The notes below the pieces were generated by a model. That model ran no database searches and was not told where the DNA came from. It was given only the letters and a program-made list of their open reading frames with translations. Positions 1 to 64,000 of a stretch of DNA of 64,000 bases are shown here, piece by piece. Source of the stretch: Halobacillus karajensis (lineage in GTDB: Bacteria > Bacillota > Bacilli > Bacillales > Halobacillaceae). The translations under genes and the position numbers were made by a program. Location: assembly GCF_900108515.1 (NCBI RefSeq), contig NZ_FNWW01000006.1, positions 62,001 through 126,000 on the forward strand, written 5' to 3'. The first letter of the stretch is position 1, and the number at the start of each line of letters is the position of its first letter.

Positions 1-656
1 GAAATGAAGAGTTAAGATCATTGGCTGAAAAGCAGGGGGTGGATTTTCACCACATCAGTTGTGACTTGAGTCGTTTAGATGAGTTGGATAAAGGGCTGGA
101 TCAAATAGCTGAAATCGCATTTCAAAAAGAAACTCATTATGTGTATCTAGTGAACAACGCTGGGGTTATTGATCCCATTGAAACCGTAGGTCAACTGGAA
201 GCAGATGCCGTTCAAAAACATATGCAAGTGAACGTCACAGCTCCTATCCTTTTTGTAAATCGTTGTTTGAAAGAGGCAAATGATCTGGGGGTATCTTTGG
301 GGATTATCAATATTACATCAGGGGCAGCAGAGAAAACGATTCATGGCTGGAGCACCTATAGCAGCTCCAAAGCAGCCATCAATCGTTTTACAGAGACGCT
401 TGCTCTTGAACAGGAAAGTAAAGGGCACACAATTTTTGCCTACAGTCCAGGGGTTATGGATACGGACATGCAAGGGGAGATTCGTTCCTCATCAGAAGAT
501 TCTTTTGCAGATGTAGGGAAATTCAGAAAGTTAAAAGAAGAAGGGGATTTGCGGTCACCAGATGAAGTTGCAGGTGTACTAATGAACCTCCTAAAAGAGC
601 CGAAAAAAATAGAAAACGGCCGAGTTTATAAGCTTTATGATTTAATACGAAAGTAA
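1..656 (+). CDS. SDR-family reductase, 3' part (benzil reductase/YueD-like)
   Basis: Short-chain dehydrogenase/reductase whose 5' end lies outside the window; the frame is open from base 3, and the TTG at 21 is an internal Leu codon, not a start. The N-terminal Gly-rich cofactor loop is therefore not visible. Seen are the structural NNAG motif, a Ser in ITSG, and the catalytic YSSSK (Tyr and Lys). The PGVMDTDMQ segment after the active site and the short C-terminus resemble the (S)-benzoin-forming benzil reductase (YueD) and sepiapterin-reductase-like branch, cytosolic NADPH-dependent carbonyl reductases. The substrate in this organism is unknown. A strong hairpin terminator follows directly. 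Family call is firm, subfamily tentative. Confidence 0.85.
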   Translation, partial: NEELRSLAEKQGVDFHHISCDLSRLDELDKGLDQIAEIAFQKETHYVYLVNNAGVIDPIETVGQLEADAVQKHMQVNVTAPILFVNRCLKEANDLGVSLGIINITSGAAEKTIHGWSTYSSSKAAINRFTETLALEQESKGHTIFAYSPGVMDTDMQGEIRSSSEDSFADVGKFRKLKEEGDLRSPDEVAGVLMNLLKEPKKIENGRVYKLYDLIRK

Positions 657-659
657 GAG

Positions 660-691
660 AAACGAGCGCAGGGCCTTCTGCGCTCGTTTTA
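660..691. terminator. Bidirectional terminator between SDR gene and LD-carboxypeptidase
   Basis: An 11-bp perfect stem (661-671 with 678-688) with a six-base loop and T/A tracts on both sides. It serves the two convergent genes. Confidence 0.85.
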
Positions 692-1666
692 ATATTTCAG
701 CAGTTCGATTGTGGTGTCATGGTTATAGGCTTTCATTTTTACTTGACCGCCAATCGGAAAGGTGAAAATCGGTGTCGTGTGACCAAAGCTTGCATTAGAG
801 ATGACAGGAATGGTAGTAAGCTCCTTCTTTGATTGAATGATTTGTTGAAGGTCTCGGTCTTTCACCTTTGAATCTTTCTGGAAGCGTCCAATAATGATAC
901 CTTTCACTCCATAAAATCCCGGTTGATGAATTAATGATTGTAAATTCCGATCAAAGGTAGGGGCATCTGACAATAGATCATCCTCAAGAAAAAGGATCGT
1001 ATCTTCAAGGGACGGCATGAACTCCGTGCCCTGTAATAAGTTTAGTGTGCATAGGTTTCCACCGATGGATGTACCTTCAGCAATGCCCTCATTGATAACA
1101 TTATACCCGTTATTTTTATGGAATTGACGATTCTCTTGATTCAAATACCAGTGGTCATCACTCCATGATTCAGCAGGTGGAATATTAAACGGGTCTTTTT
1201 CTCTGCAGACTTTTAAAAAGAACTCGTAAGTATAGTCGATTCCTTGTTCCATACCGAAGGAAGAAAAATGAGGGCCGCTATATGTGACAAGTCCTGTTTT
1301 GCGGTAAATACTGTTTGAAAGAGCTGTAATATCAGAATATCCGCAAAAAATTTTAGGGTTCTGGCGAATGACTTGATAATCAAGATCACTTAATAATTGA
1401 TTGCTGTCATACCCTCCGATCGTGGTTAGAATCGCTTTAACGTTTGGGTCGGCGAAGGCATCGTGAATGTCATTCACCCTATGGTCGACAGGAGTTGAAA
1501 TATGATTATACTCTTCAGCAGCATAGGTACCGAATGTCACTTGGAAACCCGCATCATTCAGTCTTCGTACAGCCAGTTTTTGTTGATCCTGATCAATCAT
1601 GGATAAACTTTTAGCAGGGGATAGGATTCTGATTTCATTTCCCTTTCTCAATTTCTTAGGAATCAT
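689..1666 (-). CDS. S66-family LD-carboxypeptidase (MccF-like)
   Basis: 325-residue serine peptidase of family S66, which holds murein tetrapeptide LD-carboxypeptidases (LdcA) and the microcin C immunity peptidase MccF. The nucleophile is Ser111 in the motif GYSDIT. A Glu in the LFLEDDL segment and a His in FGHTTP complete the usual Ser-Glu-His triad. There is no signal peptide, so it acts in the cytosol, either on recycled muropeptides or on aminoacyl-nucleotide-type toxins; the sequence alone does not separate these. A GGAGGG site precedes the ATG at 1666. It stands alone, convergent with the SDR gene. Confidence 0.88.
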   Translation of the reverse strand: MIPKKLRKGNEIRILSPAKSLSMIDQDQQKLAVRRLNDAGFQVTFGTYAAEEYNHISTPVDHRVNDIHDAFADPNVKAILTTIGGYDSNQLLSDLDYQVIRQNPKIFCGYSDITALSNSIYRKTGLVTYSGPHFSSFGMEQGIDYTYEFFLKVCREKDPFNIPPAESWSDDHWYLNQENRQFHKNNGYNVINEGIAEGTSIGGNLCTLNLLQGTEFMPSLEDTILFLEDDLLSDAPTFDRNLQSLIHQPGFYGVKGIIIGRFQKDSKVKDRDLQQIIQSKKELTTIPVISNASFGHTTPIFTFPIGGQVKMKAYNHDTTIELLKY

Positions 1667-1806
1667 TGGATTTCCCTCCTTCGATCAAGTTGAAGTAGTA
1701 AATTACATAACTATACCAAATTGGAAGTTCTTCGTCTATCCGTAATAAGAAATATTTTGAAACTTTTGTCAGTTCCGACCGTATGTATTTAAAAAGGGGT
1801 GATGGT

Positions 1807-1986
1807 ATGTTCACTACAATCCTGGGTCTTGTGCTAGTGATTGCTTTTTTAGTTCTTTTATTCCGTTTTTTTGGTCAATCTACAAGCAGCCGGACGGTCT
1901 CCTCAAAAAAAGAAGAAAGTACGTGGCAACCCGGATTTCATCCATTCGATCATTCGGATGGAGGTGGAGACGGGGGAGGAGAGTAA
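1807..1986 (+). CDS. Small single-pass membrane protein with Gly-rich tail
   Basis: 59 residues from the ATG at 1807, preceded by an AAAAGGGGTG ribosome site; an in-frame ATG at 1783 has none. Residues 4-24 form one hydrophobic helix, followed by a Ser/Lys-rich linker and a tail ending in DGGGDGGGE. I do not recognise a family. The tail resembles flexible ends of small Firmicutes membrane proteins. No operon partner. Confidence 0.6.
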   Translation: MFTTILGLVLVIAFLVLLFRFFGQSTSSRTVSSKKEESTWQPGFHPFDHSDGGGDGGGE

Positions 1987-2130
1987 TCCTCTCTGTAAAA
2001 GAGGGTGATTTTCTTTAGATCAACCTTTGGAATTTGTCATCATAAAGAGAAAGGACCAAATCCAGTCTATTACTCCACCTTCATAAATAAGACCGCATTC
2101 CCCCATTTATAAATTCTCCTCATTTTAGGG

Positions 2131-2160
2131 TTGTATTTTTCAGAAATTTCATCATATAAT
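2131..2160 (+). promoter_or_regulatory. Sigma-A-type promoter of the ABC-F leader
   Basis: TTGTAT (2131-2136), an 18-nt spacer and a perfect TATAAT (2155-2160). Transcription should begin near 2167, leaving a leader of about 225 nt before the ABC-F start codon. Confidence 0.65.
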
Positions 2161-2166
2161 AAACCT

Positions 2167-2391
2167 AATCATAAAAGAAGGGGATGACGTTTAAAGCAAT
2201 GAAGTACTAATCCTGTTGCTATACGAGTATGAGAATAACAATAATCACTCGTTCCAGATACAGGATTGGTCTGCCTTTTTTTATATAAAAAGGTTTCTAT
2301 TGCTTTGAGCGCACTCTTTACGGATGTTGTGGTGTGTTCTAAGGCTTTAGTGAAAGCCAACCTCTCTGGAACGGTTCAGGGAGGTTTTTTT
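2167..2391 (+). promoter_or_regulatory. Attenuator leader with candidate leader peptide, antiterminator and terminator
   Basis: The leader holds mutually exclusive pairings. (1) 2209-2216 pairs with 2260-2267 (8 bp), enclosing a 6-bp hairpin 2223-2228/2247-2252; together these hide 2250-2258. (2) 2250-2258 is a perfect 9-nt complement of 2365-2373 and can act as antiterminator. (3) 2359-2368 pairs with 2377-2386, a 10-bp stem with one G-U followed by seven T, an intrinsic terminator. The 3' arm of the terminator contains the GGGAGG ribosome site of the ABC-F gene, so folding would also block translation. A short reading frame (2184-2210) ends inside stem 1. This is the architecture of ribosome-mediated attenuation known for antibiotic-resistance ABC-F genes such as vmlR; the inducer is unknown. 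Confidence 0.8.
2184..2210 (+). CDS. Candidate leader peptide MTFKAMKY
   Basis: Eight codons (MTFKAMKY, then TAA) just after a purine-rich AAAAGAAGGGG site. The spacing to the ATG at 2184 is very short, and the ATG at 2199 (peptide MKY) is the alternative start. The stop codon overlaps the first base-paired element of the leader, so a ribosome stalled near the end would open stem 2209-2216/2260-2267 and free the antiterminator strand. The role is inferred from position. Confidence 0.5.
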   Translation: MTFKAMKY

Positions 2392-3972
2392 ATGATGAAA
2401 ATGCGCGCGAGAAATGTTCATTATCAAATAGGTGATCGAACGTTATTGAACATCCCCGAGATCAAGATTCATGAAGGGGAAAGAATCGGTTTAGTAGGAC
2501 GGAATGGAGCTGGTAAAAGTCTTCTCCTTCAATATTTAACAGGGGAGCTGGATGTAAAACCGCAGGTGGATTGGCATACCACCTATGGCTTGATGAAACA
2601 ATTGAATGACAGCGAATGGGATTCCTCTATGTTAAGTGGTGGGGAGAAGACGCTGGTGAAGCTTGAACTGTTGTTTAAAGAAGGTCACTCCCTCCTTTTT
2701 CTTGATGAACCGACCAATAACTTGGACTGGTCCCATATAGAGGAACTAGAAAGGAAGCTGCTCTTACACAAAGGGGCATATCTGATCGTTTCCCATGATC
2801 GCAAACTTCTTAATCGCTGTTGTAATAAAATTTGGGAACTGGAAGAGGGAGAATTGAATGAGTATCATGGGGATTATCATTTTTATGAGGCGCAAAAAGC
2901 GCTGAAACTAAAACAGCAATATGAAAAACATGAACAGTATGTAAAAGAAAAGAAAAGGATCGAAGCAAGAATTCGTCAGAAACAGGCCCAATCCAAAGGA
3001 ATGAGGAAGCCTCCTAAACGAATGGGGAATTCAGAATGGCAGCTAGGTAAAAATAAAGCAGCTGCCCAGCAAAAGAAAGTAGAGCGTGTAGGGAAAACAC
3101 TTGAACGAAGATTAGAACGATTAGAGAAACAGGATAAGCCCATGGAGTGGGATCAAGTAAAAATGGAATTTGCTCATGTACACCCATCACACCAAAAGAC
3201 GATAGGCGTCATCAATGATTCTGTGATTAAAGCTGGGGAAAAATTTTTATTTCGTTCACCTAAACTGTTTCTTAAGACGGGTTCCAAAACGGCGTTGATT
3301 GGTGAAAATGGCACAGGCAAATCTACTTTTATCCAGCATCTTCTGAACACAGGGGAGTGGGCAGCCCGAGGAGTGAGAATCGGATATTTCCATCAGGCTT
3401 TGGAAGACCTCCCTCAACAAAAAAACGTCTATGATTTTGTGAGCGATGGGAGTGATATGTCTGAAACTACCATCCGGATTATATTAGCTCGTCTCAGGTT
3501 TAGTGCTGACGAAATGAACAAAACATTAAGCCAGCTGAGTGGAGGGGAGCGTGTAAAACTCTCGCTGGCTAAGTTGATAGCTAGCGGAGCATCCTTATTA
3601 GTAATGGATGAACCAACCAACCACTTAGACCTGGATGCCATTCAAGCATTAGAGAGTTTAGTTAGAGATTTTCCAGGGACGATTCTGTATGTGACTCATG
3701 ATCGCACATTTATTGAAAGAACAGCAGACCAACTGTGGATGATCGAAAAGAGGGAGTTAAAGCCATTCAATGGGACGTGGATACAATGGGAAGAGTATTC
3801 CGTCCACTCGCCGGAAGCAGATGAAGAAATGTATGACCGAATGGCTTTGGAAACGAGATTATCCGAATTAATCAGTCGGTTGAGTATGCCTGGACCAAAG
3901 GATTGTGTAGAAGATTTAGAAACGGAATACAATGAAACCCTAACCAAGTTAAAAAAAATGAGAAACGAATAG
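2392..3972 (+). CDS. ABC-F ribosome-protection ATPase
   Basis: 526 residues from ATG 2392, seven bases after GGGAGG; an upstream in-frame ATG at 2266 lies in the leader and is rejected. Two ABC domains: Walker A GRNGAGKS at 36-43 with LSGGE at 81-85 and LFLDEPTNNLD; second Walker A GENGTGKS, LSQLSGGE, and LVMDEPTNHLD. Only about 40 residues separate Walker A and signature in domain 1, and a Lys/Arg/Gln-rich helical linker of roughly 110 residues lies between the domains. There are no membrane helices. This fits the Vga/Lsa/VmlR-like antibiotic-resistance ABC-F proteins, which bind the ribosomal E site and displace peptidyl-transferase-centre drugs. The attenuator in front supports drug-inducible expression. 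A housekeeping ABC-F role cannot be excluded. Confidence 0.87.
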   Translation: MMKMRARNVHYQIGDRTLLNIPEIKIHEGERIGLVGRNGAGKSLLLQYLTGELDVKPQVDWHTTYGLMKQLNDSEWDSSMLSGGEKTLVKLELLFKEGHSLLFLDEPTNNLDWSHIEELERKLLLHKGAYLIVSHDRKLLNRCCNKIWELEEGELNEYHGDYHFYEAQKALKLKQQYEKHEQYVKEKKRIEARIRQKQAQSKGMRKPPKRMGNSEWQLGKNKAAAQQKKVERVGKTLERRLERLEKQDKPMEWDQVKMEFAHVHPSHQKTIGVINDSVIKAGEKFLFRSPKLFLKTGSKTALIGENGTGKSTFIQHLLNTGEWAARGVRIGYFHQALEDLPQQKNVYDFVSDGSDMSETTIRIILARLRFSADEMNKTLSQLSGGERVKLSLAKLIASGASLLVMDEPTNHLDLDAIQALESLVRDFPGTILYVTHDRTFIERTADQLWMIEKRELKPFNGTWIQWEEYSVHSPEADEEMYDRMALETRLSELISRLSMPGPKDCVEDLETEYNETLTKLKKMRNE

Positions 3973-3973
3973 T

Positions 3974-4012
3974 AAATGGGAAAAGCGGCAGAAAAGGCCG
4001 CTTTTCCCATTT
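3974..4012. terminator. Terminator after the ABC-F gene
   Basis: Near-perfect 16-bp stem of AAATGGGAAAAGCGGC and its complement around a short A-rich loop. It is usable from both strands. Confidence 0.8.
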
Positions 4013-4048
4013 AGTCAGGATGTTCCAAGAAAGCTGCTCCGTTGAAGA

Positions 4049-4921
4049 CTATTGAGTCGCCTCCCCCTTTTTAGCTTCCTTATTGTTTTTTAGGAACATA
4101 TATAATGAGGCGCCAAAGATGGTTAGGTAACCTAGAATACTAAGAAAGTCAGGCACTTGGTCGAACAGTATAATACTGATTAAGGCTGAATAAACCACAG
4201 TCGAGTAGAAAAAGATTGAAATTTCTCGAGCAGGAGCAAATTTATACGCGATGGTTAATCCAAATTGACCCAGTGTAGCAAACGCACCGGCTGACAGGAG
4301 ATACACCCATTGTTTCAATGTCATGGGTTCATAAAAGGCAATCGTAAAAGGAAGGAGAGTCACCGTTGTAAAGAATGAAAAGTAAAAGACAATGGTGTAA
4401 AACTTCTCTTTATCTCCTAATACACGTAAAAGTGTATAAGCTCCTGCTGCAAAGACAGCTGAGAATATCCCTGCAAGATAAGGGATGAAATCAAGGGAGA
4501 ACGCAGGTTTGATAATGAAGAGCGTCCCGATAAAGGCAATAATAATAGCAAGAATTTGATATAATCTCGCTTTTTCTTTCAAAAAGATAGCTGAAAAAAT
4601 AATCAGTAAAAAGGGACTGAGTTTATTTAACATATCTGCATCAGAAAGAACAAGGTTATCGATGGCATAGAAAAACAGAACCATTCCGATTGTTCCTAAC
4701 GCAGAGCGTGAGAGTAGTAATTTCTGATTCTCCTTTTTTCCGAATAAACGCTCTTTATTATATAAAACGAAGCCAAATGCGATCATCGCGGAAACAAGGT
4801 TACGGAATAAGGTTTTTTGTACAGTCGGAACATCTCCAGACAGTTTGACAAGTGCAGCCATCATAGAGAAGCCGAAAGCAGATATAAGTAATAATAATAA
4901 TCCTTTATTGCGATTGCTCAT
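4049..4921 (-). CDS. DMT-superfamily (EamA) transporter
   Basis: 290 residues from ATG 4921, with GGAGG seven bases upstream; a longer frame to 4990 lacks a ribosome site. Ten hydrophobic segments arranged as two EamA repeats with the short loops typical of the drug/metabolite transporter superfamily (RarD/YdcZ-like permeases). These are inner-membrane exporters of amino acids, nucleosides or other metabolites. The substrate cannot be read from the sequence. It is monocistronic, and the C-terminus is Lys/Glu-rich (NNKEAKKGEATQ). Confidence 0.85.
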   Translation of the reverse strand: MSNRNKGLLLLLISAFGFSMMAALVKLSGDVPTVQKTLFRNLVSAMIAFGFVLYNKERLFGKKENQKLLLSRSALGTIGMVLFFYAIDNLVLSDADMLNKLSPFLLIIFSAIFLKEKARLYQILAIIIAFIGTLFIIKPAFSLDFIPYLAGIFSAVFAAGAYTLLRVLGDKEKFYTIVFYFSFFTTVTLLPFTIAFYEPMTLKQWVYLLSAGAFATLGQFGLTIAYKFAPAREISIFFYSTVVYSALISIILFDQVPDFLSILGYLTIFGASLYMFLKNNKEAKKGEATQ

Positions 4922-5083
4922 GATGGTTCCTCCAGTTGTGTTTAGGATGTGCAAAAAAAACACCTTTACTATCCTAATATATAATGTCATGAAAAGAAAG
5001 CAGGAAGCTTTGCTCTTTTCTTAAAGCAATGCCTTTTAAAATGAGCTATACTAAACGTAGACATTAAGAAAGAGAAGGGACGG

Positions 5084-5365
5084 TTGAATTTGATCTGTTC
5101 TCACCCTGTCTATGAACGGACACGTGTGATTAAAAATAATCAGCAGCATTACTTGGAACATGAAGAGTGGTTAGAATTATACGAAACCCAGGTCATCGCA
5201 CCAAAAGAAACCTTCCCTCTTCATGCTATCCATGATGTTTCTTATAAGAGCTTTTCTTCTACATATGGACTTCTATATTTGCATACATTAAAGGGTGTAC
5301 GGGCTTATACAGTAAAAGAAGACCCAGCTCCTTGGATGCAAGCACTAAAAAAGCGCATTGAATAG
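5084..5365 (+). CDS. Small hypothetical protein, possibly PH-like fold
   Basis: 93 residues from a TTG at 5084 with a GAAGGGA site just upstream. Soluble and rich in aromatic residues and His. The alternating beta-strand pattern (SYKSFSSTYGLLYLHTLKGVRAYTV) followed by a C-terminal amphipathic helix (PWMQALKKRIE) looks like a small bacterial PH-type domain, but this is pattern reading only. Function unknown. Confidence 0.6.
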   Translation: MNLICSHPVYERTRVIKNNQQHYLEHEEWLELYETQVIAPKETFPLHAIHDVSYKSFSSTYGLLYLHTLKGVRAYTVKEDPAPWMQALKKRIE

Positions 5366-5390
5366 GATGGATGCAGGAGGACGCGGTGGA

Positions 5391-5791
5391 GTGGAATTTA
5401 TGAAAGAAAATGATCGTATTTATCTTCGAGAAGTTGCATGAGGACTGGTCAGATTTCCACTCTGATTCTTCCAGTGAAGAGGTAAAACATCAGCCATGGG
5501 GACCGAATTCAGAAGAAGACTGTCTTTTCTTTGTGCAGAGAGATCCTTATTGATCGAAAGTAAAACATCGCAATTGAGATAGAGGGCCCTAGAAGCTGTC
5601 GAGTTGATGATTGACTTAGTTTCAACAAACATTTCCAGTTTCACAGGGTTGCTGCTCCTTCAAGCTTAGACAAGCCTCTATAAAAGAAAAAGTCGGGTCG
5701 GGATGATAAAAAAAGAATATTGAGGAGTGAATTTCTTGTGAAAGGAAAATGGAAGGACTCATGTGTTTACAGTATGTTAAGAAAAGAATAA
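5391..5791 (+). pseudogene. Decayed GNAT acetyltransferase (RimJ/RimL type)
   Basis: Successive pieces of one GNAT protein lie in order but in different frames, broken by stops: MKENDRIYLREV (from ATG 5400), WGPNSEED (5497-5520), HRVAA (5642-5656) and KGKWKDS...YSMLRKE (about 5741-5788, stop 5789-5791). These match the N-terminal strand, the WGPNTEED helix, the acetyl-CoA-region HRVAA and the VKGKWRDS..YS C-terminus of RimJ/RimL-type enzymes. The ribosome-site region GCAGGAGGACG still precedes it. Several indels are needed to join the pieces, so no functional protein is expected. Confidence 0.75.
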
Positions 5792-5797
5792 TAGATA

Positions 5798-5831
5798 AAA
5801 AAGCGCAAGGCCATGAGCCTTGCACTTTTTT
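5798..5831. terminator. Bidirectional terminator upstream of the sulP stop
   Basis: GCAAGGC (5805-5811) pairs with GCCTTGC (5817-5823), flanked by A and T tracts. It terminates the leftward SulP gene. Confidence 0.75.
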
Positions 5832-5837
5832 TCTGCA

Positions 5838-7310
5838 TTAATGGTTAGATAAGGTAGCATTTGTTTTATTGTGGACTGCTAATTTCTGTACAAGTTGAGA
5901 ACTGTCTTTGTTGAGGCCGACAATTTCCACATCTTTTCCATATTCACGATACTTCAAGACGAGTTTATCAATCGCTGCTACAGCAGAATCGTCCCATACA
6001 TGTGAATCGGAGAAGTTGATTTCCACCTTATCTGCATTCACCGTATAATCAAAATGTTTCATTAAATTGTCTGTAGAAGCAAAAAATACTTGACCACTGA
6101 CGTAATAAACCATTTTCTTTGTACTTTCATCGTAAACCTCTTCGACTTTTACTTTGGAGATCTTAGCGACAAAGAAGATCGCACTTAGAATGACACCGGC
6201 TAATACTCCTTTAGATAAATCGTGTGTTTTTACAACCGTACCGACCGTGACAACCATGACCACACTATCTGATATTGGTGTTTTGTGGAATTTCGTCAAT
6301 GAACTCCAATCGAATGTGCCAATCGAAACCATGATCATGACACCAACGAGTACTGCCATTGGAATTTGGACCAGAAGGTCGTTGAATACGATGATTAACA
6401 GCATCATAAATATACCTGCCACAAGTGTAGACAAACGTCCACGTCCACCTGAGGTTACATTTATAACGGATTGTCCAATCATGGCACAGCCGGCCATTCC
6501 CCCAAAGAAGCCAGAAACAACGTTAGCTACACCTTGTCCGCGTGCTTCTTTGTTCTTATCACTAACCGTATCTGTCATATCATCGACGATTTGAGCTGTT
6601 AATAGAGATTCGAGCAAACCGACGAAAGCAAGAGCCAGTGAAATAGGAAAGATAATTTGAAGCGTTTCAAATGTCAAAGGAATATCCGGAATTAAAAAGA
6701 TAGGAAGAGTACTAGATAATTCTCCCATGTCCCCGACTGTTTTAAGACCAGTACCTGTTGTAATCGCAATAATGGTCATTAATACGATAGCAACAAGAGG
6801 GGCAGGGACTGCTTTTGTAAATCTTGGTAAAATATAAATGATAGCCAGGGACCCTGCAACCATGATATACATGGCCATTCCTGCTCCTTCAAAGTGAGTA
6901 AGTTGTGATGTGAAAATAAGAATTCCAAGAGCATTTACAAAACCAATCATGACCGATCTTGGTATGAACTTCATAAATTGGCCGATCTTTAGGGCACCTA
7001 AAACAAACTGTAAAATACCAGTCAAGATTGTTGCGGCAAGCAAATACTCAAGGCCATGATCTCTTACTAGTGTAACCATAAGAAGAGCCATAGCCCCGGT
7101 CGCAGCAGAAATCATCCCTGGACGACCACCCATAAAGGCAATAACGACAGCGATACAGAAGGAAGCGTACAATCCTACCATGGGGTCGACTCCAGCGATG
7201 ATAGAGAAAGCGATTGCTTCAGGGATGAGCGCCATAGCGACGACCATGCCTGAAAGCACATCGTTTTTTACGTTTCCAAACCATTGTTGTTTTATTGTTT
7301 CAGTGTTCAA
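5838..7310 (-). CDS. SulP-family anion transporter with STAS domain
   Basis: 490 residues from a TTG at 7310 with an AGAGGTG site upstream. The first ~400 residues hold about ten to twelve membrane helices with the SulP hallmark near the N-terminus ([19 protein letters not shown]) and the conserved G/A-rich [22 protein letters not shown]-type region. The last ~85 residues form a STAS domain (VNFSD-like segment, [11 protein letters not shown]). SulP proteins move bicarbonate, sulfate or dicarboxylates, often with Na+ or H+. Na+:bicarbonate import would suit a halophile but is inference. No carbonic anhydrase gene is adjacent. Confidence 0.9.
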
Positions 7311-7589
7311 TTCCGCACCTCTTTCTATTTATTTTTTGTATTGCCCCGTGGCAATACGGAAATCCGGCAAGAACGATCAGATTATATCACCTATCTTATA
7401 TTTTACATAACTGTATGTAAGCGCATAAATTTCTATTTTACTCTGTATTTCTGGATATTTCGCTTATATACCCCCTGTTTATACAAAATATATTTTTTCA
7501 TATTTTACTATATAGCGAATTCTTTCCATGAAAATGATAGAACATGGTAAAATGGATAAAATATGTGAATAAGGTTCGGGGGAATTCGA

Positions 7590-8009
7590 ATGTATAAGAA
7601 GATTCTATTAGCTGCAGATGGATCAGATCACTCTATTCGAACAGCTGTACGTGCTGCTGAGCTTGCTAAATTGCAAGGGGATGGGAAGGTTACAATCATA
7701 TATGTTATCGATGGAGATCAATCCAAATCCGATGTACTTTCCGAAGGTGATCAAGGTATGATTGAACAGCGTCGTCAGCAGCGCCTCAAGCCGATTGAAG
7801 ACATTCTTCAAGAGAAAAATGCTCCCTATCAAATCACTATCGAGCATGGGGAGCCAGGGCCTACCATCGTTAAATATGCGAATGAGAATGCTTTCGATCT
7901 TGTAGTTATTGGCAGCAGAGGGTTAAATACTTTGCAGGAAATGGTGTTGGGAAGTGTAAGTCACAAAGTAGCCAAAAGAGCAAAGTGCCCGGTTATGATT
8001 GTAAAATAA
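7590..8009 (+). CDS. Universal stress protein, UspA family (ATP-binding type)
   Basis: 139 residues, one Usp domain. The N-terminal MYKKILLAADGSDHS strand-loop and the C-terminal GSRGLNTLQEMVLGSVS match the G-2x-G-9x-G-S/T nucleotide-binding pattern. UspA-type proteins are cytosolic stress or starvation proteins, usually dimeric. The GGGGGA site lies close to the ATG. A zinc-ribbon gene follows 26 bases later with no terminator between, so the two are probably cotranscribed. Confidence 0.9.
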   Translation: MYKKILLAADGSDHSIRTAVRAAELAKLQGDGKVTIIYVIDGDQSKSDVLSEGDQGMIEQRRQQRLKPIEDILQEKNAPYQITIEHGEPGPTIVKYANENAFDLVVIGSRGLNTLQEMVLGSVSHKVAKRAKCPVMIVK

Positions 8010-8035
8010 CCGATTCTTTAAAGGGGGTAGTATAA

Positions 8036-8242
8036 ATGAGCAATCAAGGTTGTATTAAATGTGGGAGTACAGATGCAGGGAAGAAGGATGTAGCGATGAC
8101 CGGAGCCGGGCTTGCGAAGATGTTGGATGTACAGAACAACAAGTTCACGGTCGTGTATTGTAAAAACTGCGGGTACTCAGAATTTTATAATCAAAATGCT
8201 TCCAAAGCTGGAAACATTTTTGATTTCTTCTTTGGTGGTTAA
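8036..8242 (+). CDS. Small zinc-ribbon protein
   Basis: 68 residues with two CxxC knuckles: CIKCGS at 6-11 and CKNCGYSEFY around 42-51, then a Gly/Phe tail (IFDFFFGG). This matches the small 'zinc ribbon/nucleic-acid-binding' proteins common in Firmicutes. AAAGGGGG precedes the ATG. It follows uspA closely, so probably stress-linked; molecular function unknown. Confidence 0.8.
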   Translation: MSNQGCIKCGSTDAGKKDVAMTGAGLAKMLDVQNNKFTVVYCKNCGYSEFYNQNASKAGNIFDFFFGG

Positions 8243-8361
8243 ATCATGATTCCTATACTCCCGGTTTGAGGTGATAGTTTTTTTGAATGGATGGGGAGAA
8301 GGGAATCCATAGTTCCGGGGGAATGATTTTTTAAGATGGTTATTGAACTATACAAAGGATT

Positions 8362-8397
8362 AAAAAAGCTTAGAGGTGATCACCTCTAAGCTTTTTT
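8362..8397. terminator. Perfect palindromic terminator
   Basis: A 36-base perfect palindrome centred on GGTGATCACC with A6/T6 ends. It serves the ABC permease gene on the minus strand and could also stop plus-strand transcripts from the uspA pair. Confidence 0.85.
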
Positions 8398-8413
8398 AGA
8401 TAGTTCATCGAAA

Positions 8414-10054
8414 TTAAAGAATGTTGTAGTATTTCCGTTTGACCATCATCGTTAAGAAATATTGAATGAGCACAGTCAAGATAATTAAGATGCCGGTCAA
8501 AACAGCACTTGTGCTCCATATGCCGTGCAATCCACTGGTCCAGAGAATTAGAATAATAACTCCGAAAACGGTTGCTTCAAGTGCAAGAGGAACGATCCCT
8601 ATGAACCTTCCTTTAAAAACTTCCCGTTCATCCGTCCAATTTAACTTTGGACTATAGAAATCAATCATTAACCCTGCCATGCTTGCAATCCAACCTGTGA
8701 TCAGAGAAATAATAAACCAAACTAGCCAGATCATCAGGGGAACTTTTAATACAAATAATGCTGCGACACTTAACAGTAAAAGAGATAGGAAGTTTATGAA
8801 AAAAGAAACAAGAAGTTTGCTTAAAATAATATTTGAAGCAGGGATCGGTAAATATAAGTGATTGAACCAGCTTTTCCCATCCCTTGAGATGGAAGAAAAG
8901 GAAGCAGGGTTAATCCCTAAAGCAACGACAGTCAACCCGAACATACTGAGAATTACTTTTTTTCCTTCCATTTCATTTAATTGAGAGCCCCAGCCGGTTA
9001 ACGGACCATTAGGGTCCATAATGATTAGAACAATAAAGAATAGAGGGAAGAATAGGCTTTGGACAACAATTTGTGTAAAGAAAGTGGGTGTTCTTAAAAT
9101 GATTCTCATTTCTTTCTTCCATAAGCTCACGAATACGGATTGTGGTTTTAACTGTTTTTGCATCTTTTCTTCTTTGAATGTCTTCCGTCTGCCCCCGGAC
9201 AGTCCAAGTACCCCTTTAAAATAGAAACGTTGGCCGACCGTAAGGAAGAGAACAATGGCAGCAACCGATAGACATACAAAAGTAAGGAAATAAAGAAGCC
9301 CCGTCCAAGATCCGATTTCTGTTAGAGCGATACTGCTAAAATAAGCGGTTGGGAAAAACTTCGTAATGAGTTCCAACAGGGCATTTTGTTGGGTGAACAT
9401 TTGGGAGATATCACTGTTCCCTGTTCCAGCATCCAACCGTAGCAAAACATTAATGCCTATAGCAAAGATAAATCCCATGAGCCCGACGAGCACTTTTGTA
9501 CGGTCTTTGTTTTTTGAAATGTTGGCAAAACGCATAATGAACATTAGTATAATCGCTGTAAGAACAAAAGGAATAATAGGTGTAAACGCCCAGATTAATA
9601 CAGCGAATAGGTAATAGAGGATCCCTGAACTACTATGTATTCCATAAAAGATAAGGGAAGGAAGCAATAAAATGCTGTTCAGGCCATACAAAGATAAAAA
9701 GGGAACGGCAGATTTCCCAAACAGAATTTGATAGGGTTCAAAAGGAAGGGAGATAAAAGATTCTACATCTTCCGCAAAATAAAAGGAACTTAAGACGGTT
9801 CCTATACTGATAAAACAATAGAAGAAGGTCATCATGACAAACAAGAGCCCAAGAATGACACTTTCATTGCCAAGAGGTTCAAGCGCTGCATACATACTTC
9901 CAATTAAACCTTGAATGAAGAATAGCACGAGGAGGCCGAAAGGGATCATCATAAGCCCAATCAGAAGGTAGCCGACCTTCTCCGTCGTACTTTTATTTGC
10001 CATGGAAAGTTGCATTTTCACCATAATCCGCATTAATTTCCAGGCTTTATTCAT
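8414..10054 (-). CDS. ABC-2-type permease (YthQ-like)
   Basis: 546 residues with about twelve hydrophobic segments in two sets, split by a hydrophilic stretch near residues 285-315 (GGRRKTFKEEKMQKQ). It is the membrane subunit for the ATPase encoded just upstream; the two reading frames overlap by 8 bases, indicating translational coupling. Size and order resemble the B. subtilis YthPQ exporter pair. No substrate-binding protein is present, so export is likely. Substrate unknown. Confidence 0.82.
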   Translation of the reverse strand: MNKAWKLMRIMVKMQLSMANKSTTEKVGYLLIGLMMIPFGLLVLFFIQGLIGSMYAALEPLGNESVILGLLFVMMTFFYCFISIGTVLSSFYFAEDVESFISLPFEPYQILFGKSAVPFLSLYGLNSILLLPSLIFYGIHSSSGILYYLFAVLIWAFTPIIPFVLTAIILMFIMRFANISKNKDRTKVLVGLMGFIFAIGINVLLRLDAGTGNSDISQMFTQQNALLELITKFFPTAYFSSIALTEIGSWTGLLYFLTFVCLSVAAIVLFLTVGQRFYFKGVLGLSGGRRKTFKEEKMQKQLKPQSVFVSLWKKEMRIILRTPTFFTQIVVQSLFFPLFFIVLIIMDPNGPLTGWGSQLNEMEGKKVILSMFGLTVVALGINPASFSSISRDGKSWFNHLYLPIPASNIILSKLLVSFFINFLSLLLLSVAALFVLKVPLMIWLVWFIISLITGWIASMAGLMIDFYSPKLNWTDEREVFKGRFIGIVPLALEATVFGVIILILWTSGLHGIWSTSAVLTGILIILTVLIQYFLTMMVKRKYYNIL

Positions 10055-10769
10055 TTTGCGTCAACTCCAGGAATAAGCGCTCAAGGTTGTCATCTTCTGC
10101 AAACTGCTGCTTCATTTCAGCCATATTCCCTTTAAACTGCACGTGACCATTATTAATGATGGCCACTTCATCACATAATTGTTCTACTACTTCAAGGACA
10201 TGGGTTGAGAAAAAGACGATTTTTCCTCTTGATGCATGTTCACGCATCATTTCTTTTAATGTATAGGAAGATTTAGGATCAAGTCCAGTAAGGGGTTCGT
10301 CAAGAATCCATACATCTGGATCATGAAGAAGAACTCCACTGACAACTATTTTCTGTCTCATCCCGTGTGAATAGGTCTGAATATGATCATTCAACGCCTC
10401 GTAAATACCAAAACTCTTCGTTAGATACTCAATTTTCTCTTTTCTCATGTCTTGAGATACTTCAAATACATCTGCAATAAAATTCAAGTATTCGATTCCT
10501 TTCAAACGAAGGAAAATATCCGATCGATCCGGTACATAGCCAAACTGAAGCTTTGCTTTTATGGGATCTTTGCTTACATCGATTCCGTTCATAACAATGG
10601 AACCCTTATCAATGGGTAAAATACCTGTCATCATTTTGATAGTCGTTGACTTTCCGGCACCATTCGGTCCCAGAAACCCAAAGATTTTTCCATCAGGGAT
10701 GGACAAATCGAGGTCCTTCACAGCATCTTTCCCTGCAAAGCTTTTAGATATTTGGTTGATCTCTATCAT
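10047..10769 (-). CDS. ABC transporter ATP-binding protein (YthP-like)
   Basis: 240 residues from ATG 10769, well spaced from AAAAGGGTGA; the in-frame GTG at 10778 overlaps that site. Walker A GPNGAGKST, Q-loop, signature YSHGMRQK (degenerate SHG rather than SGG), Walker B VWILDEPLTGLD and switch His in FFSTHVLEVVE. The DrrA/NatA-type sequence pairs with the ABC-2 permease encoded downstream. Cytosolic ATPase subunit of an exporter. Confidence 0.88.
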   Translation of the reverse strand: MIEINQISKSFAGKDAVKDLDLSIPDGKIFGFLGPNGAGKSTTIKMMTGILPIDKGSIVMNGIDVSKDPIKAKLQFGYVPDRSDIFLRLKGIEYLNFIADVFEVSQDMRKEKIEYLTKSFGIYEALNDHIQTYSHGMRQKIVVSGVLLHDPDVWILDEPLTGLDPKSSYTLKEMMREHASRGKIVFFSTHVLEVVEQLCDEVAIINNGHVQFKGNMAEMKQQFAEDDNLERLFLELTQNE

Positions 10770-10833
10770 ATGGGTCACCCTTTTCCTGTAATGCTTTCTA
10801 CTGTATGACTACGTACGGGGAGGCAAAGTTGTT

Positions 10834-11340
10834 TCATTTTTCCAAGAAAAGAACCATATGATCTTCATCCAAGTATTGATCCGCAAGCTTGATGGCTTTT
10901 CTTTCTGTTCCATATGTCGTAAAGCCCATTTTTTTATAGAGTTTTCTTGCAGGGTGATTGTCCGTTACCACACTTAGATGGAGAATTTCCAGTCCGATGG
11001 ATTTGGCAAATTGAATCGTTTCACTTAGGAGGTACTCTGCTCCCCCTTTTCTTCTATGTTCTGGCGTGAGGTACATGGCCAAAATGGAGGCCTTATGTGA
11101 AAATTTTGGATGAGTTTCTTTGAGGAGTGTAACAACACCTGCTAATTTTTCGGAAATGAACAAGCCGAATGTACGGGAAGTTTCATTCGAAAGTCTTTCT
11201 GCTGTTGTTTTTATGGGGGCGGGTTTTTGTTTTTCTTGCTCATATGTAGTGATAAAGGCGTCTGGATTTGTTAATAATGCTTCTAGTCGTAACTCATAAT
11301 AATGTTCAGCGTCTGAGTGGTTTAATTGTCGTACTTGCAT
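10834..11340 (-). CDS. GNAT N-acetyltransferase
   Basis: 168 residues with a single GNAT domain. The acetyl-CoA loop is LTPEHRRKGGAEYLL (RRKGGA in place of RRxGxG) and is followed by LHLSVVTDNHPARKLYKKMGF, the usual beta5-alpha4 segment. Cytosolic transfer of acetyl from acetyl-CoA to an amine; acceptor unknown. A GGGAGGTGA site precedes the ATG. Single-gene unit, divergent from the maltose acetyltransferase gene. Confidence 0.85.
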   Translation of the reverse strand: MQVRQLNHSDAEHYYELRLEALLTNPDAFITTYEQEKQKPAPIKTTAERLSNETSRTFGLFISEKLAGVVTLLKETHPKFSHKASILAMYLTPEHRRKGGAEYLLSETIQFAKSIGLEILHLSVVTDNHPARKLYKKMGFTTYGTERKAIKLADQYLDEDHMVLFLEK

Positions 11341-11427
11341 ATTTTCACCTCCCTTAGTTGTCCTTAGAGTAGCGGAAATCTATGGTAAAGTAAAGAAAAG
11401 AATATATCCTAGTTAAGGGGTGATCCG

Positions 11428-11982
11428 ATGACAGAGAAAGAAAAGATGCTGGCAGGTGAATGGTATCAATCGAGGGATGAAGAACTAATTGTGGAACGGT
11501 CCAGGGCAAGGCAATTGATGAATTCCTTAAATCAAACGAAGGATACCGAAGAGCATTACCGGAAGCAGTTGATAGACGATCTTTTTGGAACAATTGAAGG
11601 TGAAATAGGATTAGAGCCACCATTTTATTGTGATTATGGATACAATATTCATGTAGGAGACGGGTTTTTTGCCAATTATAACTGTGCATTTCTTGATGTC
11701 TGCGAGATACGTTTTGGGAGAAGAGTCCTTGTCGGACCAAATGTTCAAATTTATACGGCTACACATCCGATGAATAGAGAGATGAGAGCGAGTGGATTAG
11801 AAGCTGGCCGGCCGATTTCCATAGGTGATGATGTATGGATAGGAGGAAGTGCCGTTATTAATCCAGGCGTCACGATTGGAGATAATGTTGTGGTAGGAGC
11901 TGGGGCTGTGGTTACGAAAGACATCCCTTCCAACGTCTTTGTAGGGGGCAATCCTGCAAAGTTTATTCGTCATATGGACTGA
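11428..11982 (+). CDS. maa: Maltose/sugar O-acetyltransferase
   Basis: 184 residues, full length for the maltose/galactoside acetyltransferase group. An N-terminal helical cap (MTEKEKMLAGEWYQSRDEEL) is followed by left-handed beta-helix hexapeptide repeats (ISIGDDVWIGGSAVI, VTIGDNVVVGAGAVV). The catalytic His lies in TATHPM, and the C-terminus shows the NPAKFIR motif. Acetylates sugars or similar hydroxyl acceptors using acetyl-CoA. AAGGGGTGAT precedes ATG 11428. Confidence 0.9.
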   Translation: MTEKEKMLAGEWYQSRDEELIVERSRARQLMNSLNQTKDTEEHYRKQLIDDLFGTIEGEIGLEPPFYCDYGYNIHVGDGFFANYNCAFLDVCEIRFGRRVLVGPNVQIYTATHPMNREMRASGLEAGRPISIGDDVWIGGSAVINPGVTIGDNVVVGAGAVVTKDIPSNVFVGGNPAKFIRHMD

Positions 11983-12069
11983 GTTCAAATGGGTGGTCGT
12001 CCTAACGATTTTTCGTTATCATACTAGAGGGTGCATGCATACGTAATAGATATAGAGAGGATTGAGTAT

Positions 12070-12825
12070 ATGATTAAACGTAAGAGTCAACGAGAAATTG
12101 AAAAAATGCATGAAGCGGGGAAACTGCTCGCCAGTGTGCACAAACAGCTGCGTACATTTATTAAGCCGGGAATAACGACGATGGAAATTGAGAACTTCGT
12201 CGAAAAATACTTAACAGAACGTGGTGCTACAGGTGAGCAGAAGGGATATCAAGGGTATGAGTTTACCACATGCGCTAGCATCAATGATGAAATATGTCAC
12301 GGTTTTCCACGGAAAGAAAAATTGAATGAAGGCGACATCGTAACCATTGATATGGTGGTTAATTTGAATGGATTCCTCGCTGATTCCGCCTGGACCCACG
12401 CCGTTGGTGAAATTAGTGAAGAAGCTCAAAAACTCATGGATGTTACCAAAACATCTCTGTATAAAGGAATTGAGCAGGCGGTACCAGGGAACAGGATCGG
12501 GGATATTGGTCATGCCATCCAATCATATGCAGAAGGGGAAGGATATTCGGTAGTTCGTGATTTTACAGGACATGGCATTGGTGATTCCATTCACGAAGAC
12601 CCCTATATTCCTCACTTTGGTGCAGCTGGAAAAGGCGCACGTTTGAAAGAGGGAATGGTGATCACTATTGAACCAATGATTAATGTCGGCAAATGGGCGA
12701 GCCAAATGGATGAAAATAATTGGACGGCTCGCACTGTAGACGGTTCTCTTTCGGCTCAGTATGAGCATACGGTTGCGATTACAAAGGAAGGTCCGTTCAT
12801 TCTTACCGAACAAGAGGATGAATAA
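12070..12825 (+). CDS. map: Methionine aminopeptidase, type I (MapB/YflG-like)
   Basis: 251 residues from ATG 12070, with GAGAGG nine bases upstream. Removes the initiator Met from nascent proteins. All five metal ligands are visible: Asp in TIDMVVN, Asp in LADSAWT, His in GHGIGDSIHEDP, Glu in TIEPMI and Glu in QYEHTVA. It lies outside the ribosomal-protein cluster, so it is probably the second, YflG-like isozyme rather than the essential map copy. Monocistronic with its own terminator. Confidence 0.9.
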   Translation: MIKRKSQREIEKMHEAGKLLASVHKQLRTFIKPGITTMEIENFVEKYLTERGATGEQKGYQGYEFTTCASINDEICHGFPRKEKLNEGDIVTIDMVVNLNGFLADSAWTHAVGEISEEAQKLMDVTKTSLYKGIEQAVPGNRIGDIGHAIQSYAEGEGYSVVRDFTGHGIGDSIHEDPYIPHFGAAGKGARLKEGMVITIEPMINVGKWASQMDENNWTARTVDGSLSAQYEHTVAITKEGPFILTEQEDE

Positions 12826-12831
12826 ATATGT

Positions 12832-12868
12832 GGAAGGGGAGGGCTTCAACGCCTTCCTCTTTTTTTTA
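12832..12868 (+). terminator. Terminator of the map gene
   Basis: An 11-bp GGAAGGGGAGGGC-type stem with three G-U pairs, loop TTCAAC and eight T. Confidence 0.8.
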
Positions 12869-12995
12869 TTCGATAGAAAAAATACATGATTTAAAAAGCC
12901 CTTAATAAATGGATATCACTCCGCGAAGTTGTTTAAGGAATTTACGCCAATTAATAACGGGAAAAGTAAAGTGGGGAAGAGAGAAATGGATAATA

Positions 12996-13025
12996 AAAAA
13001 ACTCCCCTGTGAAAGGGGAGTTTTC
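12996..13025 (-). terminator. Terminator of the cold-shock gene
   Basis: Stem AAAACTCCCC/GGGGAGTTTT just after the stop codon on the minus strand. Confidence 0.8.
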
Positions 13026-13033
13026 GTACGTTC

Positions 13034-13231
13034 TTATTTTTGAACGTTTGCTGCTTGTGGTCCGCGTTGTCCTTCTTCGATTTCGAAAGTTACAACCTGA
13101 CCTTCTTCAAGAGATTTGAAACCTTCTTCTTGAATTGCAGAGAAGTGTACGAAGACGTCGTCTTGACCTTCTACCTCGATGAATCCAAAACCTTTTTCTG
13201 CGTTAAACCATTTTACTGTACCTTCAACCAT
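13034..13231 (-). CDS. Cold-shock protein (CspB/CspD family)
   Basis: 65 residues from ATG 13231 with GGAGG upstream; the longer frame to 13300 is untranslated leader. A single cold-shock domain with RNP1 KGFGFI and RNP2 VFVHF, an RNA chaperone/antiterminator that binds single-stranded nucleic acids. Ends ANVQK. The sequence is acidic (EVEGQDD, EIEEGQ), as in halophilic Bacillaceae. It has a long 5' leader, the usual site of post-transcriptional cold control. Which B. subtilis paralogue it equals (B, C or D) cannot be settled here. Confidence 0.93.
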
Positions 13232-13392
13232 GATACAAAAACCTCCTGCGTGGGAAATCCACATTGTATTACTATTCTTGCTCTTTTCAAGTTCCATCAA
13301 GACGACATCTTACGTAACATCTTCTCTTGCATGAATCTGATCGAACAACGAATAATTAACCTAAGTATAACAGATGGCCCAAAGGAATGAAA
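13232..13392 (-). promoter_or_regulatory. Promoter and ~125-nt leader of the csp gene
   Basis: On the minus strand a TTTCAT box (13387-13392), 17-nt spacer and TATACT (13364-13369) place the start near 13357. The untranslated leader is then about 125 nt, a length typical of cold-shock mRNAs whose folding changes with temperature. Confidence 0.55.
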
Positions 13393-13431
13393 GCCCTATA
13401 AGAAAAAAGTTTTCCCAACTATTGGTGATTC

Positions 13432-14283
13432 TTATTCCTGCGGCTGGGTGAGGTATGCTTGGTTCATCAATGAAAATAGGGACCTTTCTACAATCGTATC
13501 TACCTCTGACTTTTGCACTTGTGCGAGGTCATAAAGAGGGCGTCCTTGCTCTAATAAATGCTCTACGACAAGATACCCAGTGTAATTGGCTTCTTTTTCA
13601 TACCCGGATGCTCCCGTGCCCTTTGTAAAGGAATAGAGTGCCTCATAGTCGGTGCGGTGTAAGTGAGGTTGAATATTCATCATGACTCGATTCGGTTCAC
13701 GGGTACATTTCTCCTCTTCCCAAGAAAGCGGAAAGTCGACCATTCCACTTTCTTCTAAGACTTCCTCTGCCGTATGGAGAGCCATTCCTTCTTGGAAAAT
13801 CAATTGACCTAATGTTCGTGTATGGCTCGGGGCAAGCCCGGACTGGCAACAATGAACGACCCGGGTCAATTCTTGAATTAATCGTGTTCGGCTTGAAGAC
13901 AGTTCAGCTGGAAAGCAAAGGGTATATTGGTGATTTTCTTCCATAATAAAGGGATCCGTTTCAAACGTTCCGACAAAAAACATGACGGTGACCCTGACAG
14001 GCGATGTACAATGAAGAATTTGTTTAATCGAATCTACGTAACCATTCACTTCTAAAGGACCGATATCAAAATATTGGAATTTATCATACACACGTTCATA
14101 TTTATTCCACGCGTACTCAATCATCTCTTTGGCCAGTTGGCCCTGCTGGTATCCAGGCGGGGTATAAGGGAAAGCGTAGTGGTCTGTCCATAATTCATAG
14201 CGTTTGTGTTTAGGGGTTTGGGAGGCTTGGTCATAAAACGTAAGAAAAGAATCCAACATTTGTTTACATTTGACATCATCCAT
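13432..14283 (-). CDS. DUF2268-like protein with lost zinc-protease motif
   Basis: 283 residues, soluble. The middle resembles the putative Zn-dependent proteases of the DUF2268/YjaZ group: a helix RLIQELTRVVHCC about 20 residues ahead of LIFQEGMALHTAEEV. Family members carry HExxH in the first helix and EGLAEH in the second. Here the two HExxH histidines appear replaced (QELTR), while the later Glu is kept. So it is probably a non-catalytic relative or has another activity. The following gene (minus strand, downstream on the map upstream) is an alpha/beta hydrolase 18 bases away, suggesting one transcript. Confidence 0.6.
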   Translation of the reverse strand: MDDVKCKQMLDSFLTFYDQASQTPKHKRYELWTDHYAFPYTPPGYQQGQLAKEMIEYAWNKYERVYDKFQYFDIGPLEVNGYVDSIKQILHCTSPVRVTVMFFVGTFETDPFIMEENHQYTLCFPAELSSSRTRLIQELTRVVHCCQSGLAPSHTRTLGQLIFQEGMALHTAEEVLEESGMVDFPLSWEEEKCTREPNRVMMNIQPHLHRTDYEALYSFTKGTGASGYEKEANYTGYLVVEHLLEQGRPLYDLAQVQKSEVDTIVERSLFSLMNQAYLTQPQE

Positions 14284-14301
14284 GATGATCCCTCCGTATG
14301 T

Positions 14302-15129
14302 TTAAGTTTGATTCAAAAATTCCAACCGTTTATTCCATACCGTATGAGCATCTTTTCCAATCCAAATTAAGTGACTGTCTGCATTGACCTCATAAATTTC
14401 ACAGTCAGGTAAAGAAGATTTTAATAGAAGAGCATTTGAATAAGGAATGCTGCGATCTTTTGTCGAGTACATCCCTAGTACAGGTACTTTGACACGACTC
14501 ATATCAGGAATGTCATGAGCGAGGTCTGTGATGAACCCTTTTCCTGATTGGGAAGTAGCGAGCATATCCATGATGAAACGACGATCATTTGGAGTGAGGC
14601 TGTCCAAATAATCCTCTGCATTTTCTGTGGTTAATTCCGCAACCAACGGTTTTATGGCAAGGTCAGGGAAAAACTTCAATAAAGTACGGAGGCTTCTCCA
14701 TACCATTTTTTCCGCAGGTCCAAAGAGAAGGGTAGCCTTTCTTTTCGTAGCGTTATCCCATGGTGTGACAAGCGCTGCTTCAAGAAGAAGTCGTTTCACT
14801 CGGCTTGGGTGATTAGCAGCAAGCGCAATGCCAGTCGGACCGGCTGCAGATATACTAATGACCTGTACTTTTCCTATATCCAGGTGGTCAAGAACTTCGA
14901 TGATTGTATCCGCAAAATCCTCCGGTGTTCTTCCTGTGGAGAGTTCCGTGTAATCATATCCAGGACGGGAAATGGTAAGTAACGAAAATCCCTCATAAAT
15001 GAGGCTGCTATGCGATAAATCGGTATTCCTGGTTGAATGCCCGCCTCTCAATAACAAAACAGGAGGTCCGGATCCTTTATATGTAAACTCTACAATTCCC
15101 TTGGATGTATCGAGGAGTGTCGTTGTCAA
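14302..15129 (-). CDS. Alpha/beta hydrolase
   Basis: 275 residues from a TTG at 15129 (AAAGGGATGA site upstream). Canonical alpha/beta-hydrolase order: oxyanion region LLLRGGHSTRN, nucleophile Ser in VISISAAGPTG (an altered GxSxG), acid Asp in STKDRSIP and His in NADSHLIW. The N-terminal LRGG in place of HGGG/HGFP is unusual. Cytosolic esterase, lipase or C-C hydrolase; substrate unknown. Probably an operon with the DUF2268-like gene, 18 bases downstream. Confidence 0.82.
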   Translation of the reverse strand: MTTTLLDTSKGIVEFTYKGSGPPVLLLRGGHSTRNTDLSHSSLIYEGFSLLTISRPGYDYTELSTGRTPEDFADTIIEVLDHLDIGKVQVISISAAGPTGIALAANHPSRVKRLLLEAALVTPWDNATKRKATLLFGPAEKMVWRSLRTLLKFFPDLAIKPLVAELTTENAEDYLDSLTPNDRRFIMDMLATSQSGKGFITDLAHDIPDMSRVKVPVLGMYSTKDRSIPYSNALLLKSSLPDCEIYEVNADSHLIWIGKDAHTVWNKRLEFLNQT

Positions 15130-15227
15130 TGTAGGTTCATCCCTTTCTTTCTTTTTCCATATATTAAATATAAGCTATAATGAAAGAAAATGAAACATCA
15201 GATGATTCTGAAAAAGGAGGCAGAAAC

Positions 15228-15998
15228 ATGAGAATCGTGTCGATTTGCCCGAGCAATACTGAAATTGTCGCCTATCTTGGGCAAACGCAGCTGTTGGTTG
15301 GTGTCGATAATTATTCTGATTACCCTCAAGAAGTGGAGAAGCTTACTAAGGTGGGACCAGACTTGTCGATTGACATGGAAAAGGTGGCTGCATTGAAGCC
15401 CGATCTTGTACTGGCATCCTTGTCCGTACCTGGGATGGAGAAGAACATTGAAGGTTTAGATGAATACGAACTGCCCTATATTATATTGAATCCTAATTCA
15501 TTATATGAGATTTCTGAAGATATTCGGAGAGTCGGAAGGGAGTTGGGAATGAGGGAGGAAGGAGAACAAAAAGCGGACGAATTTTTAGAGGATATTGATA
15601 AAATCAGGCAAAGTTCAAAAAATGTGAGTGAGAGACCTTCTCTTTATTGGGAATGGTGGCCCAAACCTGTTTTTACGCCGGGGAAATTAAATTGGTTAAA
15701 CGAAATCAGTGAGCTCGCAGGTGGCAGGAACCTCTTTGAGGATCAACAGGTCGCCAGCTTTCAAACTGATTGGGAAGAAGTGAAAAGCCGCAATCCTGAT
15801 CACATCTGTATGGTTTGGGTGGGAGTTAAGGAAGAAAAAATGAACCCTGATTTAGTTAAGAGTAGACAAGGATGGTCGGAGATTCATGCTGTGAAGAATA
15901 ATCAAATTCACGTACTTGAAGAATCTTTGTTCTGCCGTCCTAGCCCTCGGTTACTTAAAGGCCTGCGTAAAATTCAAAAGGTAATGGAACAGAAATAA
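15228..15998 (+). CDS. Helical-backbone metal receptor/BtuF-like protein without signal peptide
   Basis: 256 residues from ATG 15228, seven bases after AAGGAGG. It shows the class III periplasmic-binding fold: MRIVSICPSNTEIVAYLG, then DYSDYP-like and KPDLVLASLS strands, and a C-terminal lobe ending NQIHVLEESLFCRPSPRLL. This matches the 'cobalamin-binding protein' group related to BtuF and FhuD. No signal peptide or lipobox is present, so it stays in the cytosol and is unlikely to be a classical ABC-importer receptor. No ABC genes are adjacent. Ligand unknown. Confidence 0.78.
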   Translation: MRIVSICPSNTEIVAYLGQTQLLVGVDNYSDYPQEVEKLTKVGPDLSIDMEKVAALKPDLVLASLSVPGMEKNIEGLDEYELPYIILNPNSLYEISEDIRRVGRELGMREEGEQKADEFLEDIDKIRQSSKNVSERPSLYWEWWPKPVFTPGKLNWLNEISELAGGRNLFEDQQVASFQTDWEEVKSRNPDHICMVWVGVKEEKMNPDLVKSRQGWSEIHAVKNNQIHVLEESLFCRPSPRLLKGLRKIQKVMEQK

Positions 15999-16024
15999 AA
16001 GGCAGTGCTGATGCATGCCTTTTA
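15997..16024. terminator. Bidirectional terminator
   Basis: AAAAGGCA (15997-16004) pairs with TGCCTTTT (16016-16023), between two convergent genes. Confidence 0.7.
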
Positions 16025-16855
16025 ATGGATTTTTCGATTATGTTTGGGGACTGCAAGCTCTTTGAAATTTTCGGCAAGGTCATGGAGTTGCTTGTTTAGA
16101 AGTTCCCCTTCCATTGGTAGACCATGGCCCGTAATGACAACAGATGGTTGAAGAGAAGCTAGTTCCTTAACTGATGCTTCAGCATCTTCCCAATTATGAG
16201 TGAAATACGCCGGAGGTCCATGGATATGCTGATGTTGAATGAAGACGGCCGTACTGGATTCTTGTTTAACTGTAATGAAAGCATCTCCGGCAATTAGCGC
16301 CCGGTCTTTTTCACGAAATAAGGAGATGTGACCTGGAGTATGTCCGGGTGTATGGATCATCTTCCAATCCTCTAAGAACGGGATAGAGCCGTCTGTTGGA
16401 AGGGGATGGATATATTTACTTAAGTCTGCCTGATGGGTTGGAAAGAAAGGGGATAAAAGTGAAAATAAACCACCACCAACGGTTGGGTCACCACCAGGAT
16501 AATCTCTTTTACCTGTGACATAATCCATTTCCATCGGGTGAATATAAATTGGGATTTTCCATTCTTCAGCGAGTTGTTTAGCCGATCCCACATGATCGAA
16601 ATGACCATGAGTGAGGATGATGGCTTTTGGTTTATTCGTGCCAAACCTTTTTTCAGCTGCTTCCATAATCCGTTTGCTATAATGCTTAACCCCACAGTCC
16701 ACTAAAACCCAATCTTCTGAACCTTCTTTACCGATAAAAATTACGTTAACAATCAATGTTCGGTAAAAGGCGATATCATCCAACATTTGTTCAGCCTCTG
16801 CGTGTTCCATATGAAGCTTTTCATTTGATGAATCATTGTTTCCGATTTTATCCAT
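16022..16855 (-). CDS. MBL-fold metallo-hydrolase
   Basis: 277 residues from ATG 16855, behind AAAGAGGTGG; the in-frame GTG at 16864 overlaps that site. The metallo-beta-lactamase fold is clear: THGHFDH (two-metal HxHxDH motif), PGHTPGH, the bridging Asp in IAGDAF and a final His in ITGHGLPM. Soluble, cytosolic, binuclear Zn or Fe enzyme of the glyoxalase-II/lactonase-like group. Substrate not predictable. Confidence 0.88.
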   Translation of the reverse strand: MDKIGNNDSSNEKLHMEHAEAEQMLDDIAFYRTLIVNVIFIGKEGSEDWVLVDCGVKHYSKRIMEAAEKRFGTNKPKAIILTHGHFDHVGSAKQLAEEWKIPIYIHPMEMDYVTGKRDYPGGDPTVGGGLFSLLSPFFPTHQADLSKYIHPLPTDGSIPFLEDWKMIHTPGHTPGHISLFREKDRALIAGDAFITVKQESSTAVFIQHQHIHGPPAYFTHNWEDAEASVKELASLQPSVVITGHGLPMEGELLNKQLHDLAENFKELAVPKHNRKIH

Positions 16856-16956
16856 GCCTTCCACCTCTTTATCAAGTTATAATTGTCCTTAGTTTAAGTC
16901 ATGGAGAGGGAAATATTCATTTGATCTTTCGTTTTTAATCATTACTTATACAATGA

Positions 16957-16998
16957 AAAAGCTTGTAGAGATCAAAGATACTCTCTACAAGCTTTTAC
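16957..16998 (-). terminator. Terminator overlapping the end of the NhaC-family gene
   Basis: A 14-bp perfect stem AAAAGCTTGTAGAG (16957-16970) with 16983-16996. The TAG stop codon (16985-16987) lies inside the stem. Confidence 0.85.
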
Positions 16999-18421
16999 TA
17001 TGCGTGAAATTATTTTCGTCCGCTTTTTCAATGGATCTGAGATTTACCTCTTTAGGTGTTAACGTCTTTCCGGTAATTCCAAATAGAATAGTAAGCAACG
17101 GGCTGATTAGGCAGAAAAACGCAAAGGGGAGGTATTCTAAGACCGGTACACCAAGGACACCTGAAAGGAATACACCACATACACTCCAAGGTACAAGTGG
17201 GTTGATAACAGTACCGGCGTCTTCTAAAGTACGCGATAAGTTTTTCTTTGCCAGCCCAGCTTTTTCATAAATATCCTGATAAGCTTCACCTGTAAGCAGG
17301 ATAGACAAGTATTGTTCACCTATTGTGATATTAATTCCAATGGCTGTGAAGGCTGTCGATAGGATAGCGGCTCTGGCCGATTTCAATGAATCCTGTACAC
17401 GTGTTAAAATAGCAGGAATGACGCCTGTTACAAAGAATAGTCCACCTAAAGCAAGAGCTAGAATGACAAGGGAAACAGTGAATAACATGCCATTCATCCC
17501 TCCGCGAGTTAACAATTCATTAACGACTTCACTTTCCGTGTTCCCCTGGAACCCATCAAACCATATTCCAAAAAGAGTGCCCCAGCCAAGTACGCCACGG
17601 AAACCGGCAATCAGGGTGGCTGTGATGCTGCTGATCGCAAGAGAAAGGAATGCCGGCCGTTTCGTTACTGTCATAGCTATAAGTACAGCTAATGGGATCC
17701 AGGAAGTCCAGTGTATTAATCCCGAGGCGTTTAAACCAGACTGGAAGTTTTCCAATTGTTCTACGTTTGCAGTCCCATTCGGAGATAAAATCATGAATAA
17801 AATAAATGTGATAATAAAAGCGGGAATTGTTGTCCATGACATGTTTTTGATATGGTCGAACAAGTCTACTTTAACCACTGTTGACGCCAGGTTTGTCGTA
17901 TCAGATAGAGGGGACATTTTATCACCGAAAAAGGCTCCTGATACGATAGCCCCTGCCGCCATTGCTAAAGAGACATCCATGGATTGAGCGACTCCAATGA
18001 ACGCTACACCAACGGTTGCTGCTGTTGTGAAAGAACTGCCTAATGCTACTCCAACAATGGCTGTTACAGCAAAAATGATGGCAAGTAACCAAGGTCCCCC
18101 TGCTAATAGGAAACCGGCATTCATTAAGGCGGGAATGGTTCCACTAGCCATCCAACTTGCAATGAGTACACCGATAACAAAAAATAAAAGGACAGCTCCC
18201 ATCCCAGTTTGTGCGCCCTGGGTCATACCGAATTGCAAGTTTTTAAACGTCATCTTTTTCATGTAGCCATAAGCGATCATAATAAGAATGCCAATGAGAA
18301 TTGGAATATGAGGTACCGTTTGAATCTCGATGATGAAATAACTGATGATTCCTATCGTTACAAGTAAAAGTAAAGTTGATTCAATGATGCCTGGTAGTTT
18401 TTTCGGCTGCAAATGAAGCAT
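16985..18421 (-). CDS. NhaC-family Na+-coupled transporter (probable tyrosine transporter)
   Basis: 478 residues, about eleven to thirteen membrane helices. It carries the NhaC signature GDKMSPLSDTTNLA and a mirrored C-terminal GEQYLSILLTGEAY...RTLEDAGTVINPLVPW segment. NhaC members include Na+/H+ antiporters, the malate/lactate antiporter MleN and amino-acid transporters. The T-box leader directly upstream means expression responds to an uncharged tRNA, which fits amino-acid uptake rather than pH control. With the specifier read as TAC, tyrosine is the best guess; T-box-controlled NhaC-type tyrosine transporters have been predicted in Firmicutes. GGGGGAG precedes the ATG at 18421. Confidence 0.85.
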   Translation of the reverse strand: MLHLQPKKLPGIIESTLLLLVTIGIISYFIIEIQTVPHIPILIGILIMIAYGYMKKMTFKNLQFGMTQGAQTGMGAVLLFFVIGVLIASWMASGTIPALMNAGFLLAGGPWLLAIIFAVTAIVGVALGSSFTTAATVGVAFIGVAQSMDVSLAMAAGAIVSGAFFGDKMSPLSDTTNLASTVVKVDLFDHIKNMSWTTIPAFIITFILFMILSPNGTANVEQLENFQSGLNASGLIHWTSWIPLAVLIAMTVTKRPAFLSLAISSITATLIAGFRGVLGWGTLFGIWFDGFQGNTESEVVNELLTRGGMNGMLFTVSLVILALALGGLFFVTGVIPAILTRVQDSLKSARAAILSTAFTAIGINITIGEQYLSILLTGEAYQDIYEKAGLAKKNLSRTLEDAGTVINPLVPWSVCGVFLSGVLGVPVLEYLPFAFFCLISPLLTILFGITGKTLTPKEVNLRSIEKADENNFTHSKSL

Positions 18422-18469
18422 ATGATCTCCCCCTTTATAATAACTCCCTATAATTTCAGCGTTAATGAC

Positions 18470-18717
18470 AAATAAAAGCCCCGTCCCTGGAGAACAGGGA
18501 CGAAGCTTTCACTCCGCGGTACCACCCTTGTTGGTAATTTCAATTACCCACTTCATTGGTGTATCACATAGACACGAATTCTGTAATTCAATGAAAGGAG
18601 GACCCAAGTTTACACCAGCCACTTGGTCTCTTTGACTGTCCTCGAATCATCTACTTCGGAATTCATGATACGATCTATTCTTTTTTGCTTGAACGCTTTT
18701 GTGTGATGAAGTAATTT
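18470..18717 (-). promoter_or_regulatory. T-box riboswitch (specifier probably TAC, Tyr)
   Basis: Read on the minus strand: stem I base GAATTC (18659-18664 with 18576-18581), AGTA loop-E half (18652-18655), the conserved AGAGA and GGCTGGTGTAAAC apical parts, then GAA-T-TAC-A with specifier TAC at 18583-18585. A stem III (GGTAATT/AATTACC) is followed by the T-box core AGGGTGGTACCGCGG (about 18514-18528) and a strong terminator (18474-18509, ACAGGGACGAAGC with complement). Uncharged tRNA would stabilise the antiterminator and allow the NhaC-family gene to be read. TTA (Leu), one base away, is the alternative register, but TAC keeps the usual purine after the codon. Confidence 0.9.
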
Positions 18718-18723
18718 GAGTTA

Positions 18724-18752
18724 ATAATAATAGAAATAAGAAGGTTTGTCAA
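18724..18752 (-). promoter_or_regulatory. Sigma-A promoter of the T-box transcript
   Basis: Perfect TTGACA (18747-18752), 17-nt spacer, TATTAT (18724-18729) on the minus strand; start near 18717. Confidence 0.8.
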
Positions 18753-18835
18753 TGAGATTATTCATATGATTTCCTTCCAAACCATTCCTGCTTTGTGTAT
18801 AATGGTGGAAATTTAAAGATACAGGAGGGGGAAGA

Positions 18836-19576
18836 ATGGAGACTCAAGCCATCCATCCAACGTCTTCTTCGACGCGATTACATATGGTGAGGAGAGGGAT
18901 GATTGCCGGACTTCCCATCATGCTTGGTTATTTACCAATTGCATTAACCTACGGGGTCTTAGCTAGTCGTACAGGCATGACGAACCTTGAGCTTACCTTA
19001 ATGAGTATCCTTGTTTTCGCTGGAGCTGCTCAGTTTCTAGCGGTAGGAATGATGGCCACAGGGACCGGGATAATAGAAATCATTATTGCTACATTTGTCC
19101 TTAATTTCCGGCATTTTGTAATGAGCTTCTCATTTGTTAACAGCCTAAAAGGGATTGCGCGAAGGGCGAAAATCCCCTTAACGTTAGGTTTGACAGACGA
19201 AACCTTTACGATGTCTGCGCTGTATAAAGAAGAGGCCAATGAAAGGCACGGCAGCTTTTTTTATGCTTCCTTAATACTCAGTGCTTATTTGTCATGGGTG
19301 GGAGGCTCTTTTGTAGGTGGGGTTCTTGGGGATGTTATGCCGGCTAGGTTAAGTGACAGCATGGGAGTAGCCCTTTATGCTATGTTTATTGGATTATTAA
19401 TTCCATCAGTGAAAAGGGATTATAAGATTGCCGCTATAGCTGTATTAGCAATGTTAATCAACTTTGTATGCCAGCTATGGGGAATGAGTCAAGGTTGGGC
19501 GATTGTTGTTGGTACGGTTCTTGGAGGAGCTTGTGGAATTTGGCTGCTTGGTGAAGAGGAGGGTGAAAAATGTTGA
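18836..19576 (+). CDS. azlC: AzlC-family branched-chain amino acid exporter subunit
   Basis: 246 residues with about seven membrane helices and the AzlC hallmarks GLPIMLGYLPIALTYGVLA and LNFRHFVMS. AzlC with AzlD forms a two-subunit exporter of branched-chain amino acids or their analogues (AzlC mutants give azaleucine resistance in B. subtilis). AGGAGGGGG precedes the ATG. A TATAAT at 18798-18803 gives a likely promoter. Divergent from the T-box-controlled transporter; the stop overlaps the azlD start. Confidence 0.93.
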   Translation: METQAIHPTSSSTRLHMVRRGMIAGLPIMLGYLPIALTYGVLASRTGMTNLELTLMSILVFAGAAQFLAVGMMATGTGIIEIIIATFVLNFRHFVMSFSFVNSLKGIARRAKIPLTLGLTDETFTMSALYKEEANERHGSFFYASLILSAYLSWVGGSFVGGVLGDVMPARLSDSMGVALYAMFIGLLIPSVKRDYKIAAIAVLAMLINFVCQLWGMSQGWAIVVGTVLGGACGIWLLGEEEGEKC

Positions 19577-19863
19577 TTTGGATGATCATTGGTATGGCAG
19601 TTGTAACGGCTGTGCCCAGATTTTTACCTGTCATGATCGTGGATTTTATCACTTTTCCTAAATGGATGGACCGCTGGTTGAATGCCATACCTTATGCTGC
19701 CCTGGGGGCATTGATTTTTCCTGGAATTATGTCAGTGAAGCCTGAGGCTCCCCAGATTGGCGTTATCGCAGGCTTAGTGGGGATATTGCTGGCGTGGTTG
19801 AATATACACATTATTTTTGTTGTGATAGGTTCGATTGCTTCAGTATTCTTGCTGACTTTATAA
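19570..19863 (+). CDS. azlD: AzlD-family exporter small subunit
   Basis: 97 residues with three to four hydrophobic segments and the AzlD pattern VTAVPRFLPVMI and IPYAALGALIFPGI. Its ATG overlaps the azlC stop by 7 bases, a sign of coupled translation and fixed stoichiometry. Needed with AzlC for amino-acid export. Confidence 0.92.
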   Translation: MLIWMIIGMAVVTAVPRFLPVMIVDFITFPKWMDRWLNAIPYAALGALIFPGIMSVKPEAPQIGVIAGLVGILLAWLNIHIIFVVIGSIASVFLLTL

Positions 19864-19924
19864 TCACATCTGCCTAGGAGGTGCATATCGTATAGGGATA
19901 CTTCCGAGAAAGGAATTGATCGTT

Positions 19925-20338
19925 ATGCATCGACAATTTGGATTTCCTTTCGGGCAGGTTTTTGGGGGCCCCGGACCTAATCAGGGGGGACCATCAGGCC
20001 CGAGTCAGCCACCACAAGGGCCACCTCCTGGCCCACCATTTGGAGGGGGGCCAGGCCAGCCGCCATTTGGAGGCGGTGGTGGTATTCAACTTCCTCCACC
20101 TCCAGAAAGTACTCCGAGCGCACAAGGTGCTTCGCTCTTTGCTGTTGACCCCGGTTCGTTGTATGGGTGCTTGTATCGTTACACCTGGATGAGACTTGTG
20201 AACGGACGCGCATTCTGGTTCTACCCGGTATTCATAGGGCGTACTTCTGTGGCGGGATACCGCTGGCAGCGCCGTCGGCGTCGTTGGGTGTACACAGGTT
20301 TTGATACTCGGCAGATTGCCAGTTTTCAATGTGTATAA
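19925..20338 (+). CDS. Pro/Gly-rich protein with conserved aromatic/basic C-terminus
   Basis: 137 residues from ATG 19925 (GAGAAAGGA ten bases upstream); a TTG at 19916 is too near the site. Residues ~10-65 are almost only Gly, Pro, Gln and Phe (GPPPGPPFGGGPGQPPFGGG). The second half is a compact domain with YRYTWMRLVNGRAFWFYP, a RWQRRRRRW cluster and a C-terminal Cys. It has no signal peptide or membrane helix. The layout suggests a structural or surface protein, perhaps of the spore coat, but there is no direct evidence. GC-rich low-complexity sequence; own terminator follows. Confidence 0.7.
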   Translation: MHRQFGFPFGQVFGGPGPNQGGPSGPSQPPQGPPPGPPFGGGPGQPPFGGGGGIQLPPPPESTPSAQGASLFAVDPGSLYGCLYRYTWMRLVNGRAFWFYPVFIGRTSVAGYRWQRRRRRWVYTGFDTRQIASFQCV

Positions 20339-20347
20339 ATATCAAAT

Positions 20348-20381
20348 AAAAGATGATGCGTCCTGTAGCATCATCTTTTTG
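20348..20381 (+). terminator. Terminator after the Pro/Gly-rich gene
   Basis: AAAGATGATGC/GCATCATCTTT stem, eight-base loop, then T5. Confidence 0.85.
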
Positions 20382-20420
20382 TTACAATAATAATAAATAG
20401 AGGAAGAAGGGACGATCCAA

Positions 20421-20984
20421 ATGCCTCCAGTAAGACCTGCTCGTTTTGAAGATGCTGAAACTATTGCGGAAATCCACGTGAATAGTTGGAAATCAACCTA
20501 CGAAGACCTGATTGATGAACAAGACTTAAGCAATACGACCCTGGAACATCGTATTGCTCTTTGGGAAACTGTATTAAAAACACCACTTAATGGTCAGATT
20601 GCTTTTGTCATTGAAAATGGTGAAGGGGATGTGGTCGGTTTTGTTTCTGGTGGGAAAGAACGAACCAAAAATTACGGCTATGACGGCGAAATATACGCCA
20701 TATATTTACTTGATGAGTACCAGGGGAAAGGCTATGGAAAAGAGATGCTCAAAGTTTTTTCCGAAGGAATGGTAGCAGCAGGTTATAAATCTTTACTTGT
20801 CTGGGTGTTGACCCACAACCCATCCAGTCAATTTTACATAAAATATGGGGCTGATCCGATAGAAGCTGAAAAAGTAACGATCGGGCAGGGCACGTACGAA
20901 GAAACAGCTTATGGGTGGAATGACTTAAGGAAATTGACAGAGCGTCTCAGGGACGAGTCAGAAAAGAAGCCGCCTTCTAAATAA
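20421..20984 (+). CDS. GNAT N-acetyltransferase
   Basis: 187 residues, single GNAT domain. N-terminal strand VRPARFEDAETIAEIHVNSWKSTY is typical of the YuaI/PhnO-like group. The acetyl-CoA loop is EYQGKGYGKEML (QxxGxG), then VLTHNPSSQFYIKYGADPIE. The last ~20 residues are a charged tail. Cytosolic; acceptor unknown. GAAGGGA lies upstream of the ATG. Confidence 0.87.
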   Translation: MPPVRPARFEDAETIAEIHVNSWKSTYEDLIDEQDLSNTTLEHRIALWETVLKTPLNGQIAFVIENGEGDVVGFVSGGKERTKNYGYDGEIYAIYLLDEYQGKGYGKEMLKVFSEGMVAAGYKSLLVWVLTHNPSSQFYIKYGADPIEAEKVTIGQGTYEETAYGWNDLRKLTERLRDESEKKPPSK

Positions 20985-20991
20985 TCAATAT

Positions 20992-21023
20992 AAAAAGCCT
21001 GCCGGGATTCCCGGCAGGCTTTT
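20992..21023. terminator. Bidirectional terminator
   Basis: AAAGCCTGCCGGG/CCCGGCAGGCTTTT stem with a 2-4-base loop, shared by two convergent genes. Confidence 0.85.
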
Positions 21024-21894
21024 ACTCTTTTTTATAAGGTTCTATGTGGATATGGGCATATCCGATATTTTTTTCTTTTTCTAATCGCTCTTCTACTTCA
21101 TCTGTAATGTTATGACCTTCCTGGACTGTAATATTGGGATTTACGTGAATAGTGGCTTCTACAAGGGTTTTATTTCCCTGCAATCTTGCTTTCACATCTT
21201 TCACTGCCCACACATCAGGATGGTCTGAAATAGATTTGCGAATATGCTCAATTTCACCTTCATCGTACCCATCTGTCAGGCTGTGGGTGGCATCAACAAA
21301 AATATCCCAGGCTGTTTTACAAATAATGAATCCTACCACCAATCCCGCTAAGGGATCGAGCCAAAAAAGACCGAACTGGGATCCGAATATTCCAATACTT
21401 GCTCCGATACTCACTAATGCGTCAGATCGATTATCTTGAGCTGCAGCATATAAGGCACCGCTGTCCACTTTTCTTGATAACTTTAAATTGTATCGATAGA
21501 CACCATACATAATGAAGGCCGCTCCTAAAGCGGTCCAGGCTGTCAGCATTGCTGGTTCGCTCGCTCTTTGATAAATGATGTCCAGTACAGTACCGATGAT
21601 GACCTCTATCCCAACGGTCATCATAATAAACGCTGCGATTAAAGAGGCGATGGTTTCAGCACGAAAGTGCCCATAATGGTGGTCTTCATCTGGAGGCTTT
21701 CTGGAAATTTTTAAACCAATCAGAACAGCAATGGAGGCAATAACGTCTGTCGTGTTATTCAATCCGTCTGCTCTTAAGGCCTCGGAGTTCCCTAGGGAGG
21801 CAATGATTAATTTAGTCGTTGCAAGGACGAGATACGCGATAATACTGACCCAGGCGCCACGCTCCCCCTTTTTTAAGTTGGCATACTCATTCAT
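21022..21894 (-). CDS. Cation diffusion facilitator (CDF) metal exporter
   Basis: 290 residues from ATG 21894, eight bases after GGAGG. Six membrane helices, with the two CDF metal motifs in helices 2 and 5 (DGLNNTTDVIAS and DNRSDALVS) and EDHHYGHFRAE between. The C-terminal ~85 residues form the cytosolic ferredoxin-like metal-sensing domain (HPDVWAVKDVKAR...HVNPNITVQEGH). Exchanges H+ for divalent metal. Length and motifs are close to the B. subtilis manganese exporters MneP/MneS, but metal choice is not certain. Confidence 0.88.
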   Translation of the reverse strand: MNEYANLKKGERGAWVSIIAYLVLATTKLIIASLGNSEALRADGLNNTTDVIASIAVLIGLKISRKPPDEDHHYGHFRAETIASLIAAFIMMTVGIEVIIGTVLDIIYQRASEPAMLTAWTALGAAFIMYGVYRYNLKLSRKVDSGALYAAAQDNRSDALVSIGASIGIFGSQFGLFWLDPLAGLVVGFIICKTAWDIFVDATHSLTDGYDEGEIEHIRKSISDHPDVWAVKDVKARLQGNKTLVEATIHVNPNITVQEGHNITDEVEERLEKEKNIGYAHIHIEPYKKE

Positions 21895-22079
21895 GATACG
21901 TACCTCCAGAAACATCGAATAAAAGCTTGATATAGCTTACCAAATGGAGCTTCTGTGAGTCTAGAGAAAAAAAGCTTTCCATGTTCATGTTAATTGGCTT
22001 TGTGCAACATAACCTCATTTAAACTATTATGGTGACTTTATGGTTCTTTTATAAAATGTCTTGAATTTAAGAATCTCTA

Positions 22080-22105
22080 GTTTGGATTTTATTTTGTCCG
22101 GGTAT
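22080..22105 (+). promoter_or_regulatory. Sigma-B-like promoter upstream of wrbA
   Basis: GTTTGG (22080-22085), 14-nt spacer and GGGTAT (22100-22105) match the sigma-B consensus GTTTaa-N12-14-GGGTAT. The start would be near 22114, 64 bases before the gene. Confidence 0.6.
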
Positions 22106-22177
22106 ATATGGATGAATCCAACCGTTATTAGGCAAGTGTAAGCATGGATTCAAAAATGTCAAAAAGGAGAGATTCCT

Positions 22178-22786
22178 ATGGCAAACGTAAAATTAGCCAT
22201 CATTTATTACAGCTCCACGGGTACGAACTATAAAATGGCTCAGTGGGCAGAAGATGCAGCTAAACAAGAAGGAGCGGATGTCAAAGTCCTTCGTGTCCCT
22301 GAATTAGCCCCGATGGAAGCCATTGAACAAAATCCTGCCTGGAAGGAACATTATTCAGCTACAAAGGACATTGTTCCAGAAGCAAAGGTTGAGGATCTTG
22401 ACTGGGCTGATGCAATTATCTTCAGTGTGCCAACACGTTTTGGCAATGTACCTGGCCAAGTGAAACAATTTATGGACCAGGCTGGTGGTCTTTGGTTTCA
22501 AGGAAAACTTGTGAACAAAGTAGTCAGTGCTATGACTTCCGCTCAAAACCCACACGGGGGACAGGAAGCGACATTATTGAATCTTTATACAACTATGTTC
22601 CACTGGGGGGCTATTATAGCTGCTCCTGGGTATACAGGTGATGCTATTTTCGCTTCTGGAGGAAATCCTTATGGTACAAGCGTAAGCGTAGATGGAGAAG
22701 GAAATATGAAGGAAGAAATTGAAGGCGGCGTACGCCATCAAGTGAAACGCACGTTGGATGTCGCAAGTAAATTTATTAAAGTATAG
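22178..22786 (+). CDS. wrbA: WrbA-type NAD(P)H:quinone oxidoreductase
   Basis: 202 residues of flavodoxin fold. FMN phosphate loop SSTGTNYKMA at 12-21, PTRFGNVPGQVKQFMDQ in the middle, SAQNPHGGQEAT and a C-terminal GNPYGTSVS, all hallmarks of type IV NAD(P)H:quinone oxidoreductases. Two-electron reduction of quinones limits oxidative damage; cytosolic and oligomeric. AAAAAGGAGAG precedes the ATG. The sigma-B-like promoter agrees with a general-stress role. Confidence 0.92.
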   Translation: MANVKLAIIYYSSTGTNYKMAQWAEDAAKQEGADVKVLRVPELAPMEAIEQNPAWKEHYSATKDIVPEAKVEDLDWADAIIFSVPTRFGNVPGQVKQFMDQAGGLWFQGKLVNKVVSAMTSAQNPHGGQEATLLNLYTTMFHWGAIIAAPGYTGDAIFASGGNPYGTSVSVDGEGNMKEEIEGGVRHQVKRTLDVASKFIKV

Positions 22787-22799
22787 AAACTCGAGACGG

Positions 22800-22836
22800 A
22801 AAGAGGGTGAAGCCGTAAAGGTTCATCCTCTTTTTA
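22800..22836 (+). terminator. Terminator of wrbA
   Basis: AAGAGGGTGAA/TTCATCCTCTT stem (one G-U), ten-base loop, T5. Confidence 0.8.
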
Positions 22837-23206
22837 ATCGTTTAGGAAACTGAAATGTTTAGTTGGGAATTACTTTTTATGGTGTGTCACTTGGCGTTAG
22901 CCTTTGAGGTCCTAAGTGATGCCTTAAAAAGATTCTGTTTTAAAAATAAGCGGTCTTTCTCCTTAATTTGACATAGCTGAAGTTGAAAATCTGTTTTTTT
23001 TCGAGTGATGCATGTTTATGTTGGTATTCTTTTAGGATTTACTTCCTATTTTTGAAGAAAAAATAATTATAAATTCCTCTACCAATAGGGTTTATAAGGT
23101 TTAAAATTTTGAGAAGTGGGAAACATAATACTAAATATTCAGAAAACTTGTTGCGAAAATCTATTATATCCTGCATAATGAAAAAAAGCATGAAGGGGGT
23201 ATTCTC
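22837..23206. other. AT-rich intergenic stretch
   Basis: 370 bases without a credible gene. An imperfect inverted repeat around 22881-22923 (TCACTTGG...CCTAAGTGA) could form a hairpin. A TTGCGA-17-CATAAT pair just ahead of the IDEAL gene is a possible promoter. Nothing else is supported. Confidence 0.4.
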
Positions 23207-23449
23207 ATGAGAAAGCAAAAGATCGATTATGTTATCCGTCGTCACCCCAAGTATAAAGGCAAAGAGATTACGGCAAAGAGAGAATTGTCCTTTGGAATAC
23301 AGTTAGCCTCACGTCTGCTTTTGGATCAATTAAGTTATCAATTTAATAAAGAACGCTTAGATAAGGAAATCAATCAGGCGATTGATAACGATGACCGTGA
23401 AGCATTTGAACGCTTGAGTTATCAATACCAACCCTTTACATGGGAATAG
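23207..23449 (+). CDS. IDEAL-domain protein
   Basis: 80 residues. The C-terminal half (LDKEINQAIDNDDREAFERLSYQY) fits the IDEAL domain: a helix pair with the conserved I-D-x-A-I-D-x-x-D core. The N-terminus is basic (MRKQKIDYVIRRHPKYKGK). IDEAL proteins are small Firmicutes proteins, some acting as adaptors (e.g. in ComK or ClpCP-linked proteins). AGGGGG precedes the ATG. Function here unknown. Confidence 0.8.
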   Translation: MRKQKIDYVIRRHPKYKGKEITAKRELSFGIQLASRLLLDQLSYQFNKERLDKEINQAIDNDDREAFERLSYQYQPFTWE

Positions 23450-23452
23450 AAT

Positions 23453-23481
23453 AAAACCGCTGCTGATGCAGCGGTTTTTTG
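23453..23481 (+). terminator. Terminator of the IDEAL gene
   Basis: AAACCGCTGC/GCAGCGGTTT stem with tetraloop TGAT and T6. Confidence 0.88.
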
Positions 23482-23700
23482 TTTATCCTTGAACAGAAAC
23501 TGATCCAATCCAAATTATAAAAGGAGACGGTGATATTTTTTAAAAAAATCCATTCGTTCCGGCTGAGGAATTTTCTGTAGAGAATACGCATGTGAATGAG
23601 TTAGACCATAGAAAAACATGGGCTTAAAACATGGGATATACAACTTCTTCCTGTGAATGTTATAGTAAGTGTAACATCAAAGACTAGGAAGGTAATAACA

Positions 23701-24522
23701 TTGAAAATCATATGGGTCATTACATTATTAAGTGTAAGTTTGACAGCTTGTTCTATAGGTCAATTGAATTCCGATGAGGAAACAAATGAAGAGGTTCCTG
23801 CTTCTTCTACACAACAGGAGCAACCTGAAAAAACGAATGAAAATCAAGATTCTACTAAATCAGAAGATGATTCAAGTGAAAAAGGAAAGGGAAACCAGGC
23901 GGAAGATAAGGTGCTTGAGGATGGTATTGTAGAAGTAGGAGATCCGGCAAGCAATCAAGTGGTGGTTAACAAACATCGGAAGCTGCCTTCTGATTATGTT
24001 CCTGCTGATCTGACAGTTCCGGACGTACCGTTCTCATTTTCAGAAGACCATCCAAAAAAACAAATGAGAGAAGAAGCAGCCAGGGCATTGGAAGAACTTT
24101 TTGATGCTGCTAAAGAAGATGGGATTGATTTTGCCGCCGCTTCAGGATATCGTTCTTTTGACCGTCAAAAAGACATCTATGAAAGATATATAGAAATCTA
24201 TGGAAAAGAGAAAACTGATACGTTTTCAGCACCGCCAGGCACAAGTGAACATCAGACTGGATTAGCGATGGATGTTACTTCTGCCCAGGTTGCCTTTAAG
24301 CTGGAACAGTCATTTGGTGAGACGGATGCAGGCGAATGGCTTGCTGACCATGCCCATGAGTATGGATTCATCATTAGATATAAAGAGGGTACTGAGGACA
24401 TTACCGGTTATATGTATGAACCTTGGCACCTACGCTATGTGGGCAATGAAATCTCCAGTGATGTTCATTACCAAGCCGTTACGCTTGAAGAGTTCTTTGG
24501 GTTTCATCCGGCGTCTGAATAA
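23701..24522 (+). CDS. VanY-type D-alanyl-D-alanine carboxypeptidase lipoprotein (YodJ-like)
   Basis: 273 residues from a TTG at 23701, eight bases after AGGAAGG; the ATG at 23653 lacks a site and would spoil the signal peptide. Lipoprotein signal MKIIWVITLLSVSLTAC, lipid-anchored Cys at 17. Residues 20-80 are a disordered Glu/Ser/Asn linker. The M15B peptidase domain has SGYRSFDRQ, the Zn-binding SEHQTGLAMD, the catalytic Glu and the last ligand in EPWHLRYVG. Trims D-Ala from peptidoglycan stem peptides outside the membrane. Monocistronic. Confidence 0.9.
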   Translation: MKIIWVITLLSVSLTACSIGQLNSDEETNEEVPASSTQQEQPEKTNENQDSTKSEDDSSEKGKGNQAEDKVLEDGIVEVGDPASNQVVVNKHRKLPSDYVPADLTVPDVPFSFSEDHPKKQMREEAARALEELFDAAKEDGIDFAAASGYRSFDRQKDIYERYIEIYGKEKTDTFSAPPGTSEHQTGLAMDVTSAQVAFKLEQSFGETDAGEWLADHAHEYGFIIRYKEGTEDITGYMYEPWHLRYVGNEISSDVHYQAVTLEEFFGFHPASE

Positions 24523-24523
24523 A

Positions 24524-24566
24524 TGAAAAAGCCATTTCTCCTTGGGAAGAGAAATGGCTTTTTTAA
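24524..24566. terminator. Terminator after the VanY-type gene
   Basis: AAAAAGCCATTTCTC/GAGAAATGGCTTTTTT stem. Confidence 0.85.
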
Positions 24567-25176
24567 TAACAGATCCCTATTCGATGATAAAGAAACTCGC
24601 CTTGTAAAAGCTCCTTGTAGGCAAAGGATGCGGTATCATCAACCGTAATCTTTTCCCACCTTCCGGCAACTGCTCGCGTTCGAAGCGAACACGTCCTCTT
24701 TGGATCCATCCGGAAAATACGTGGGACAGATTATGATCCAGTCTAGATTACTCTTTAGTAAAGTTTCATATACTTTTACATGTTCTTTAATTGCAAATGT
24801 TTTTTTCGCTTCGATTCTTTGGTCTCAAAACGGTATTCTCCCTCTTCGTATCTGCTGTTCAGGAGTCCTGCTGTTCCAATCGTAACCATCCTTTTCTCGT
24901 TCCGGTTGTAGTCATTGTTTTGATGATTAAATATATCCCTCTGAATAATGTGTCGGTTGTACCTAGTGCGCTTATGACTGAATCACAGCCTTCTACCGTT
25001 TTCTTTCACATCTTCTATTTTTACATCATCGATCACTAGTTCCGCTCCAGGAATCTTTTCTATGGCATCTTGCTTATCTCGGACCAGTGCTTTAACTTTA
25101 CACTCGTCTTTCAAAAAAAGTTAAGCCTTTCGGCTCCTACTCTACCTGTTCCACCGAATACAGCTACTTGCATCAT
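24563..25176 (-). pseudogene. Decayed NAD(P)-binding NmrA/YwnB-like protein gene
   Basis: An intact AAGAGGTGG site leads into ATG 25176 and MQVAVFGGTGRVG, the Rossmann GxxGxxG start. A stop follows after 21 codons. Further pieces lie downstream in shifted frames: [68 protein letters not shown], and [18 protein letters not shown]. Together they make one atypical SDR/NmrA protein with at least four frameshifts. The stop at 24563-24565 lies in the neighbouring terminator. Confidence 0.8.
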
Positions 25177-25258
25177 GCTTACCACCTCTTTTAAGTAAAT
25201 GTTCCATCGTTATGGGGGCTTGTCTGTGTTCAAATGAATATAGTATGGAGGAATGATG

Positions 25259-26554
25259 ATGAAAAAAAAGCCTGTTTGGAGCTGGATGCTTTATGACTTT
25301 GGAAATTCGGCATTTGCTACGACTATCATGGCAGCGGTTTTACCTGTATTCTATTATGATGTAGCGGCTAAAGGAGTTCAGGAATCCTTAGCGGCTAGTT
25401 ATTGGGGATATTCCCAATCGCTTGCCGTTTTAGTCGTGGCCATTCTCGCCCCGATCCTTGGAGCCATTAGTGACTACTCAGCTGCCAAAAAACGTTTCCT
25501 CATGTTTTTTGCTTATATGGGCATGTTGGCAACCGTTTTGCTCGCTTTTGTTGGTGAGGGAGATTATATTTTTGCATCCGCGTTATTAATCATCGGTACA
25601 ATTGGATTCTCAAGTGCAAACGTATTTTACGATGCCTTTCTACCTGAACTAGCCAATGAAAAGGAGATCGATCGTGTATCGGCAGCCGGCTTCACGTTAG
25701 GGTATGTCGGTGGTGGAATTCTTCTAGCGGTTAATTTGCTCATGATTTTGAAATACGAGTGGTTCGGATTGCCAAACACGCTGGCTGGAACGAAACTTGC
25801 ATTTGTATCTGTGGGCGTTTGGTGGTTCGTTTTTTCACTGCCGCTAGTAAAAAATATGGTGGAAGAAAAGAAAAGTCAGCCCAAACGTGAACGTTCTTAT
25901 GCGTCTATTGGTTTTCAAAGACTTGGTCGTACTTGGAAAGAGCTGAGACATTTCAAACAATTATTGATCTTTTTGCTAGCGTTCTGGCTGTATAATGATG
26001 GAATTTCTACAATTATTAAGATGGCAACGATTTATGGCAGGGATATTGGTATTGACAGTACTTCCTTAATTACTGCCTTACTTATCACACAGATTGTCGG
26101 TATCCCGTGTACATTCTTCTTTGGATGGTTAGCAGGCAAAATAACAGCCAAACGTGCCCTTATCTTTTCTTTGTTTATGTACCTAGCTATCGTAGTTCTT
26201 GGGTATTTTATGACATCTGCGCTCCACTTTTACCTGTTGGCGGTTTGTGTCGGATTTGTTCAAGGGGGATCTCAGTCATTAAGCCGTTCTATTTTTGGAC
26301 GGATGGTTCCTGGGGACCGTCATGCAGAGTTTTTTGGCTTTTATGGGATTTCTTCCAAGTTTGCTGCCATTTTCGGACCCTTTGTTTTTGCATTGGTAGG
26401 TCAATTGACAGGATCAAGTCGCCTTGGAATACTATCTCTTGTCGTTTTCTTTGGTGCAGGCATTTTTCTTTTATATAGACTTGATATTGACAAAGGTATT
26501 GAGCAAGCGAATAATCATACAAAAGTGGAAGATCAGCCTATCGTTCGTAGTTAA
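25259..26554 (+). CDS. yxiO: MFS transporter, UMF1/Atg22-like (YxiO-like)
   Basis: 431 residues from the third of three consecutive in-frame ATGs (25259), the only one properly spaced from GGAGG. Twelve membrane helices. The N-terminus KPVWSWMLYDFGNSAFATTIMAAVLP and YDAFLPELA are hallmarks of the UMF1 (vacuole-effluxer Atg22-like) family. Proposed exporters of amino acids or other small metabolites. The Lys/Arg-rich central loop (EEKKSQPKRERSY) is cytosolic. Substrate unknown. Confidence 0.87.
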   Translation: MKKKPVWSWMLYDFGNSAFATTIMAAVLPVFYYDVAAKGVQESLAASYWGYSQSLAVLVVAILAPILGAISDYSAAKKRFLMFFAYMGMLATVLLAFVGEGDYIFASALLIIGTIGFSSANVFYDAFLPELANEKEIDRVSAAGFTLGYVGGGILLAVNLLMILKYEWFGLPNTLAGTKLAFVSVGVWWFVFSLPLVKNMVEEKKSQPKRERSYASIGFQRLGRTWKELRHFKQLLIFLLAFWLYNDGISTIIKMATIYGRDIGIDSTSLITALLITQIVGIPCTFFFGWLAGKITAKRALIFSLFMYLAIVVLGYFMTSALHFYLLAVCVGFVQGGSQSLSRSIFGRMVPGDRHAEFFGFYGISSKFAAIFGPFVFALVGQLTGSSRLGILSLVVFFGAGIFLLYRLDIDKGIEQANNHTKVEDQPIVRS

Positions 26555-26558
26555 CCCG

Positions 26559-27473
26559 TTAAACGATAGGGCTGCTGTATTGATTCCTCAATGATGTTTC
26601 AAGGGGTTCACCTGTATCATAGGAGATATTAGCTACATCTTTTTGAATTTCGGATAATAGAGAAATGTCACTGCTTTCCCAATAGTCAAAGGTATTTTGG
26701 AACAGGGTCCGGCCTTCGTCTATTGCGAACTCATATAAATCAAGAAAGGATTCATTCCTCTTCTCAAACGTGGCTGGGTGATTCCACTCCAATCTATCCT
26801 CATTAAGAAAATCCCGATGTTCAACTATCGGCTGATGAGAAAAAGGAGAAACGAGAGAGTGAAACCAAACATTTTTCCATTTCCAGGGGTCATAAAGCAC
26901 TCTTTGTGCTGCTTGCATGTGTAAGAACGAATGATAGATGTCTTTTGTTTTATATTTTTCATGGATAGTGGGAAAGTGCACACGGAGTAGTGATTCTAAA
27001 AGAGAGGTAATAGGGACGATTTCTTTGCCGATTTTGATTTCTTTATGAACAGGTGTTTTCCATGAATGTTGATTTCGTTCGCGCTTCAGAAGGATTGTAT
27101 CAATGATTACTTCCAGTTCCTGATGTTTATGAGCTACATAACCTGCGTGGTAATGAATGTACGGATGGGTATGGCGGTCTAGGATATGATGACTTAGGAA
27201 CCCTAAAATGTAGGCTTGCAGCGTGTTTTTTGCTGTTTTCCCCCGTTCAATCATATCTAAAAGGAAAGGCCCGCATTTTTCTGTATGCAGGATCCTCCCG
27301 ATCTCTGGTACTTTCTTGTTTGGAAGAAAAGGCAGAAAGTTATGGTAAAAAAACGGGTCCGGCCCTTGGGCACCCATGTGTAAAACAGTAGAAGACGTTT
27401 TTAAGATATCCTCTCTGCCAAGATCTTCACAAAGCTGATCTGCGAAAAGGATATGGGTCCATGTGTTGGGCAT
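26559..27473 (-). CDS. Zinc-dependent phospholipase C-like protein
   Basis: 304 residues from ATG 27473 behind AGGAGG. It has the Zn_dep_PLPC fold features: the N-terminal PNTWTHILFADQL, MGAQGPDPFFYHNFLP, and a histidine cluster HHILDRHTHPYIHYHAG, which together provide the metal ligands. No signal peptide is present, so unlike clostridial alpha-toxin it is probably cytosolic; the substrate may not be a phospholipid. A candidate small RNA or leader lies just upstream on the same strand. Confidence 0.85.
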   Translation of the reverse strand: MPNTWTHILFADQLCEDLGREDILKTSSTVLHMGAQGPDPFFYHNFLPFLPNKKVPEIGRILHTEKCGPFLLDMIERGKTAKNTLQAYILGFLSHHILDRHTHPYIHYHAGYVAHKHQELEVIIDTILLKRERNQHSWKTPVHKEIKIGKEIVPITSLLESLLRVHFPTIHEKYKTKDIYHSFLHMQAAQRVLYDPWKWKNVWFHSLVSPFSHQPIVEHRDFLNEDRLEWNHPATFEKRNESFLDLYEFAIDEGRTLFQNTFDYWESSDISLLSEIQKDVANISYDTGEPLETSLRNQYSSPIV

Positions 27474-27536
27474 GTTAGATCCTCCTATTAGCAAAGGGAC
27501 GTGCTCCTCTAAACCTTTTATATTAGGGGGGTATGC

Positions 27537-27627
27537 AAAAAAAAGAGCCTTCCCAAGGCTCTTTTCACCACTTTATACCCACTTGAGAGATCAAGCAACG
27601 GGGGGACAATATGTACCCTTGCTTGAT
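27537..27627 (-). ncRNA. Candidate ~91-nt small RNA or attenuated leader
   Basis: On the minus strand a consensus promoter directs a start near 27627, exactly at the base of a 9-bp hairpin (27619-27627 with 27590-27598) whose loop carries GGG and a run of six C. A single-stranded stretch (CTCTCAAGTGGGTATAAAG) follows, then a terminator (27543-27563, AAGAGCCTT/AAGGCTCTT) with eight T. No reading frame with a ribosome site is seen. The C-rich loop could pair with ribosome sites of target mRNAs. Alternatively it is an attenuated leader of the phospholipase-like gene, which starts 64 bases further on. I could not match it to a known RNA family. Confidence 0.6.
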
Positions 27628-27633
27628 AAATTT

Positions 27634-27662
27634 ATTATACATAAATATCTGAAAAATGTAAA
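27634..27662 (-). promoter_or_regulatory. Promoter of the candidate small RNA
   Basis: TTTACA (27657-27662), 17-nt spacer and perfect TATAAT (27634-27639) on the minus strand. Confidence 0.75.
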
Positions 27663-27780
27663 TAATCTGATTAATATCCAATGAGAAATTTGTCAAAAAG
27701 AGCTGGATTCTGGTGATTGTTCAAAAGATTCTTGATACAATGAAAAGGCATGCAATGACTTGAGCAAAGGGAGGATATTC

Positions 27781-29172
27781 ATGGATTATCGCATGGAGAA
27801 AGATACCATAGGAGAAATTAAAGTACCGAGCGAAAAATTTTGGGGAGCTCAAACACAAAGGAGTAAGCAGAACTTCCCGATCGGTGATGAAAAAATGCCG
27901 AAGGAAGTAGTTAAAGGTTTTGCTATTTTGAAAAAGAGCGCAGCCAAAGCGAATGCCGCATTAGGTTTACTGGAAGAGGAAAAAGCGAAGGCTATCGCAT
28001 ATGCTGCGGATCAAATTATTGCTGGTGAACTTGAAGAACATTTTCCACTTGTAGTCTGGCAGACAGGAAGCGGTACACAATCCAATATGAACGTCAATGA
28101 AGTGATTGCCTATGTAGGTACACAATGGCTGAACGAGCAGGGCAGTGAAACACAGCTGCACCCGAATGATGATGTGAATAAATCACAAAGTTCGAATGAT
28201 ACTTATCCGACAGCCATGCATATTGCGTCTGTACAAAAAATGGAGGATGTTGTACTACCTGCTTTGACTCAATTCAAGCATACATTACAAGAAAAAATGG
28301 AAGCGTTTAACGACATTGTGAAAATTGGTCGTACGCATCTCCAGGATGCTACACCACTAACACTAGGACAAGAAATCAGTGGTTGGCACCGGATGCTGGA
28401 AAAAACAGAAAAAATGCTTATTGAAAGCACAGAATATGTAAAGGAACTGGCTATCGGCGGAACAGCTGTGGGTACAGGTCTTAATGCTCATGAAGATTTT
28501 TCAGAACAAGTGGTGGCCCAAATCAATGAGGCAACTGGAAAGGGATTTGTGTCCGCACCGAATAAATTTCATGCCCTTACCTCCCATGATGAGCTTGTTC
28601 ACACACATGGGGCTTTAAAAGCACTAGCTGCTGATCTAATGAAAATTGCAAATGACGTTCGTTGGCTTGCCAGCGGGCCTCGTTGTGGCATTGGAGAAAT
28701 TACGATCCCAGCGAATGAACCAGGAAGTTCAATCATGCCTGGTAAAGTTAATCCTACCCAAAGTGAAGCTGTAACTATGGTCGCAGCACAGGTAATGGGA
28801 AATGATGCAACGATTGGATTTGCTGCCAGTCAAGGAAATTTTGAACTAAATGTATTTAAACCGGTTATTGCTTATAATTTCTTGCAATCTGCTCAGCTCC
28901 TTGCAGACAGCATAATTTCATTTGATGAGCGTTGCGTGAGTGGGCTTGAGCCGAACCATGAACAAATTGAAAAATACTTACGCGATTCGCTTATGCTTGT
29001 AACTGCTCTTAACCCTCATATTGGTTATGAAAATGCTGCGAAAATTGCCAAAACAGCTTTCGAAAAAGATCAGACATTAAAAGAAACGGCTGTAGAACTT
29101 GGGATTCTAACGAGTGAACAGTTTGAGGAATATGTGGATCCGAAAGCAATGACAAAGCCAAACGCCAAATAA
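27781..29172 (+). CDS. citG: Fumarate hydratase, class II
   Basis: 463 residues from ATG 27781, behind AAAGGGAGG; the in-frame TTG at 27760 has no site. Interconverts fumarate and malate in the TCA cycle. The signature [13 protein letters not shown], the substrate-binding [13 protein letters not shown] and the catalytic-His-bearing [10 protein letters not shown] are all present. Iron-independent homotetramer, full length compared with B. subtilis CitG (462). Monocistronic. Confidence 0.95.
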
Positions 29173-29239
29173 TTTATCCTGTTGTTAGCCATGACCTCAT
29201 CACCCTTAAAAATCACCAGTAATTACCACCTGTTTTTTT

Positions 29240-29270
29240 GACATAAAAAAAACAAGACCGACCCATACTA
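29240..29270 (+). promoter_or_regulatory. Sigma-G-like promoter of the spore protein gene
   Basis: GACATA (29240-29245), 18-nt spacer and CATACTA (29264-29270), close to the forespore sigma-G pattern GYATR-N17-18-CATNNTA. Confidence 0.65.
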
Positions 29271-29298
29271 CGATTACACAGGACAGGAGGTGAGACAC

Positions 29299-29505
29299 AT
29301 GGCTAACAACAACAGTTCAAATGAGTTGGTTGTACCTGGTGTACAACAAGCTCTAGACCAAATGAAGTATGAAATCGCACAAGAATTTGGTGTACAACTT
29401 GGCGCTGACTCTACATCCCGTGCTAACGGTTCTGTAGGTGGTGAAATCACTAAGCGTCTTGTCCAAATGGCTGAGCAACAGTTCGGCGGACAACAATTCA
29501 AATAA
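29299..29505 (+). CDS. Small acid-soluble spore protein, alpha/beta type
   Basis: 68 residues from ATG 29299, behind AGGAGGTGA. Full-length alpha/beta SASP with both signatures: [34 protein letters not shown] holds the GPR cleavage region (EFGV) and the C-terminal conserved block. Coats DNA in the dormant spore, giving UV and heat resistance, and is degraded at germination. The forespore-type promoter fits. Shows the organism can sporulate. Numbering against SspA-D is not possible here. Confidence 0.95.
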
Positions 29506-29517
29506 AATACTTGTGAC

Positions 29518-29548
29518 GAAGGAGGAAGGGTGCGCCCTTCCTCTTTAT
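29518..29548 (+). terminator. Terminator of the spore protein gene
   Basis: AAGGAGGAAGGG/CCCTTCCTCTTT stem with tetraloop TGCG and a T-rich tail. Confidence 0.85.
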
Positions 29549-29616
29549 TTTTAGAAGTATGACTATCATACATTCTAAAAAATGATCCAGTCGTTTTGAA
29601 AGAAGTGGAGAGAGCT

Positions 29617-29853
29617 ATGCAGGAGTGCGGTGTATGTAATGGATGGGCACCTTCTGAAAGAACTTGTCCGAAGTGTGAAGGGGTTATGAGAGACCAGGGA
29701 CGTGTGACTGATTTTTTGGATGATTATAGCCCTTATCTGGATCAGAAATATACGGATTTAGTGGACGGGGACTTCGACTCGTCTTTAAATGAGGAATGTG
29801 TCCATCTATTTATTTGTGAGGATTGTGGTTTGAATGATATTCAGGCCACATAA
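29617..29853 (+). CDS. Small three-knuckle zinc-finger-like protein
   Basis: 78 residues from ATG 29617 (GTGGAGAG upstream); the TTG at 29596 is less likely. Three CxxC pairs: CGVC, CPKC and CEDC, with an acidic middle (DDYSPYLDQKYTDLVDGDFDSS). Binds zinc by inference. A Bacillus-group hypothetical; function unknown. Confidence 0.72.
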   Translation: MQECGVCNGWAPSERTCPKCEGVMRDQGRVTDFLDDYSPYLDQKYTDLVDGDFDSSLNEECVHLFICEDCGLNDIQAT

Positions 29854-29888
29854 AAAAACGCAGCTTTTATGCTGCGTTTTTTTTTTGG
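29852..29888 (+). terminator. Terminator after the zinc-finger-like gene
   Basis: AAAACGCAGC/GCTGCGTTTT stem, six-base loop, T10. Confidence 0.85.
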
Positions 29889-29931
29889 GAAATGATGAAA
29901 TAATTTAATCGTAAACCCTTGTGCTTAAGTT

Positions 29932-31029
29932 CTAGCGAATGCGAAGCTCTGTATCTTTATCGAAGAAGTGAACTTTGTTCATATCAATCGCAAGGGTAAT
30001 TTGATCTCCCCCATTAATATCGGATCGGGAGTCTACACGTGCAATAAATTCCTGGTCATTCAGCTTAGAGTATAGGTAAGATTCAGAGCCCATTAGCTCA
30101 GCCACTTCTATGTCTGCTGTAATTTTTTTGTCTTGATTGGCGTCTATAAAGACAGGCTCATCATGCATATCTTCTGGTCTCACTCCAAGGATGATATCTT
30201 TACCTACATAGTTCTGTTCACGAAGAGGTTTCATTTTACCTTCTGGCACAGCAATTTTAATATCTCCGAGTTCTACATATCCATCCGTAAGTTTACCGTT
30301 CAGGAAGTTCATGGCTGGAGATCCGATAAAGCCGCCAACAAAAACATTTTCTGGTTTGTCATAAACTTCTTTTGGAGCCCCTACTTGCTGAATGATCCCG
30401 TCTTTCATAACGACAAGTCGTGTAGCCATTGTCATCGCTTCTGTCTGGTCGTGGGTGACATAAATGGTTGTTGTTTGCAATCGTTGGTGTAGTTTCTGGA
30501 TTTCCGCCCGCATCTGTACACGCAATTTAGCATCAAGGTTAGAGAGGGGTTCATCCATCAAGAACACTTTAGCATCTCGGACAATGGCACGGCCAAGGGC
30601 CACACGCTGTCTTTGACCTCCTGACAATGCTTTCGGTTTACGGTCAAGTAAAGCTTCAAGGCCAAGAATTTGAGCCGCATTGTTTACCCGTTCTTCAATT
30701 TCTTTCTTGTCCATTTTGCGTAGTTTAAGACCAAAAGCCATGTTATCATACACATTCATGTGCGGATACAAAGCATAGTTTTGGAAAACCATCGCAATAT
30801 CACGGTCTTTTGGAGCTACATCATTCATGCGCTTTTCATCGATCATGAAATCGCCGCCAGTAATTTCTTCAAGACCAGCAATCATTCGAAGGGTTGTCGA
30901 TTTACCACAACCGGACGGACCGACAAATACGATAAATTCTTTATCATTAATGTGTAAGTTAAAATCATCTACGGCTTTAACATTCTTATCATATACTTTA
31001 TCAATATGGTTCAGCTTCAGTTCTGCCAT
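29932..31029 (-). CDS. msmX: MsmX-type multi-sugar ABC importer ATPase
   Basis: 365 residues from ATG 31029, the same length as B. subtilis MsmX and highly similar throughout. Walker A GPSGCGKST, signature LSGGQRQR, Walker B VFLMDEPLSNLD, switch THDQTEAMT, and a C-terminal MOI/TOBE regulatory region from about 240. MsmX is a shared ATPase that powers several carbohydrate importers (maltodextrin, arabinan, galactan and others) encoded elsewhere. The AGGGGG site is ~11 bases upstream. A PucR-type regulator lies divergently expressed order-wise upstream on the same strand, as yxkF does in B. subtilis. A cre-like site sits in the leader. Confidence 0.93.
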   Translation of the reverse strand: MAELKLNHIDKVYDKNVKAVDDFNLHINDKEFIVFVGPSGCGKSTTLRMIAGLEEITGGDFMIDEKRMNDVAPKDRDIAMVFQNYALYPHMNVYDNMAFGLKLRKMDKKEIEERVNNAAQILGLEALLDRKPKALSGGQRQRVALGRAIVRDAKVFLMDEPLSNLDAKLRVQMRAEIQKLHQRLQTTTIYVTHDQTEAMTMATRLVVMKDGIIQQVGAPKEVYDKPENVFVGGFIGSPAMNFLNGKLTDGYVELGDIKIAVPEGKMKPLREQNYVGKDIILGVRPEDMHDEPVFIDANQDKKITADIEVAELMGSESYLYSKLNDQEFIARVDSRSDINGGDQITLAIDMNKVHFFDKDTELRIR

Positions 31030-31051
31030 TTTTAATAATCCCCCTATGTCA

Positions 31052-31065
31052 TGAAATCGCTTTCT
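31052..31065. promoter_or_regulatory. Candidate CcpA cre site in the msmX leader
   Basis: TGAAATCGCTTTCT matches 13 of 14 positions of TGWAANCGNTNWCA. On the minus strand a TTTACC-17-TACACT promoter pair lies upstream, putting the site shortly after the transcription start, where CcpA would block elongation. Confidence 0.5.
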
Positions 31066-31110
31066 TTGTTGGTTATAGTGTAACGAAGTTTCTGAAAGCG
31101 GTAAATGGAC

Positions 31111-31153
31111 AAAGTGCACAAACCTCCCTGTTGAGGTTTGTGCACTTTTTGTG
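31111..31153. terminator. Terminator between the regulator gene and msmX
   Basis: A 16-bp perfect stem (31111-31126 with 31133-31148), six-base loop. The T run is better on the plus strand, but the position suits the end of the minus-strand regulator gene. Confidence 0.7.
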
Positions 31154-31156
31154 AGG

Positions 31157-32050
31157 TCAGTAGTCCATGTGCAATAAGGCTAAAAAAGTTACAATTGCTC
31201 CATCAAATTGCTTTATATTTATACCCGTCTTGTCAATGAATTTGTCCACACGATATTGCAGGCTGTTTCTGTGCATATAAAGTTTTTTTGATGCTAGGGT
31301 TGTGTTGGATCCGGATTCGAGAAACACTCGGATCGTTTGGAGTAATTCTTTTTCGTCTTCAATTTCTTTGAAAACGGCCCTCCGAATATGTTCCCATTGT
31401 TCTTTTGGTAATGCCTCCAAGTACAAGAAAGGGATGATATCCTTATAAGTAAGGACTGAACCTAATTTATGCTTCTTGGCGATTTCCGCCCCATGTTCAG
31501 ACCAAGTTAATATGGAAGAAGCTTGGTCCAAATCGGAAGAAAATTCACTAATGAAAAAATGGATTTTTGTATAAAAATCACTCATGAGTACCTCTGGGAT
31601 CCCTTCAAATTCCAAGATTTCCTGATCGTCCGAAAAAATTTCCTCTACCATGAAACCTTCTCGGTCAGAAGTCCATAATAGTGGCACTTCCTGTGGGAAT
31701 AATGATTGAAAAGCCTCTTTTATAATCTCTTTTTCAGGACCTAAGTCTTCAATTGAAAAAAGAATAAACCTGTAAGCTGATGGCCATTCTGCCGCTTGTC
31801 GCTTTTTTTTATTACGTAGAAGTTGAGTCCATTGCTTTTCCCTATCCGTCAACATAGCCTCTTCTGGAGTGACAGGCTTAAGAAAAATGGAGAGTAAGTC
31901 AGTTGTTTCTTGATTCATTTCTTCTTTATTAATACCAATGACATCTGTATTTTCGGTTTCAAACCATTGGTATTCCACATTTTCCTTTTGTTCAAGTTTG
32001 TTTGTAATTAGAGAGGGAAATAAACATTTTAGTTGGTTTTTGTCAGGCAT
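31157..32050 (-). CDS. yxkF: PucR/CdaR-type transcriptional regulator (YxkF-like)
   Basis: 297 residues. The C-terminal ~60 residues are the PucR helix-turn-helix: VFLESGSNTTLASKKLYMHRNSLQYRVDKFIDKTG, which binds DNA. The N-terminal ~230 residues lack a recognisable sugar-diacid domain and are probably the sensing part. Its position beside msmX matches yxkF in B. subtilis, so it may control sugar uptake, but its effector is unknown. AAGGAAGAG precedes the ATG. Confidence 0.82.
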   Translation of the reverse strand: MPDKNQLKCLFPSLITNKLEQKENVEYQWFETENTDVIGINKEEMNQETTDLLSIFLKPVTPEEAMLTDREKQWTQLLRNKKKRQAAEWPSAYRFILFSIEDLGPEKEIIKEAFQSLFPQEVPLLWTSDREGFMVEEIFSDDQEILEFEGIPEVLMSDFYTKIHFFISEFSSDLDQASSILTWSEHGAEIAKKHKLGSVLTYKDIIPFLYLEALPKEQWEHIRRAVFKEIEDEKELLQTIRVFLESGSNTTLASKKLYMHRNSLQYRVDKFIDKTGINIKQFDGAIVTFLALLHMDY

Positions 32051-32165
32051 GAATCTCTTCCTTTTTGGTTGGATATTTACTATTTATAGTAATACAATGG
32101 GTAAAATTCGCAAAGCTTTGATGGGGATAGAAGGTTGTACCAAGTAAAAGATAAAAGGAAGACGG

Positions 32166-32395
32166 ATGGGAAACAACAAAACGTTTAAATAGAAGGACAA
32201 GTGCGATTCGTTCTTAAGATGATGGAAGAAGATAAAGACTGCAAAGATATCCGAATCCAACTGTTAGCCGTCGTTCGACAATGGAGCGTACGATTGGATA
32301 TAGGATTTACAAAAATCAGAGTTTGCATCTGTGCTACTCATGAAGAAGGAGAATTGGCGGAAGACCTGATTAATGAGACTTACATTCGGAAATGA
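32166..32395 (+). pseudogene. Decayed CsoR/FrmR-family regulator
   Basis: An open frame from 32186 to 32395 gives EGQVRFVLKMMEEDKDCKDI, then IQLLAVVRQWSVRLDIGF and EDLINE. These match the four-helix DUF156 family (RLxRIEGQVRGxxRMIEEDxxCxD, QLxAVRSAL). The start (ATG 32166, MGNNKT, then KRLNR) is out of frame; a deletion of about five bases in the RIEGQ codons explains it. The Cys of the metal- or formaldehyde-sensing motif (DCKD) is kept, but helix 1 is broken, so the repressor is probably inactive. Confidence 0.65.
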
Positions 32396-32439
32396 TCCAC
32401 TATTTAATGGTGAATCATTTTTTGTGGATCTTATCATTC

Positions 32440-32533
32440 AGCGCCTGCTTCTCGGTCTTAAGCCCAACCTCTCCGTGACCAAAAGCGTCACGGAGAGGTT
32501 GGGCTTAAGCTTGTCGAGAGTGAGTCAGGCGCT
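32440..32533. repeat. Large REP-like palindrome
   Basis: A 23-bp perfect inverted repeat (32457-32479 with 32487-32509) around a seven-base loop CAAAAGC. Outer matching arms AGCGCCTG (32440-32447) and CAGGCGCT (32526-32533) make a ~94-base element. There is no T tract beyond it, so a simple terminator is unlikely. It looks like a dispersed palindromic repeat of Bacillaceae, but copy number cannot be tested within one window. Confidence 0.7.
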
Positions 32534-32560
32534 TACGCATTAGTTCTCCCGTCATTAATA

Positions 32561-32725
32561 TTAATGGTTGTTTTCCTCTTCAGGTATCTCATGAGTTTCC
32601 CCTATTTGTTCATGACCACGTACTGGTTTGATCGTGCCCCCAGCCATGCCTTCATTAATCATTCTGTCGACATCTAATTCAAATTTTCCTTTCCCCTCTG
32701 GAGCTTTATGCTTCCTTTTAGCCAT
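32561..32725 (-). CDS. Small basic/acidic hypothetical protein (54 residues)
   Basis: ATG 32725 follows an excellent AAAGGAGGTGG site and opens a 54-codon frame: basic N-terminus MAKRKHKAPEGKGKF, central LDVDRMINEGMAGG, and acidic C-terminus ETHEIPEEENNH. No membrane helix. I do not recognise the family. The strong ribosome site and the sharp charge split suggest a real gene. Confidence 0.6.
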   Translation of the reverse strand: MAKRKHKAPEGKGKFELDVDRMINEGMAGGTIKPVRGHEQIGETHEIPEEENNH

Positions 32726-33079
32726 GTTGTGTCCACCTCCTTTTTTTCATTTTGCCCGTAAAATAGAAATCGATAAACGAACAGGGCATAACCTTGTCAT
32801 GTGAATTGGCTTTTTACGGCCGATTAAATAATAAACTTTTCTTGCGGCCCTCTTTGACGAGATTTTTTTGAGGCTAGAAAATGATAAACATAGGAATCGG
32901 GGATTCCTTTTTTCGTAGAAAGCATCCAGCTCACCCATATCCCCCTCAACAATGCAGGAGGCTTAGCTAAAGCATAAGAGGGGTGGAGAAAGGTAGACGG
33001 TAGTTCGTTCTATTCGTGTTGGCACTCTCTAAAATTTTCGCTTATACTTGGTACACCATAATTAGAAAGAGGTTGTACC

Positions 33080-34216
33080 ATGAATCCAATAATTCTTATT
33101 TTTCTAATGATTGGAATTGGCGCCCTTATAGGTGGGTTGACTAATTCATTAGCCATAAAAATGTTGTTCCGACCATATCGGGCCATTTATATAGGAAGGT
33201 TTCGTCTTCCGTTTACTCCAGGGTTAATCCCCAAACGACAAAAAGAACTGGCACAGCAATTGGGAAAGATGGTTGTAAATCATTTGCTGACACCTGAAGG
33301 GATTCGCCGTAAGCTGGCCCACCCAGCCTTCCAGGAACAAATGATATCTATGGCAAAAGATGAAGTTCATTCCTTGTTAAAAAAAGAAGAAACAGTGAAG
33401 GACGTCCTCGAGACCTTTCAAATGGAAGTGACAGCAACTACTATGAAACGCCATATAGCCGGGTGGGTAGAGGAACGTTATCGCATGATTATGGACGACT
33501 ATCAGGATTATACCATTGAGGATCTCATGACTCAGGAAATGCTTGAAAAAGCAAATCGGGGTGTTGATCGTGCCGCTATCCATATTCAAGAGAGTATTGA
33601 AAATTACTTCCGTAGTTCTGAGGGGAAGGAAAAAGTAGCCTCTTTAATCGATCACTATTTAGACAATCAAGGATTTTTGGGTAATATGATTTCATCGTTT
33701 ATGGGGGCTGAGGGACTTACGGAACGTATTTATCCACTTATCCTAAAATATATATCAGACCGTGAAATGGAGGAATGGCTCCAAACCATGCTTCATACCG
33801 AAAAGGATAAAGTGCTGCAAAAACGTGTCAAGTGGGTTGAAGCTCAATTAGGTCATGATAGGCTGGCGGCAAAGCTTGGTGATTTGGTTGCCAACGCATT
33901 ACCTGTTGAAAAGTGGATGTCGAAGACAGTGGGAGAATGGACCCGCCCGTATCAAGAGAACATTCTTGAACACTTTGTACCGAGAGCTGTCCATCAGCTT
34001 AGTGACCTCTTATCATCGAAGGTAGAAAGTATGATGGCGAACATGCGACTGTCCGAAATTGTTCAGGAGGAAGTGGAAGCCTTCCAAGTCGAACGACTGG
34101 AAGATATGGTGTTAGGTATTTCCAGACGTGAATTCAAAATGATTACCTATCTCGGAGCCTTGCTCGGTGGTATGATCGGCTTACTGCAAGCAATTATTGT
34201 GCTATTTTTCGGATAA
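33080..34216 (+). CDS. yheB: DUF445 membrane-anchored protein (YheB)
   Basis: 378 residues. An N-terminal hydrophobic helix (PIILIFLMIGIGALIGGLTNSLAIKMLF) with the conserved GGxTNxxAIKMLFRPY motif, a long helical, mostly amphipathic middle, and a C-terminal helix (MITYLGALLGGMIGLLQAIIVLFF) characterise DUF445. Order yheB-yheA is as in B. subtilis. Probably membrane-attached at both ends with a large extramembrane domain; role unknown, YheB has been reported among sporulation-linked proteins. Confidence 0.88.
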   Translation: MNPIILIFLMIGIGALIGGLTNSLAIKMLFRPYRAIYIGRFRLPFTPGLIPKRQKELAQQLGKMVVNHLLTPEGIRRKLAHPAFQEQMISMAKDEVHSLLKKEETVKDVLETFQMEVTATTMKRHIAGWVEERYRMIMDDYQDYTIEDLMTQEMLEKANRGVDRAAIHIQESIENYFRSSEGKEKVASLIDHYLDNQGFLGNMISSFMGAEGLTERIYPLILKYISDREMEEWLQTMLHTEKDKVLQKRVKWVEAQLGHDRLAAKLGDLVANALPVEKWMSKTVGEWTRPYQENILEHFVPRAVHQLSDLLSSKVESMMANMRLSEIVQEEVEAFQVERLEDMVLGISRREFKMITYLGALLGGMIGLLQAIIVLFFG

Positions 34217-34300
34217 TAGTCTATTCCTATACAGACTTTGGTGAGTTTGTTATAGTGGGATAGGAGTGCAAGAACGAAATCTTAGGAGGTTCTCAATTTT

Positions 34301-34660
34301 ATGGCAAATCTATATGATTACGCGTATGATCTAGAAAAAGCAATCCGAAATAGTGAAGAATTTAACGGATTGAAAGAAGCATATGAAGCAGTGATGAACG
34401 ACGAAGCTGCCAAAAAAATGTTCGATGATTTCCGTCAAACACAAATCACCCTTCAACAGAAACAAATGCAAGGCGAAGAAATTTCTGAAGAAGAAGTCGA
34501 AGAGGCACGCAAAGTTGTAGAATTAGTACAACAACACCCGCAGATTTCCAAGCTTATGGAAGAAGAGCAGCGTTTGAACACAGTCATTAATGATATCAGC
34601 CGCATTATCACTAAACCGCTTGAAGAACTTTATGGTAATCCGGAAGAACCACAACAATAA
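34301..34660 (+). CDS. yheA: YlbF/YmcA-family protein YheA
   Basis: 119 residues, all helical, with the family pattern YDLEKAIRNSEEFNGLKEAYEAV and DDFRQTQITLQQKQMQGEEISEEE. Paralogous to YlbF and YmcA, which act with RNase Y in mRNA maturation; YheA itself has no assigned role. Very acidic. TTAGGAGG precedes the ATG. Terminator follows. Confidence 0.9.
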   Translation: MANLYDYAYDLEKAIRNSEEFNGLKEAYEAVMNDEAAKKMFDDFRQTQITLQQKQMQGEEISEEEVEEARKVVELVQQHPQISKLMEEEQRLNTVINDISRIITKPLEELYGNPEEPQQ

Positions 34661-34671
34661 ATGAGACGAGT

Positions 34672-34704
34672 AAAAAAAGAGCTGGGAAACCGGCTCTTTT
34701 TTAT
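34672..34704 (+). terminator. Terminator after yheA
   Basis: AAAAAAGAGC...GCTCTTTTTT stem with an inner GG/CC pair. Confidence 0.85.
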
Positions 34705-34824
34705 TTATACACTTGTCTGGATACCAATGAAATTAGGCCTACTTTGTCTTTTTTTGCAGGAACATTTAGTGTGTTTGTCGAAACATACACGACGAATAAT
34801 ATTTCCAAATGCAGGAGGATAATT

Positions 34825-35595
34825 ATGAAGCATTTTATCATTGAGGAAAAGGGAAACATTGTTCATTTAAAAATAGCACGAGGTGAAAAGTACAATGCTT
34901 TAAATGCAGAGCTTTTAGAGGAATTTGCCGAGGCTGTTAAAGAAGTTAAGCGTTCCGAAGCTCAAGTTGTTGTTCTATCTGGGGCTGGTGAAGGGTTTTG
35001 CGCTGGTGGAGACTTGAGTATGATGAAAGAGTTCGCAGATCAAGACCATTACGAACAGGTTATGGATCATATTGAATCGATTGTGAAAAATATCTATATG
35101 ATGCAGAAAATCGTTTTATCTGCATTGCACGGTCCTGTAGTTGGCTTAGGGTTAAGTATAGCGTTAGCTGCTGATTATGTTGTTGCTGAACCAGATGCGA
35201 AACTTTCCATGAATTTCATCGGAATTGGACTGGCCCCGGACGGTGGAGGACACTTTTGGCTCCAGGAACGACTTGGAACACACCAGGCCAAGCATTTTGC
35301 TTGGGAAGGACAGCAGATGCGAGCGAAAGAGGCCTATGATCATAAGTTGGTGGATATAGTTGTGAATGGATCTGCTCCCGAAGAGGCGGAACGGATTGCC
35401 GAAGAGTGGAGCAAACGTCCACTTAAATCAATGATCGCTACGAAAGAAATTTATCATCAATATGGGGTAGAAAAGCTGTCCCATTATTTGCAAAAGGAAC
35501 GGGAAAGTCAATGGCTACTTCGACAAACAGAAGACCACAAGGAAGGTGTCGAAGCCTTCTTTGAAAAAAGAACACCAGAATTTAAAGGAAAATAA
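34825..35595 (+). CDS. yhaR: Enoyl-CoA hydratase/isomerase family protein (YhaR)
   Basis: 256 residues from ATG 34825, behind AGGAGG; the longer frame from 34744 is rejected. Crotonase fold: oxyanion-hole segments GAGEGFCAGGDLSMM and ALHGPVVGLGLSIALAADYVVAEP, then APDGGGHFWLQERLG. The catalytic position in the last segment is Asp rather than the Glu pair of true hydratases, as in isomerase-like members. Acts on an acyl-CoA; exact substrate unknown. Position matches B. subtilis yhaR. Confidence 0.88.
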   Translation: MKHFIIEEKGNIVHLKIARGEKYNALNAELLEEFAEAVKEVKRSEAQVVVLSGAGEGFCAGGDLSMMKEFADQDHYEQVMDHIESIVKNIYMMQKIVLSALHGPVVGLGLSIALAADYVVAEPDAKLSMNFIGIGLAPDGGGHFWLQERLGTHQAKHFAWEGQQMRAKEAYDHKLVDIVVNGSAPEEAERIAEEWSKRPLKSMIATKEIYHQYGVEKLSHYLQKERESQWLLRQTEDHKEGVEAFFEKRTPEFKGK

Positions 35596-35713
35596 AGGAA
35601 AATGATAGGTGCATTTCTCTCCTTCCACACCACTCTATAAAGTCGCAGAGGAGGGTCCCTTATGGCTTGGAGGGAAAATGGTAGTATAATTGAATGTTTA
35701 CCCTAAACCATAA

Positions 35714-35746
35714 GAAAAAGTCGCGCAGACCATGCGCGACTTTTGT
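35714..35746. terminator. Bidirectional terminator between yhaR and yhzC
   Basis: AAAAAGTCGCGC/GCGCGACTTTT stem with a seven-base loop. Confidence 0.8.
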
Positions 35747-35770
35747 TTTGGAATGTACGTGCAGCTGTGG

Positions 35771-35956
35771 TTACCTGTGAAACAATACTAGATGCCCCTC
35801 AGGCGCCACGCAACGGTGCGTGTGATCGCTGAACCCCTTTTCTGCTAATTTTTCAGCCCCTATTTTTTTAGCTTGATCATCACTTTCTGCCTGAAATGAT
35901 TCGTCAAGTACATTGCTGCCGTCTTTTTCGAATACAGTTAAATAGTAGGTTTTCAT
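35771..35956 (-). CDS. yhzC: Small protein YhzC
   Basis: 61 residues from ATG 35956, behind AAGGAGG; the longer frame to 36004 has no site. Soluble: MKTYYLTVFEKDGSNVLDESF, then an alpha helix (DDQAKKIGAEKLAEKG) and a His-rich end. Identified as YhzC from sequence feel and its location between yhaR and yhaQ. Function unknown. Confidence 0.75.
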   Translation of the reverse strand: MKTYYLTVFEKDGSNVLDESFQAESDDQAKKIGAEKLAEKGFSDHTHRCVAPEGHLVLFHR

Positions 35957-36175
35957 TGCTGTGCCTCCTTGAGTGAATAGGTATTCATTAATTACTTTTG
36001 TCATCGACTGCCGAAATTCCTGCCCATATCAATATTTTTATTTCCGTAGTTTCCTCAAGGGGGTACTAGGCTGCTATTACAAAGCTAAAAAAAATACTTT
36101 GGAAAAAGGAATGTGAGAAAGATGAAACGAATGTAGTGTCCGTCACGTACAGTATGATGAAAAGGAGGAGAAGTC

Positions 36176-37075
36176 ATGACTTTACGACTAGAAAAAGTCA
36201 CAAAAAAGTTTGGGTCATTTACAGCTGTTAATGAGTTGTCTTTGGAGATCCCTGAAAAGCAGATTTTTGGATTTCTCGGAGCTAACGGAGCAGGAAAGAC
36301 AACGACCTTTCGCATGATCCTTGGTTTGCTCGATCAAACGGAAGGGGAAATTTCCTGGAATAATGGAGAGATTGGTTATGATCAAAGCCATCTCATTGGT
36401 TATCTACCTGAGGAAAGAGGCCTTTATCCAAAGTTGAAAGTACAGGAGCAGTTGATCTATTTAGGGAAGTTGCGTGGGATGAAAAAAACTGATGCATTGA
36501 AAGAGATAGACGCATGGCTGGAACGTTTTAAAGTGCCAGAATACAAGAATAAAAAAGTGGAAGAGCTCTCCAAGGGGAATCAGCAAAAAATACAGTTCAT
36601 TTCTGCCGTTCTACATAAACCCAAATTGTTAATTCTTGATGAGCCTTTTTCCGGGCTTGACCCTGTGAATGTAGAGATGCTTAAGAAAGCTGTCGTCGAT
36701 TTAAAAGAGGCTGGGACATCTATCGTATTCTCTTCCCACAGAATGGAACATGTAGAGGAGCTTTGTGAAAGCTTATGCATTCTTCACCACGGTTCACCGG
36801 TGGTCCACGGGAAGTTAAAAGAGATCAAGAAATCATATGGGAAGAAGAATATCCGTGTCCTTGCAGACTTTGACACCACTTTTTTGGAGAAAATTTCAGG
36901 AGTTACAAAGTACAAACCGCTTGGAGATGGCTGTGAGATTCAAGTGGAGAGGGAAGAAATTGCTTCCTCTATCTTTGAACAATTGTATGGAAAAGGGTTC
37001 GTACGTACGTTTGATTTAGAAGAGCCGACTCTGAACGATATCTTTATTGAAAAAGTGGGGGCATCTTATGAATAA
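36176..37075 (+). CDS. yhaQ: ABC exporter ATP-binding protein YhaQ (NatA-like)
   Basis: 299 residues. Walker A GANGAGKTT, signature LSKGNQQK (LSKGN in place of LSGGQ, usual in NatA-type proteins), Walker B LLILDEPFSGLDPVN and FSSHRMEHVEE. The C-terminal ~75 residues are the DUF4162 extension of NatA-like ATPases. Works with YhaP, whose start overlaps its stop. B. subtilis NatAB exports Na+; a similar role for YhaQP is only a guess. AAAGGAGGAG precedes the ATG. Confidence 0.9.
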   Translation: MTLRLEKVTKKFGSFTAVNELSLEIPEKQIFGFLGANGAGKTTTFRMILGLLDQTEGEISWNNGEIGYDQSHLIGYLPEERGLYPKLKVQEQLIYLGKLRGMKKTDALKEIDAWLERFKVPEYKNKKVEELSKGNQQKIQFISAVLHKPKLLILDEPFSGLDPVNVEMLKKAVVDLKEAGTSIVFSSHRMEHVEELCESLCILHHGSPVVHGKLKEIKKSYGKKNIRVLADFDTTFLEKISGVTKYKPLGDGCEIQVEREEIASSIFEQLYGKGFVRTFDLEEPTLNDIFIEKVGASYE

Positions 37076-38321
37076 GTTTTTTATTATGATGGGCCAGACA
37101 TATAAAAATCGTGTTAAGTCCAAATCCTTCCTGATTACAACGATTGTAACGATTGCCCTTATTTTTGTATTAACTAATATCCAGTCCATCATTGAGACAT
37201 TCAGTGATGTAGATGAAGAGAAGAAAGTAGCTGTTCTTACTGAACATGGAGATTGGTATGAATTTTTAGCGGGCTCTGTCGAGATGAATGACCAATTGGC
37301 ATTTGAAAAATATGAAGGTAGTCTGAACGATGCCAAAACTAAAGTGGAAGAAGAGGATTACGAGTCAGTTGTCCAGGTAGAACAAGGAGCCGATGGAACT
37401 CCTGAAGGAACGTACTATGCCAATCAAATTGCTAATACAGGGAGTAGTGAGGCCGTCCGCCAAGCGCTTCAACAGTTGAAGGTTCAGTATGTCACAGAGC
37501 AGGCGGATGTCGATCCTGCGGTTATCCAGCAGATGAACGCACCTATATCACTGGAACTTGTAGCTCTTGAAGATAGTGCAAAAACAGCAGAAGAGCTCGA
37601 GCAGACTCGTGGTTTGGTCTATGTTATGCTTTTCTTCATGTATTTTTCTGTCATTATGTATGGTCAAATGATTTCTACGGAAGTAGCCACGGAAAAGTCG
37701 AGCCGTGTCATGGAAATCTTAATTTCAAGTGTGTCCCCAGTTTCTCAAATGTTTGCAAAAATTTTAGGGATCGCTTTATTAGGGTTAACTCAATTTGGAA
37801 TTTTCATCCTAGTGGGTTATATCGGTATCCAGCAAAGTAAGGACATTGGGGATGGATCGTTGCTTGACTTCTTCGGTTTTACTAATATCGATCCTAGTAC
37901 AGTCGTGTATGCAGTTGTATTCTTTCTGTTGGGCTATTTACTTTATGCTACACTTGCAGCCACTTTAGGCTCCCTTGTCAGTCGATTGGAAGATGCCCAA
38001 CAAATGATGGCCCCCATGATGATGTTGGTGGTCGCTGGATTTATGATCGCAATGTTCGGGTTAACAGTACCAGATGCTGCGTTTATCACCGTTAGTTCTT
38101 ATTTTCCGTTTTTCACACCTCTTCTCATGTTCTTGCGCGTAGGGATGCTTGATATACCTGTGTGGGAAGTGGCGTTATCTTTAGGGATTCTTGTCGGTTC
38201 CATCGCCCTTCTGGGCTGGATAGGTGCCCGTATTTACCGTGGTGGTGTATTGATGTATGGAAAATCATCGTCCTTAAAGGATTTAAAGACAGCTTTGCAA
38301 CTTTCTAAAAAGGAACACTAA
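37068..38321 (+). CDS. yhaP: ABC exporter permease YhaP (NatB-like)
   Basis: 417 residues from ATG 37068, which overlaps yhaQ by 8 bases. Membrane helix near the N-terminus (SFLITTIVTIALIFVLTNI), a large acidic extracellular domain (~45-190), then five or six helices, with MISTEVATEKSSRVMEILISSVSP typical of ABC-2/NatB permeases. The acidic outer domain fits a salt-adapted host. Forms the exporter with YhaQ. Confidence 0.9.
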   Translation: MNKFFIMMGQTYKNRVKSKSFLITTIVTIALIFVLTNIQSIIETFSDVDEEKKVAVLTEHGDWYEFLAGSVEMNDQLAFEKYEGSLNDAKTKVEEEDYESVVQVEQGADGTPEGTYYANQIANTGSSEAVRQALQQLKVQYVTEQADVDPAVIQQMNAPISLELVALEDSAKTAEELEQTRGLVYVMLFFMYFSVIMYGQMISTEVATEKSSRVMEILISSVSPVSQMFAKILGIALLGLTQFGIFILVGYIGIQQSKDIGDGSLLDFFGFTNIDPSTVVYAVVFFLLGYLLYATLAATLGSLVSRLEDAQQMMAPMMMLVVAGFMIAMFGLTVPDAAFITVSSYFPFFTPLLMFLRVGMLDIPVWEVALSLGILVGSIALLGWIGARIYRGGVLMYGKSSSLKDLKTALQLSKKEH

Positions 38322-38357
38322 AAAGAAGGCCCCGTGAAAACGGGGCCTTCTTTTTTG
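38321..38357 (+). terminator. Terminator after yhaP
   Basis: AAAAAGAAGGCCCCGT/ACGGGGCCTTCTTTTTT stem with loop GAAA. Confidence 0.92.
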
Positions 38358-38464
38358 CTAAGGAAATACAGAGGCCCTGTCTAGTGAGATCAATTGGGGA
38401 GAACGTGCATTCGGTTTTTAGCTCTGTTAAAATAGAGAGAAAATGAAAGAGAAAGGGGCGGACG

Positions 38465-39721
38465 ATGGTGGGGTCTCGAGTTCGTTTTGTACATAGCGCG
38501 GATTTACATATTGACAGTCTGTTTAAAACAAAAGGGCATCTTCCGGGGAGATTGTTGGATAAATTAAGGAGCAGTACTTTTGAAGCGTTCGACCGGTTAA
38601 TTGATCTATGTATCAAGCACCAAGTCGATTTTCTTTTGATCGCAGGGGATTTATATAATGAAGAAATCCGCAGCATCAAGGCTCAGGTACACCTTCGCCG
38701 TGGCTTTGAACGTTTACAGCAAAAGAACATTCATGTATATGTCAGTTATGGAAATCATGATTATATAGAAGGGAATGAGCTTCCCATTGAAATGCCGGAA
38801 AATGTCCATATTTTTTCTTCCCAAAATGTTAGTTATTTTCCATTCGTAAAAGAAGATGGAGAATCCGTCCATATTTATGGATTTAGTTATGAAACACGTG
38901 AGGTACGTGATAGGAAAGTGAAGTCCTTTAAGAAAATGGGGGAAGCTGACTTTCATATTGGGATGCTTCACGGAAGCGTGGATACCAATACGGAGCATAA
39001 TGTATATGCCCCTTTTTCAATGAGAGAACTGAAAGATTGCCAGATGGATTATTGGGCGCTTGGCCATATACATAAGCGTTCTGTTCTCGCTACGGATCCT
39101 CCAGTGATTTACCCTGGGAATATTCAGGGAAGGTCTCGTAAGGAATCAGGTGAAAAAGGATGTTACCTTGTTGAATCCGGATCTGGCGAGTGGGATTACC
39201 AATTCATTCCTCTTCAAAGCTTTACATATGAGTCGATACGAATGGAATGCCAGGCTATAAAGGAGCCGGAACATTTAGAAAAAGTACTGGAAGAAGCAAA
39301 ATCTCATGTACATGTTGGCTCTTCTGTTATGCTGACAATCGAATTGGTTGCTGAAGACGGAGATTTAAAAGAATGGGAGAATGCTGGATATATCAAGGAA
39401 TGGGTAGAAATTCTTAATGAAAGTGAAGATCTCAATGCTGAAGGTTGGATTTGGATTGAAAACGTAACGATCGAAGACCGGAAGAGCTGGGATGAAACGG
39501 AATTGAAGAGAGGGGCGCACTTCACAGGGGAGTTGCTTCGGACTATTGATCGTTTGCGAGAAGAGGAAATCGAAGAATGGATGGAGCCATTATTTTCCCA
39601 TCGAAAAGCTTCACGATATATTCGCTCTTTAGATGATGAAGAGCGTAAGGAAACACTCGAAAGAGCGAAAGTGTTATTGCTTGAATGTTTAATGGCAAGT
39701 GAGAGAGGGGGAACGAAGTGA
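38465..39721 (+). CDS. yhaO: SbcD/Mre11-type exonuclease YhaO
   Basis: 418 residues. Calcineurin-like phosphoesterase with all five motifs: SADLHIDS, AGDLYNEE, YGNHDYIEG, GMLHGSVDT and ALGHIHKRS. The C-terminal third is the capping and partner-binding region. It works with YhaN, whose GTG start overlaps its stop by four bases, as an SbcCD-like DNA repair nuclease. GAAAGGGG precedes the ATG. Confidence 0.92.
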   Translation: MVGSRVRFVHSADLHIDSLFKTKGHLPGRLLDKLRSSTFEAFDRLIDLCIKHQVDFLLIAGDLYNEEIRSIKAQVHLRRGFERLQQKNIHVYVSYGNHDYIEGNELPIEMPENVHIFSSQNVSYFPFVKEDGESVHIYGFSYETREVRDRKVKSFKKMGEADFHIGMLHGSVDTNTEHNVYAPFSMRELKDCQMDYWALGHIHKRSVLATDPPVIYPGNIQGRSRKESGEKGCYLVESGSGEWDYQFIPLQSFTYESIRMECQAIKEPEHLEKVLEEAKSHVHVGSSVMLTIELVAEDGDLKEWENAGYIKEWVEILNESEDLNAEGWIWIENVTIEDRKSWDETELKRGAHFTGELLRTIDRLREEEIEEWMEPLFSHRKASRYIRSLDDEERKETLERAKVLLLECLMASERGGTK

Positions 39722-42621
39722 AGATTAAGGGCATGAGTATTTATGGATTTGGGAAATGGAAGGACTATTCCCTTCAAATTTCTGAGGATCATCCAAGTTT
39801 AATCGTTGGTGAAAATGAAGCAGGAAAATCTACGATTTATCAGTTTATCTTATTTATGCTATTTGGTCTTTCTCCAAAGCAAAGACAATCGTTTATCCCA
39901 AAGACGGGTGGAACGATGGGGGGACGGTTGGTGCTTTCGACAGAAGCACATGGAAAAGTAACCATTGAAAGGACGCATGGCCATGAAAACGGAAAAGCTG
40001 TCTGCCATCTGGAATCCGGGGAAGAACGCGATGAGGAATGGCTTCAAAGTTTATTGGATGGAATGGAACGGAAAGAGTATGAATCCACTTATGGTTTTAA
40101 TGCTGATGACTTAATAGCTTTAAGGAGTTTATCAGGTTCTGAGTTAGGTGAAGTTCTTCTTAACATTGGGCTTACAGGCTCGGACCAAATATACCAAACG
40201 GAAAAATGGCTGGAGAAGCAACTAGACGAGCGTTTTAAGCCGAAGGGGAAGAGGCCGGAGATCAATGAACAACTTCAAGTTGTTGAAGAACTTAAGAGAA
40301 AGAAGAAAATATTAGATGAAGAAGAAGGAGATTACCTTCGACTTCAAGAACATCAGTGCCAATTAGAAAAAAGAATGACAACATTAGAAGAAGACTGGAA
40401 GAAAAAGATGAGTCAAATCTATACAATAGAACAACTATTGAAAGTAAGGCCAGTATTAATAGATTATCACCAGGCTAAAGCTCTATCAAATCAGGAAAAG
40501 ATTTCTTTTCCTGAATCTGGCGTGGATCGTTACCAGCAGGTTAAAGAATCGCTTCTCCCCCTACAATCCGAAATAAATATGCTGGGTGTTAACTTAGAAG
40601 AACTGCAAGCTTCCCTAAAGGAATGGAAACAAAAATATGCATCTGAAAAAATAGAACAGGGCAGGAAGCTATTGGAGAAGGAACGACCTAAGTATGACCA
40701 GGCGGTTTATGAAGACCACCGCCTTCACCAGCAAATCATAAAATTGACCGAACAAATGGAAGAAGAATTGGCTTATATCGATATCCCTTTGACCGCAAAA
40801 GAATTGGAGGAATACGCTCTTCCTTTTTATATAGGAGAAACATGGCGTGATTTAACCAAAGAAAAGGAAGAACTGGAACGCGAAGAAGCTTATATAAAAT
40901 CTCAAAAAGAGGAAATCGAGCATTCATTTGAAAAAATGGAGGCACGAAAACAATCGCTAGAAAACCGAATGATCACAGATGAAAAGGCAAGGAGTTTAGA
41001 GGGGAAGTTACATCAATCTTATGAATCCGCTGCTGCATCAGACCGAAAGGGCCGCAACTCTCAGTCAGGATTGAAAAATAAACGTCTTATTGGACTTACA
41101 GGAGGTGTGATCACCCTTGTATTAGGAGTTTTTTTACAAGGAATTGGATTAGATATGGAACTCTTTTTCGTGTTCATGCTAATCGCTAGTATTTTTGGTG
41201 TCTTTAGTTATATGTCCCACCGAAAGATTGAAGAAATGGAAGGTGAAGGAAGAGTTTCATCAATCTCAGGTGAAGAAATTGAAAAAGCACGCCATGAATT
41301 ACAACAATATGAAGTAAACAAGAAAGAATATGATCATTTGCGCGAGCAATGGAAACAGCTCAACCAAGAAGAGATTCAATTACAAGAGAAAGAAAATCAT
41401 TGGCTGCAGCGTCACCGAAGACTGAATGGGGCGATTGAAGAACAAAAAAGTCTTTATCCCTTTTTGACCTCTTTACAAATTCAGCATTGGGAAAAGCTTT
41501 ATCATTTATTGACACAGGTAAAGGAAAAAAGACTGACTTTAAACAGGTTGGAAGAAGAAAGGAAAGAACAAACGTTAACCATCACCCGGATTGAAAAAGA
41601 GTTGGAGGCTTTTTTCAGAAGCGAAAACTGGGAATTTTATATAGAAACTGTGGGAGACCATTGGAAGGATCTCCAGACATGGGTTCATGACCAAGAACAA
41701 ATAAAAAAGAATATCACCCAAACTGAAAAATCCTACCACTCAGCAAATAAGCGTTATAAGGAATATACCCTTCGAATGCAACCCTTTTTAGAGCAAAGAG
41801 ACAACCTTTTTAAAGATGCTGGTGTAGGGAGTGAAGAAACCTTTTATGCAAAAGCGAATAAAAAACAGGAGCAGCTAAAAAACGAAGCGAATAGTAAGGA
41901 ATTAGAACGCCAGTTACAAAGTATGCTCTCAGAAAATGAGCAGCAGGAATATCAAATATGGACTGAAGTTCCTCAGGAAACAGAATTGTTGGCTCGTCGT
42001 GAACGACTTAATATGGAAAAACGAAAAGTAGAAGAGGAACGAAAGAATACGCAGCAAGCGATTGCGGATACAAGTAGCAGCATCAAGCAATTGGAGCATT
42101 CAGATGAACGTTCGTCTATTACGCACAGACTTCAGTATGAACAAGATAAGCTCCAGGAGCAAACAGAAGAGTGGGCCATGTATCAATTAGCAAAAAAGGC
42201 TCTGGAAAAGACCAAGCATTCGTATAAAGACAAGTATTTACCGCAAGTATTGCAAAAAGCATCGGATTACTTTCAACGATTGACAGACGGAAACTATGTA
42301 GATGTCAAGCTTTCTCCCGATGACGATCAAATAAAAGTAATCAGCCAAGGTGGTTTTGTATTTGTTCCGGCGGAGTTGTCGCGGGGGACAAGAGATCAAT
42401 TGTATGTGTCTTTCCGTCTCGCGCTAGGTGAAACAATGGCGGAATCATTGTCTATGCCTTTCCTTGTTGATGATGCCTTTGTACACTTTGATATGAAGCG
42501 GCTTCCTGTAATGGTAGATATTCTTCAAAGTCTTTCAGAAAGGCACCAGGTGGTGCTTTTTACATGGCGAGAAGAATTATCGGAGGAGTTTGGATCTCCT
42601 TTTGTCCGGCAATTATCATAA
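39718..42621 (+). CDS. yhaN: SbcC/Rad50-like ATPase YhaN
   Basis: 967 residues from GTG 39718. Walker A GENEAGKST at 31-39 near the N-terminus and, at the C-terminus, a signature-like ELSRGTRDQLYVSFRLALGE and Walker B MPFLVDDAFVHFD; long coiled coils fill the middle. Two adjacent hydrophobic helices (~450-495) split the coiled coil, as in B. subtilis YhaN, and suggest membrane association, unlike classic SbcC. Partner of YhaO in DNA end processing. Confidence 0.9.
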   Translation: MKIKGMSIYGFGKWKDYSLQISEDHPSLIVGENEAGKSTIYQFILFMLFGLSPKQRQSFIPKTGGTMGGRLVLSTEAHGKVTIERTHGHENGKAVCHLESGEERDEEWLQSLLDGMERKEYESTYGFNADDLIALRSLSGSELGEVLLNIGLTGSDQIYQTEKWLEKQLDERFKPKGKRPEINEQLQVVEELKRKKKILDEEEGDYLRLQEHQCQLEKRMTTLEEDWKKKMSQIYTIEQLLKVRPVLIDYHQAKALSNQEKISFPESGVDRYQQVKESLLPLQSEINMLGVNLEELQASLKEWKQKYASEKIEQGRKLLEKERPKYDQAVYEDHRLHQQIIKLTEQMEEELAYIDIPLTAKELEEYALPFYIGETWRDLTKEKEELEREEAYIKSQKEEIEHSFEKMEARKQSLENRMITDEKARSLEGKLHQSYESAAASDRKGRNSQSGLKNKRLIGLTGGVITLVLGVFLQGIGLDMELFFVFMLIASIFGVFSYMSHRKIEEMEGEGRVSSISGEEIEKARHELQQYEVNKKEYDHLREQWKQLNQEEIQLQEKENHWLQRHRRLNGAIEEQKSLYPFLTSLQIQHWEKLYHLLTQVKEKRLTLNRLEEERKEQTLTITRIEKELEAFFRSENWEFYIETVGDHWKDLQTWVHDQEQIKKNITQTEKSYHSANKRYKEYTLRMQPFLEQRDNLFKDAGVGSEETFYAKANKKQEQLKNEANSKELERQLQSMLSENEQQEYQIWTEVPQETELLARRERLNMEKRKVEEERKNTQQAIADTSSSIKQLEHSDERSSITHRLQYEQDKLQEQTEEWAMYQLAKKALEKTKHSYKDKYLPQVLQKASDYFQRLTDGNYVDVKLSPDDDQIKVISQGGFVFVPAELSRGTRDQLYVSFRLALGETMAESLSMPFLVDDAFVHFDMKRLPVMVDILQSLSERHQVVLFTWREELSEEFGSPFVRQLS

Positions 42622-42707
42622 AATTATTCATAAGGTCGCAATATAAGGACTTTAATGATAAAATGTTCTAAGATTACTTGAGGATATTAGCAAATGGAGG
42701 GTTTCCA

Positions 42708-43268
42708 TTGCCAGAAACGAACAATAAAGATTGGAACAAATACGAAGAAACAATTGAACAGTTTATCCAGGTGATTGCTAAAAATATGAGCCTGTATGGG
42801 GTTACTCCATCCATTGGCCGCTTGTATGGAGTTCTTTATTTCTCCCAAGAACCGATGACTTTGGATGATATGCGTGAAGCTTTGGAAATGAGTAAGACAA
42901 GTATGTCTACAGGTGTTCGAGCTTTGTCGGATATGAAAATGGTTGAACCTTCCTTTAAAAAAGGGGTCCGGAAAGACCTGTATAAATCAGAAGAGGATTG
43001 GTATAAGTCATTCACCTCATTATTCGGGAGCCGTTGGAGACACCACACGGAAACCAATATTGAAGAAGCGGATGAGGCCATTCAGGAGCTTAATGACCTT
43101 CGGGATGCCACAGAAGATGAAGAGCTTAAAAGCAAAATTACGGAGGATATTCACCGACTGGAATATGCCCAAAATTACTACCGCTGGTTAATGAAGTTCA
43201 TCCATGTTGTCGAATCGGGAGAAATTTTTCAATACGTTCCGAAAATAGACCAGAAAAGCAAGAAGTAA
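42708..43268 (+). CDS. GbsR/MarR-type transcriptional regulator
   Basis: 186 residues from a TTG at 42708, six bases after GGAGGG. Winged helix with YFSQEPMTLDDMREALEMSKTSMSTGVRALSDMKMVEPSFKKGVRKDLY, the GbsR signature, and a helical C-terminal dimer region. GbsR in B. subtilis senses choline and represses choline uptake and glycine betaine synthesis genes. No gbsAB is adjacent, so its targets lie elsewhere. It occupies the place of yhaM, the exonuclease gene that follows yhaN in B. subtilis. Paralogue of the regulator at 47.1-47.6 kb. Confidence 0.87.
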   Translation: MPETNNKDWNKYEETIEQFIQVIAKNMSLYGVTPSIGRLYGVLYFSQEPMTLDDMREALEMSKTSMSTGVRALSDMKMVEPSFKKGVRKDLYKSEEDWYKSFTSLFGSRWRHHTETNIEEADEAIQELNDLRDATEDEELKSKITEDIHRLEYAQNYYRWLMKFIHVVESGEIFQYVPKIDQKSKK

Positions 43269-43272
43269 TAGA

Positions 43273-43325
43273 GACGGCCCCGTTCTGTGGCTCTAGTGAT
43301 CCATAGAAAACGGGGCCGTTTTATT
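43273..43325 (+). terminator. Terminator after the GbsR-type gene
   Basis: ACGGCCCCGTT pairs with AACGGGGCCGT, with an inner stem TGTGG/CCATA-like, then TTTT. Confidence 0.85.
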
Positions 43326-43619
43326 TATTTCTCCGTTTGTTAAACGTATTTGGTCTATGTTGTATGAAAAGTCAACATCCCATGACCACGTGTACCGTGT
43401 TTTTTTATTGACGTCCGTTTTAAACTGGTTTCTGTGTCTCGTCTCTCGAGAGCTTCCCTAGAGAGCGTTTGCTTTTAGTATTGCTCCTAAGATTATCTTA
43501 ATGAACACAAGGTGTCCATACTTTTGTTTGGGTGATGTAGGTTTCCAAATGGAGCTTGTATCATATTTGGAACTTCTTACTCATAGACTAGACACAAAAG
43601 GAGCAGGGAGGATGGATTT
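43326..43619. other. Intergenic stretch with inverted repeat ahead of yhaL
   Basis: 294 bases without a gene. TTCCAAAT (43543-43550) and ATTTGGAA (43565-43572) form an 8-bp inverted repeat 40 bases before yhaL, a possible operator. Elsewhere nothing is supported. Confidence 0.45.
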
Positions 43620-43817
43620 ATGTTATTCGGACTTCCGATTTGGGTATTCTTGTGTATTGTATTTATATTCATAAGTGGGTATATGGCGATCCGAGCAATG
43701 AGAGCTGAACACCATTTAGAACAGGAACATATTGAGAGAGAAGGCCAAGTCTATTTGAAACGGATGGAACAGGAAAAAGAACGACGTGGGAAAAGGGATG
43801 CCATGATGTCAGAATGA
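43620..43817 (+). CDS. yhaL: Sporulation protein YhaL
   Basis: 65 residues. One N-terminal membrane helix (GLPIWVFLCIVFIFISGYMAI) and a charged helical tail rich in Glu, Arg and Lys, the YhaL pattern. Genus-wide, yhaL sits beside prsA and is expressed in sporulation in B. subtilis. GGGAGG precedes the ATG. Confidence 0.87.
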   Translation: MLFGLPIWVFLCIVFIFISGYMAIRAMRAEHHLEQEHIEREGQVYLKRMEQEKERRGKRDAMMSE

Positions 43818-43852
43818 AAGCCGGGTGAATGTTCACCCGGCTTTATTTTTTC
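43817..43852. terminator. Bidirectional terminator between yhaL and prsA
   Basis: AAAGCCGGGTGAA/TTCACCCGGCTTT stem with a one- to two-base loop, T-rich downstream on the plus strand. Confidence 0.88.
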
Positions 43853-43853
43853 T

Positions 43854-44810
43854 TTATTCTTCTTTCTTATCTTCTCCAGAATTTTCACCTCCAGAATTTT
43901 CATCCCCCGAATTTCCTTCTTCAGGAGCTGGGTTTTCTTCTGTTGGTGCTGGTTCTTTATCGAAGAGGCCTTCGAATTCATCTAGTTTCACATCGATGTC
44001 TGCTTCTTTCATAAGCTCATCCATTTTGCTCTGTAGCTCAGCTTGGTCAACTTTCTGACTAGTTAATGTACGCTTGATTTCATCTTTCTTATCTTCATAA
44101 GACTCAATGTCCTCTTTTTCACGTTTGTCTGTCACTTTGATAATGTGGTAACCGAACTGAGATTTGACTGGTTCACTTACTTTACCAGGCTCTAGTTCAT
44201 AAGCTTTATCTTCGAATTCCGGAACCATTTCCCCTGGTCCGAACCAGCCAAGTTTTCCACCCTGCTGTGCAGAACCATCAGAAGAATACTCCGCAGCTAG
44301 TTCTCCGAAGTCTTCCCCATCATCAATTTTTTGTTTTACCTCTTTTGCTGTTTCTTCATCAGAGACAAGGATGTGACTTGCCTGAACTTCTGTCTTCATA
44401 CGTTCGTAATAATTTTTCATTTCCTCTTCCGTCACTTCTATACCTTCAGAAGCAGCCTTTTCTTGGAGAAGGCTCATACGGACGGTTTCTTTGAACTCAT
44501 CTTCATTGGAAAACCCATTTTGTTGAAGGATCGTTTCAAAGTTATCCCCGTACTGTTCTTTGATTGTTTCAAGTTCTTTGTTGACTTCTTCGTCAGAAAC
44601 CTTGTAATTGTTCGCAAGAATTTCTTTCATGACAAGGGTTTGAAGGACCTGTTCCCCGTATTGAGATTTCAACTCTTCATAAAATTCTTCCTTGGTGACT
44701 TCTCCATCTTTTGTTTCGACTACAGGTTCGGATTCATCCGCATTTGAAGAACATGCCGATAGTGTAAAGACACTTGCAGCAAGTGCAGCAGTGATGGCTA
44801 TTTTTTTCAT
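43854..44810 (-). CDS. prsA: Foldase lipoprotein PrsA (parvulin PPIase)
   Basis: 318 residues. Lipoprotein signal with lipobox LSAC (Cys20). A chaperone-like N-terminal region (DEEVNKELETIKEQYGDNFE), then the parvulin domain (~150-240) with VQASHILVSDEETAKE, GKLGWFGPGEMVPEFEDKA and FGYHIIKVTDK, and a C-terminal tail of Glu, Asn, Gly repeats (~290-318). Assists folding of secreted proteins outside the membrane. Strongly acidic, as expected for a halophile. AGGAG precedes the ATG. Confidence 0.96.
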   Translation of the reverse strand: MKKIAITAALAASVFTLSACSSNADESEPVVETKDGEVTKEEFYEELKSQYGEQVLQTLVMKEILANNYKVSDEEVNKELETIKEQYGDNFETILQQNGFSNEDEFKETVRMSLLQEKAASEGIEVTEEEMKNYYERMKTEVQASHILVSDEETAKEVKQKIDDGEDFGELAAEYSSDGSAQQGGKLGWFGPGEMVPEFEDKAYELEPGKVSEPVKSQFGYHIIKVTDKREKEDIESYEDKKDEIKRTLTSQKVDQAELQSKMDELMKEADIDVKLDEFEGLFDKEPAPTEENPAPEEGNSGDENSGGENSGEDKKEE

Positions 44811-44949
44811 AATCCTGACACTCCTAAAAACTTAATATGATTTTTTCGTGACGTAGAGATTTGCTCACAGCCTATCAGTAAATATAACACATTATGTAGG
44901 AGTTATTCTATACTGAGATGTGAAAATATAACAATACATAAAACAGTAT

Positions 44950-44980
44950 AGAAAAAACAGGCCAACAACGGCCTGTTCAT
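44950..44980 (-). terminator. Terminator of the 60-residue membrane protein gene
   Basis: AACAGGCC/GGCCTGTT stem (44956-44963 with 44970-44977), T run on the minus strand. Confidence 0.75.
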
Positions 44981-44981
44981 T

Positions 44982-45164
44982 TTACAGTGTATTAAGGACT
45001 TCCACATAAGAAGATATCAGTAAGATTGTAATGAGTACATTTATTGTTCGGAAAACACGCGTTTGTTTTTCGTTCGACATCTTCGTTTTTGTGCATAAGG
45101 AATGTGTGAGTGAGTTAAACACGAATAAAATGACGAGCGCGTACAAGCTGAATCCAAATGCCAT
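44982..45164 (-). CDS. Small membrane protein (60 residues)
   Basis: ATG 45164 follows AAAGGAGGTAC. Two hydrophobic helices (~3-20 and ~40-58) around a Lys-rich loop (CTKTKMSNEKQTR). It lies between prsA and the YhaJ-like gene, the place of yhaK in B. subtilis, but I cannot confirm similarity. Function unknown. Confidence 0.68.
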   Translation of the reverse strand: MAFGFSLYALVILFVFNSLTHSLCTKTKMSNEKQTRVFRTINVLITILLISSYVEVLNTL

Positions 45165-45383
45165 GTTGGTACCTCCTTTATTCCCTATGAAACTACTCTA
45201 TCAAAATTTGGGTGGATTGAACAGAAAAAACGGGTTGGAATTAATGGATCGATCAAAAAAGTTCCCAAACTATATATCCCAGTCAAATAAATCTTTGAAA
45301 TAAAGCAAAAGACTGGAGGTGAATGGTATGACCTTTTTATAATAAAGCGTGTAGTCCAACCTGTTGTTAAGTGGAAAAAGAGA

Positions 45384-45413
45384 AAAGCAACGTTCATTTT
45401 GAACGTTGCTTTC
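45384..45413 (-). terminator. Terminator of the DUF3267 gene
   Basis: AAAGCAACGTTC/GAACGTTGCTTT stem (45384-45395 with 45401-45412). Confidence 0.75.
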
Positions 45414-45965
45414 TTAAGCTTTAGGTTGATGGATTAAAATATCGTAGCCGTCTTTTGCATTTTCAATTAAACATTTTTTCGGCGCTTTTGCGAAATAGTT
45501 CAGATATAAGAAATCTGAAAACGAGAGTCCGATATTCACAGACGCAAAGAGTACTAGATAAGCAAAATAATGAGGGAAGACATAACCCATGATGAGGGCA
45601 GGGACAGTGATTAATAAAGTCGGTGCCATAGCCATCATGATGGATGTCTTTTTCGATAATTTCGACTTACATTGATAGGTGAACGTCGGAACACATCGTT
45701 TTCTAAATTTAAATTTCACACGAAGTCGTTTATAACTCAGCATTAAAGGCAACATATGCATCAGTCGGTGCATCGATGGCAGGAAGAACAAGATGACCAA
45801 CAATGGCAGAAAGCCATGGTCATTCATTTCATGCGTACCGTGGATCATGGAATACGGTAGATACAGAATTAGAAATGCTAACAATCCTGTAAGAAATGAC
45901 ATAAGGTATACTCGGTTCAGACCGAATTCTTTATTGATGTTCACTGTTTTCCAGCAGTTCATCAT
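45414..45965 (-). CDS. yhaJ: DUF3267-like membrane protein (YhaJ position)
   Basis: 183 residues, four hydrophobic segments. DUF3267 proteins are putative membrane zincins with HExxH; here the matching segment reads PSMHRLMHMLP, so the catalytic Glu is replaced by Arg while both His remain. The C-terminal half carries NIGLSFSDFLYLNYFAKAP, common to the family. Located as yhaJ is in B. subtilis, upstream of prsA. Role unknown. GGGGGG precedes the ATG. Confidence 0.65.
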   Translation of the reverse strand: MMNCWKTVNINKEFGLNRVYLMSFLTGLLAFLILYLPYSMIHGTHEMNDHGFLPLLVILFFLPSMHRLMHMLPLMLSYKRLRVKFKFRKRCVPTFTYQCKSKLSKKTSIMMAMAPTLLITVPALIMGYVFPHYFAYLVLFASVNIGLSFSDFLYLNYFAKAPKKCLIENAKDGYDILIHQPKA

Positions 45966-46194
45966 AAGAATCCCCCCCTTACAACAAAAAATACTGTGAA
46001 TTTATTATAAATATCGATATGATAGTAGTACGATTCATCCATTTATTTGTTTGGCACAAGACGAATAATAGTATGTTTGAAACGAAAAAGCAATAGTTTT
46101 TTCGTAAAAAAAACACTTGCTTTTTTTGCTTTTATAAGAAGACCTTTGAAACGTTGATATGACAAGGGTGATGACAGGTTGTGGAGGGAGTAGT

Positions 46195-46527
46195 TTGGAG
46201 AAAGAAAATCATTGTGAGACCTTTACATTCCAATTGAAATTATTACTCGATGTCGAGGAAATGAAGAAATACCCGTTTACAAAATTAATTATCGAAAAAA
46301 ATGTAACGGAAAAGGAATATCAGCATACATTGTGCCTGCTGAAAGAGTTAAATCACCGATATGAAGAGGATATGGAGAGTGGATTGATTGACCATTCCTC
46401 TTTATTGCTTCACTTTGCCGGCATGCTTTGTTATAAGCTTCCTATAAATGAAACGCTCTGTGCTTTGCATCAGGAAGGTTTTTATTTAGAATTAACCGAG
46501 CAATTGATTTCCTATTCTCATAGATAA
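46195..46527 (+). CDS. yhaI: DUF1878 protein YhaI
   Basis: 110 residues from TTG 46195, seven bases after GGAGGG; the ATG at 46159 has no site. All-helical, soluble: QLKLLLDVEEMKKYPFTKLIIEKNVTEKEYQHTLCLLKELN, matching the compact YhaI/DUF1878 fold. Synteny between prsA-yhaJ and hpr supports it. Function unknown. Confidence 0.85.
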   Translation: MEKENHCETFTFQLKLLLDVEEMKKYPFTKLIIEKNVTEKEYQHTLCLLKELNHRYEEDMESGLIDHSSLLLHFAGMLCYKLPINETLCALHQEGFYLELTEQLISYSHR

Positions 46528-46565
46528 AAACCCTTTCCAGTTGTGTTCTTGGAAAGGGTTTTTAT
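46526..46565 (+). terminator. Terminator of yhaI
   Basis: AAAAACCCTTTCCA/TGGAAAGGGTTTTT stem, nine- to ten-base loop. Confidence 0.85.
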
Positions 46566-46585
46566 CAGGTGGAGAATGATAGGGT

Positions 46586-47060
46586 TTAGAATAGGATCCA
46601 TGTTCTACCAGGTAGTTGGTTCCTTATTGTTATCCGAGCTGGCTCCATAGTTTCCTCTTCCATGTTTTCTAAAGAACGTTCTAAAATTCCCATGTATGGA
46701 TCCCCGTAAATTTCTTTTCATGCGTATGGATAAAACCTGGACCGACGGAGGTTTGCCATACACTTCTGTCATAGGCAGGACGCCTCAGTTCTCCTCAGGA
46801 TATGTTCATGCGGTATGTCAAGAAGCTCATCTCCTCCTGTTGTTCATTCTATATAGGTGTTTCTTTCCACTTAGAAAATGGAAGGCTATAGAAACATGTT
46901 ACATATTATAGGGGTTTCGGAAATGGTAGCTCCGGTGAAATGATAAGCCATCCATAAGATATGGTTATTGAACTTTTAATTTGAGAGGCTTGATCCATTT
47001 CTGCAGTCCTATTCAATGACTATCCTAAGTCTTTGGATAGTTGATGAAGTCATATTGAAA
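46586..47060 (-). pseudogene. scoC: Decayed hpr (scoC) transition-state regulator gene
   Basis: On the minus strand, in order but in several frames: QLSK (start region), QKWIKP, HILWMAYHFTGATISE, GVLPMTEVYGKPP, SIRMK + EIYGDPYMGILERSLEN. They match Hpr/ScoC: LSKALWKSIEKDWQQWLKP, HHILWIAYQLNGASISE, GSQPLYHLFGKFPE and IRHIYGDDFMEIFETSLTN. Several stops and at least one extra A (between SIRMK and EIYGD) break the frame. hpr lies in this place, after yhaI, in B. subtilis. The MarR-type repressor of proteases and sporulation is therefore missing here unless another copy exists. Confidence 0.82.
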
Positions 47061-47110
47061 CCTTTATCTTTCCTTGTACCTCTCCCTCATTTCTATCCTT
47101 CTTATAGGGA

Positions 47111-47632
47111 TTATTCAGAAGAAGGATGATCAGGCTCAAGGCTTTTGAAAGCTTCCGCAATCCTTTCTTGGAAAAGGATCATATCCTCCATACGTCGATA
47201 GAGCGCATCTGCTCGATCCATTTCTTTTTGGTTCGAATAGTGCTGAACATTATTTTTTAAGTGTTCCTCCATGTTTTTTAGTGCGGTTCTTTGGTCACGA
47301 GCAGCTGTCAGCCATTTCTGAATATAGGAGGTCATGAAATTTTTGTATAGATTCTCATTGGCCTGATAGAGGTCTTTTCGGAATCCTTTCTTCCATACCC
47401 GTTCTACAAGCCCCTGCTCTAACAAACTACGTACTCCAGTGCTCATAGAAGTTTTACTTTTTCCTAGTACCTCGCTCATTTCATCTAAAGTCATAGGTCC
47501 ACCCTGTATGTATAGTGTGACCAATAGGCGGGCATCGGATGGGGTAAGTCCGAACATTTCCAAAGTCTTAGAGAATTCGTGGATGACTTTCGTATGTATA
47601 TTTTCAAGGAAATGGTGGTCTTTTACTACCAT
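47111..47632 (-). CDS. GbsR/OpuAR-type transcriptional regulator
   Basis: 173 residues from ATG 47632, five bases after AAGGAGG; the longer frame to 47668 is rejected. Winged helix YIQGGPMTLDEMSEVLGKSKTSMSTGVRSLLEQGLVERVWKKGFRKDLY, the GbsR-family core, and a helical C-terminus. Divergent from opuA with two palindromes between. By position it is the likely repressor or sensor for opuA, like OpcR/GbsR in Bacillus; effector (choline, betaine or salt) not visible. Confidence 0.87.
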   Translation of the reverse strand: MVVKDHHFLENIHTKVIHEFSKTLEMFGLTPSDARLLVTLYIQGGPMTLDEMSEVLGKSKTSMSTGVRSLLEQGLVERVWKKGFRKDLYQANENLYKNFMTSYIQKWLTAARDQRTALKNMEEHLKNNVQHYSNQKEMDRADALYRRMEDMILFQERIAEAFKSLEPDHPSSE

Positions 47633-47759
47633 AAGATCCTCCTTATCCATAAAGTTTATGTATAACATACTATAAATAGAATATTTTAAAAAACGAATGA
47701 AAGGGCTTTAATAAGAAGGTATTTAAAGGAAATAGGCGTATTTCACTCCTTAAATCTTA

Positions 47760-47775
47760 TACAGTTTTAACTGTA
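47760..47775. promoter_or_regulatory. Palindromic candidate operator between gbsR-type gene and opuA
   Basis: TACAGTTTTAACTGTA: perfect 7-bp arms with a two-base centre, in the divergent promoter region. Fits a dimeric winged-helix repressor. Confidence 0.45.
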
Positions 47776-47833
47776 CATAATTTTTGTACTTGATTAATAG
47801 TTTTTATCGTTTGAACTTTATGTTACATATGGG

Positions 47834-47846
47834 TTACATTATGTAA
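47834..47846. promoter_or_regulatory. Second palindrome in the opuA promoter region
   Basis: TTACATTATGTAA, a perfect 13-base palindrome; GTTACAT also occurs 11 bases upstream as a direct repeat (47822-47828). Possible operator or part of the opuA promoter. Confidence 0.35.
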
Positions 47847-47918
47847 GGTGGCTGATTAAGTACGCAAATAAAAGCAGCAAAACGTACCCATAATAAACAA
47901 AAAGAAGAGGTGAGCGAC

Positions 47919-49121
47919 TTGCCGATCATTCAAGTAAAGAACTTATCGAAGATCTTCGGTAAGAATGCCAAAAAGGCGACTAAATACTTAGATGAGGGTT
48001 TAACAAAAGAAGAAATCCTTGAGAAGACAGGTAATACTGTCGGGGTTAACCGCGCTTCATTTGATGTAGAAGAAGGGGAAATTTTCGTCATCATGGGATT
48101 GTCCGGGAGTGGAAAATCCACCCTCGTACGATTGATTAACCGGTTGATCGAGCCTACTGAAGGAAGTGTCTTCATTGACGATCAGGACCTTGCAAAGATG
48201 GACAGTAAAGCATTACGGAGTGTTCGTCGCCAAAAGTTAAGCATGGTGTTCCAACGGTTCGGTCTTTTTCCGCACCGAACCGTACTGGAAAATGCAGAAT
48301 TTGGTCTTGAAGTACAAGGAATAGATAAGAAGGAACGTCAAGAGAGTGCAAAAAAATCATTAGAAATGGTTGGATTGGGAGGATACATTCATCAATTTCC
48401 TGGCCAACTTTCAGGTGGTATGCAACAACGTGTTGGCTTGGCGCGAGCATTAGCGAACGATCCGGAAGTTCTACTAATGGACGAAGCCTTTTCTGCATTA
48501 GATCCATTAATTCGTAAAGAAATGCAGGATGAATTGTTGGAACTTCAGGAATCCATGAAAAAGACCATTCTTTTTATTACTCACGATCTTGATGAAGCAT
48601 TAAGGATTGGTGACCGTATAGCACTAATGAAGGATGGACGGATTGTTCAAATCGGCACACCAGAAGAAATTCTTGTTAATCCGGCTAATGAGTATGTAGA
48701 AAAGTTTGTGGAGGATGTTGATCGCTCCAAAGTACTCACAGCAGAAAACATTATGAAGCGACCGGAAACCGTAGATATACAAAAACATGGTCCGCGTACA
48801 GCCCTTGAACGGATGCGTAAAGAAGGGCTTTCAAGTATTTATGTGACCGATGCAAAAAGAAATCTCCATGGATATGTAACGGCGGACGATGTTTCTTCTG
48901 CTGTGAAGCAAGGGACCGACCATTTGAAAGGCATCCTTCGTACGGATGTTCCTAAGGTGGATCTTCAAACACCGATGCAGGAAATTTTCGATATCATTCA
49001 TGACGCTCCTGTCCCAGTCGCTGTTGTCGAGGACGGGAAATTGAAGGGGATTATCGTTAGAGGAGCCGTTCTGGCGGCTTTAGCGGGAAGCGAGGTGAAT
49101 CTAAATGGACTTAATTCCTAA
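47919..49121 (+). CDS. opuAA: Glycine betaine ABC transporter ATPase OpuAA
   Basis: 400 residues from TTG 47919, eight bases after GAAGAGG; the GTG at 47910 overlaps that site. Walker [10 protein letters not shown], signature [10 protein letters not shown], Walker [14 protein letters not shown] and ITHDLDEA. The C-terminal ~130 residues contain a CBS-domain pair ([32 protein letters not shown]), which in OpuA senses ionic strength and c-di-AMP. Energises betaine uptake for osmotic protection. Its stop overlaps opuAB. Confidence 0.95.
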
Positions 49122-49953
49122 ACTGCCGGTCGCTGAGTGGATAGATGCAGCAACCAAATGGACGACGAATACATTTGGATTTTTATTTGATTTTATTAAA
49201 AATGACTTTGGTGACTTTATTGAAATCGTAGCTGAAGATTGGTTGATGGCCATTCCAATCTGGTTGTTTATTGTAATCGTTGGTGTGTTAGCTTTCATAG
49301 CTTCTGGAAAACGTTTAGGATTGACAGCCTTTTCGGTCATAGGTCTTTGGTTTATTTCGAACCAAGAACTTTGGGAAGAACTAATGAACACCTTTACCCT
49401 CGTTATTTTTGCGAGTCTTATATCGGTCATCATCGGGGTGCCTTTCGGAATATGGATGGCCAAAAGTAGAACAGTCGAAAAAATTCTAACACCGGTGCTC
49501 GATTTCATGCAGACGATGCCGGCATTCGTTTATTTAATACCGGCTGTTGCCTTTTTCAGTATTGGTATGGTTCCAGGTGTGTTTGCATCTGTCATCTTTG
49601 CAACACCACCGACCGTGCGTTTTACGAACCTTGGAATTCGTCAAGTGTCCCATGAATTAATTGAAGCATCTGATTCATTTGGAACGACGGGGACGCAAAA
49701 GCTGTTTAAGGTACAGCTTCCAATGGCTAAAAAGACGATTATGGCAGGGATTAACCAAACCGTCATGCTTGCTTTATCCATGGTTGTTATTGCATCCATG
49801 ATTGGTGCAAAAGGACTTGGACAAACCGTTATAACCGGGCTTCAGCGTGCGGAGGTTGGTACAGGTTTCGTTGCCGGCTTGGGCATTGTAATTCTTGCGA
49901 TTATTATTGATCGCTTCACACAAAACCTGAACACCCAGCGTGGTGAACAGTAA
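49105..49953 (+). CDS. opuAB: Glycine betaine ABC transporter permease OpuAB
   Basis: 282 residues with about seven membrane helices. The start overlaps opuAA by 17 bases. The EAA loop [26 protein letters not shown], contact site for the ATPase, is present. Forms the translocation pore of the betaine importer. Confidence 0.94.
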
Positions 49954-50018
49954 GAATCGATAGGAAAGGGGCTTTTTGCCTCTTTTACTATATCATTTAC
50001 AAAAGGGGAGAGGTTTAC

Positions 50019-50954
50019 ATGTTTAATTGGAAACGTTTCGGTATGGTAGCCGGGCTATCTTTAACACTTGTAGCAGCAGGTTGTGGATCTTCTGAGGATG
50101 AAGGTTCTGAAACAACTGGAAACAACAGTGAGGATGGGGCTACGTCTGAAATAAACTACGGGGAAGAAATGGGTTATGAAATTACAGGGATTGAAGCTGG
50201 TGCTGGTGTTGTAGGATCTGCTGAAACAGCAACAGAAGAATATGAAAACCTAAGGGGTTGGGAAGTGTCCACATCTTCTTCAGGGGCGATGGCTACGGCA
50301 TTAGGGGAAGCCATTGAAAATGAAGAACCGATTGTCGTTACAGGATGGACCCCTCATTGGAAGTTCGCCAAATACGATTTGAAATATCTGGACGATCCAA
50401 AAGAAGTATTCGGTGGAGAAGAAGAAATCAAGACAATGGTTCGTCAGGGGCTTGAGGACGAAAAGCCAAACGCATATAAAATCTTAGACCAGTTTAACTG
50501 GGAGGCTTCTGACATGGAAGAAGTCATGCTTGAAATTTCTAATGGGACAAGCCCGGAAGAAGCAGCTCAAAACTGGATTGAGAACAACCAGGACAAAGTA
50601 GATTCTTGGACGGAAGGAACAGAAGAAGTAGATGATACAGAAGTTGAACTTGTGTACGTTAACTGGGATTCTGAAATTGCATCGACGAACGTTATCGCTG
50701 AAGTGATGAAAGAGCAAGGGTTTGATGTAACGATTACTCCTCTTGATAATGGACCAATGTGGGAATCCGTAGCGACAGGAGAAGTAACTGGCATGGTGGC
50801 GGCATGGTTGCCTGTAACCCACGGCGATCTTTATGAACAACATAAAGATCATGTAGAAGACCTGGGTGCCAATCTTGAAGGGGCTAAAATCGGCCTTGTT
50901 GTTCCTGAATATATGGACATTGATTCCATCGAAGATTTAGAAGCAGCTGAATAA
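50019..50954 (+). CDS. opuAC: Glycine betaine-binding lipoprotein OpuAC
   Basis: 311 residues. Lipoprotein signal with Cys22 in LVAAGC, a Glu/Ser/Asn linker, then the betaine-binding domain. Trp-containing motifs that form the aromatic cage are seen: VTGWTPHWKFAKYDLKYL, VYVNWDSEIAS and VAAWLPVTHGDLY. Anchored to the outer face of the membrane; feeds OpuAB. AAAGGGGAG precedes the ATG. Highly acidic. Confidence 0.95.
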   Translation: MFNWKRFGMVAGLSLTLVAAGCGSSEDEGSETTGNNSEDGATSEINYGEEMGYEITGIEAGAGVVGSAETATEEYENLRGWEVSTSSSGAMATALGEAIENEEPIVVTGWTPHWKFAKYDLKYLDDPKEVFGGEEEIKTMVRQGLEDEKPNAYKILDQFNWEASDMEEVMLEISNGTSPEEAAQNWIENNQDKVDSWTEGTEEVDDTEVELVYVNWDSEIASTNVIAEVMKEQGFDVTITPLDNGPMWESVATGEVTGMVAAWLPVTHGDLYEQHKDHVEDLGANLEGAKIGLVVPEYMDIDSIEDLEAAE

Positions 50955-50960
50955 GTAGCG

Positions 50961-51003
50961 AAAATAGCGTATAGGGAGATCTCCCTATACGCTATTTTTT
51001 TAA
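50961..51003 (+). terminator. Terminator of the opuA operon
   Basis: A 36-base perfect palindrome (AAATAGCGTATAGGGAGATCTCCC and so on) followed by T6. Confidence 0.93.
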
Positions 51004-51100
51004 GTCTACGAACTTATAAAAAATAGAAGGGGATCATAAGGGAAGGTGTTTGTTCTATTTACCCGCTTGAAACATACAAATAAAGAGGAGGACAACCAAA

Positions 51101-51124
51101 AAATCCCGCTTGAAGCGGGATTAT
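51101..51124 (-). terminator. Terminator of yhaH
   Basis: AATCCCGCTT/AAGCGGGATT stem with T6 on the minus strand. Confidence 0.8.
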
Positions 51125-51133
51125 AATGAAACA

Positions 51134-51541
51134 TTATTGGTGGTTAATGACTTCGTGACTTGGTTGGGTAGTAGGGGTGGTCTGCTCATCTTTTGCTTTC
51201 TCTTCAAGTTCTTTTAAACTTTCTTCAATCTGTTCTAAATATTTTTGGATGTTCTTTTGGTGAGGTTCGACTGTCCGCTTCCAGCTTTCTATGGAGGTTT
51301 TCACATCTTCAGAAAGCTCTTTGATCAATTCCGCTCCTTCTTTGGAAGTCTGGGTAATTTGATCTTTTAACTGCATTCCCTCTTCTTTTAAGCTGAGAAC
51401 GGTGGTTTTTAAGTTCTCGCTTTTCAATTTAGCGTTTTCCCTGAAATCACGGCCGGAAGATGGGGTGTTTAATAAGGTATAAGTTGCTCCGGCAATCCCT
51501 CCTACTAAAAAACCAAGGGCTAATGATTTTCCATTTGGCAT
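51134..51541 (-). CDS. yhaH: YtxH-domain protein YhaH
   Basis: 135 residues. One N-terminal Gly-rich membrane helix (SLALGFLVGGIAGATYTLLNTPSSG, the YtxH motif) and a long helical, charged tail forming a coiled coil (~40-120). B. subtilis YhaH is a general-stress-linked membrane protein at the same place, beside trpP. AAAGGAGAC precedes the ATG. Confidence 0.87.
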   Translation of the reverse strand: MPNGKSLALGFLVGGIAGATYTLLNTPSSGRDFRENAKLKSENLKTTVLSLKEEGMQLKDQITQTSKEGAELIKELSEDVKTSIESWKRTVEPHQKNIQKYLEQIEESLKELEEKAKDEQTTPTTQPSHEVINHQ

Positions 51542-51643
51542 ATCAGTCAGTCTCCTTTCGTATCGCTCTCTATTTTATATTTTCTCTTAATATGTATGAA
51601 TGAAACCTTAAAAACATAAAAAATTTCTTCTGTTCTGTAAAAC

Positions 51644-51676
51644 AAAGGCACTACATGTTATGATGTAGTGCCTTTG
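51644..51676 (-). terminator. Terminator of trpP
   Basis: AAAGGCACTACAT/ATGTAGTGCCTTT stem with a six-base loop. Confidence 0.8.
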
Positions 51677-51690
51677 ATGTCAGGAAAGGT

Positions 51691-52224
51691 TTATGATGCA
51701 GGATGAACAGCTTTATTGAGGTCTGTTCGTTTCAGGATCTTTTGTGCAATCGGGTAAACGATAGCTACAAAAAGAATATTAAACAAAGCTGCAGGCAAAA
51801 CGACTGTGGCAAACATAATGCCAAAGCTCGCTTCCATCAGACCGATGATGTAAAGGACAACACCTAAAAAGATGGCGCCACTGATCATGGTACCGACAGC
51901 TGCTAAAACAGGCTGAGTGTATTTTTGATTTGAAATTTTTTTAGTTATTAGGACTAGACCAAAGAAAGCAAAAGCTGTCAATGGCTTATCAATGATGTTG
52001 GCCAGCTGGCCTCCAGGAACGGTGGTGGTCATCGCTGAAATGAACCCTGTTGCTAAAGATAGCAACAGTACATAAGAGGCCTTTGGGAATAATAAAATTC
52101 CAAGGAACATCATAGCGAGCATCATGTCCGGGCGCATTCCGAAAAAGAATGGAGGCGCTACGGCATGCAATACGGCACCAATTCCAACTAATAAAGACAA
52201 CATGATTAAAATACGAATATTCAT
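51691..52224 (-). CDS. trpP: Tryptophan transporter TrpP
   Basis: 177 residues, about five or six membrane helices. The N-terminal block PPFFFGMRPDMMLAMMFLGILLFP and VPGGQLANIIDKPLTAF are typical of TrpP/YhaG. Imports tryptophan. Its leader carries six TRAP-binding triplets that overlap the ribosome site, so translation should fall when tryptophan is plentiful. Gene order yhaH-trpP-hit is as in B. subtilis. Confidence 0.92.
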   Translation of the reverse strand: MNIRILIMLSLLVGIGAVLHAVAPPFFFGMRPDMMLAMMFLGILLFPKASYVLLLSLATGFISAMTTTVPGGQLANIIDKPLTAFAFFGLVLITKKISNQKYTQPVLAAVGTMISGAIFLGVVLYIIGLMEASFGIMFATVVLPAALFNILFVAIVYPIAQKILKRTDLNKAVHPAS

Positions 52225-52230
52225 TTATAT

Positions 52231-52258
52231 CTCTCCTCAACTAATCTAATCTCTTCTA
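52231..52258 (-). promoter_or_regulatory. trpP: TRAP-binding site in the trpP leader
   Basis: Six (G/U)AG triplets (UAG, GAG, UAG, UAG, GAG, GAG) separated by exactly two bases each, reading towards the ATG at 52224. The last two form the GAGGAGAG ribosome site. Matches the mode by which tryptophan-loaded TRAP blocks ribosome binding at trpP in B. subtilis. Confidence 0.88.
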
Positions 52259-52341
52259 AAGTACATCCAAACGTGTCCTCGTGACCGTTTGCGAACGTAT
52301 GCTAGTATTATAGCAGTCTTACCTATGAAAAATCAATGGAA

Positions 52342-52770
52342 TCACCCAGGGATATGCTGGTTGATTTCTCCAGCGATTGTTTGCAAATCTTCCGGTGTGT
52401 AATCATCAGCATGGACTTCCCACTTGGCATCGAAGCCATCCTCTTTTCCGTATCTCGGTATTAGGTGGATATGTAAGTGAAAAACAGACTGTCCAGCAGG
52501 TTCCTCATTGTTATTCAATACATTTAAACCGATCGGTTCATAGGTTTGTTTAATGGCATTAGCGATTTTCGGAACTCTTGCAAAGAGCTTTTCTGCTGTT
52601 TCTGGATGAGTGTGGTAAATATCTTGGCAATGTTGTTTAGGGATGACAAGGGTGTGTCCTTTCGTCACCTGACTGATGTCAAGAAAAGCATAGACATCTT
52701 CATCTTCATACACCTTTGCTGATGGGATTTCTCCGTCAATAATCTTACAGAAAATGCATTCCTCTGCCAT
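52342..52770 (-). CDS. hit: HIT-family nucleotide hydrolase (Hit)
   Basis: 142 residues from ATG 52770, behind AAGGAGTGG. HIT triad HLHIHLIPRYG near residue 99; the N-terminal CIFCKI and later His give the zinc site of HINT/Fhit-like proteins. Hydrolyses AMP-linked substrates (purine phosphoramidates). Divergent from ecsA, as in B. subtilis. Confidence 0.94.
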   Translation of the reverse strand: MAEECIFCKIIDGEIPSAKVYEDEDVYAFLDISQVTKGHTLVIPKQHCQDIYHTHPETAEKLFARVPKIANAIKQTYEPIGLNVLNNNEEPAGQSVFHLHIHLIPRYGKEDGFDAKWEVHADDYTPEDLQTIAGEINQHIPG

Positions 52771-52910
52771 GTTGAACCACTCCTTTTTAGTTTGATTGCA
52801 TTGTACCATAACCCGTAGTATAAACTCGATTAAGATGATAGGTGAAAAGTGTATCGCAGGGGAAAGTGTGATAAAATTTGTGCAGGATAACCAATGAAAC
52901 GAGGGATACG

Positions 52911-53654
52911 ATGGAACCGTTATTACATATTAAAGACCTTCACGGAGGCTATACCCATAAAAATGTTTTACATGGCGTATCATTCGATGTTAACCCTAAG
53001 GAGATTGTCGGCTTGATCGGGTTGAACGGAGCGGGTAAAAGTACGACGATCAAACACATTATTGGGATGATGCAAGCGAAAAAAGGTAGAGTAGCGATTA
53101 ATGGAACGTTATTTGAAGATAATCCGGAAGTGTATCGGCAGCAGCTGGGGTACATCCCGGAGATGCCCATTCTTTATGATGAACTGACATTATATGAACA
53201 CCTACACCTGACAGCAATGGCATACAATGTGCCGGAAGATGTTTTTAAGAGAAGGTTGGACCCCCTTCTAAAAGAGTTCAGGATGGAGAAGAAGTTGAAA
53301 TGGTTCCCAGTGCACTTTTCCAAAGGAATGCGTCAAAAGGTCATGATTATGTGTGCCTTTCTCATTGAACCAGACCTTTATATTGTGGATGAACCTTTTG
53401 TAGGTCTTGATCCGCTTGGAATCCAATCCTATTTACAGTTGATGGATGAAATGAAAGAGCGGGGGGCGGGAATTTTGATGTCTACGCATATTCTCGCAAC
53501 AGCAGAAAAATATTGTGATCGTTTTGTTATTCTCCATGATGGGGAAATCAGAGCAAAGGGAACGTTGAAGGAATTACGAGAGGCATTTGGGAAACCAGGG
53601 GCCTCGCTTGATGAAATTTATGTTCAATTGACAAAGGAAGAGCGATATGATTAA
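52911..53654 (+). CDS. ecsA: ABC transporter ATPase EcsA
   Basis: 247 residues from ATG 52911, five bases after GAGGG; same length as B. subtilis EcsA. Walker A GLNGAGKST, signature FSKGMRQK, Walker B LYIVDEPFVGLDP, switch STHILATAE. EcsAB affects protein secretion, RasP intramembrane proteolysis and competence. Its stop overlaps ecsB. Confidence 0.95.
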   Translation: MEPLLHIKDLHGGYTHKNVLHGVSFDVNPKEIVGLIGLNGAGKSTTIKHIIGMMQAKKGRVAINGTLFEDNPEVYRQQLGYIPEMPILYDELTLYEHLHLTAMAYNVPEDVFKRRLDPLLKEFRMEKKLKWFPVHFSKGMRQKVMIMCAFLIEPDLYIVDEPFVGLDPLGIQSYLQLMDEMKERGAGILMSTHILATAEKYCDRFVILHDGEIRAKGTLKELREAFGKPGASLDEIYVQLTKEERYD

Positions 53655-54861
53655 TGCAAAGGAGTTTTGGACAAAGCGCTTCTCTGAACATACGAAAGAA
53701 ACAAGCCGGTATTTGAAATATATTTTCAATGGTCATATTGCTGTGGCCATGTTGTTTTTTATTTCTGCATTGGCTTATTACTATCAGCAATGGCTTCAGG
53801 ATTTACCTGAGGATTTCCCGACCGCATGGATCATAGCTGTTGCTTTTGGGTTTATGGTCAGTTACAGCCCTGTCAGGACCTTGCTTAAAGAGCCGGACTT
53901 GGTTTTCTTACTACCTGCTGAATATCAATTGGGAGACTACTTTAAACGCTGTCTTATTTATAGTTATGTCGTTCAATTATATGTGATTTTCGTTCTATCT
54001 GCAGCGCTTGGGCCGTTGTATTTCGCTTCTTACCCTGAGTTAGGTACCCAGTATTATATAATGATGATCGGGATTGTGCTTATCATTAAAGTTTGGAATA
54101 TGATGTCGAATTGGTGGATGTTAAAAGAAAGAAATCCCCGGGCTCGCCTTATCGATCAACTGGTGAAAGCTGTTCTGAATATAGCGATCTTCTATTTTCT
54201 TTCCCAAGGAGAGTGGATTTTTGCCAGTATTGTAACCGTTCTGCTTGTTGCAGTGGTCCTTTACACTTATTCGGTCTCGAAACAAAAAGCTGGACTTGTC
54301 TGGGATCTGCTGGTTGAGAAAGACCAACAGCGGATGCGGACCTTTTACAGAATCGCCAACATGTTCACAGATGTTCCGCATTTAAAGAACACGGTGAAAA
54401 AGCGCCACACACTTGTAAGGATTCTTGTGGAGGGTATCCCATATCGACAGGATAAAACCTTTTCTTATTTATATAAAATTACTTTTATCCGAAGCAGTGA
54501 TTATCTGGGGATGTATATCCGCCTGATTGTCATTGGAGGATTGGCGATCTGGTTCGTTTCTAATTTATGGGTGAAGGTTATATTTGCTATCTTATTCTTA
54601 TATTTGAGTGCGTTTCAAATGATGACTTTATGGAATCATCATCGCACAATTGCCTGGCTTGATCTTTATCCGGTAAAGAAAGAATGGAAACAGAAAGCGA
54701 TTTTACAGTGGCTGCAACAAATAATATTGTTCCAAACATTTCTATTCGGCCTATTGTTCCTATTCCAGTGGAACCTGGTCGGCCTCGTTTTCGTATGGAT
54801 GGGTGGAAGCCTCTTCAGTTACTTGTTTATTCAAACGTATGTAAAAAAGAAATTGACGTAG
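53647..54861 (+). CDS. ecsB: ABC transporter permease EcsB
   Basis: 404 residues with about eight to ten membrane helices, starting 8 bases before the end of ecsA. FWTKRFSEHTKETSRYLKYIFNGH and FLLPAEYQLGDYFKR are typical EcsB segments. Membrane part of the Ecs transporter. Confidence 0.93.
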   Translation: MINAKEFWTKRFSEHTKETSRYLKYIFNGHIAVAMLFFISALAYYYQQWLQDLPEDFPTAWIIAVAFGFMVSYSPVRTLLKEPDLVFLLPAEYQLGDYFKRCLIYSYVVQLYVIFVLSAALGPLYFASYPELGTQYYIMMIGIVLIIKVWNMMSNWWMLKERNPRARLIDQLVKAVLNIAIFYFLSQGEWIFASIVTVLLVAVVLYTYSVSKQKAGLVWDLLVEKDQQRMRTFYRIANMFTDVPHLKNTVKKRHTLVRILVEGIPYRQDKTFSYLYKITFIRSSDYLGMYIRLIVIGGLAIWFVSNLWVKVIFAILFLYLSAFQMMTLWNHHRTIAWLDLYPVKKEWKQKAILQWLQQIILFQTFLFGLLFLFQWNLVGLVFVWMGGSLFSYLFIQTYVKKKLT

Positions 54862-54933
54862 CAGGGGAGACTATCCATCAGTCTTCCTTTTTTATTATCG
54901 AGGATATTAATCATTAGGTTGGAGGTTTTTGGT

Positions 54934-55635
54934 ATGAACTATGAAAAACAGGCTAAAAGAGAAGCACTGCGTTGGAGCAAATCATTAGACAAACGTTCAT
55001 CTATTCTTCAAAGGTCGTCTAAGCGTATGCAATCTACTATTAATGGGAAAATTCCGGATCGTGTACACAACATTGTTACAGATAGTATTCGGTCAATGAT
55101 CGAGCTTGCTCTCACTTCTTCTGAGTATATTCGCCCTGTTACTGTGAATCCGGATTGGAGTTTTGAGGAACGGGAAGAACAAGTCCGAGAACTTTTAAAA
55201 CAATACAAACGGACAGCATCTGTAGAAGGGGCTGGTACAGGACTTGGAGGGTTTTGGTTAGGAGTTGCAGACTTCCCTTTGTTACTGAGTATTAAAATGA
55301 AATTTTTATTCGATGCCGCTCAAGTGTATGGGTTTAATATTCATTCCTATCAAGAAAGGGTCTTCTTGCTACATGTCTTCATGCTTGCTTTTTCAGGTGA
55401 TAACGCTCGAAGAGAGGTGAAAAAGAAAGTAATGGAATGGAATGAGCTGGAGGTAGAAGAAAAAAATGTGGATTGGAAGACATTACAAATTGAATACAGA
55501 GATACTTTGGATCTCGTTAAGCTATTTCAATTAGTACCTGGATTCGGAGCAGTTGTCGGATATGTGGCGAATGGACGGTTACTGGAACAATTAGGGGAGA
55601 CGACTATTCAATCCAGCCGCCTCCGCTTGCTTTAA
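54934..55635 (+). CDS. ecsC: EcsC-family protein
   Basis: 233 residues from ATG 54934, behind GGAGG; the TTG at 54919 is inside the site. EcsC-fold with GAGTGLGGFWLGVADFPLLLSIKMKFLFD and a hydrophobic C-terminal half; peripheral membrane association likely. Third gene of the ecs cluster; role unclear even in B. subtilis. Confidence 0.9.
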   Translation: MNYEKQAKREALRWSKSLDKRSSILQRSSKRMQSTINGKIPDRVHNIVTDSIRSMIELALTSSEYIRPVTVNPDWSFEEREEQVRELLKQYKRTASVEGAGTGLGGFWLGVADFPLLLSIKMKFLFDAAQVYGFNIHSYQERVFLLHVFMLAFSGDNARREVKKKVMEWNELEVEEKNVDWKTLQIEYRDTLDLVKLFQLVPGFGAVVGYVANGRLLEQLGETTIQSSRLRLL

Positions 55636-56810
55636 ATTCCCTGCTTTTCCTGATAACTGATATAGGATTGAAACAACGTTTTGGCTGCATGAGGGAGCGC
55701 TGTTTCGTCAAAATCAAATTTAGGATGATGGTGCGGATAATAATGATCAGGGATTTGAGCCCCAGTGAAATAGAATGCTCCCGGCTTATCGAGAAGGTAA
55801 TACGCGAAATCTTCTCCTGCCATCACCGGTTCGATTTCCTCTGTTGTCAGGGAAGCATCGGCTTTGTTTGCGTTTTGCAACACTAATTCTGCCTCTTCGG
55901 GATGATTGACAACAGGTGGATACCCTTTTTCATATAAAAATTCATATTCGGCATCATATCCTGTACAGGCTCCTTTAATGACTTTTTCCATTTCTTCTAT
56001 GATCAAGTTTTGAACTTCTGGATCAAATGTGCGGACTGTACCGGTTAATTTTGCGGAGTCAGCAATAATATTGAATGTCGTCCCGGATTCAAATGTTCCA
56101 ACGGACAAAACAGCGGTTCTTAACGGATCTACTCTTCGGCTTACGATTTGTTGTAACGAAGAGACTAATTGAGAGGCAATGACAATGGCATCTTTTGTCT
56201 GATGCGGTTGAGCACCATGGCCGCCTTTTCCTTGGATTTTAATTTCAAATCTATCTGCTCCTGCCATGAATGGCCCTTTTGCCGTTTGAATGACTCCTGT
56301 TGGTGCATTTACCCATAAGTGTGTTCCAAAAACAGCATCGACATTTGTTAATGCCCCTGACTCCACAATGGGTTTTGCTCCTCCTGGAGCATATTCTTCC
56401 GCGTGTTGATGTAAGAAAATAATTGTTCCAGGCAGCTCTTCTTTATGAGGTGTGATAGCTTCCGCCAGACCGAGAAGAGCAGCAGTATGTCCATCATGGC
56501 CACAAGCATGCATAACCCCTTCATTTTTGGAGCGATATGGAACATCGTTTTCCTCCTGGATAGGAAGGGCATCGAAGTCAGCTCTTAAAGCGACCGTTTT
56601 TCCTGGTTTCCCACCTTCTAACTTAGCAATAACCCCATTTCCTCCTACATGACTTTCATAAGGGATCCCGAGCTTCTTATATGTATTGACAATAAATTGG
56701 GCTGTTTTCTCCTCGTTGAAAGATGCTTCTGGGTATTGATGCAAATGACGGCGCGTTTCCACCATTTTTTCATATAGTTCATCAATGGCTTGATAAATAT
56801 GTTCCCACAT
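55632..56810 (-). CDS. yhaA: M20-family N-acyl-amino-acid amidohydrolase (YhaA)
   Basis: 392 residues. Two-domain M20 peptidase: ALRADFDALPI, the metal ligands in MHACGHDGHTAALLG, HAEEYAPGG and PVMAGEDFAYYL, and a central lid/dimerisation domain. Hydrolyses N-acyl amino acids (hippurate/aminoacylase-like). TGGAGG precedes the ATG. Tail-to-tail with ecsC, overlapping by four bases, as in B. subtilis. Confidence 0.93.
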   Translation of the reverse strand: MWEHIYQAIDELYEKMVETRRHLHQYPEASFNEEKTAQFIVNTYKKLGIPYESHVGGNGVIAKLEGGKPGKTVALRADFDALPIQEENDVPYRSKNEGVMHACGHDGHTAALLGLAEAITPHKEELPGTIIFLHQHAEEYAPGGAKPIVESGALTNVDAVFGTHLWVNAPTGVIQTAKGPFMAGADRFEIKIQGKGGHGAQPHQTKDAIVIASQLVSSLQQIVSRRVDPLRTAVLSVGTFESGTTFNIIADSAKLTGTVRTFDPEVQNLIIEEMEKVIKGACTGYDAEYEFLYEKGYPPVVNHPEEAELVLQNANKADASLTTEEIEPVMAGEDFAYYLLDKPGAFYFTGAQIPDHYYPHHHPKFDFDETALPHAAKTLFQSYISYQEKQGI

Positions 56811-57067
56811 TTTATTTCCTCCATTTCGTTACGTAAATGCTGACATTCGTTTTCCTGCACCCTTATCCATATAAGACAATTGTTTTAAAAAGTGTAATAC
56901 AGATTCAGAATATTCTCAAATGAATCGTTCATAAATCCTTGAAAAGCGGGCGGGTTCGTACATCTGAGACCAGCTGTTTTTGCTCCTGGCATCTCATTTT
57001 TTATTATGGAGGCGTTTGGGCTATAAAGCTAAAATTTAGATTCTGCCAATACTTCGACAATCCCTGA

Positions 57068-57102
57068 AAAAATAAAAAAGATGACCTCTGAAAGGTCATC
57101 TC
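57068..57102 (-). terminator. Terminator of the ferritin-like gene
   Basis: AGATGACCT/AGGTCATCT stem (57079-57087 with 57093-57101), T6 on the minus strand. Confidence 0.78.
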
Positions 57103-57156
57103 CGTCTGATCGGTCATGATTTTAAAAGGTTAATCCCTATAAAAATAGGGGGCACC

Positions 57157-57594
57157 TTAGTCTTGTAGTCGTGAGTCTTGCAATAGTCGGCCGATTTCTT
57201 CCATATGTCCTGTTTCATCGGCAATCATATCATCCAGCTTGACAGATAGTTCTGTTAATCCAAGTTCTTCAGCCTGCGCTTTACGTTCTTCATAGCGTTT
57301 AATCGTTTGACGCTCAGCTTCACGTGCCTCTTCTAACATTGGTCTTACTTCGGTCAATTGTTTAACCTCGGCAGGAGTTGTCGTCGGCGCTCCCCCGAGA
57401 GTACTGATTTTTTCAGCTAAATAAAGGGCGTGTCCTTGCTCATCTGTTACTTCACTTTCAAAGAATGGCTTAAGGACTGAGCGGTATAAGCCAGTTACAA
57501 CCGCTGCATTATACGTGTACATAATGGATGCAGCATACTCATGAGACAAATCTTCATTTAAACCATCGATTAAGGCTTTCATTTTTTCATCCAT
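57157..57594 (-). CDS. Ferritin-like (bacterioferritin/DPS-related) protein
   Basis: 145 residues, four-helix bundle. Glu/His residues in SHEYAA, VTDEQGHALYLAE, EEAREAERQTIKRYEER and DETGHMEEI follow the carboxylate-bridged di-iron pattern (E-x6-Y, DExxH twice). Likely iron storage or peroxide detoxification, cytosolic. AAAGGATG precedes the ATG. Confidence 0.83.
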   Translation of the reverse strand: MDEKMKALIDGLNEDLSHEYAASIMYTYNAAVVTGLYRSVLKPFFESEVTDEQGHALYLAEKISTLGGAPTTTPAEVKQLTEVRPMLEEAREAERQTIKRYEERKAQAEELGLTELSVKLDDMIADETGHMEEIGRLLQDSRLQD

Positions 57595-57790
57595 ACAACA
57601 AACATCCTTTCTTATCTTTACTCATTACTAACTATTCCCTTTCCATATAGCTTTAAACATAAATCTCCGACTAGCGACGGGGCTTGATATCGTTTTAAAA
57701 GGGCGGATTTCCCAATACCATATAAGATAGATATTTTTGAACAGAAATCATCTGCCTTCTCTGTGAAGAGTAATAAATGGAGAAAATAAA

Positions 57791-58096
57791 ATGTATCAGC
57801 TTCTAATAGCCGTATTATTGATATTGTTAAGCGGGGCACTGCTTTTGTCGAATTTGATATTATTTCCCTGGAAATGAAATGGACCTGCGAAACTATTTTA
57901 TCTCATTATTCTATTAATTATTGGTCTGAATTTATGGCTTCTATATAATAATAAAAAGGATAATAATAAAAAGGCGGAGCTGGATAAGGTGCGCAGGGTC
58001 GGACTCAAGCCGCCGTCGATGTCCATGGAACGGACTGCTGAAAGAGGAATAGTACCGGGGGCTGTTCTTGTGAGCAGTCTTTTTTGGGTTTCTTGA
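57791..58096 (+). pseudogene. Small two-helix membrane protein gene interrupted by TGA
   Basis: ATG 57791 follows GGAGA by seven bases and encodes one hydrophobic helix (MYQLLIAVLLILLSGALLLS...FPWK), ending at TGA 57875. The same frame continues with a second helix (LFYLIILLIIGLNLWLLYN) and a Lys/Asn-rich end; the frame closes at 58094. One nonsense mutation would explain it. The last part overlaps a possible remnant of a lysine riboswitch, so the true C-terminus may be earlier. Confidence 0.4.
57973..58086 (+). promoter_or_regulatory. Possible degenerate lysine-riboswitch remnant with terminator
   Basis: AGGTGCG (57987-57993) and GCTGAAAGAGGA (58037-58048) resemble two conserved L-box blocks (GAGGTGCG and GCTGAAAGGGGA), spaced more closely than usual. 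A perfect 7-bp stem GACTGCT/AGCAGTC (58033-58039 with 58073-58079) with T6 follows. Central helices seem deleted. No lysine gene is downstream. Confidence 0.3.
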
Positions 58097-58250
58097 AAGA
58101 TGTATCAGAGCAAAAAAGAAGCCGGGTCTCTATAATTAGTGGCTTAGCAAAACCCATTCATCTGCAAGGGTCCTCTCCTATAAAACTACTTTGTTTTCGA
58201 GAAAATACCTAGTATAATGGCATGAGAGAGAGGTAGAAAGGATAAGATAC

Positions 58251-58676
58251 ATGAAGAAAAGCATGGAAACTTTGCTGTTCCTTTTATGGGCAATGGCACT
58301 CATAGCTACTGTCGGTAGTTTGTTTTTTTCTGAAGTTCTCGGTTATGAACCATGCGAGTTATGCTGGTATCAGAGGATTCTAATGTATCCACTCGTTCTT
58401 ATTTACGGAACGGCTTTATGGAAAAAGAAATGGGATGTGGCTTTTCCGGGTATCATCCTAAGTGGGATGGGTTTAGTGGTCTCTTCCTACCATTATGCTT
58501 TGCAAAAGATTCCTGCTCTTTCAGCAGGGGATACATGCGGTTTGGTACCGTGTAATGGTCAATACATCAATGTATTCGGTTTTGTGACGATTCCATTTTT
58601 AGCAGGCATGGCATTCATTATCATTTTTGTTGTGCATTTATTGTCCATTGTAAAGAGAAGGAGTGAAGACGTATGA
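58251..58676 (+). CDS. bdbC: Disulfide-bond oxidoreductase BdbC (DsbB family)
   Basis: 141 residues, four membrane helices. DsbB-type Cys pairs: CELCWYQR (37-40 region) and CGLVPCNG in the second outer loop. Re-oxidises an extracytoplasmic thioredoxin-like partner and passes electrons to quinone. The stop overlaps the next gene, which encodes a membrane-anchored CxxC protein, its probable partner. TATAAT near 58215 is a possible promoter. Confidence 0.92.
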   Translation: MKKSMETLLFLLWAMALIATVGSLFFSEVLGYEPCELCWYQRILMYPLVLIYGTALWKKKWDVAFPGIILSGMGLVVSSYHYALQKIPALSAGDTCGLVPCNGQYINVFGFVTIPFLAGMAFIIIFVVHLLSIVKRRSEDV

Positions 58677-59170
58677 AAAAAGGGATGATTATTTTTGCAA
58701 GTGCTCTAGTCGTACTTGTTATTATTCTGGTGTATGTAGTGAATTACCAAAATACACAAAAAACAGCAGATAACCCGTATGGGAAAGAAAACCTTGCACA
58801 ATCTACGATAGATCAAATGGATGATCCGAACTATCAAAATCAAATTCAACCAGACGAATTAGAAGAGGAAATTCAATCCGGTGAATCGACTACGGTTTAT
58901 TTTTACAGCCCTGAGTGTGTGTATTGCCAACGGACGACACCAAGAATGATGCCGATTGTGAATGAATATGATCTGGATGTGAAAAAGATGAATGTACTGG
59001 AGTTTCAGGATCAAATGAAAAAATACGGGATCGAAGGAACACCAACGCTCATCCATTTTGATAATGGGGAAGAGCAGGCACGAATTACAGGTGAGCAATC
59101 TGTGGATGGATTAGATGAGTTTTTCAAAAATGAGGTCATGAATAATAGTACGGATCAAGAAGAGGAATAA
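58673..59170 (+). CDS. Membrane-anchored thioredoxin-like protein (BdbC partner)
   Basis: 165 residues. N-terminal membrane helix (GMIIFASALVVLVIILVYVV), an acidic linker, and a thioredoxin domain with the redox motif CVYC in SPECVYCQRTTP and cis-Pro in EGTPTLIHF. Outside the membrane it likely forms or transfers disulfides with BdbC, whose gene it overlaps by four bases. B. subtilis uses the DsbA-like BdbD in this place; this protein is shorter and lacks the helical insert. Very acidic tail. Confidence 0.85.
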   Translation: MKKGMIIFASALVVLVIILVYVVNYQNTQKTADNPYGKENLAQSTIDQMDDPNYQNQIQPDELEEEIQSGESTTVYFYSPECVYCQRTTPRMMPIVNEYDLDVKKMNVLEFQDQMKKYGIEGTPTLIHFDNGEEQARITGEQSVDGLDEFFKNEVMNNSTDQEEE

Positions 59171-59171
59171 G

Positions 59172-59201
59172 AAAAGTGAGCGGGTTTCCGCTCACTTTTC
59201 C
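59172..59201. terminator. Bidirectional terminator
   Basis: AAAAGTGAGCGG/CCGCTCACTTTT stem with loop GTTT, between the thioredoxin-like gene and hmoB. Confidence 0.85.
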
Positions 59202-59205
59202 TATG

Positions 59206-59712
59206 CTAATCTTCCAATTGGATCATTTGGTATTTGGTAATGTACGCATCTCCATCAATGAAGGAAGGTTTTTTCTGGTGTTTCGGCCCTGACTTTTTGT
59301 GAGCGGCCTCGAAGGATTTAGAGTTCTTCCAATCCTCAAAGTCTTGTTCACTCCGCCATTGAGTAAATACTACATACGTATTCCCTTTCAACGGGCGAAG
59401 AATCCGAATAGCCTGGAATCCTTCACGATTCTCTACATTGCCGGCTCTTTGTTTAAATCGATCCTCGAAAACGGGACGTCCTTCGTCACTGACGGGGATA
59501 TTATTCATGACGACAAAACCTGTAGACTTTATCGTACCGACATAATCGACGGTTTCATAGTCGCGCCCTTCTTCAAAAATGGAGGGGTCTTCTCCCTCAT
59601 AATAGGCGACGGTTTTGTCTTGGTCCTGCAAAAAGTACAGGGATGCTTCAGGGTGTTGTTGACTCAGTTTGGATAAGTAGTTCAATGTGCCGTTGGTCAT
59701 CGATACTTTCAT
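59206..59712 (-). CDS. hmoB: Heme-degrading monooxygenase HmoB
   Basis: 168 residues, as in B. subtilis HmoB/YhgC (166). A ferredoxin-like ABM domain in the C-terminal half with NREGFQAIRILRPLKGNTYVVFTQWRSEQDFEDWKNSKSFEAAH; N-terminal extension of ~60 residues. Opens heme to release iron. Placed next to pbpF and hemEH as in B. subtilis. Confidence 0.9.
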   Translation of the reverse strand: MKVSMTNGTLNYLSKLSQQHPEASLYFLQDQDKTVAYYEGEDPSIFEEGRDYETVDYVGTIKSTGFVVMNNIPVSDEGRPVFEDRFKQRAGNVENREGFQAIRILRPLKGNTYVVFTQWRSEQDFEDWKNSKSFEAAHKKSGPKHQKKPSFIDGDAYITKYQMIQLED

Positions 59713-59806
59713 TGCTGATGTCTCCTTTCCTGCGTTATTCTCAGTTTATCAAGTGGAGTTCGATGGTAGCAAGTTTGAAGGATAGAATAGAAAGGATGCA
59801 CGATAT

Positions 59807-61957
59807 TTGAACATCAAAGGAATTATTAAACGGTTCCCTCATGGGCTGAAGCGGTTTAAATGGCCGATTTTTATCGTTACGGTGGTCCTGTTATTGGTTT
59901 TGATCGGGTTTTTGACTATCTTATTTGGCGGCCGTTTTGTTGTAAATGAAAAGGATTTGATTTTAGAAGAAATGACCACTGTTGAAACAGATGACGGCGA
60001 AGTCATTGAACAGATTTACACGAAGAATAGAGAGGTCGTATCGATTGACCAAGTGCCAGAGCATGTGAAAGGTGCGTTTATAAGTATTGAGGACAGTCGC
60101 TTTTATAATCATTCAGGTGTGGATTTTAAGGGGATCATGAGGGCGGTTTATAAAGACATCATCGCCATGAAGAAAGTAGAGGGAGCAAGCACCATCACCC
60201 AGCAGTTAGCAAAGAACATGTTTTTATCGAATGATAAAACTTGGATGAGAAAAACAAAAGAAGTGATGGCTTCTCTTTACTTAGAGCGCAATTATACGAA
60301 AGATGAAATTTTAGAGATGTACTTGAATCGGATTTATTTTGGCGAAGGTACGTATGGAATTGAAGCCGCTTCAAAGCATTACTTTCAAAAATCAGTATCA
60401 GATTTGACGATAGCTCAAGGGGCACTGCTTGCAGGGCTGCCGAAAGCACCGAATACATATTCCCCCTTTGATCATCCTGAAAAGGCTGCTGAGCGGAGAA
60501 ATATTGTATTGTCAAGAATGTATGATACAGGACGAATTGAAGCTGATACGTTGAAGCAAATGCAAGGTACAACGCTTGCGGTAGAGCGTTCAGAAGAAGG
60601 GAAGGAAACGTGGTCAAACAGTTATGTAGACCAAGTGATTCATGAAGCAGCCGAGAAATATCACATCTCAAGAGATGAACTAAAACGCGGTGGATATCGA
60701 ATTGTTGTGGAAATGGACCCAGTAATCCAGCGAATTGCAGCTGAAGAAATGAAAAATGGAGAGTTCGTACCGGGTTCCTCTGGTCCTGTTGAAGGTGCCT
60801 TCACGCTCATGAACCATTCAACGGGAGGAGTGGTGGCTATTGTGGGAGGGCGTCATTTCAAGCATGGTGACTTTAATCGTATCCGAGCAGCTGAGGCACC
60901 TGCTTCAACGATTAAACCATTTGCCGTTTATGGTCCTGCTATGATGACAGGTGACTATGATCCCTTCAGTCTTTTATCTGATGAGAAACAAACATTTGGA
61001 TCAAATGATTACGCCCCAAAAAACCATGATGATCGTTATGATGGTGAGGTATCGCTGTATCAAGCCTTGGTAGAATCCAAGAATATTTCAGCCGTTTGGC
61101 TCCTGGATCAGATTGGTGTTTCGTATGCGAAAGGTTATTTGGACAAAGCAGGTCTGCCGACAAAGGATAAAGGTTTAGCGATTGCCCTGGGGGGGCTTTC
61201 CGATGGCTATACGCCTTTGCAGATGGTCGAAGCCTACGGTTCATTAGCTCAACAGGGAATAAGGAAAGAGAGTTATACCATCAGCAAAATTCTGGACAGA
61301 AATGACAAGATTATTCATGAACATCCAACAAAAGAAACCGAAGTATTTGATAAACAGACGTCTTGGTTCTTGACAGAAATCCTGCAGAGGACCGTCAATG
61401 AAGGAACAGCAAGTGCGGGAGATTATTCTAAGGCTTTAGCAGGAAAGACAGGGACCCACCAGAACGAACATGTTTGGTTCGCTGGCTATACACCGGAATA
61501 TGCGGGGGTGCTCTGGATGGGCTATGATCAATCGGGTGAAATAAATGGGAGCAGTGTTTATCCGACCCGTTTAATGAAAAAGATTTTGGAAAAGGTGGAT
61601 CAAGAGAAAGGTCTGGCCGCTGCTTTTGAAAAGCCTGATGGGGTAGAAAGTCTTCCAGAGCCTGTTGACCTTCCGGTAATCACTGATTTACGGGGGAGTC
61701 TCGATCTGACAGGTCTGGCTTTATTAAGAGGTACAATCCAGTGGACAATTCCAGATGATGAGCGCATTGTATATCGTATTTTTAGGGAAGAAGACGGAGA
61801 AGATGTTAAAGTCGGAGAAGTTACAGGGAAAAACGTCTATAAAGTTAGTGCGTTCGGCATTTTTGATCAGAGCACTTATTATGTCATTCCGGTCGATCCT
61901 TTGACCGGCAAAGAGGGTCAGCCATCCAATGCTGTTACATTAAAGTGGGATCTGTGA
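59807..61957 (+). CDS. pbpF: Bifunctional penicillin-binding protein PBP1F
   Basis: 716 residues from TTG 59807 (AAAGGATG about 12 bases upstream). One N-terminal membrane helix (~19-45). Glycosyltransferase GT51 domain with EDSRFYNHSGVDFKGIMRA and GASTITQQLAKNMF; transpeptidase domain with Ser367 in STIKPF, SKN in ESKNISAVW and KTGT at 547-550; a C-terminal fibronectin-like extension. Polymerises and cross-links peptidoglycan outside the membrane; in B. subtilis PBP1F is also made in the forespore. Confidence 0.94.
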   Translation: MNIKGIIKRFPHGLKRFKWPIFIVTVVLLLVLIGFLTILFGGRFVVNEKDLILEEMTTVETDDGEVIEQIYTKNREVVSIDQVPEHVKGAFISIEDSRFYNHSGVDFKGIMRAVYKDIIAMKKVEGASTITQQLAKNMFLSNDKTWMRKTKEVMASLYLERNYTKDEILEMYLNRIYFGEGTYGIEAASKHYFQKSVSDLTIAQGALLAGLPKAPNTYSPFDHPEKAAERRNIVLSRMYDTGRIEADTLKQMQGTTLAVERSEEGKETWSNSYVDQVIHEAAEKYHISRDELKRGGYRIVVEMDPVIQRIAAEEMKNGEFVPGSSGPVEGAFTLMNHSTGGVVAIVGGRHFKHGDFNRIRAAEAPASTIKPFAVYGPAMMTGDYDPFSLLSDEKQTFGSNDYAPKNHDDRYDGEVSLYQALVESKNISAVWLLDQIGVSYAKGYLDKAGLPTKDKGLAIALGGLSDGYTPLQMVEAYGSLAQQGIRKESYTISKILDRNDKIIHEHPTKETEVFDKQTSWFLTEILQRTVNEGTASAGDYSKALAGKTGTHQNEHVWFAGYTPEYAGVLWMGYDQSGEINGSSVYPTRLMKKILEKVDQEKGLAAAFEKPDGVESLPEPVDLPVITDLRGSLDLTGLALLRGTIQWTIPDDERIVYRIFREEDGEDVKVGEVTGKNVYKVSAFGIFDQSTYYVIPVDPLTGKEGQPSNAVTLKWDL

Positions 61958-62064
61958 AAAAACGCACAAAATGATGACAAATGATTCATTTTTCTATACA
62001 GAGGATCGATAAATCGTTATAGTTGTAAGCGGATAATTCATGATCGTGAAAAGGAGTCCTGAAG

Positions 62065-63102
62065 ATGAATAAAATTGAAAATGATACGATTCTGAAAGCT
62101 TTCCGAGGGGAGAAAACCGACCATACGCCTGTCTGGTTTATGCGCCAGGCTGGGCGCTCTCAACCGGAATATCGCAAATTAAAAGAGAAATATTCATTAT
62201 TTGAAATTACTCATGAACCAGAGCTGTGTGCTTATGTTACTCGCCTTCCTGTAGAACAATATGGTGTGGATGCAGCCATTCTTTATAAAGATATCATGTC
62301 ACCGCTGCCTGCCATTGGCGTGGATGTTGAAATTAAAAAGGGAATTGGTCCTGTTATTCATAATCCGACTCGAACAAAATCTGACATCGAGAAACTCGGG
62401 ACTATTGACCCTGAAGAAGATGTCCCTTATGTGCTGGATACGATTCGTTTGCTGGCAAAGGAACAATTGGAGGTCCCTCTCATAGGTTTTAGTGGAGCAC
62501 CATTTACCTTGGCAAGCTATATGATTGAAGGCGGCCCTTCTAAAAATTACAATAAAACCAAGTCGCTAATGTATAGTGAACCAATGACATGGTTCGCTCT
62601 TATGGATAAACTTGCCGATATGGTCATCACCTATGTGAAAGCACAGGTGGCAGCAGGAGCAAGTGCCATTCAAATTTTCGATTCATGGGTCGGTTCCTTG
62701 AATGTAGAAGATTATCGAACATACATTAAGCCGGTCATGCAGCGCATTTTCTCTGAATTGAAAGGGGAAGGAGTACCCCTGATCACGTTTGGAGTAGGGG
62801 CAGGACATTTGATTCATGAGTGGGATGATCTGCCTGTAGATGTGCTTGGGTTGGACTGGCGTATGTCTATAACAGAAGCAAGAAGCCAGGGGGTTACTAA
62901 ACCACTTCAGGGAAATCTCGATCCGTCCACGATGTTAGCCGATTGGGATGTCATTGAAGAGCGCGCAAAGAAAATTATTGATGAAGGGAAACAACATCCA
63001 GCGCATATTTTTAACCTCGGCCATGGTGTCACACCGGATATTAAACCGGAGACACTTAAGCGACTGACTGATTTCATTCATGAATACTCTAAGAAGGCTT
63101 AA
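62065..63102 (+). CDS. hemE: Uroporphyrinogen decarboxylase HemE
   Basis: 345 residues. N-terminal signature [16 protein letters not shown] and the second, [17 protein letters not shown]; Asp in [10 protein letters not shown] and His in LGHGVTP line the active site. Converts uroporphyrinogen III to coproporphyrinogen III in heme synthesis. AAAAGGAGT precedes the ATG. First gene of the hem cluster; hemH follows 47 bases later. Confidence 0.96.
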
Positions 63103-63149
63103 GGAAGCATGAGTTGTTGTCTTTAAATAGATAGAAGAGGTGAACGAAC

Positions 63150-64000
63150 ATGGCAAAAAAACAAATGGGATTATTAGTAATGGCTTATGGGACGCCTTAC
63201 AAAGAAGAAGATCTAGAAAGATATTATACACATATCCGCAGAGGACGTAAGCCATCAGATGAAATGCTTCAAGATTTACGCGACCGTTATGATGCCATCG
63301 GTGGAATATCTCCTTTAGCGCGTATTACTGAGGATCAAGCCGAAGCATTAGAGGATGCGTTAAATGAGAAACAAGACGACGTGGAATTTAACGTATACCT
63401 TGGACTAAAACACATTGAGCCATTTGTTGAGGATGCGGTAGCTCAGATGGCAGAAGACGGTATGGAAGAAGCTGTAGCTATTGTTCTAGCTCCTCACTAC
63501 TCCACATATAGTGTCAAATCATATAATGGACGAGCTAAAGAAGAAGCTGAAAAACATGGGATTACCATCCAGGCGGTGGAAAGCTGGTATGATGAACCTG
63601 GTTTTATCGATTATTGGAAAGAAGTGATTGAAGCAGAGTATAGAAAAATGGACGAAGCGGAAAAAGAGAATGCCTGCTTGATTGTTTCTGCACATAGCCT
63701 GCCAATGAAAATCCTAGAAGGCGGCGACCCATATCCGGACCAATTGAAAAAGACAGCTGAATTGATTTCAGAAGCTACGGGTATTACCCAATACGAGATT
63801 GGCTGGCAGAGTGAAGGAAATACACCGGATCCATGGCTTGGCCCGGATGTTCAAGATTTGACGGAAGATCTATTTAAAAATAAAGGGTACAAGAGCTTTG
63901 TGTATGCCCCTGTGGGTTTCGTTTCTGATCATTTAGAAGTTCTCTATGATAATGATTATGAATGTAAAGTGGTTTGCGATAAAGTCGGTGCTGATTACTA
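63150..64000 (+). CDS. hemH: Coproporphyrin ferrochelatase HemH/CpfC (3' end outside window)
   Basis: The first 283 codons of a protein usually about 310 long; frame still open at the window edge. GAGGTGA precedes ATG 63150. [28 protein letters not shown] start, [10 protein letters not shown], the catalytic His in SAHSLPM and Glu in [14 protein letters not shown] are present. Inserts Fe2+ into coproporphyrin III in the Gram-positive heme route. Same transcript as hemE probable; hemY/cgoX expected next. Confidence 0.95.

Follow-up and report, generated by a model that had tools for sequence, protein, structure and literature searches.

The leader in front of an ABC-F gene in a 64,000-nucleotide stretch of Halobacillus karajensis DNA (hereafter the window, in whose coordinates all positions are given) is very probably an attenuator that senses ribosomes and controls an intrinsic ABC-F resistance gene; from its sequence and its modelled folding it appears to be a homologue of the vmlR leader whose 3′ end is laid out like that of cplR. 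Sequence and modelling together give us good confidence that the attenuator is real and conserved and that a mechanism can be assigned to it, and as far as our searches show it is new to the genus Halobacillus. The part worth following is the use of such leaders by unrelated resistance genes.

The helices were read directly from the window (Table 1) and comprise a two-part anti-antiterminator (AAT), an antiterminator (AT) and an intrinsic terminator. The initial annotation had proposed three mutually exclusive pairings, and all of their helices are present where it had placed them; the mutual exclusion is that of vmlR/cplR-kind attenuators, with the reservation that AT covariation within the close clade was not significant. 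Its 10-bp terminator followed by seven T residues is likewise there as a stem, but two of the seven T residues lie within that stem. It had also identified the terminator 3′ arm with the ribosome site of the ABC-F gene, and this is borne out by the GGGAGG motif in that arm, so that the stem sequesters the ABC-F Shine-Dalgarno sequence (SD) in the form known from cplR. Folding of the leader (2167–2400), a check that had been suggested, gave −85.4 kcal/mol (z = −7.85), far more stable than the shuffled sequences and equalled by none of 200 dinucleotide shuffles. The region 2000–2450 held one terminator-like site, against a shuffle mean of 0.3. An additional 8-bp helix, listed in the table, had been overlooked.

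Table 1. Features of the attenuator and its gene, in window coordinates; uORF, leader frame; MKY leaders are defined in the text
Feature	Position	Strand	Remarks
Likely promoter	2131..2160	+	TTGTAT 2131-2136, 18-nt spacer, TATAAT 2155-2160
uORF Shine-Dalgarno AGAAGGGG	2176..2183	+	GAAGGG kept in 23/23 MKY leaders
Extra helix 2193-2200/2299-2306	2193..2306	+	8 bp; closes over uORF start; part of MFE fold
uORF MKY (ATG AAG TAC TAA)	2199..2210	+	in 18/18 genus loci
AAT stem-loop	2209..2267	+	outer helix 2209-2216 AATCCTGT/2260-2267 ACAGGATT, 8/8 pairs, encloses inner helix 2223-2228 ACGAGT/2247-2252 ACTCGT, 6/6 pairs; mostly paired in 20 leaders, highly probable in folding of the free leader
AT 5′ arm	2250..2258	+	CGTTCCAGA; partner 2365-2373, 9/9 pairs
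Intrinsic terminator	2359..2391	+	stem 2359-2368 AACCTCTCTG/2377-2386 CAGGGAGGTT, 10 pairs including one G-U; T run 2385-2391
AT 3′ arm	2365..2373	+	TCTGGAACG; overlaps terminator 5′ arm (2365-2368) and loop
ABC-F Shine-Dalgarno GGGAGG	2379..2384	+	within terminator 3′ arm, 7 nt before ATG
ABC-F ribosome-protection protein, Vga/Lmo0919/CplR-like	2392..3972	+	526 aa, ATG at 2392

The gene downstream encodes an ABC-F resistance protein, scoring 430.6 bits against NCBIfam ribo_prot_ABC_F (cut-off 380). Its closest family was Vga_all (NF000170), at 491.4 bits and below the cut-off of 725, followed by the CplR family at 385.9 bits (cut-off 780), and by these sequence scores it is Vga-like, not Vga proper. 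The nearest solved chains were 7nhl (lincosamide-streptogramin A resistance protein) and then 7nhn (Lmo0919). Close ABC-F proteins (E ≤ 1e–100) occurred in 18 of 22 genomes of the genus, the window's included; a scan of named genomes with the protein yielded only five Halobacillus loci and three distant ones. The second ABC-F of the window's own genome, which belongs to the Msr family, had no Rfam match.

In the 64-kb window no match reached an Rfam gathering score. At relaxed thresholds the leader aligned over its full length with RF02452 (ncr1575; model positions 1–212) at 55.2 bits and E = 7e–8, against a gathering score of 60 bits; since the score falls below the curated cut-off, we call the leader a homologous relative of RF02452, not a curated member. 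We equate RF02452 with the vmlR leader because AUGAUUAACUAA, which is the uORF(MIN) tested in vmlR, occurs in its consensus, because B. subtilis alone was matched among 14 control genomes, and because the protein encoded behind one RF02452 leader (L064) matches ExpZ (6ha8, E = 3e–227), which we take to be VmlR. By sequence, then, the Halobacillus leader is a relative of the vmlR leader. RF02452 matched only once in the window's own genome, and was found in 25 of 44 genomes of the taxonomic family (8 above the cut-off); in a sample of the order, 151 of 397 genomes gave a match, 95 of them above the cut-off. From these matches we assembled 115 leaders, namely 25 of the 27 family matches (leaving out L051, a probable chance match, and L052) and 90 order matches, of which 30 were supplied and 60 hand-picked among the matches listed. 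The Listeria element rli53 (RF01481), presumably the leader of lmo0919, stands before a related ABC-F gene, Lmo0919 being the second-best solved chain; homology of the RNA itself was not shown, at only 17.8 bits and E = 0.25 (cut-off 70).

We propose that the attenuator would work as follows. Transcription is expected, from the promoter sequence, to start near 2167, and a ribosome would initiate on MKY. In the drug-free state, translation of MKY would end at once, 2209–2216 would pair with 2260–2267 and the AT arm 2250–2258 would be locked up; the terminator (2359–2386) would then form, RNA polymerase would stop at 2387–2391 and the gene would be off, while in any read-through RNA the ribosome site at 2379–2384 would be buried in the terminator hairpin. 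A drug that stalls the ribosome on the start codon or immediately downstream of it would park it over about 2184–2214, where it would cover the AAT 5′ arm; 2250–2258 could then pair with 2365–2373 before the terminator is completed, so that transcription would continue and GGGAGG would be free. The sequence of the peptide would hardly matter, the position of the ribosome would. By analogy with the ABC-F type and with vmlR and cplR, the expected inducers are pleuromutilins, lincosamides and streptogramin A. Such a drug-stall switch had been suggested in the initial annotation and is still the best reading, in keeping with the relatives and with published systems; two of its parts, the longer leader frame and the novelty of the variant, did not survive.

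The closest published counterpart is that of B. subtilis vmlR. In that study (PMC9226507), stalling on the uORF(MIN) blocks the anti-antiterminator and lets the antiterminator form, start-codon and SD mutants of the uORF lose induction, MDN and MDK variants of the uORF work as well, and the vmlR SD is partly masked by a further hairpin, SL-4. With this leader the Halobacillus one shares the uORF SD AGAAGGG (the form tested in vmlR, PMC9226507), a three-codon uORF ending ACTAATC, an AAT hairpin over the stop codon, a conserved GTCTG after the AAT, an AT made from the 3′ side of the AAT and the 5′ side of the terminator, and a terminator with GGGAGG in its 3′ arm. The two differ in the AT itself, which is AGGATTAGTC/GACTAATCCT in vmlR and shifted to CGTTCCAGA/TCTGGAACG in Halobacillus, and in their 3′ ends: the vmlR gene starts about 28–31 nt after the leader, behind SL-4, whereas in Halobacillus the terminator hides the SD.

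For this 3′ end the counterpart is Clostridioides difficile cplR, where the terminator stem itself sequesters the SD and mutants were made for both layers (PMC10201436). The suggestion that a terminator hiding the SD might be a new variant therefore fails, the arrangement being in print for cplR with both attenuation layers tested (PMC10201436). The two leaders, likened here by way of the published description of cplR, have in common a short uORF in a 5′ hairpin, a terminator that lies where the gene begins and takes up the SD in its stem, a layout for both transcriptional and translational attenuation (published for cplR, known in Halobacillus from sequence and folding) and a related ABC-F gene; the uORF is MRI in cplR and MKY in Halobacillus. 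The arrangement is common within the leader family too, as in 26 of 112 related leaders, among the matches listed, the terminator 3′ arm formed an SD with an ATG or GTG 7–9 nt downstream. Six more of the 112 had only a TTG at that spacing, which we took for a spurious start.

Of the two layers one might be idle: control could be exerted by translation only, with a hairpin that masks the SD and termination as an incidental event, or conversely by termination only. Masking alone sufficed in cplR, as a poly-U mutant was still regulated (PMC10201436), and several relatives have a T run broken by other letters (GGTTTATTT in L009–L014). Against translation as the sole layer stand the uninterrupted T run and strong stem of the window, as well as the finding that the terminator is essential for vmlR (PMC9226507), and we consider a single-layer mechanism improbable.

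The leader could also be read as a constitutive terminator whose terminated 5′ RNA is the product, with any drug response secondary. Rfam still files RF02452 as 'Gene; sRNA' under the name 'Bacillus sRNA ncr1575', and a search of open-access literature for ncr1575 returned only an unrelated cyanobacterial name. This reading is very unlikely in view of what follows the leaders, a long ORF in 113 of the 115 and an ABC-F gene in 107 of those 113 (among the matches listed), of the retention of uORF and AT, and of the fact that a member of the family, that of vmlR, is a tested attenuator (PMC9226507).

Conservation of the leader frame was assessed on 23 MKY leaders, comprising the 18 loci of the genus (window included) and five from other genera of the taxonomic family; since all 23 had been selected for having MKY, an unbiased frequency of this frame comes from the 18 genus loci located by protein, all of which, as found through their ABC-F protein, carry the frame ATGAAGTACTAA (MKY) in the leader. 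This is a three-codon uORF running into the AAT 5′ arm, as in RF02452 leaders. TATAAT lies 20–22 nt 5′ of the uORF SD in all 23 MKY leaders; in 20 of them it is preceded, at a distance of 18 nt, by a hexamer that begins with TTG. A generic promoter scan did not list the candidate at 2131–2160. The gap between GAAGGG and the uORF ATG is 16 nt in 23/23. So long a gap is unusual, and that of the tested vmlR uORF is similar. More widely, an M-x-x-stop frame was found at the expected place in 110 of the 115 parsed leaders (among the matches listed), most commonly MIN (34) and MKY (24). Most of these 110 have NNC as third codon and TAA behind it, whichever amino acid is encoded there, and the amino acid varies, as expected if the position of the ribosome matters and the peptide does not.

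Folding of the window leader was modelled at eight transcript ends, with ribosome footprints entered as blocked stretches. In the free leader the outer AAT helix had a probability of 1.00 and the AT of 0.00 at all eight ends, with the inner AAT helix at 0.93. A ribosome on the MKY start, modelled by blocking 2184–2216, brought the AT to 0.96–0.98 in transcripts ending at 2374, 2378 and 2382. Once the transcript extended to 2386 or 2391 the terminator won again (AT 0.00) with either 2184–2216 or 2184–2214 blocked; with 2176–2214 blocked the AT held at 0.67–0.81 at 2386–2391 and fell to 0.03 at 2430 (terminator 0.94). Since equilibrium returns to the terminator once 2386 has been made, for two of the three footprints, the switch must be kinetic and operate while the terminator is incomplete. 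Among the relatives, 17 of 22 MKY leaders were evaluable (the five without CAGGGAGG were left out): in the free state 15/17 had AT below 0.1 and AAT above 0.8, and with a ribosome on the uORF 16/17 had AT above 0.5. When as a control the ribosome was displaced 15 nt upstream, AT still exceeded 0.5 in 7/17, with 0.01 for the window; the window thus passes this control cleanly, which cannot be said of the set as a whole.

These results also decide between the two frames that had been put forward, MTFKAMKY and, from its inner ATG, MKY. Peptide-specific stalling on MTFKAMKY, as in macrolide-type leaders, would draw on a frame that is open in the window and begins at 2184 with an ATG directly after AAGGGG. 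That ATG, however, leaves 0 nt to the G run, and only 5 of the 23 MKY leaders have ATG as the start codon, the other 18 having CTG; an in-frame TAA interrupts one of the five, so that the frame is open in 4/23. A ribosome placed on this start (2169–2201 blocked) left the AAT intact, with AT at most 0.04. MKY was retained and MTFKAMKY rejected as the working frame, on conservation in the 23 leaders and on folding, and stalling of the peptide-specific kind is highly improbable. A PyrR-type attenuator, with a match of 25 bits over 2270–2393, is almost certainly not what this is, given E = 0.15, a score far below the cut-off of 54, the absence of a pyrimidine gene downstream and the full-length RF02452 match on the same stretch.

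Pairing was counted in an alignment of 20 MKY leaders, with 500 shuffles for comparison. The outer AAT helix was paired in 99.4% of cells and the inner in 79.2%; taken jointly, their percentage paired and covariation score were reached by none of the 500 shuffles, whereas 114 shuffles had as many pairs with both partners altered (one). The terminator was paired in 94.0% of cells with two pairs changed on both sides, its covariation score being reached by 3/500 shuffles and its number of double changes by 67/500. For the AT (95.6% of cells, one pair changed on both sides, 79/500 shuffles) and for the helix 2193–2200/2299–2306 (86.3%, 133/500) covariation was not significant. Shifting the partner by 1–3 columns lowered pairing to 20–63% for all four structures, a control in which a structure has an advantage if it was derived from a member of the alignment, as here. 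Covariation in relatives was one of the points on which the initial annotation had staked its reading, and supporting changes were seen for the terminator and the outer AAT helix; for the AT they appeared only when distant relatives were brought in.

In 110 leaders we searched for an AT between the stretch downstream of the uORF and the terminator 5′ arm and loop, with 200 shuffles each, and obtained p ≤ 0.01 in 71 and p ≤ 0.05 in 90; many of the 110 are near relatives, so the 71 are not independent events. The pairing differs from group to group: it is TCGTTCCAGA/TCTGGAACGA near the window, the pairing given above in vmlR leaders, and ACCTAGAGA/TCTCTAGGT, ACCTGGAGA/TCTCCAGGT, TTCTGGAGA/TCTCCAGAA and further ones elsewhere. 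This wholesale rewriting between groups is the best evidence for the AT. In one leader (L034) sequence for both AT kinds is present, CGTTTCAGA/TCTGGAACG together with a more internal GGATTAGTC opposite GATTAATCC, and another (L049) is without a good AT (p = 0.78).

Apart from the ABC-F genes, the 113 long ORFs behind leaders (among the matches listed) comprised four MFS genes, one Lnu(G) gene and, behind L081, only an unrelated gene far off. The four MFS genes form one group, two of them tested against MFS_1 (E = 4e–28 and 2e–26) and the other two grouping with these; their leaders scored 43.5–58.1 bits, under the RF02452 cut-off, and their ATs were mixed (p from 0.005 to 0.075). The Lnu(G) gene, for a lincosamide nucleotidyltransferase, scored 621.9 bits (cut-off 525), and its leader, at 139.6 bits, lies well above the RF02452 cut-off. 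Among the 397 order genomes, four carried a total of four Lnu(G)-like genes, all under the family cut-off, and none of these had an RF02452 match nearby; the Lnu case therefore depends on a single locus. A limited search of open-access literature found no description of the leader before MFS or lnu genes. Whether leaders of the vmlR type are portable sensors of ribosome status, rather than accessories of VmlR, we judge to be an evenly balanced question. For such a sensor would speak the nearly free peptide, the repeatedly redrawn AT, the 13–18 nt SD-to-AUG gap as a family trait, and the coupling of one homologous RNA to unrelated resistance types: at least three ABC-F branches (VmlR, Vga/CplR-like and Lsa-like), MFS efflux (4/115) and lincosamide nucleotidylation (1/115).

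The Halobacillus leader would, from its sequence, be a clean and well-conserved case of intrinsic resistance that drugs induce in halophiles from the environment. Comparison across the order carries more weight than the single locus, given a family that is present in 151 of 397 order genomes and stands before unrelated resistance genes. The leader family could serve to mark drug-inducible resistance genes, and the redrawn ATs are a natural series of variants on which the evolution of such switches could be tested.

We placed the AT classes, assigned by a crude text pattern that misplaced at least L108, on a midpoint-rooted tree built with FastTree from 107 ABC-F fragments. Members of the window's AT class formed one clade of 17 with support of 99. 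In a distant Lsa-like clade of 14, the vmlR-type AT was found in 10, often with the uORF MIN, and other ABC-F clades with other ATs lie between the VmlR and Lsa-like clades on this tree.

Several relatives carry, upstream of the leader, a divergent ORF that begins MGKVTL. When positions 1-2160 of the window were compared with four related loci (L035, L037, L040 and L042), the upstream neighbour of the leader was not the same in the window as in these loci, and therefore the leader and its gene travel together. Such leaders were also found before genes other than close relatives of the ABC-F gene of the window. Ten Lsa-like ABC-F genes (L031, L032, L033, L087, L126, L131, L132, L135, L145 and L148), which belong to a clade distant from VmlR, have a vmlR-type leader with the three-codon uORF MIN at a leader-to-gene distance of 90-204 nt; family search gave a name to only two members of this clade, L031 and L122. 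At L027 an RF02452 leader with uORF MKN precedes a lincosamide resistance gene (see table), and no such leader was found at four other Lnu(G)-like genes searched in the sampled genomes of the order. MFS transporter genes are preceded by RF02452-like leaders at four loci (L092, L096, L101 and L110), with scores of 43.5-58.1 bits, under the family cut-off. No resistance gene follows one strong RF02452 match (L081, 148 bits); the first long ORF downstream of it starts after 377 nt and is unrelated to ABC-F.

Feature coordinates in the window and at related loci
Feature	Location	Strand	Remark
uORF SD and start	window 2176-2201		long spacing, as in related leaders
Long ORF upstream of leader	window 689-1666	-	plus small ORF
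RF02452 leader	L027:1501-1723	+	139.6 bits, over family cut-off
Gene behind L027 leader	L027:1762-2562	+	over cut-off for lincosamide nucleotidyltransferase Lnu(G)
Structured leader	G000:C12, L002:1360-1490
Second resistance-type ABC-F	G000:C12, L002:1480-2934

In 106 of the 110 related leaders, the purine-rich stretch that best matches an SD is 13-18 nt upstream of the uORF ATG (no match was found in the other four), a gap that far exceeds the usual spacing and that may tune initiation. L015 and L016 have additional sequence between anti-antiterminator and terminator, with the terminator kept; the SD arm lies 345 nt (L015) and 299 nt (L016) downstream of the uORF SD start, vs. 217 nt in the window. 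In L009 and L023 (genomes G013 and G003) one TGA crosses the ABC-F match, and these are possibly broken genes.

The second resistance-type ABC-F of the window's genome (L002) scores 768.2 bits, over the Msr family cut-off of 680. Its leader is structured (z -3.61) and contains a small frame, GTG CAA TTT TTA TTA TTT TTT TGA; it is of another kind than the leader in the window.
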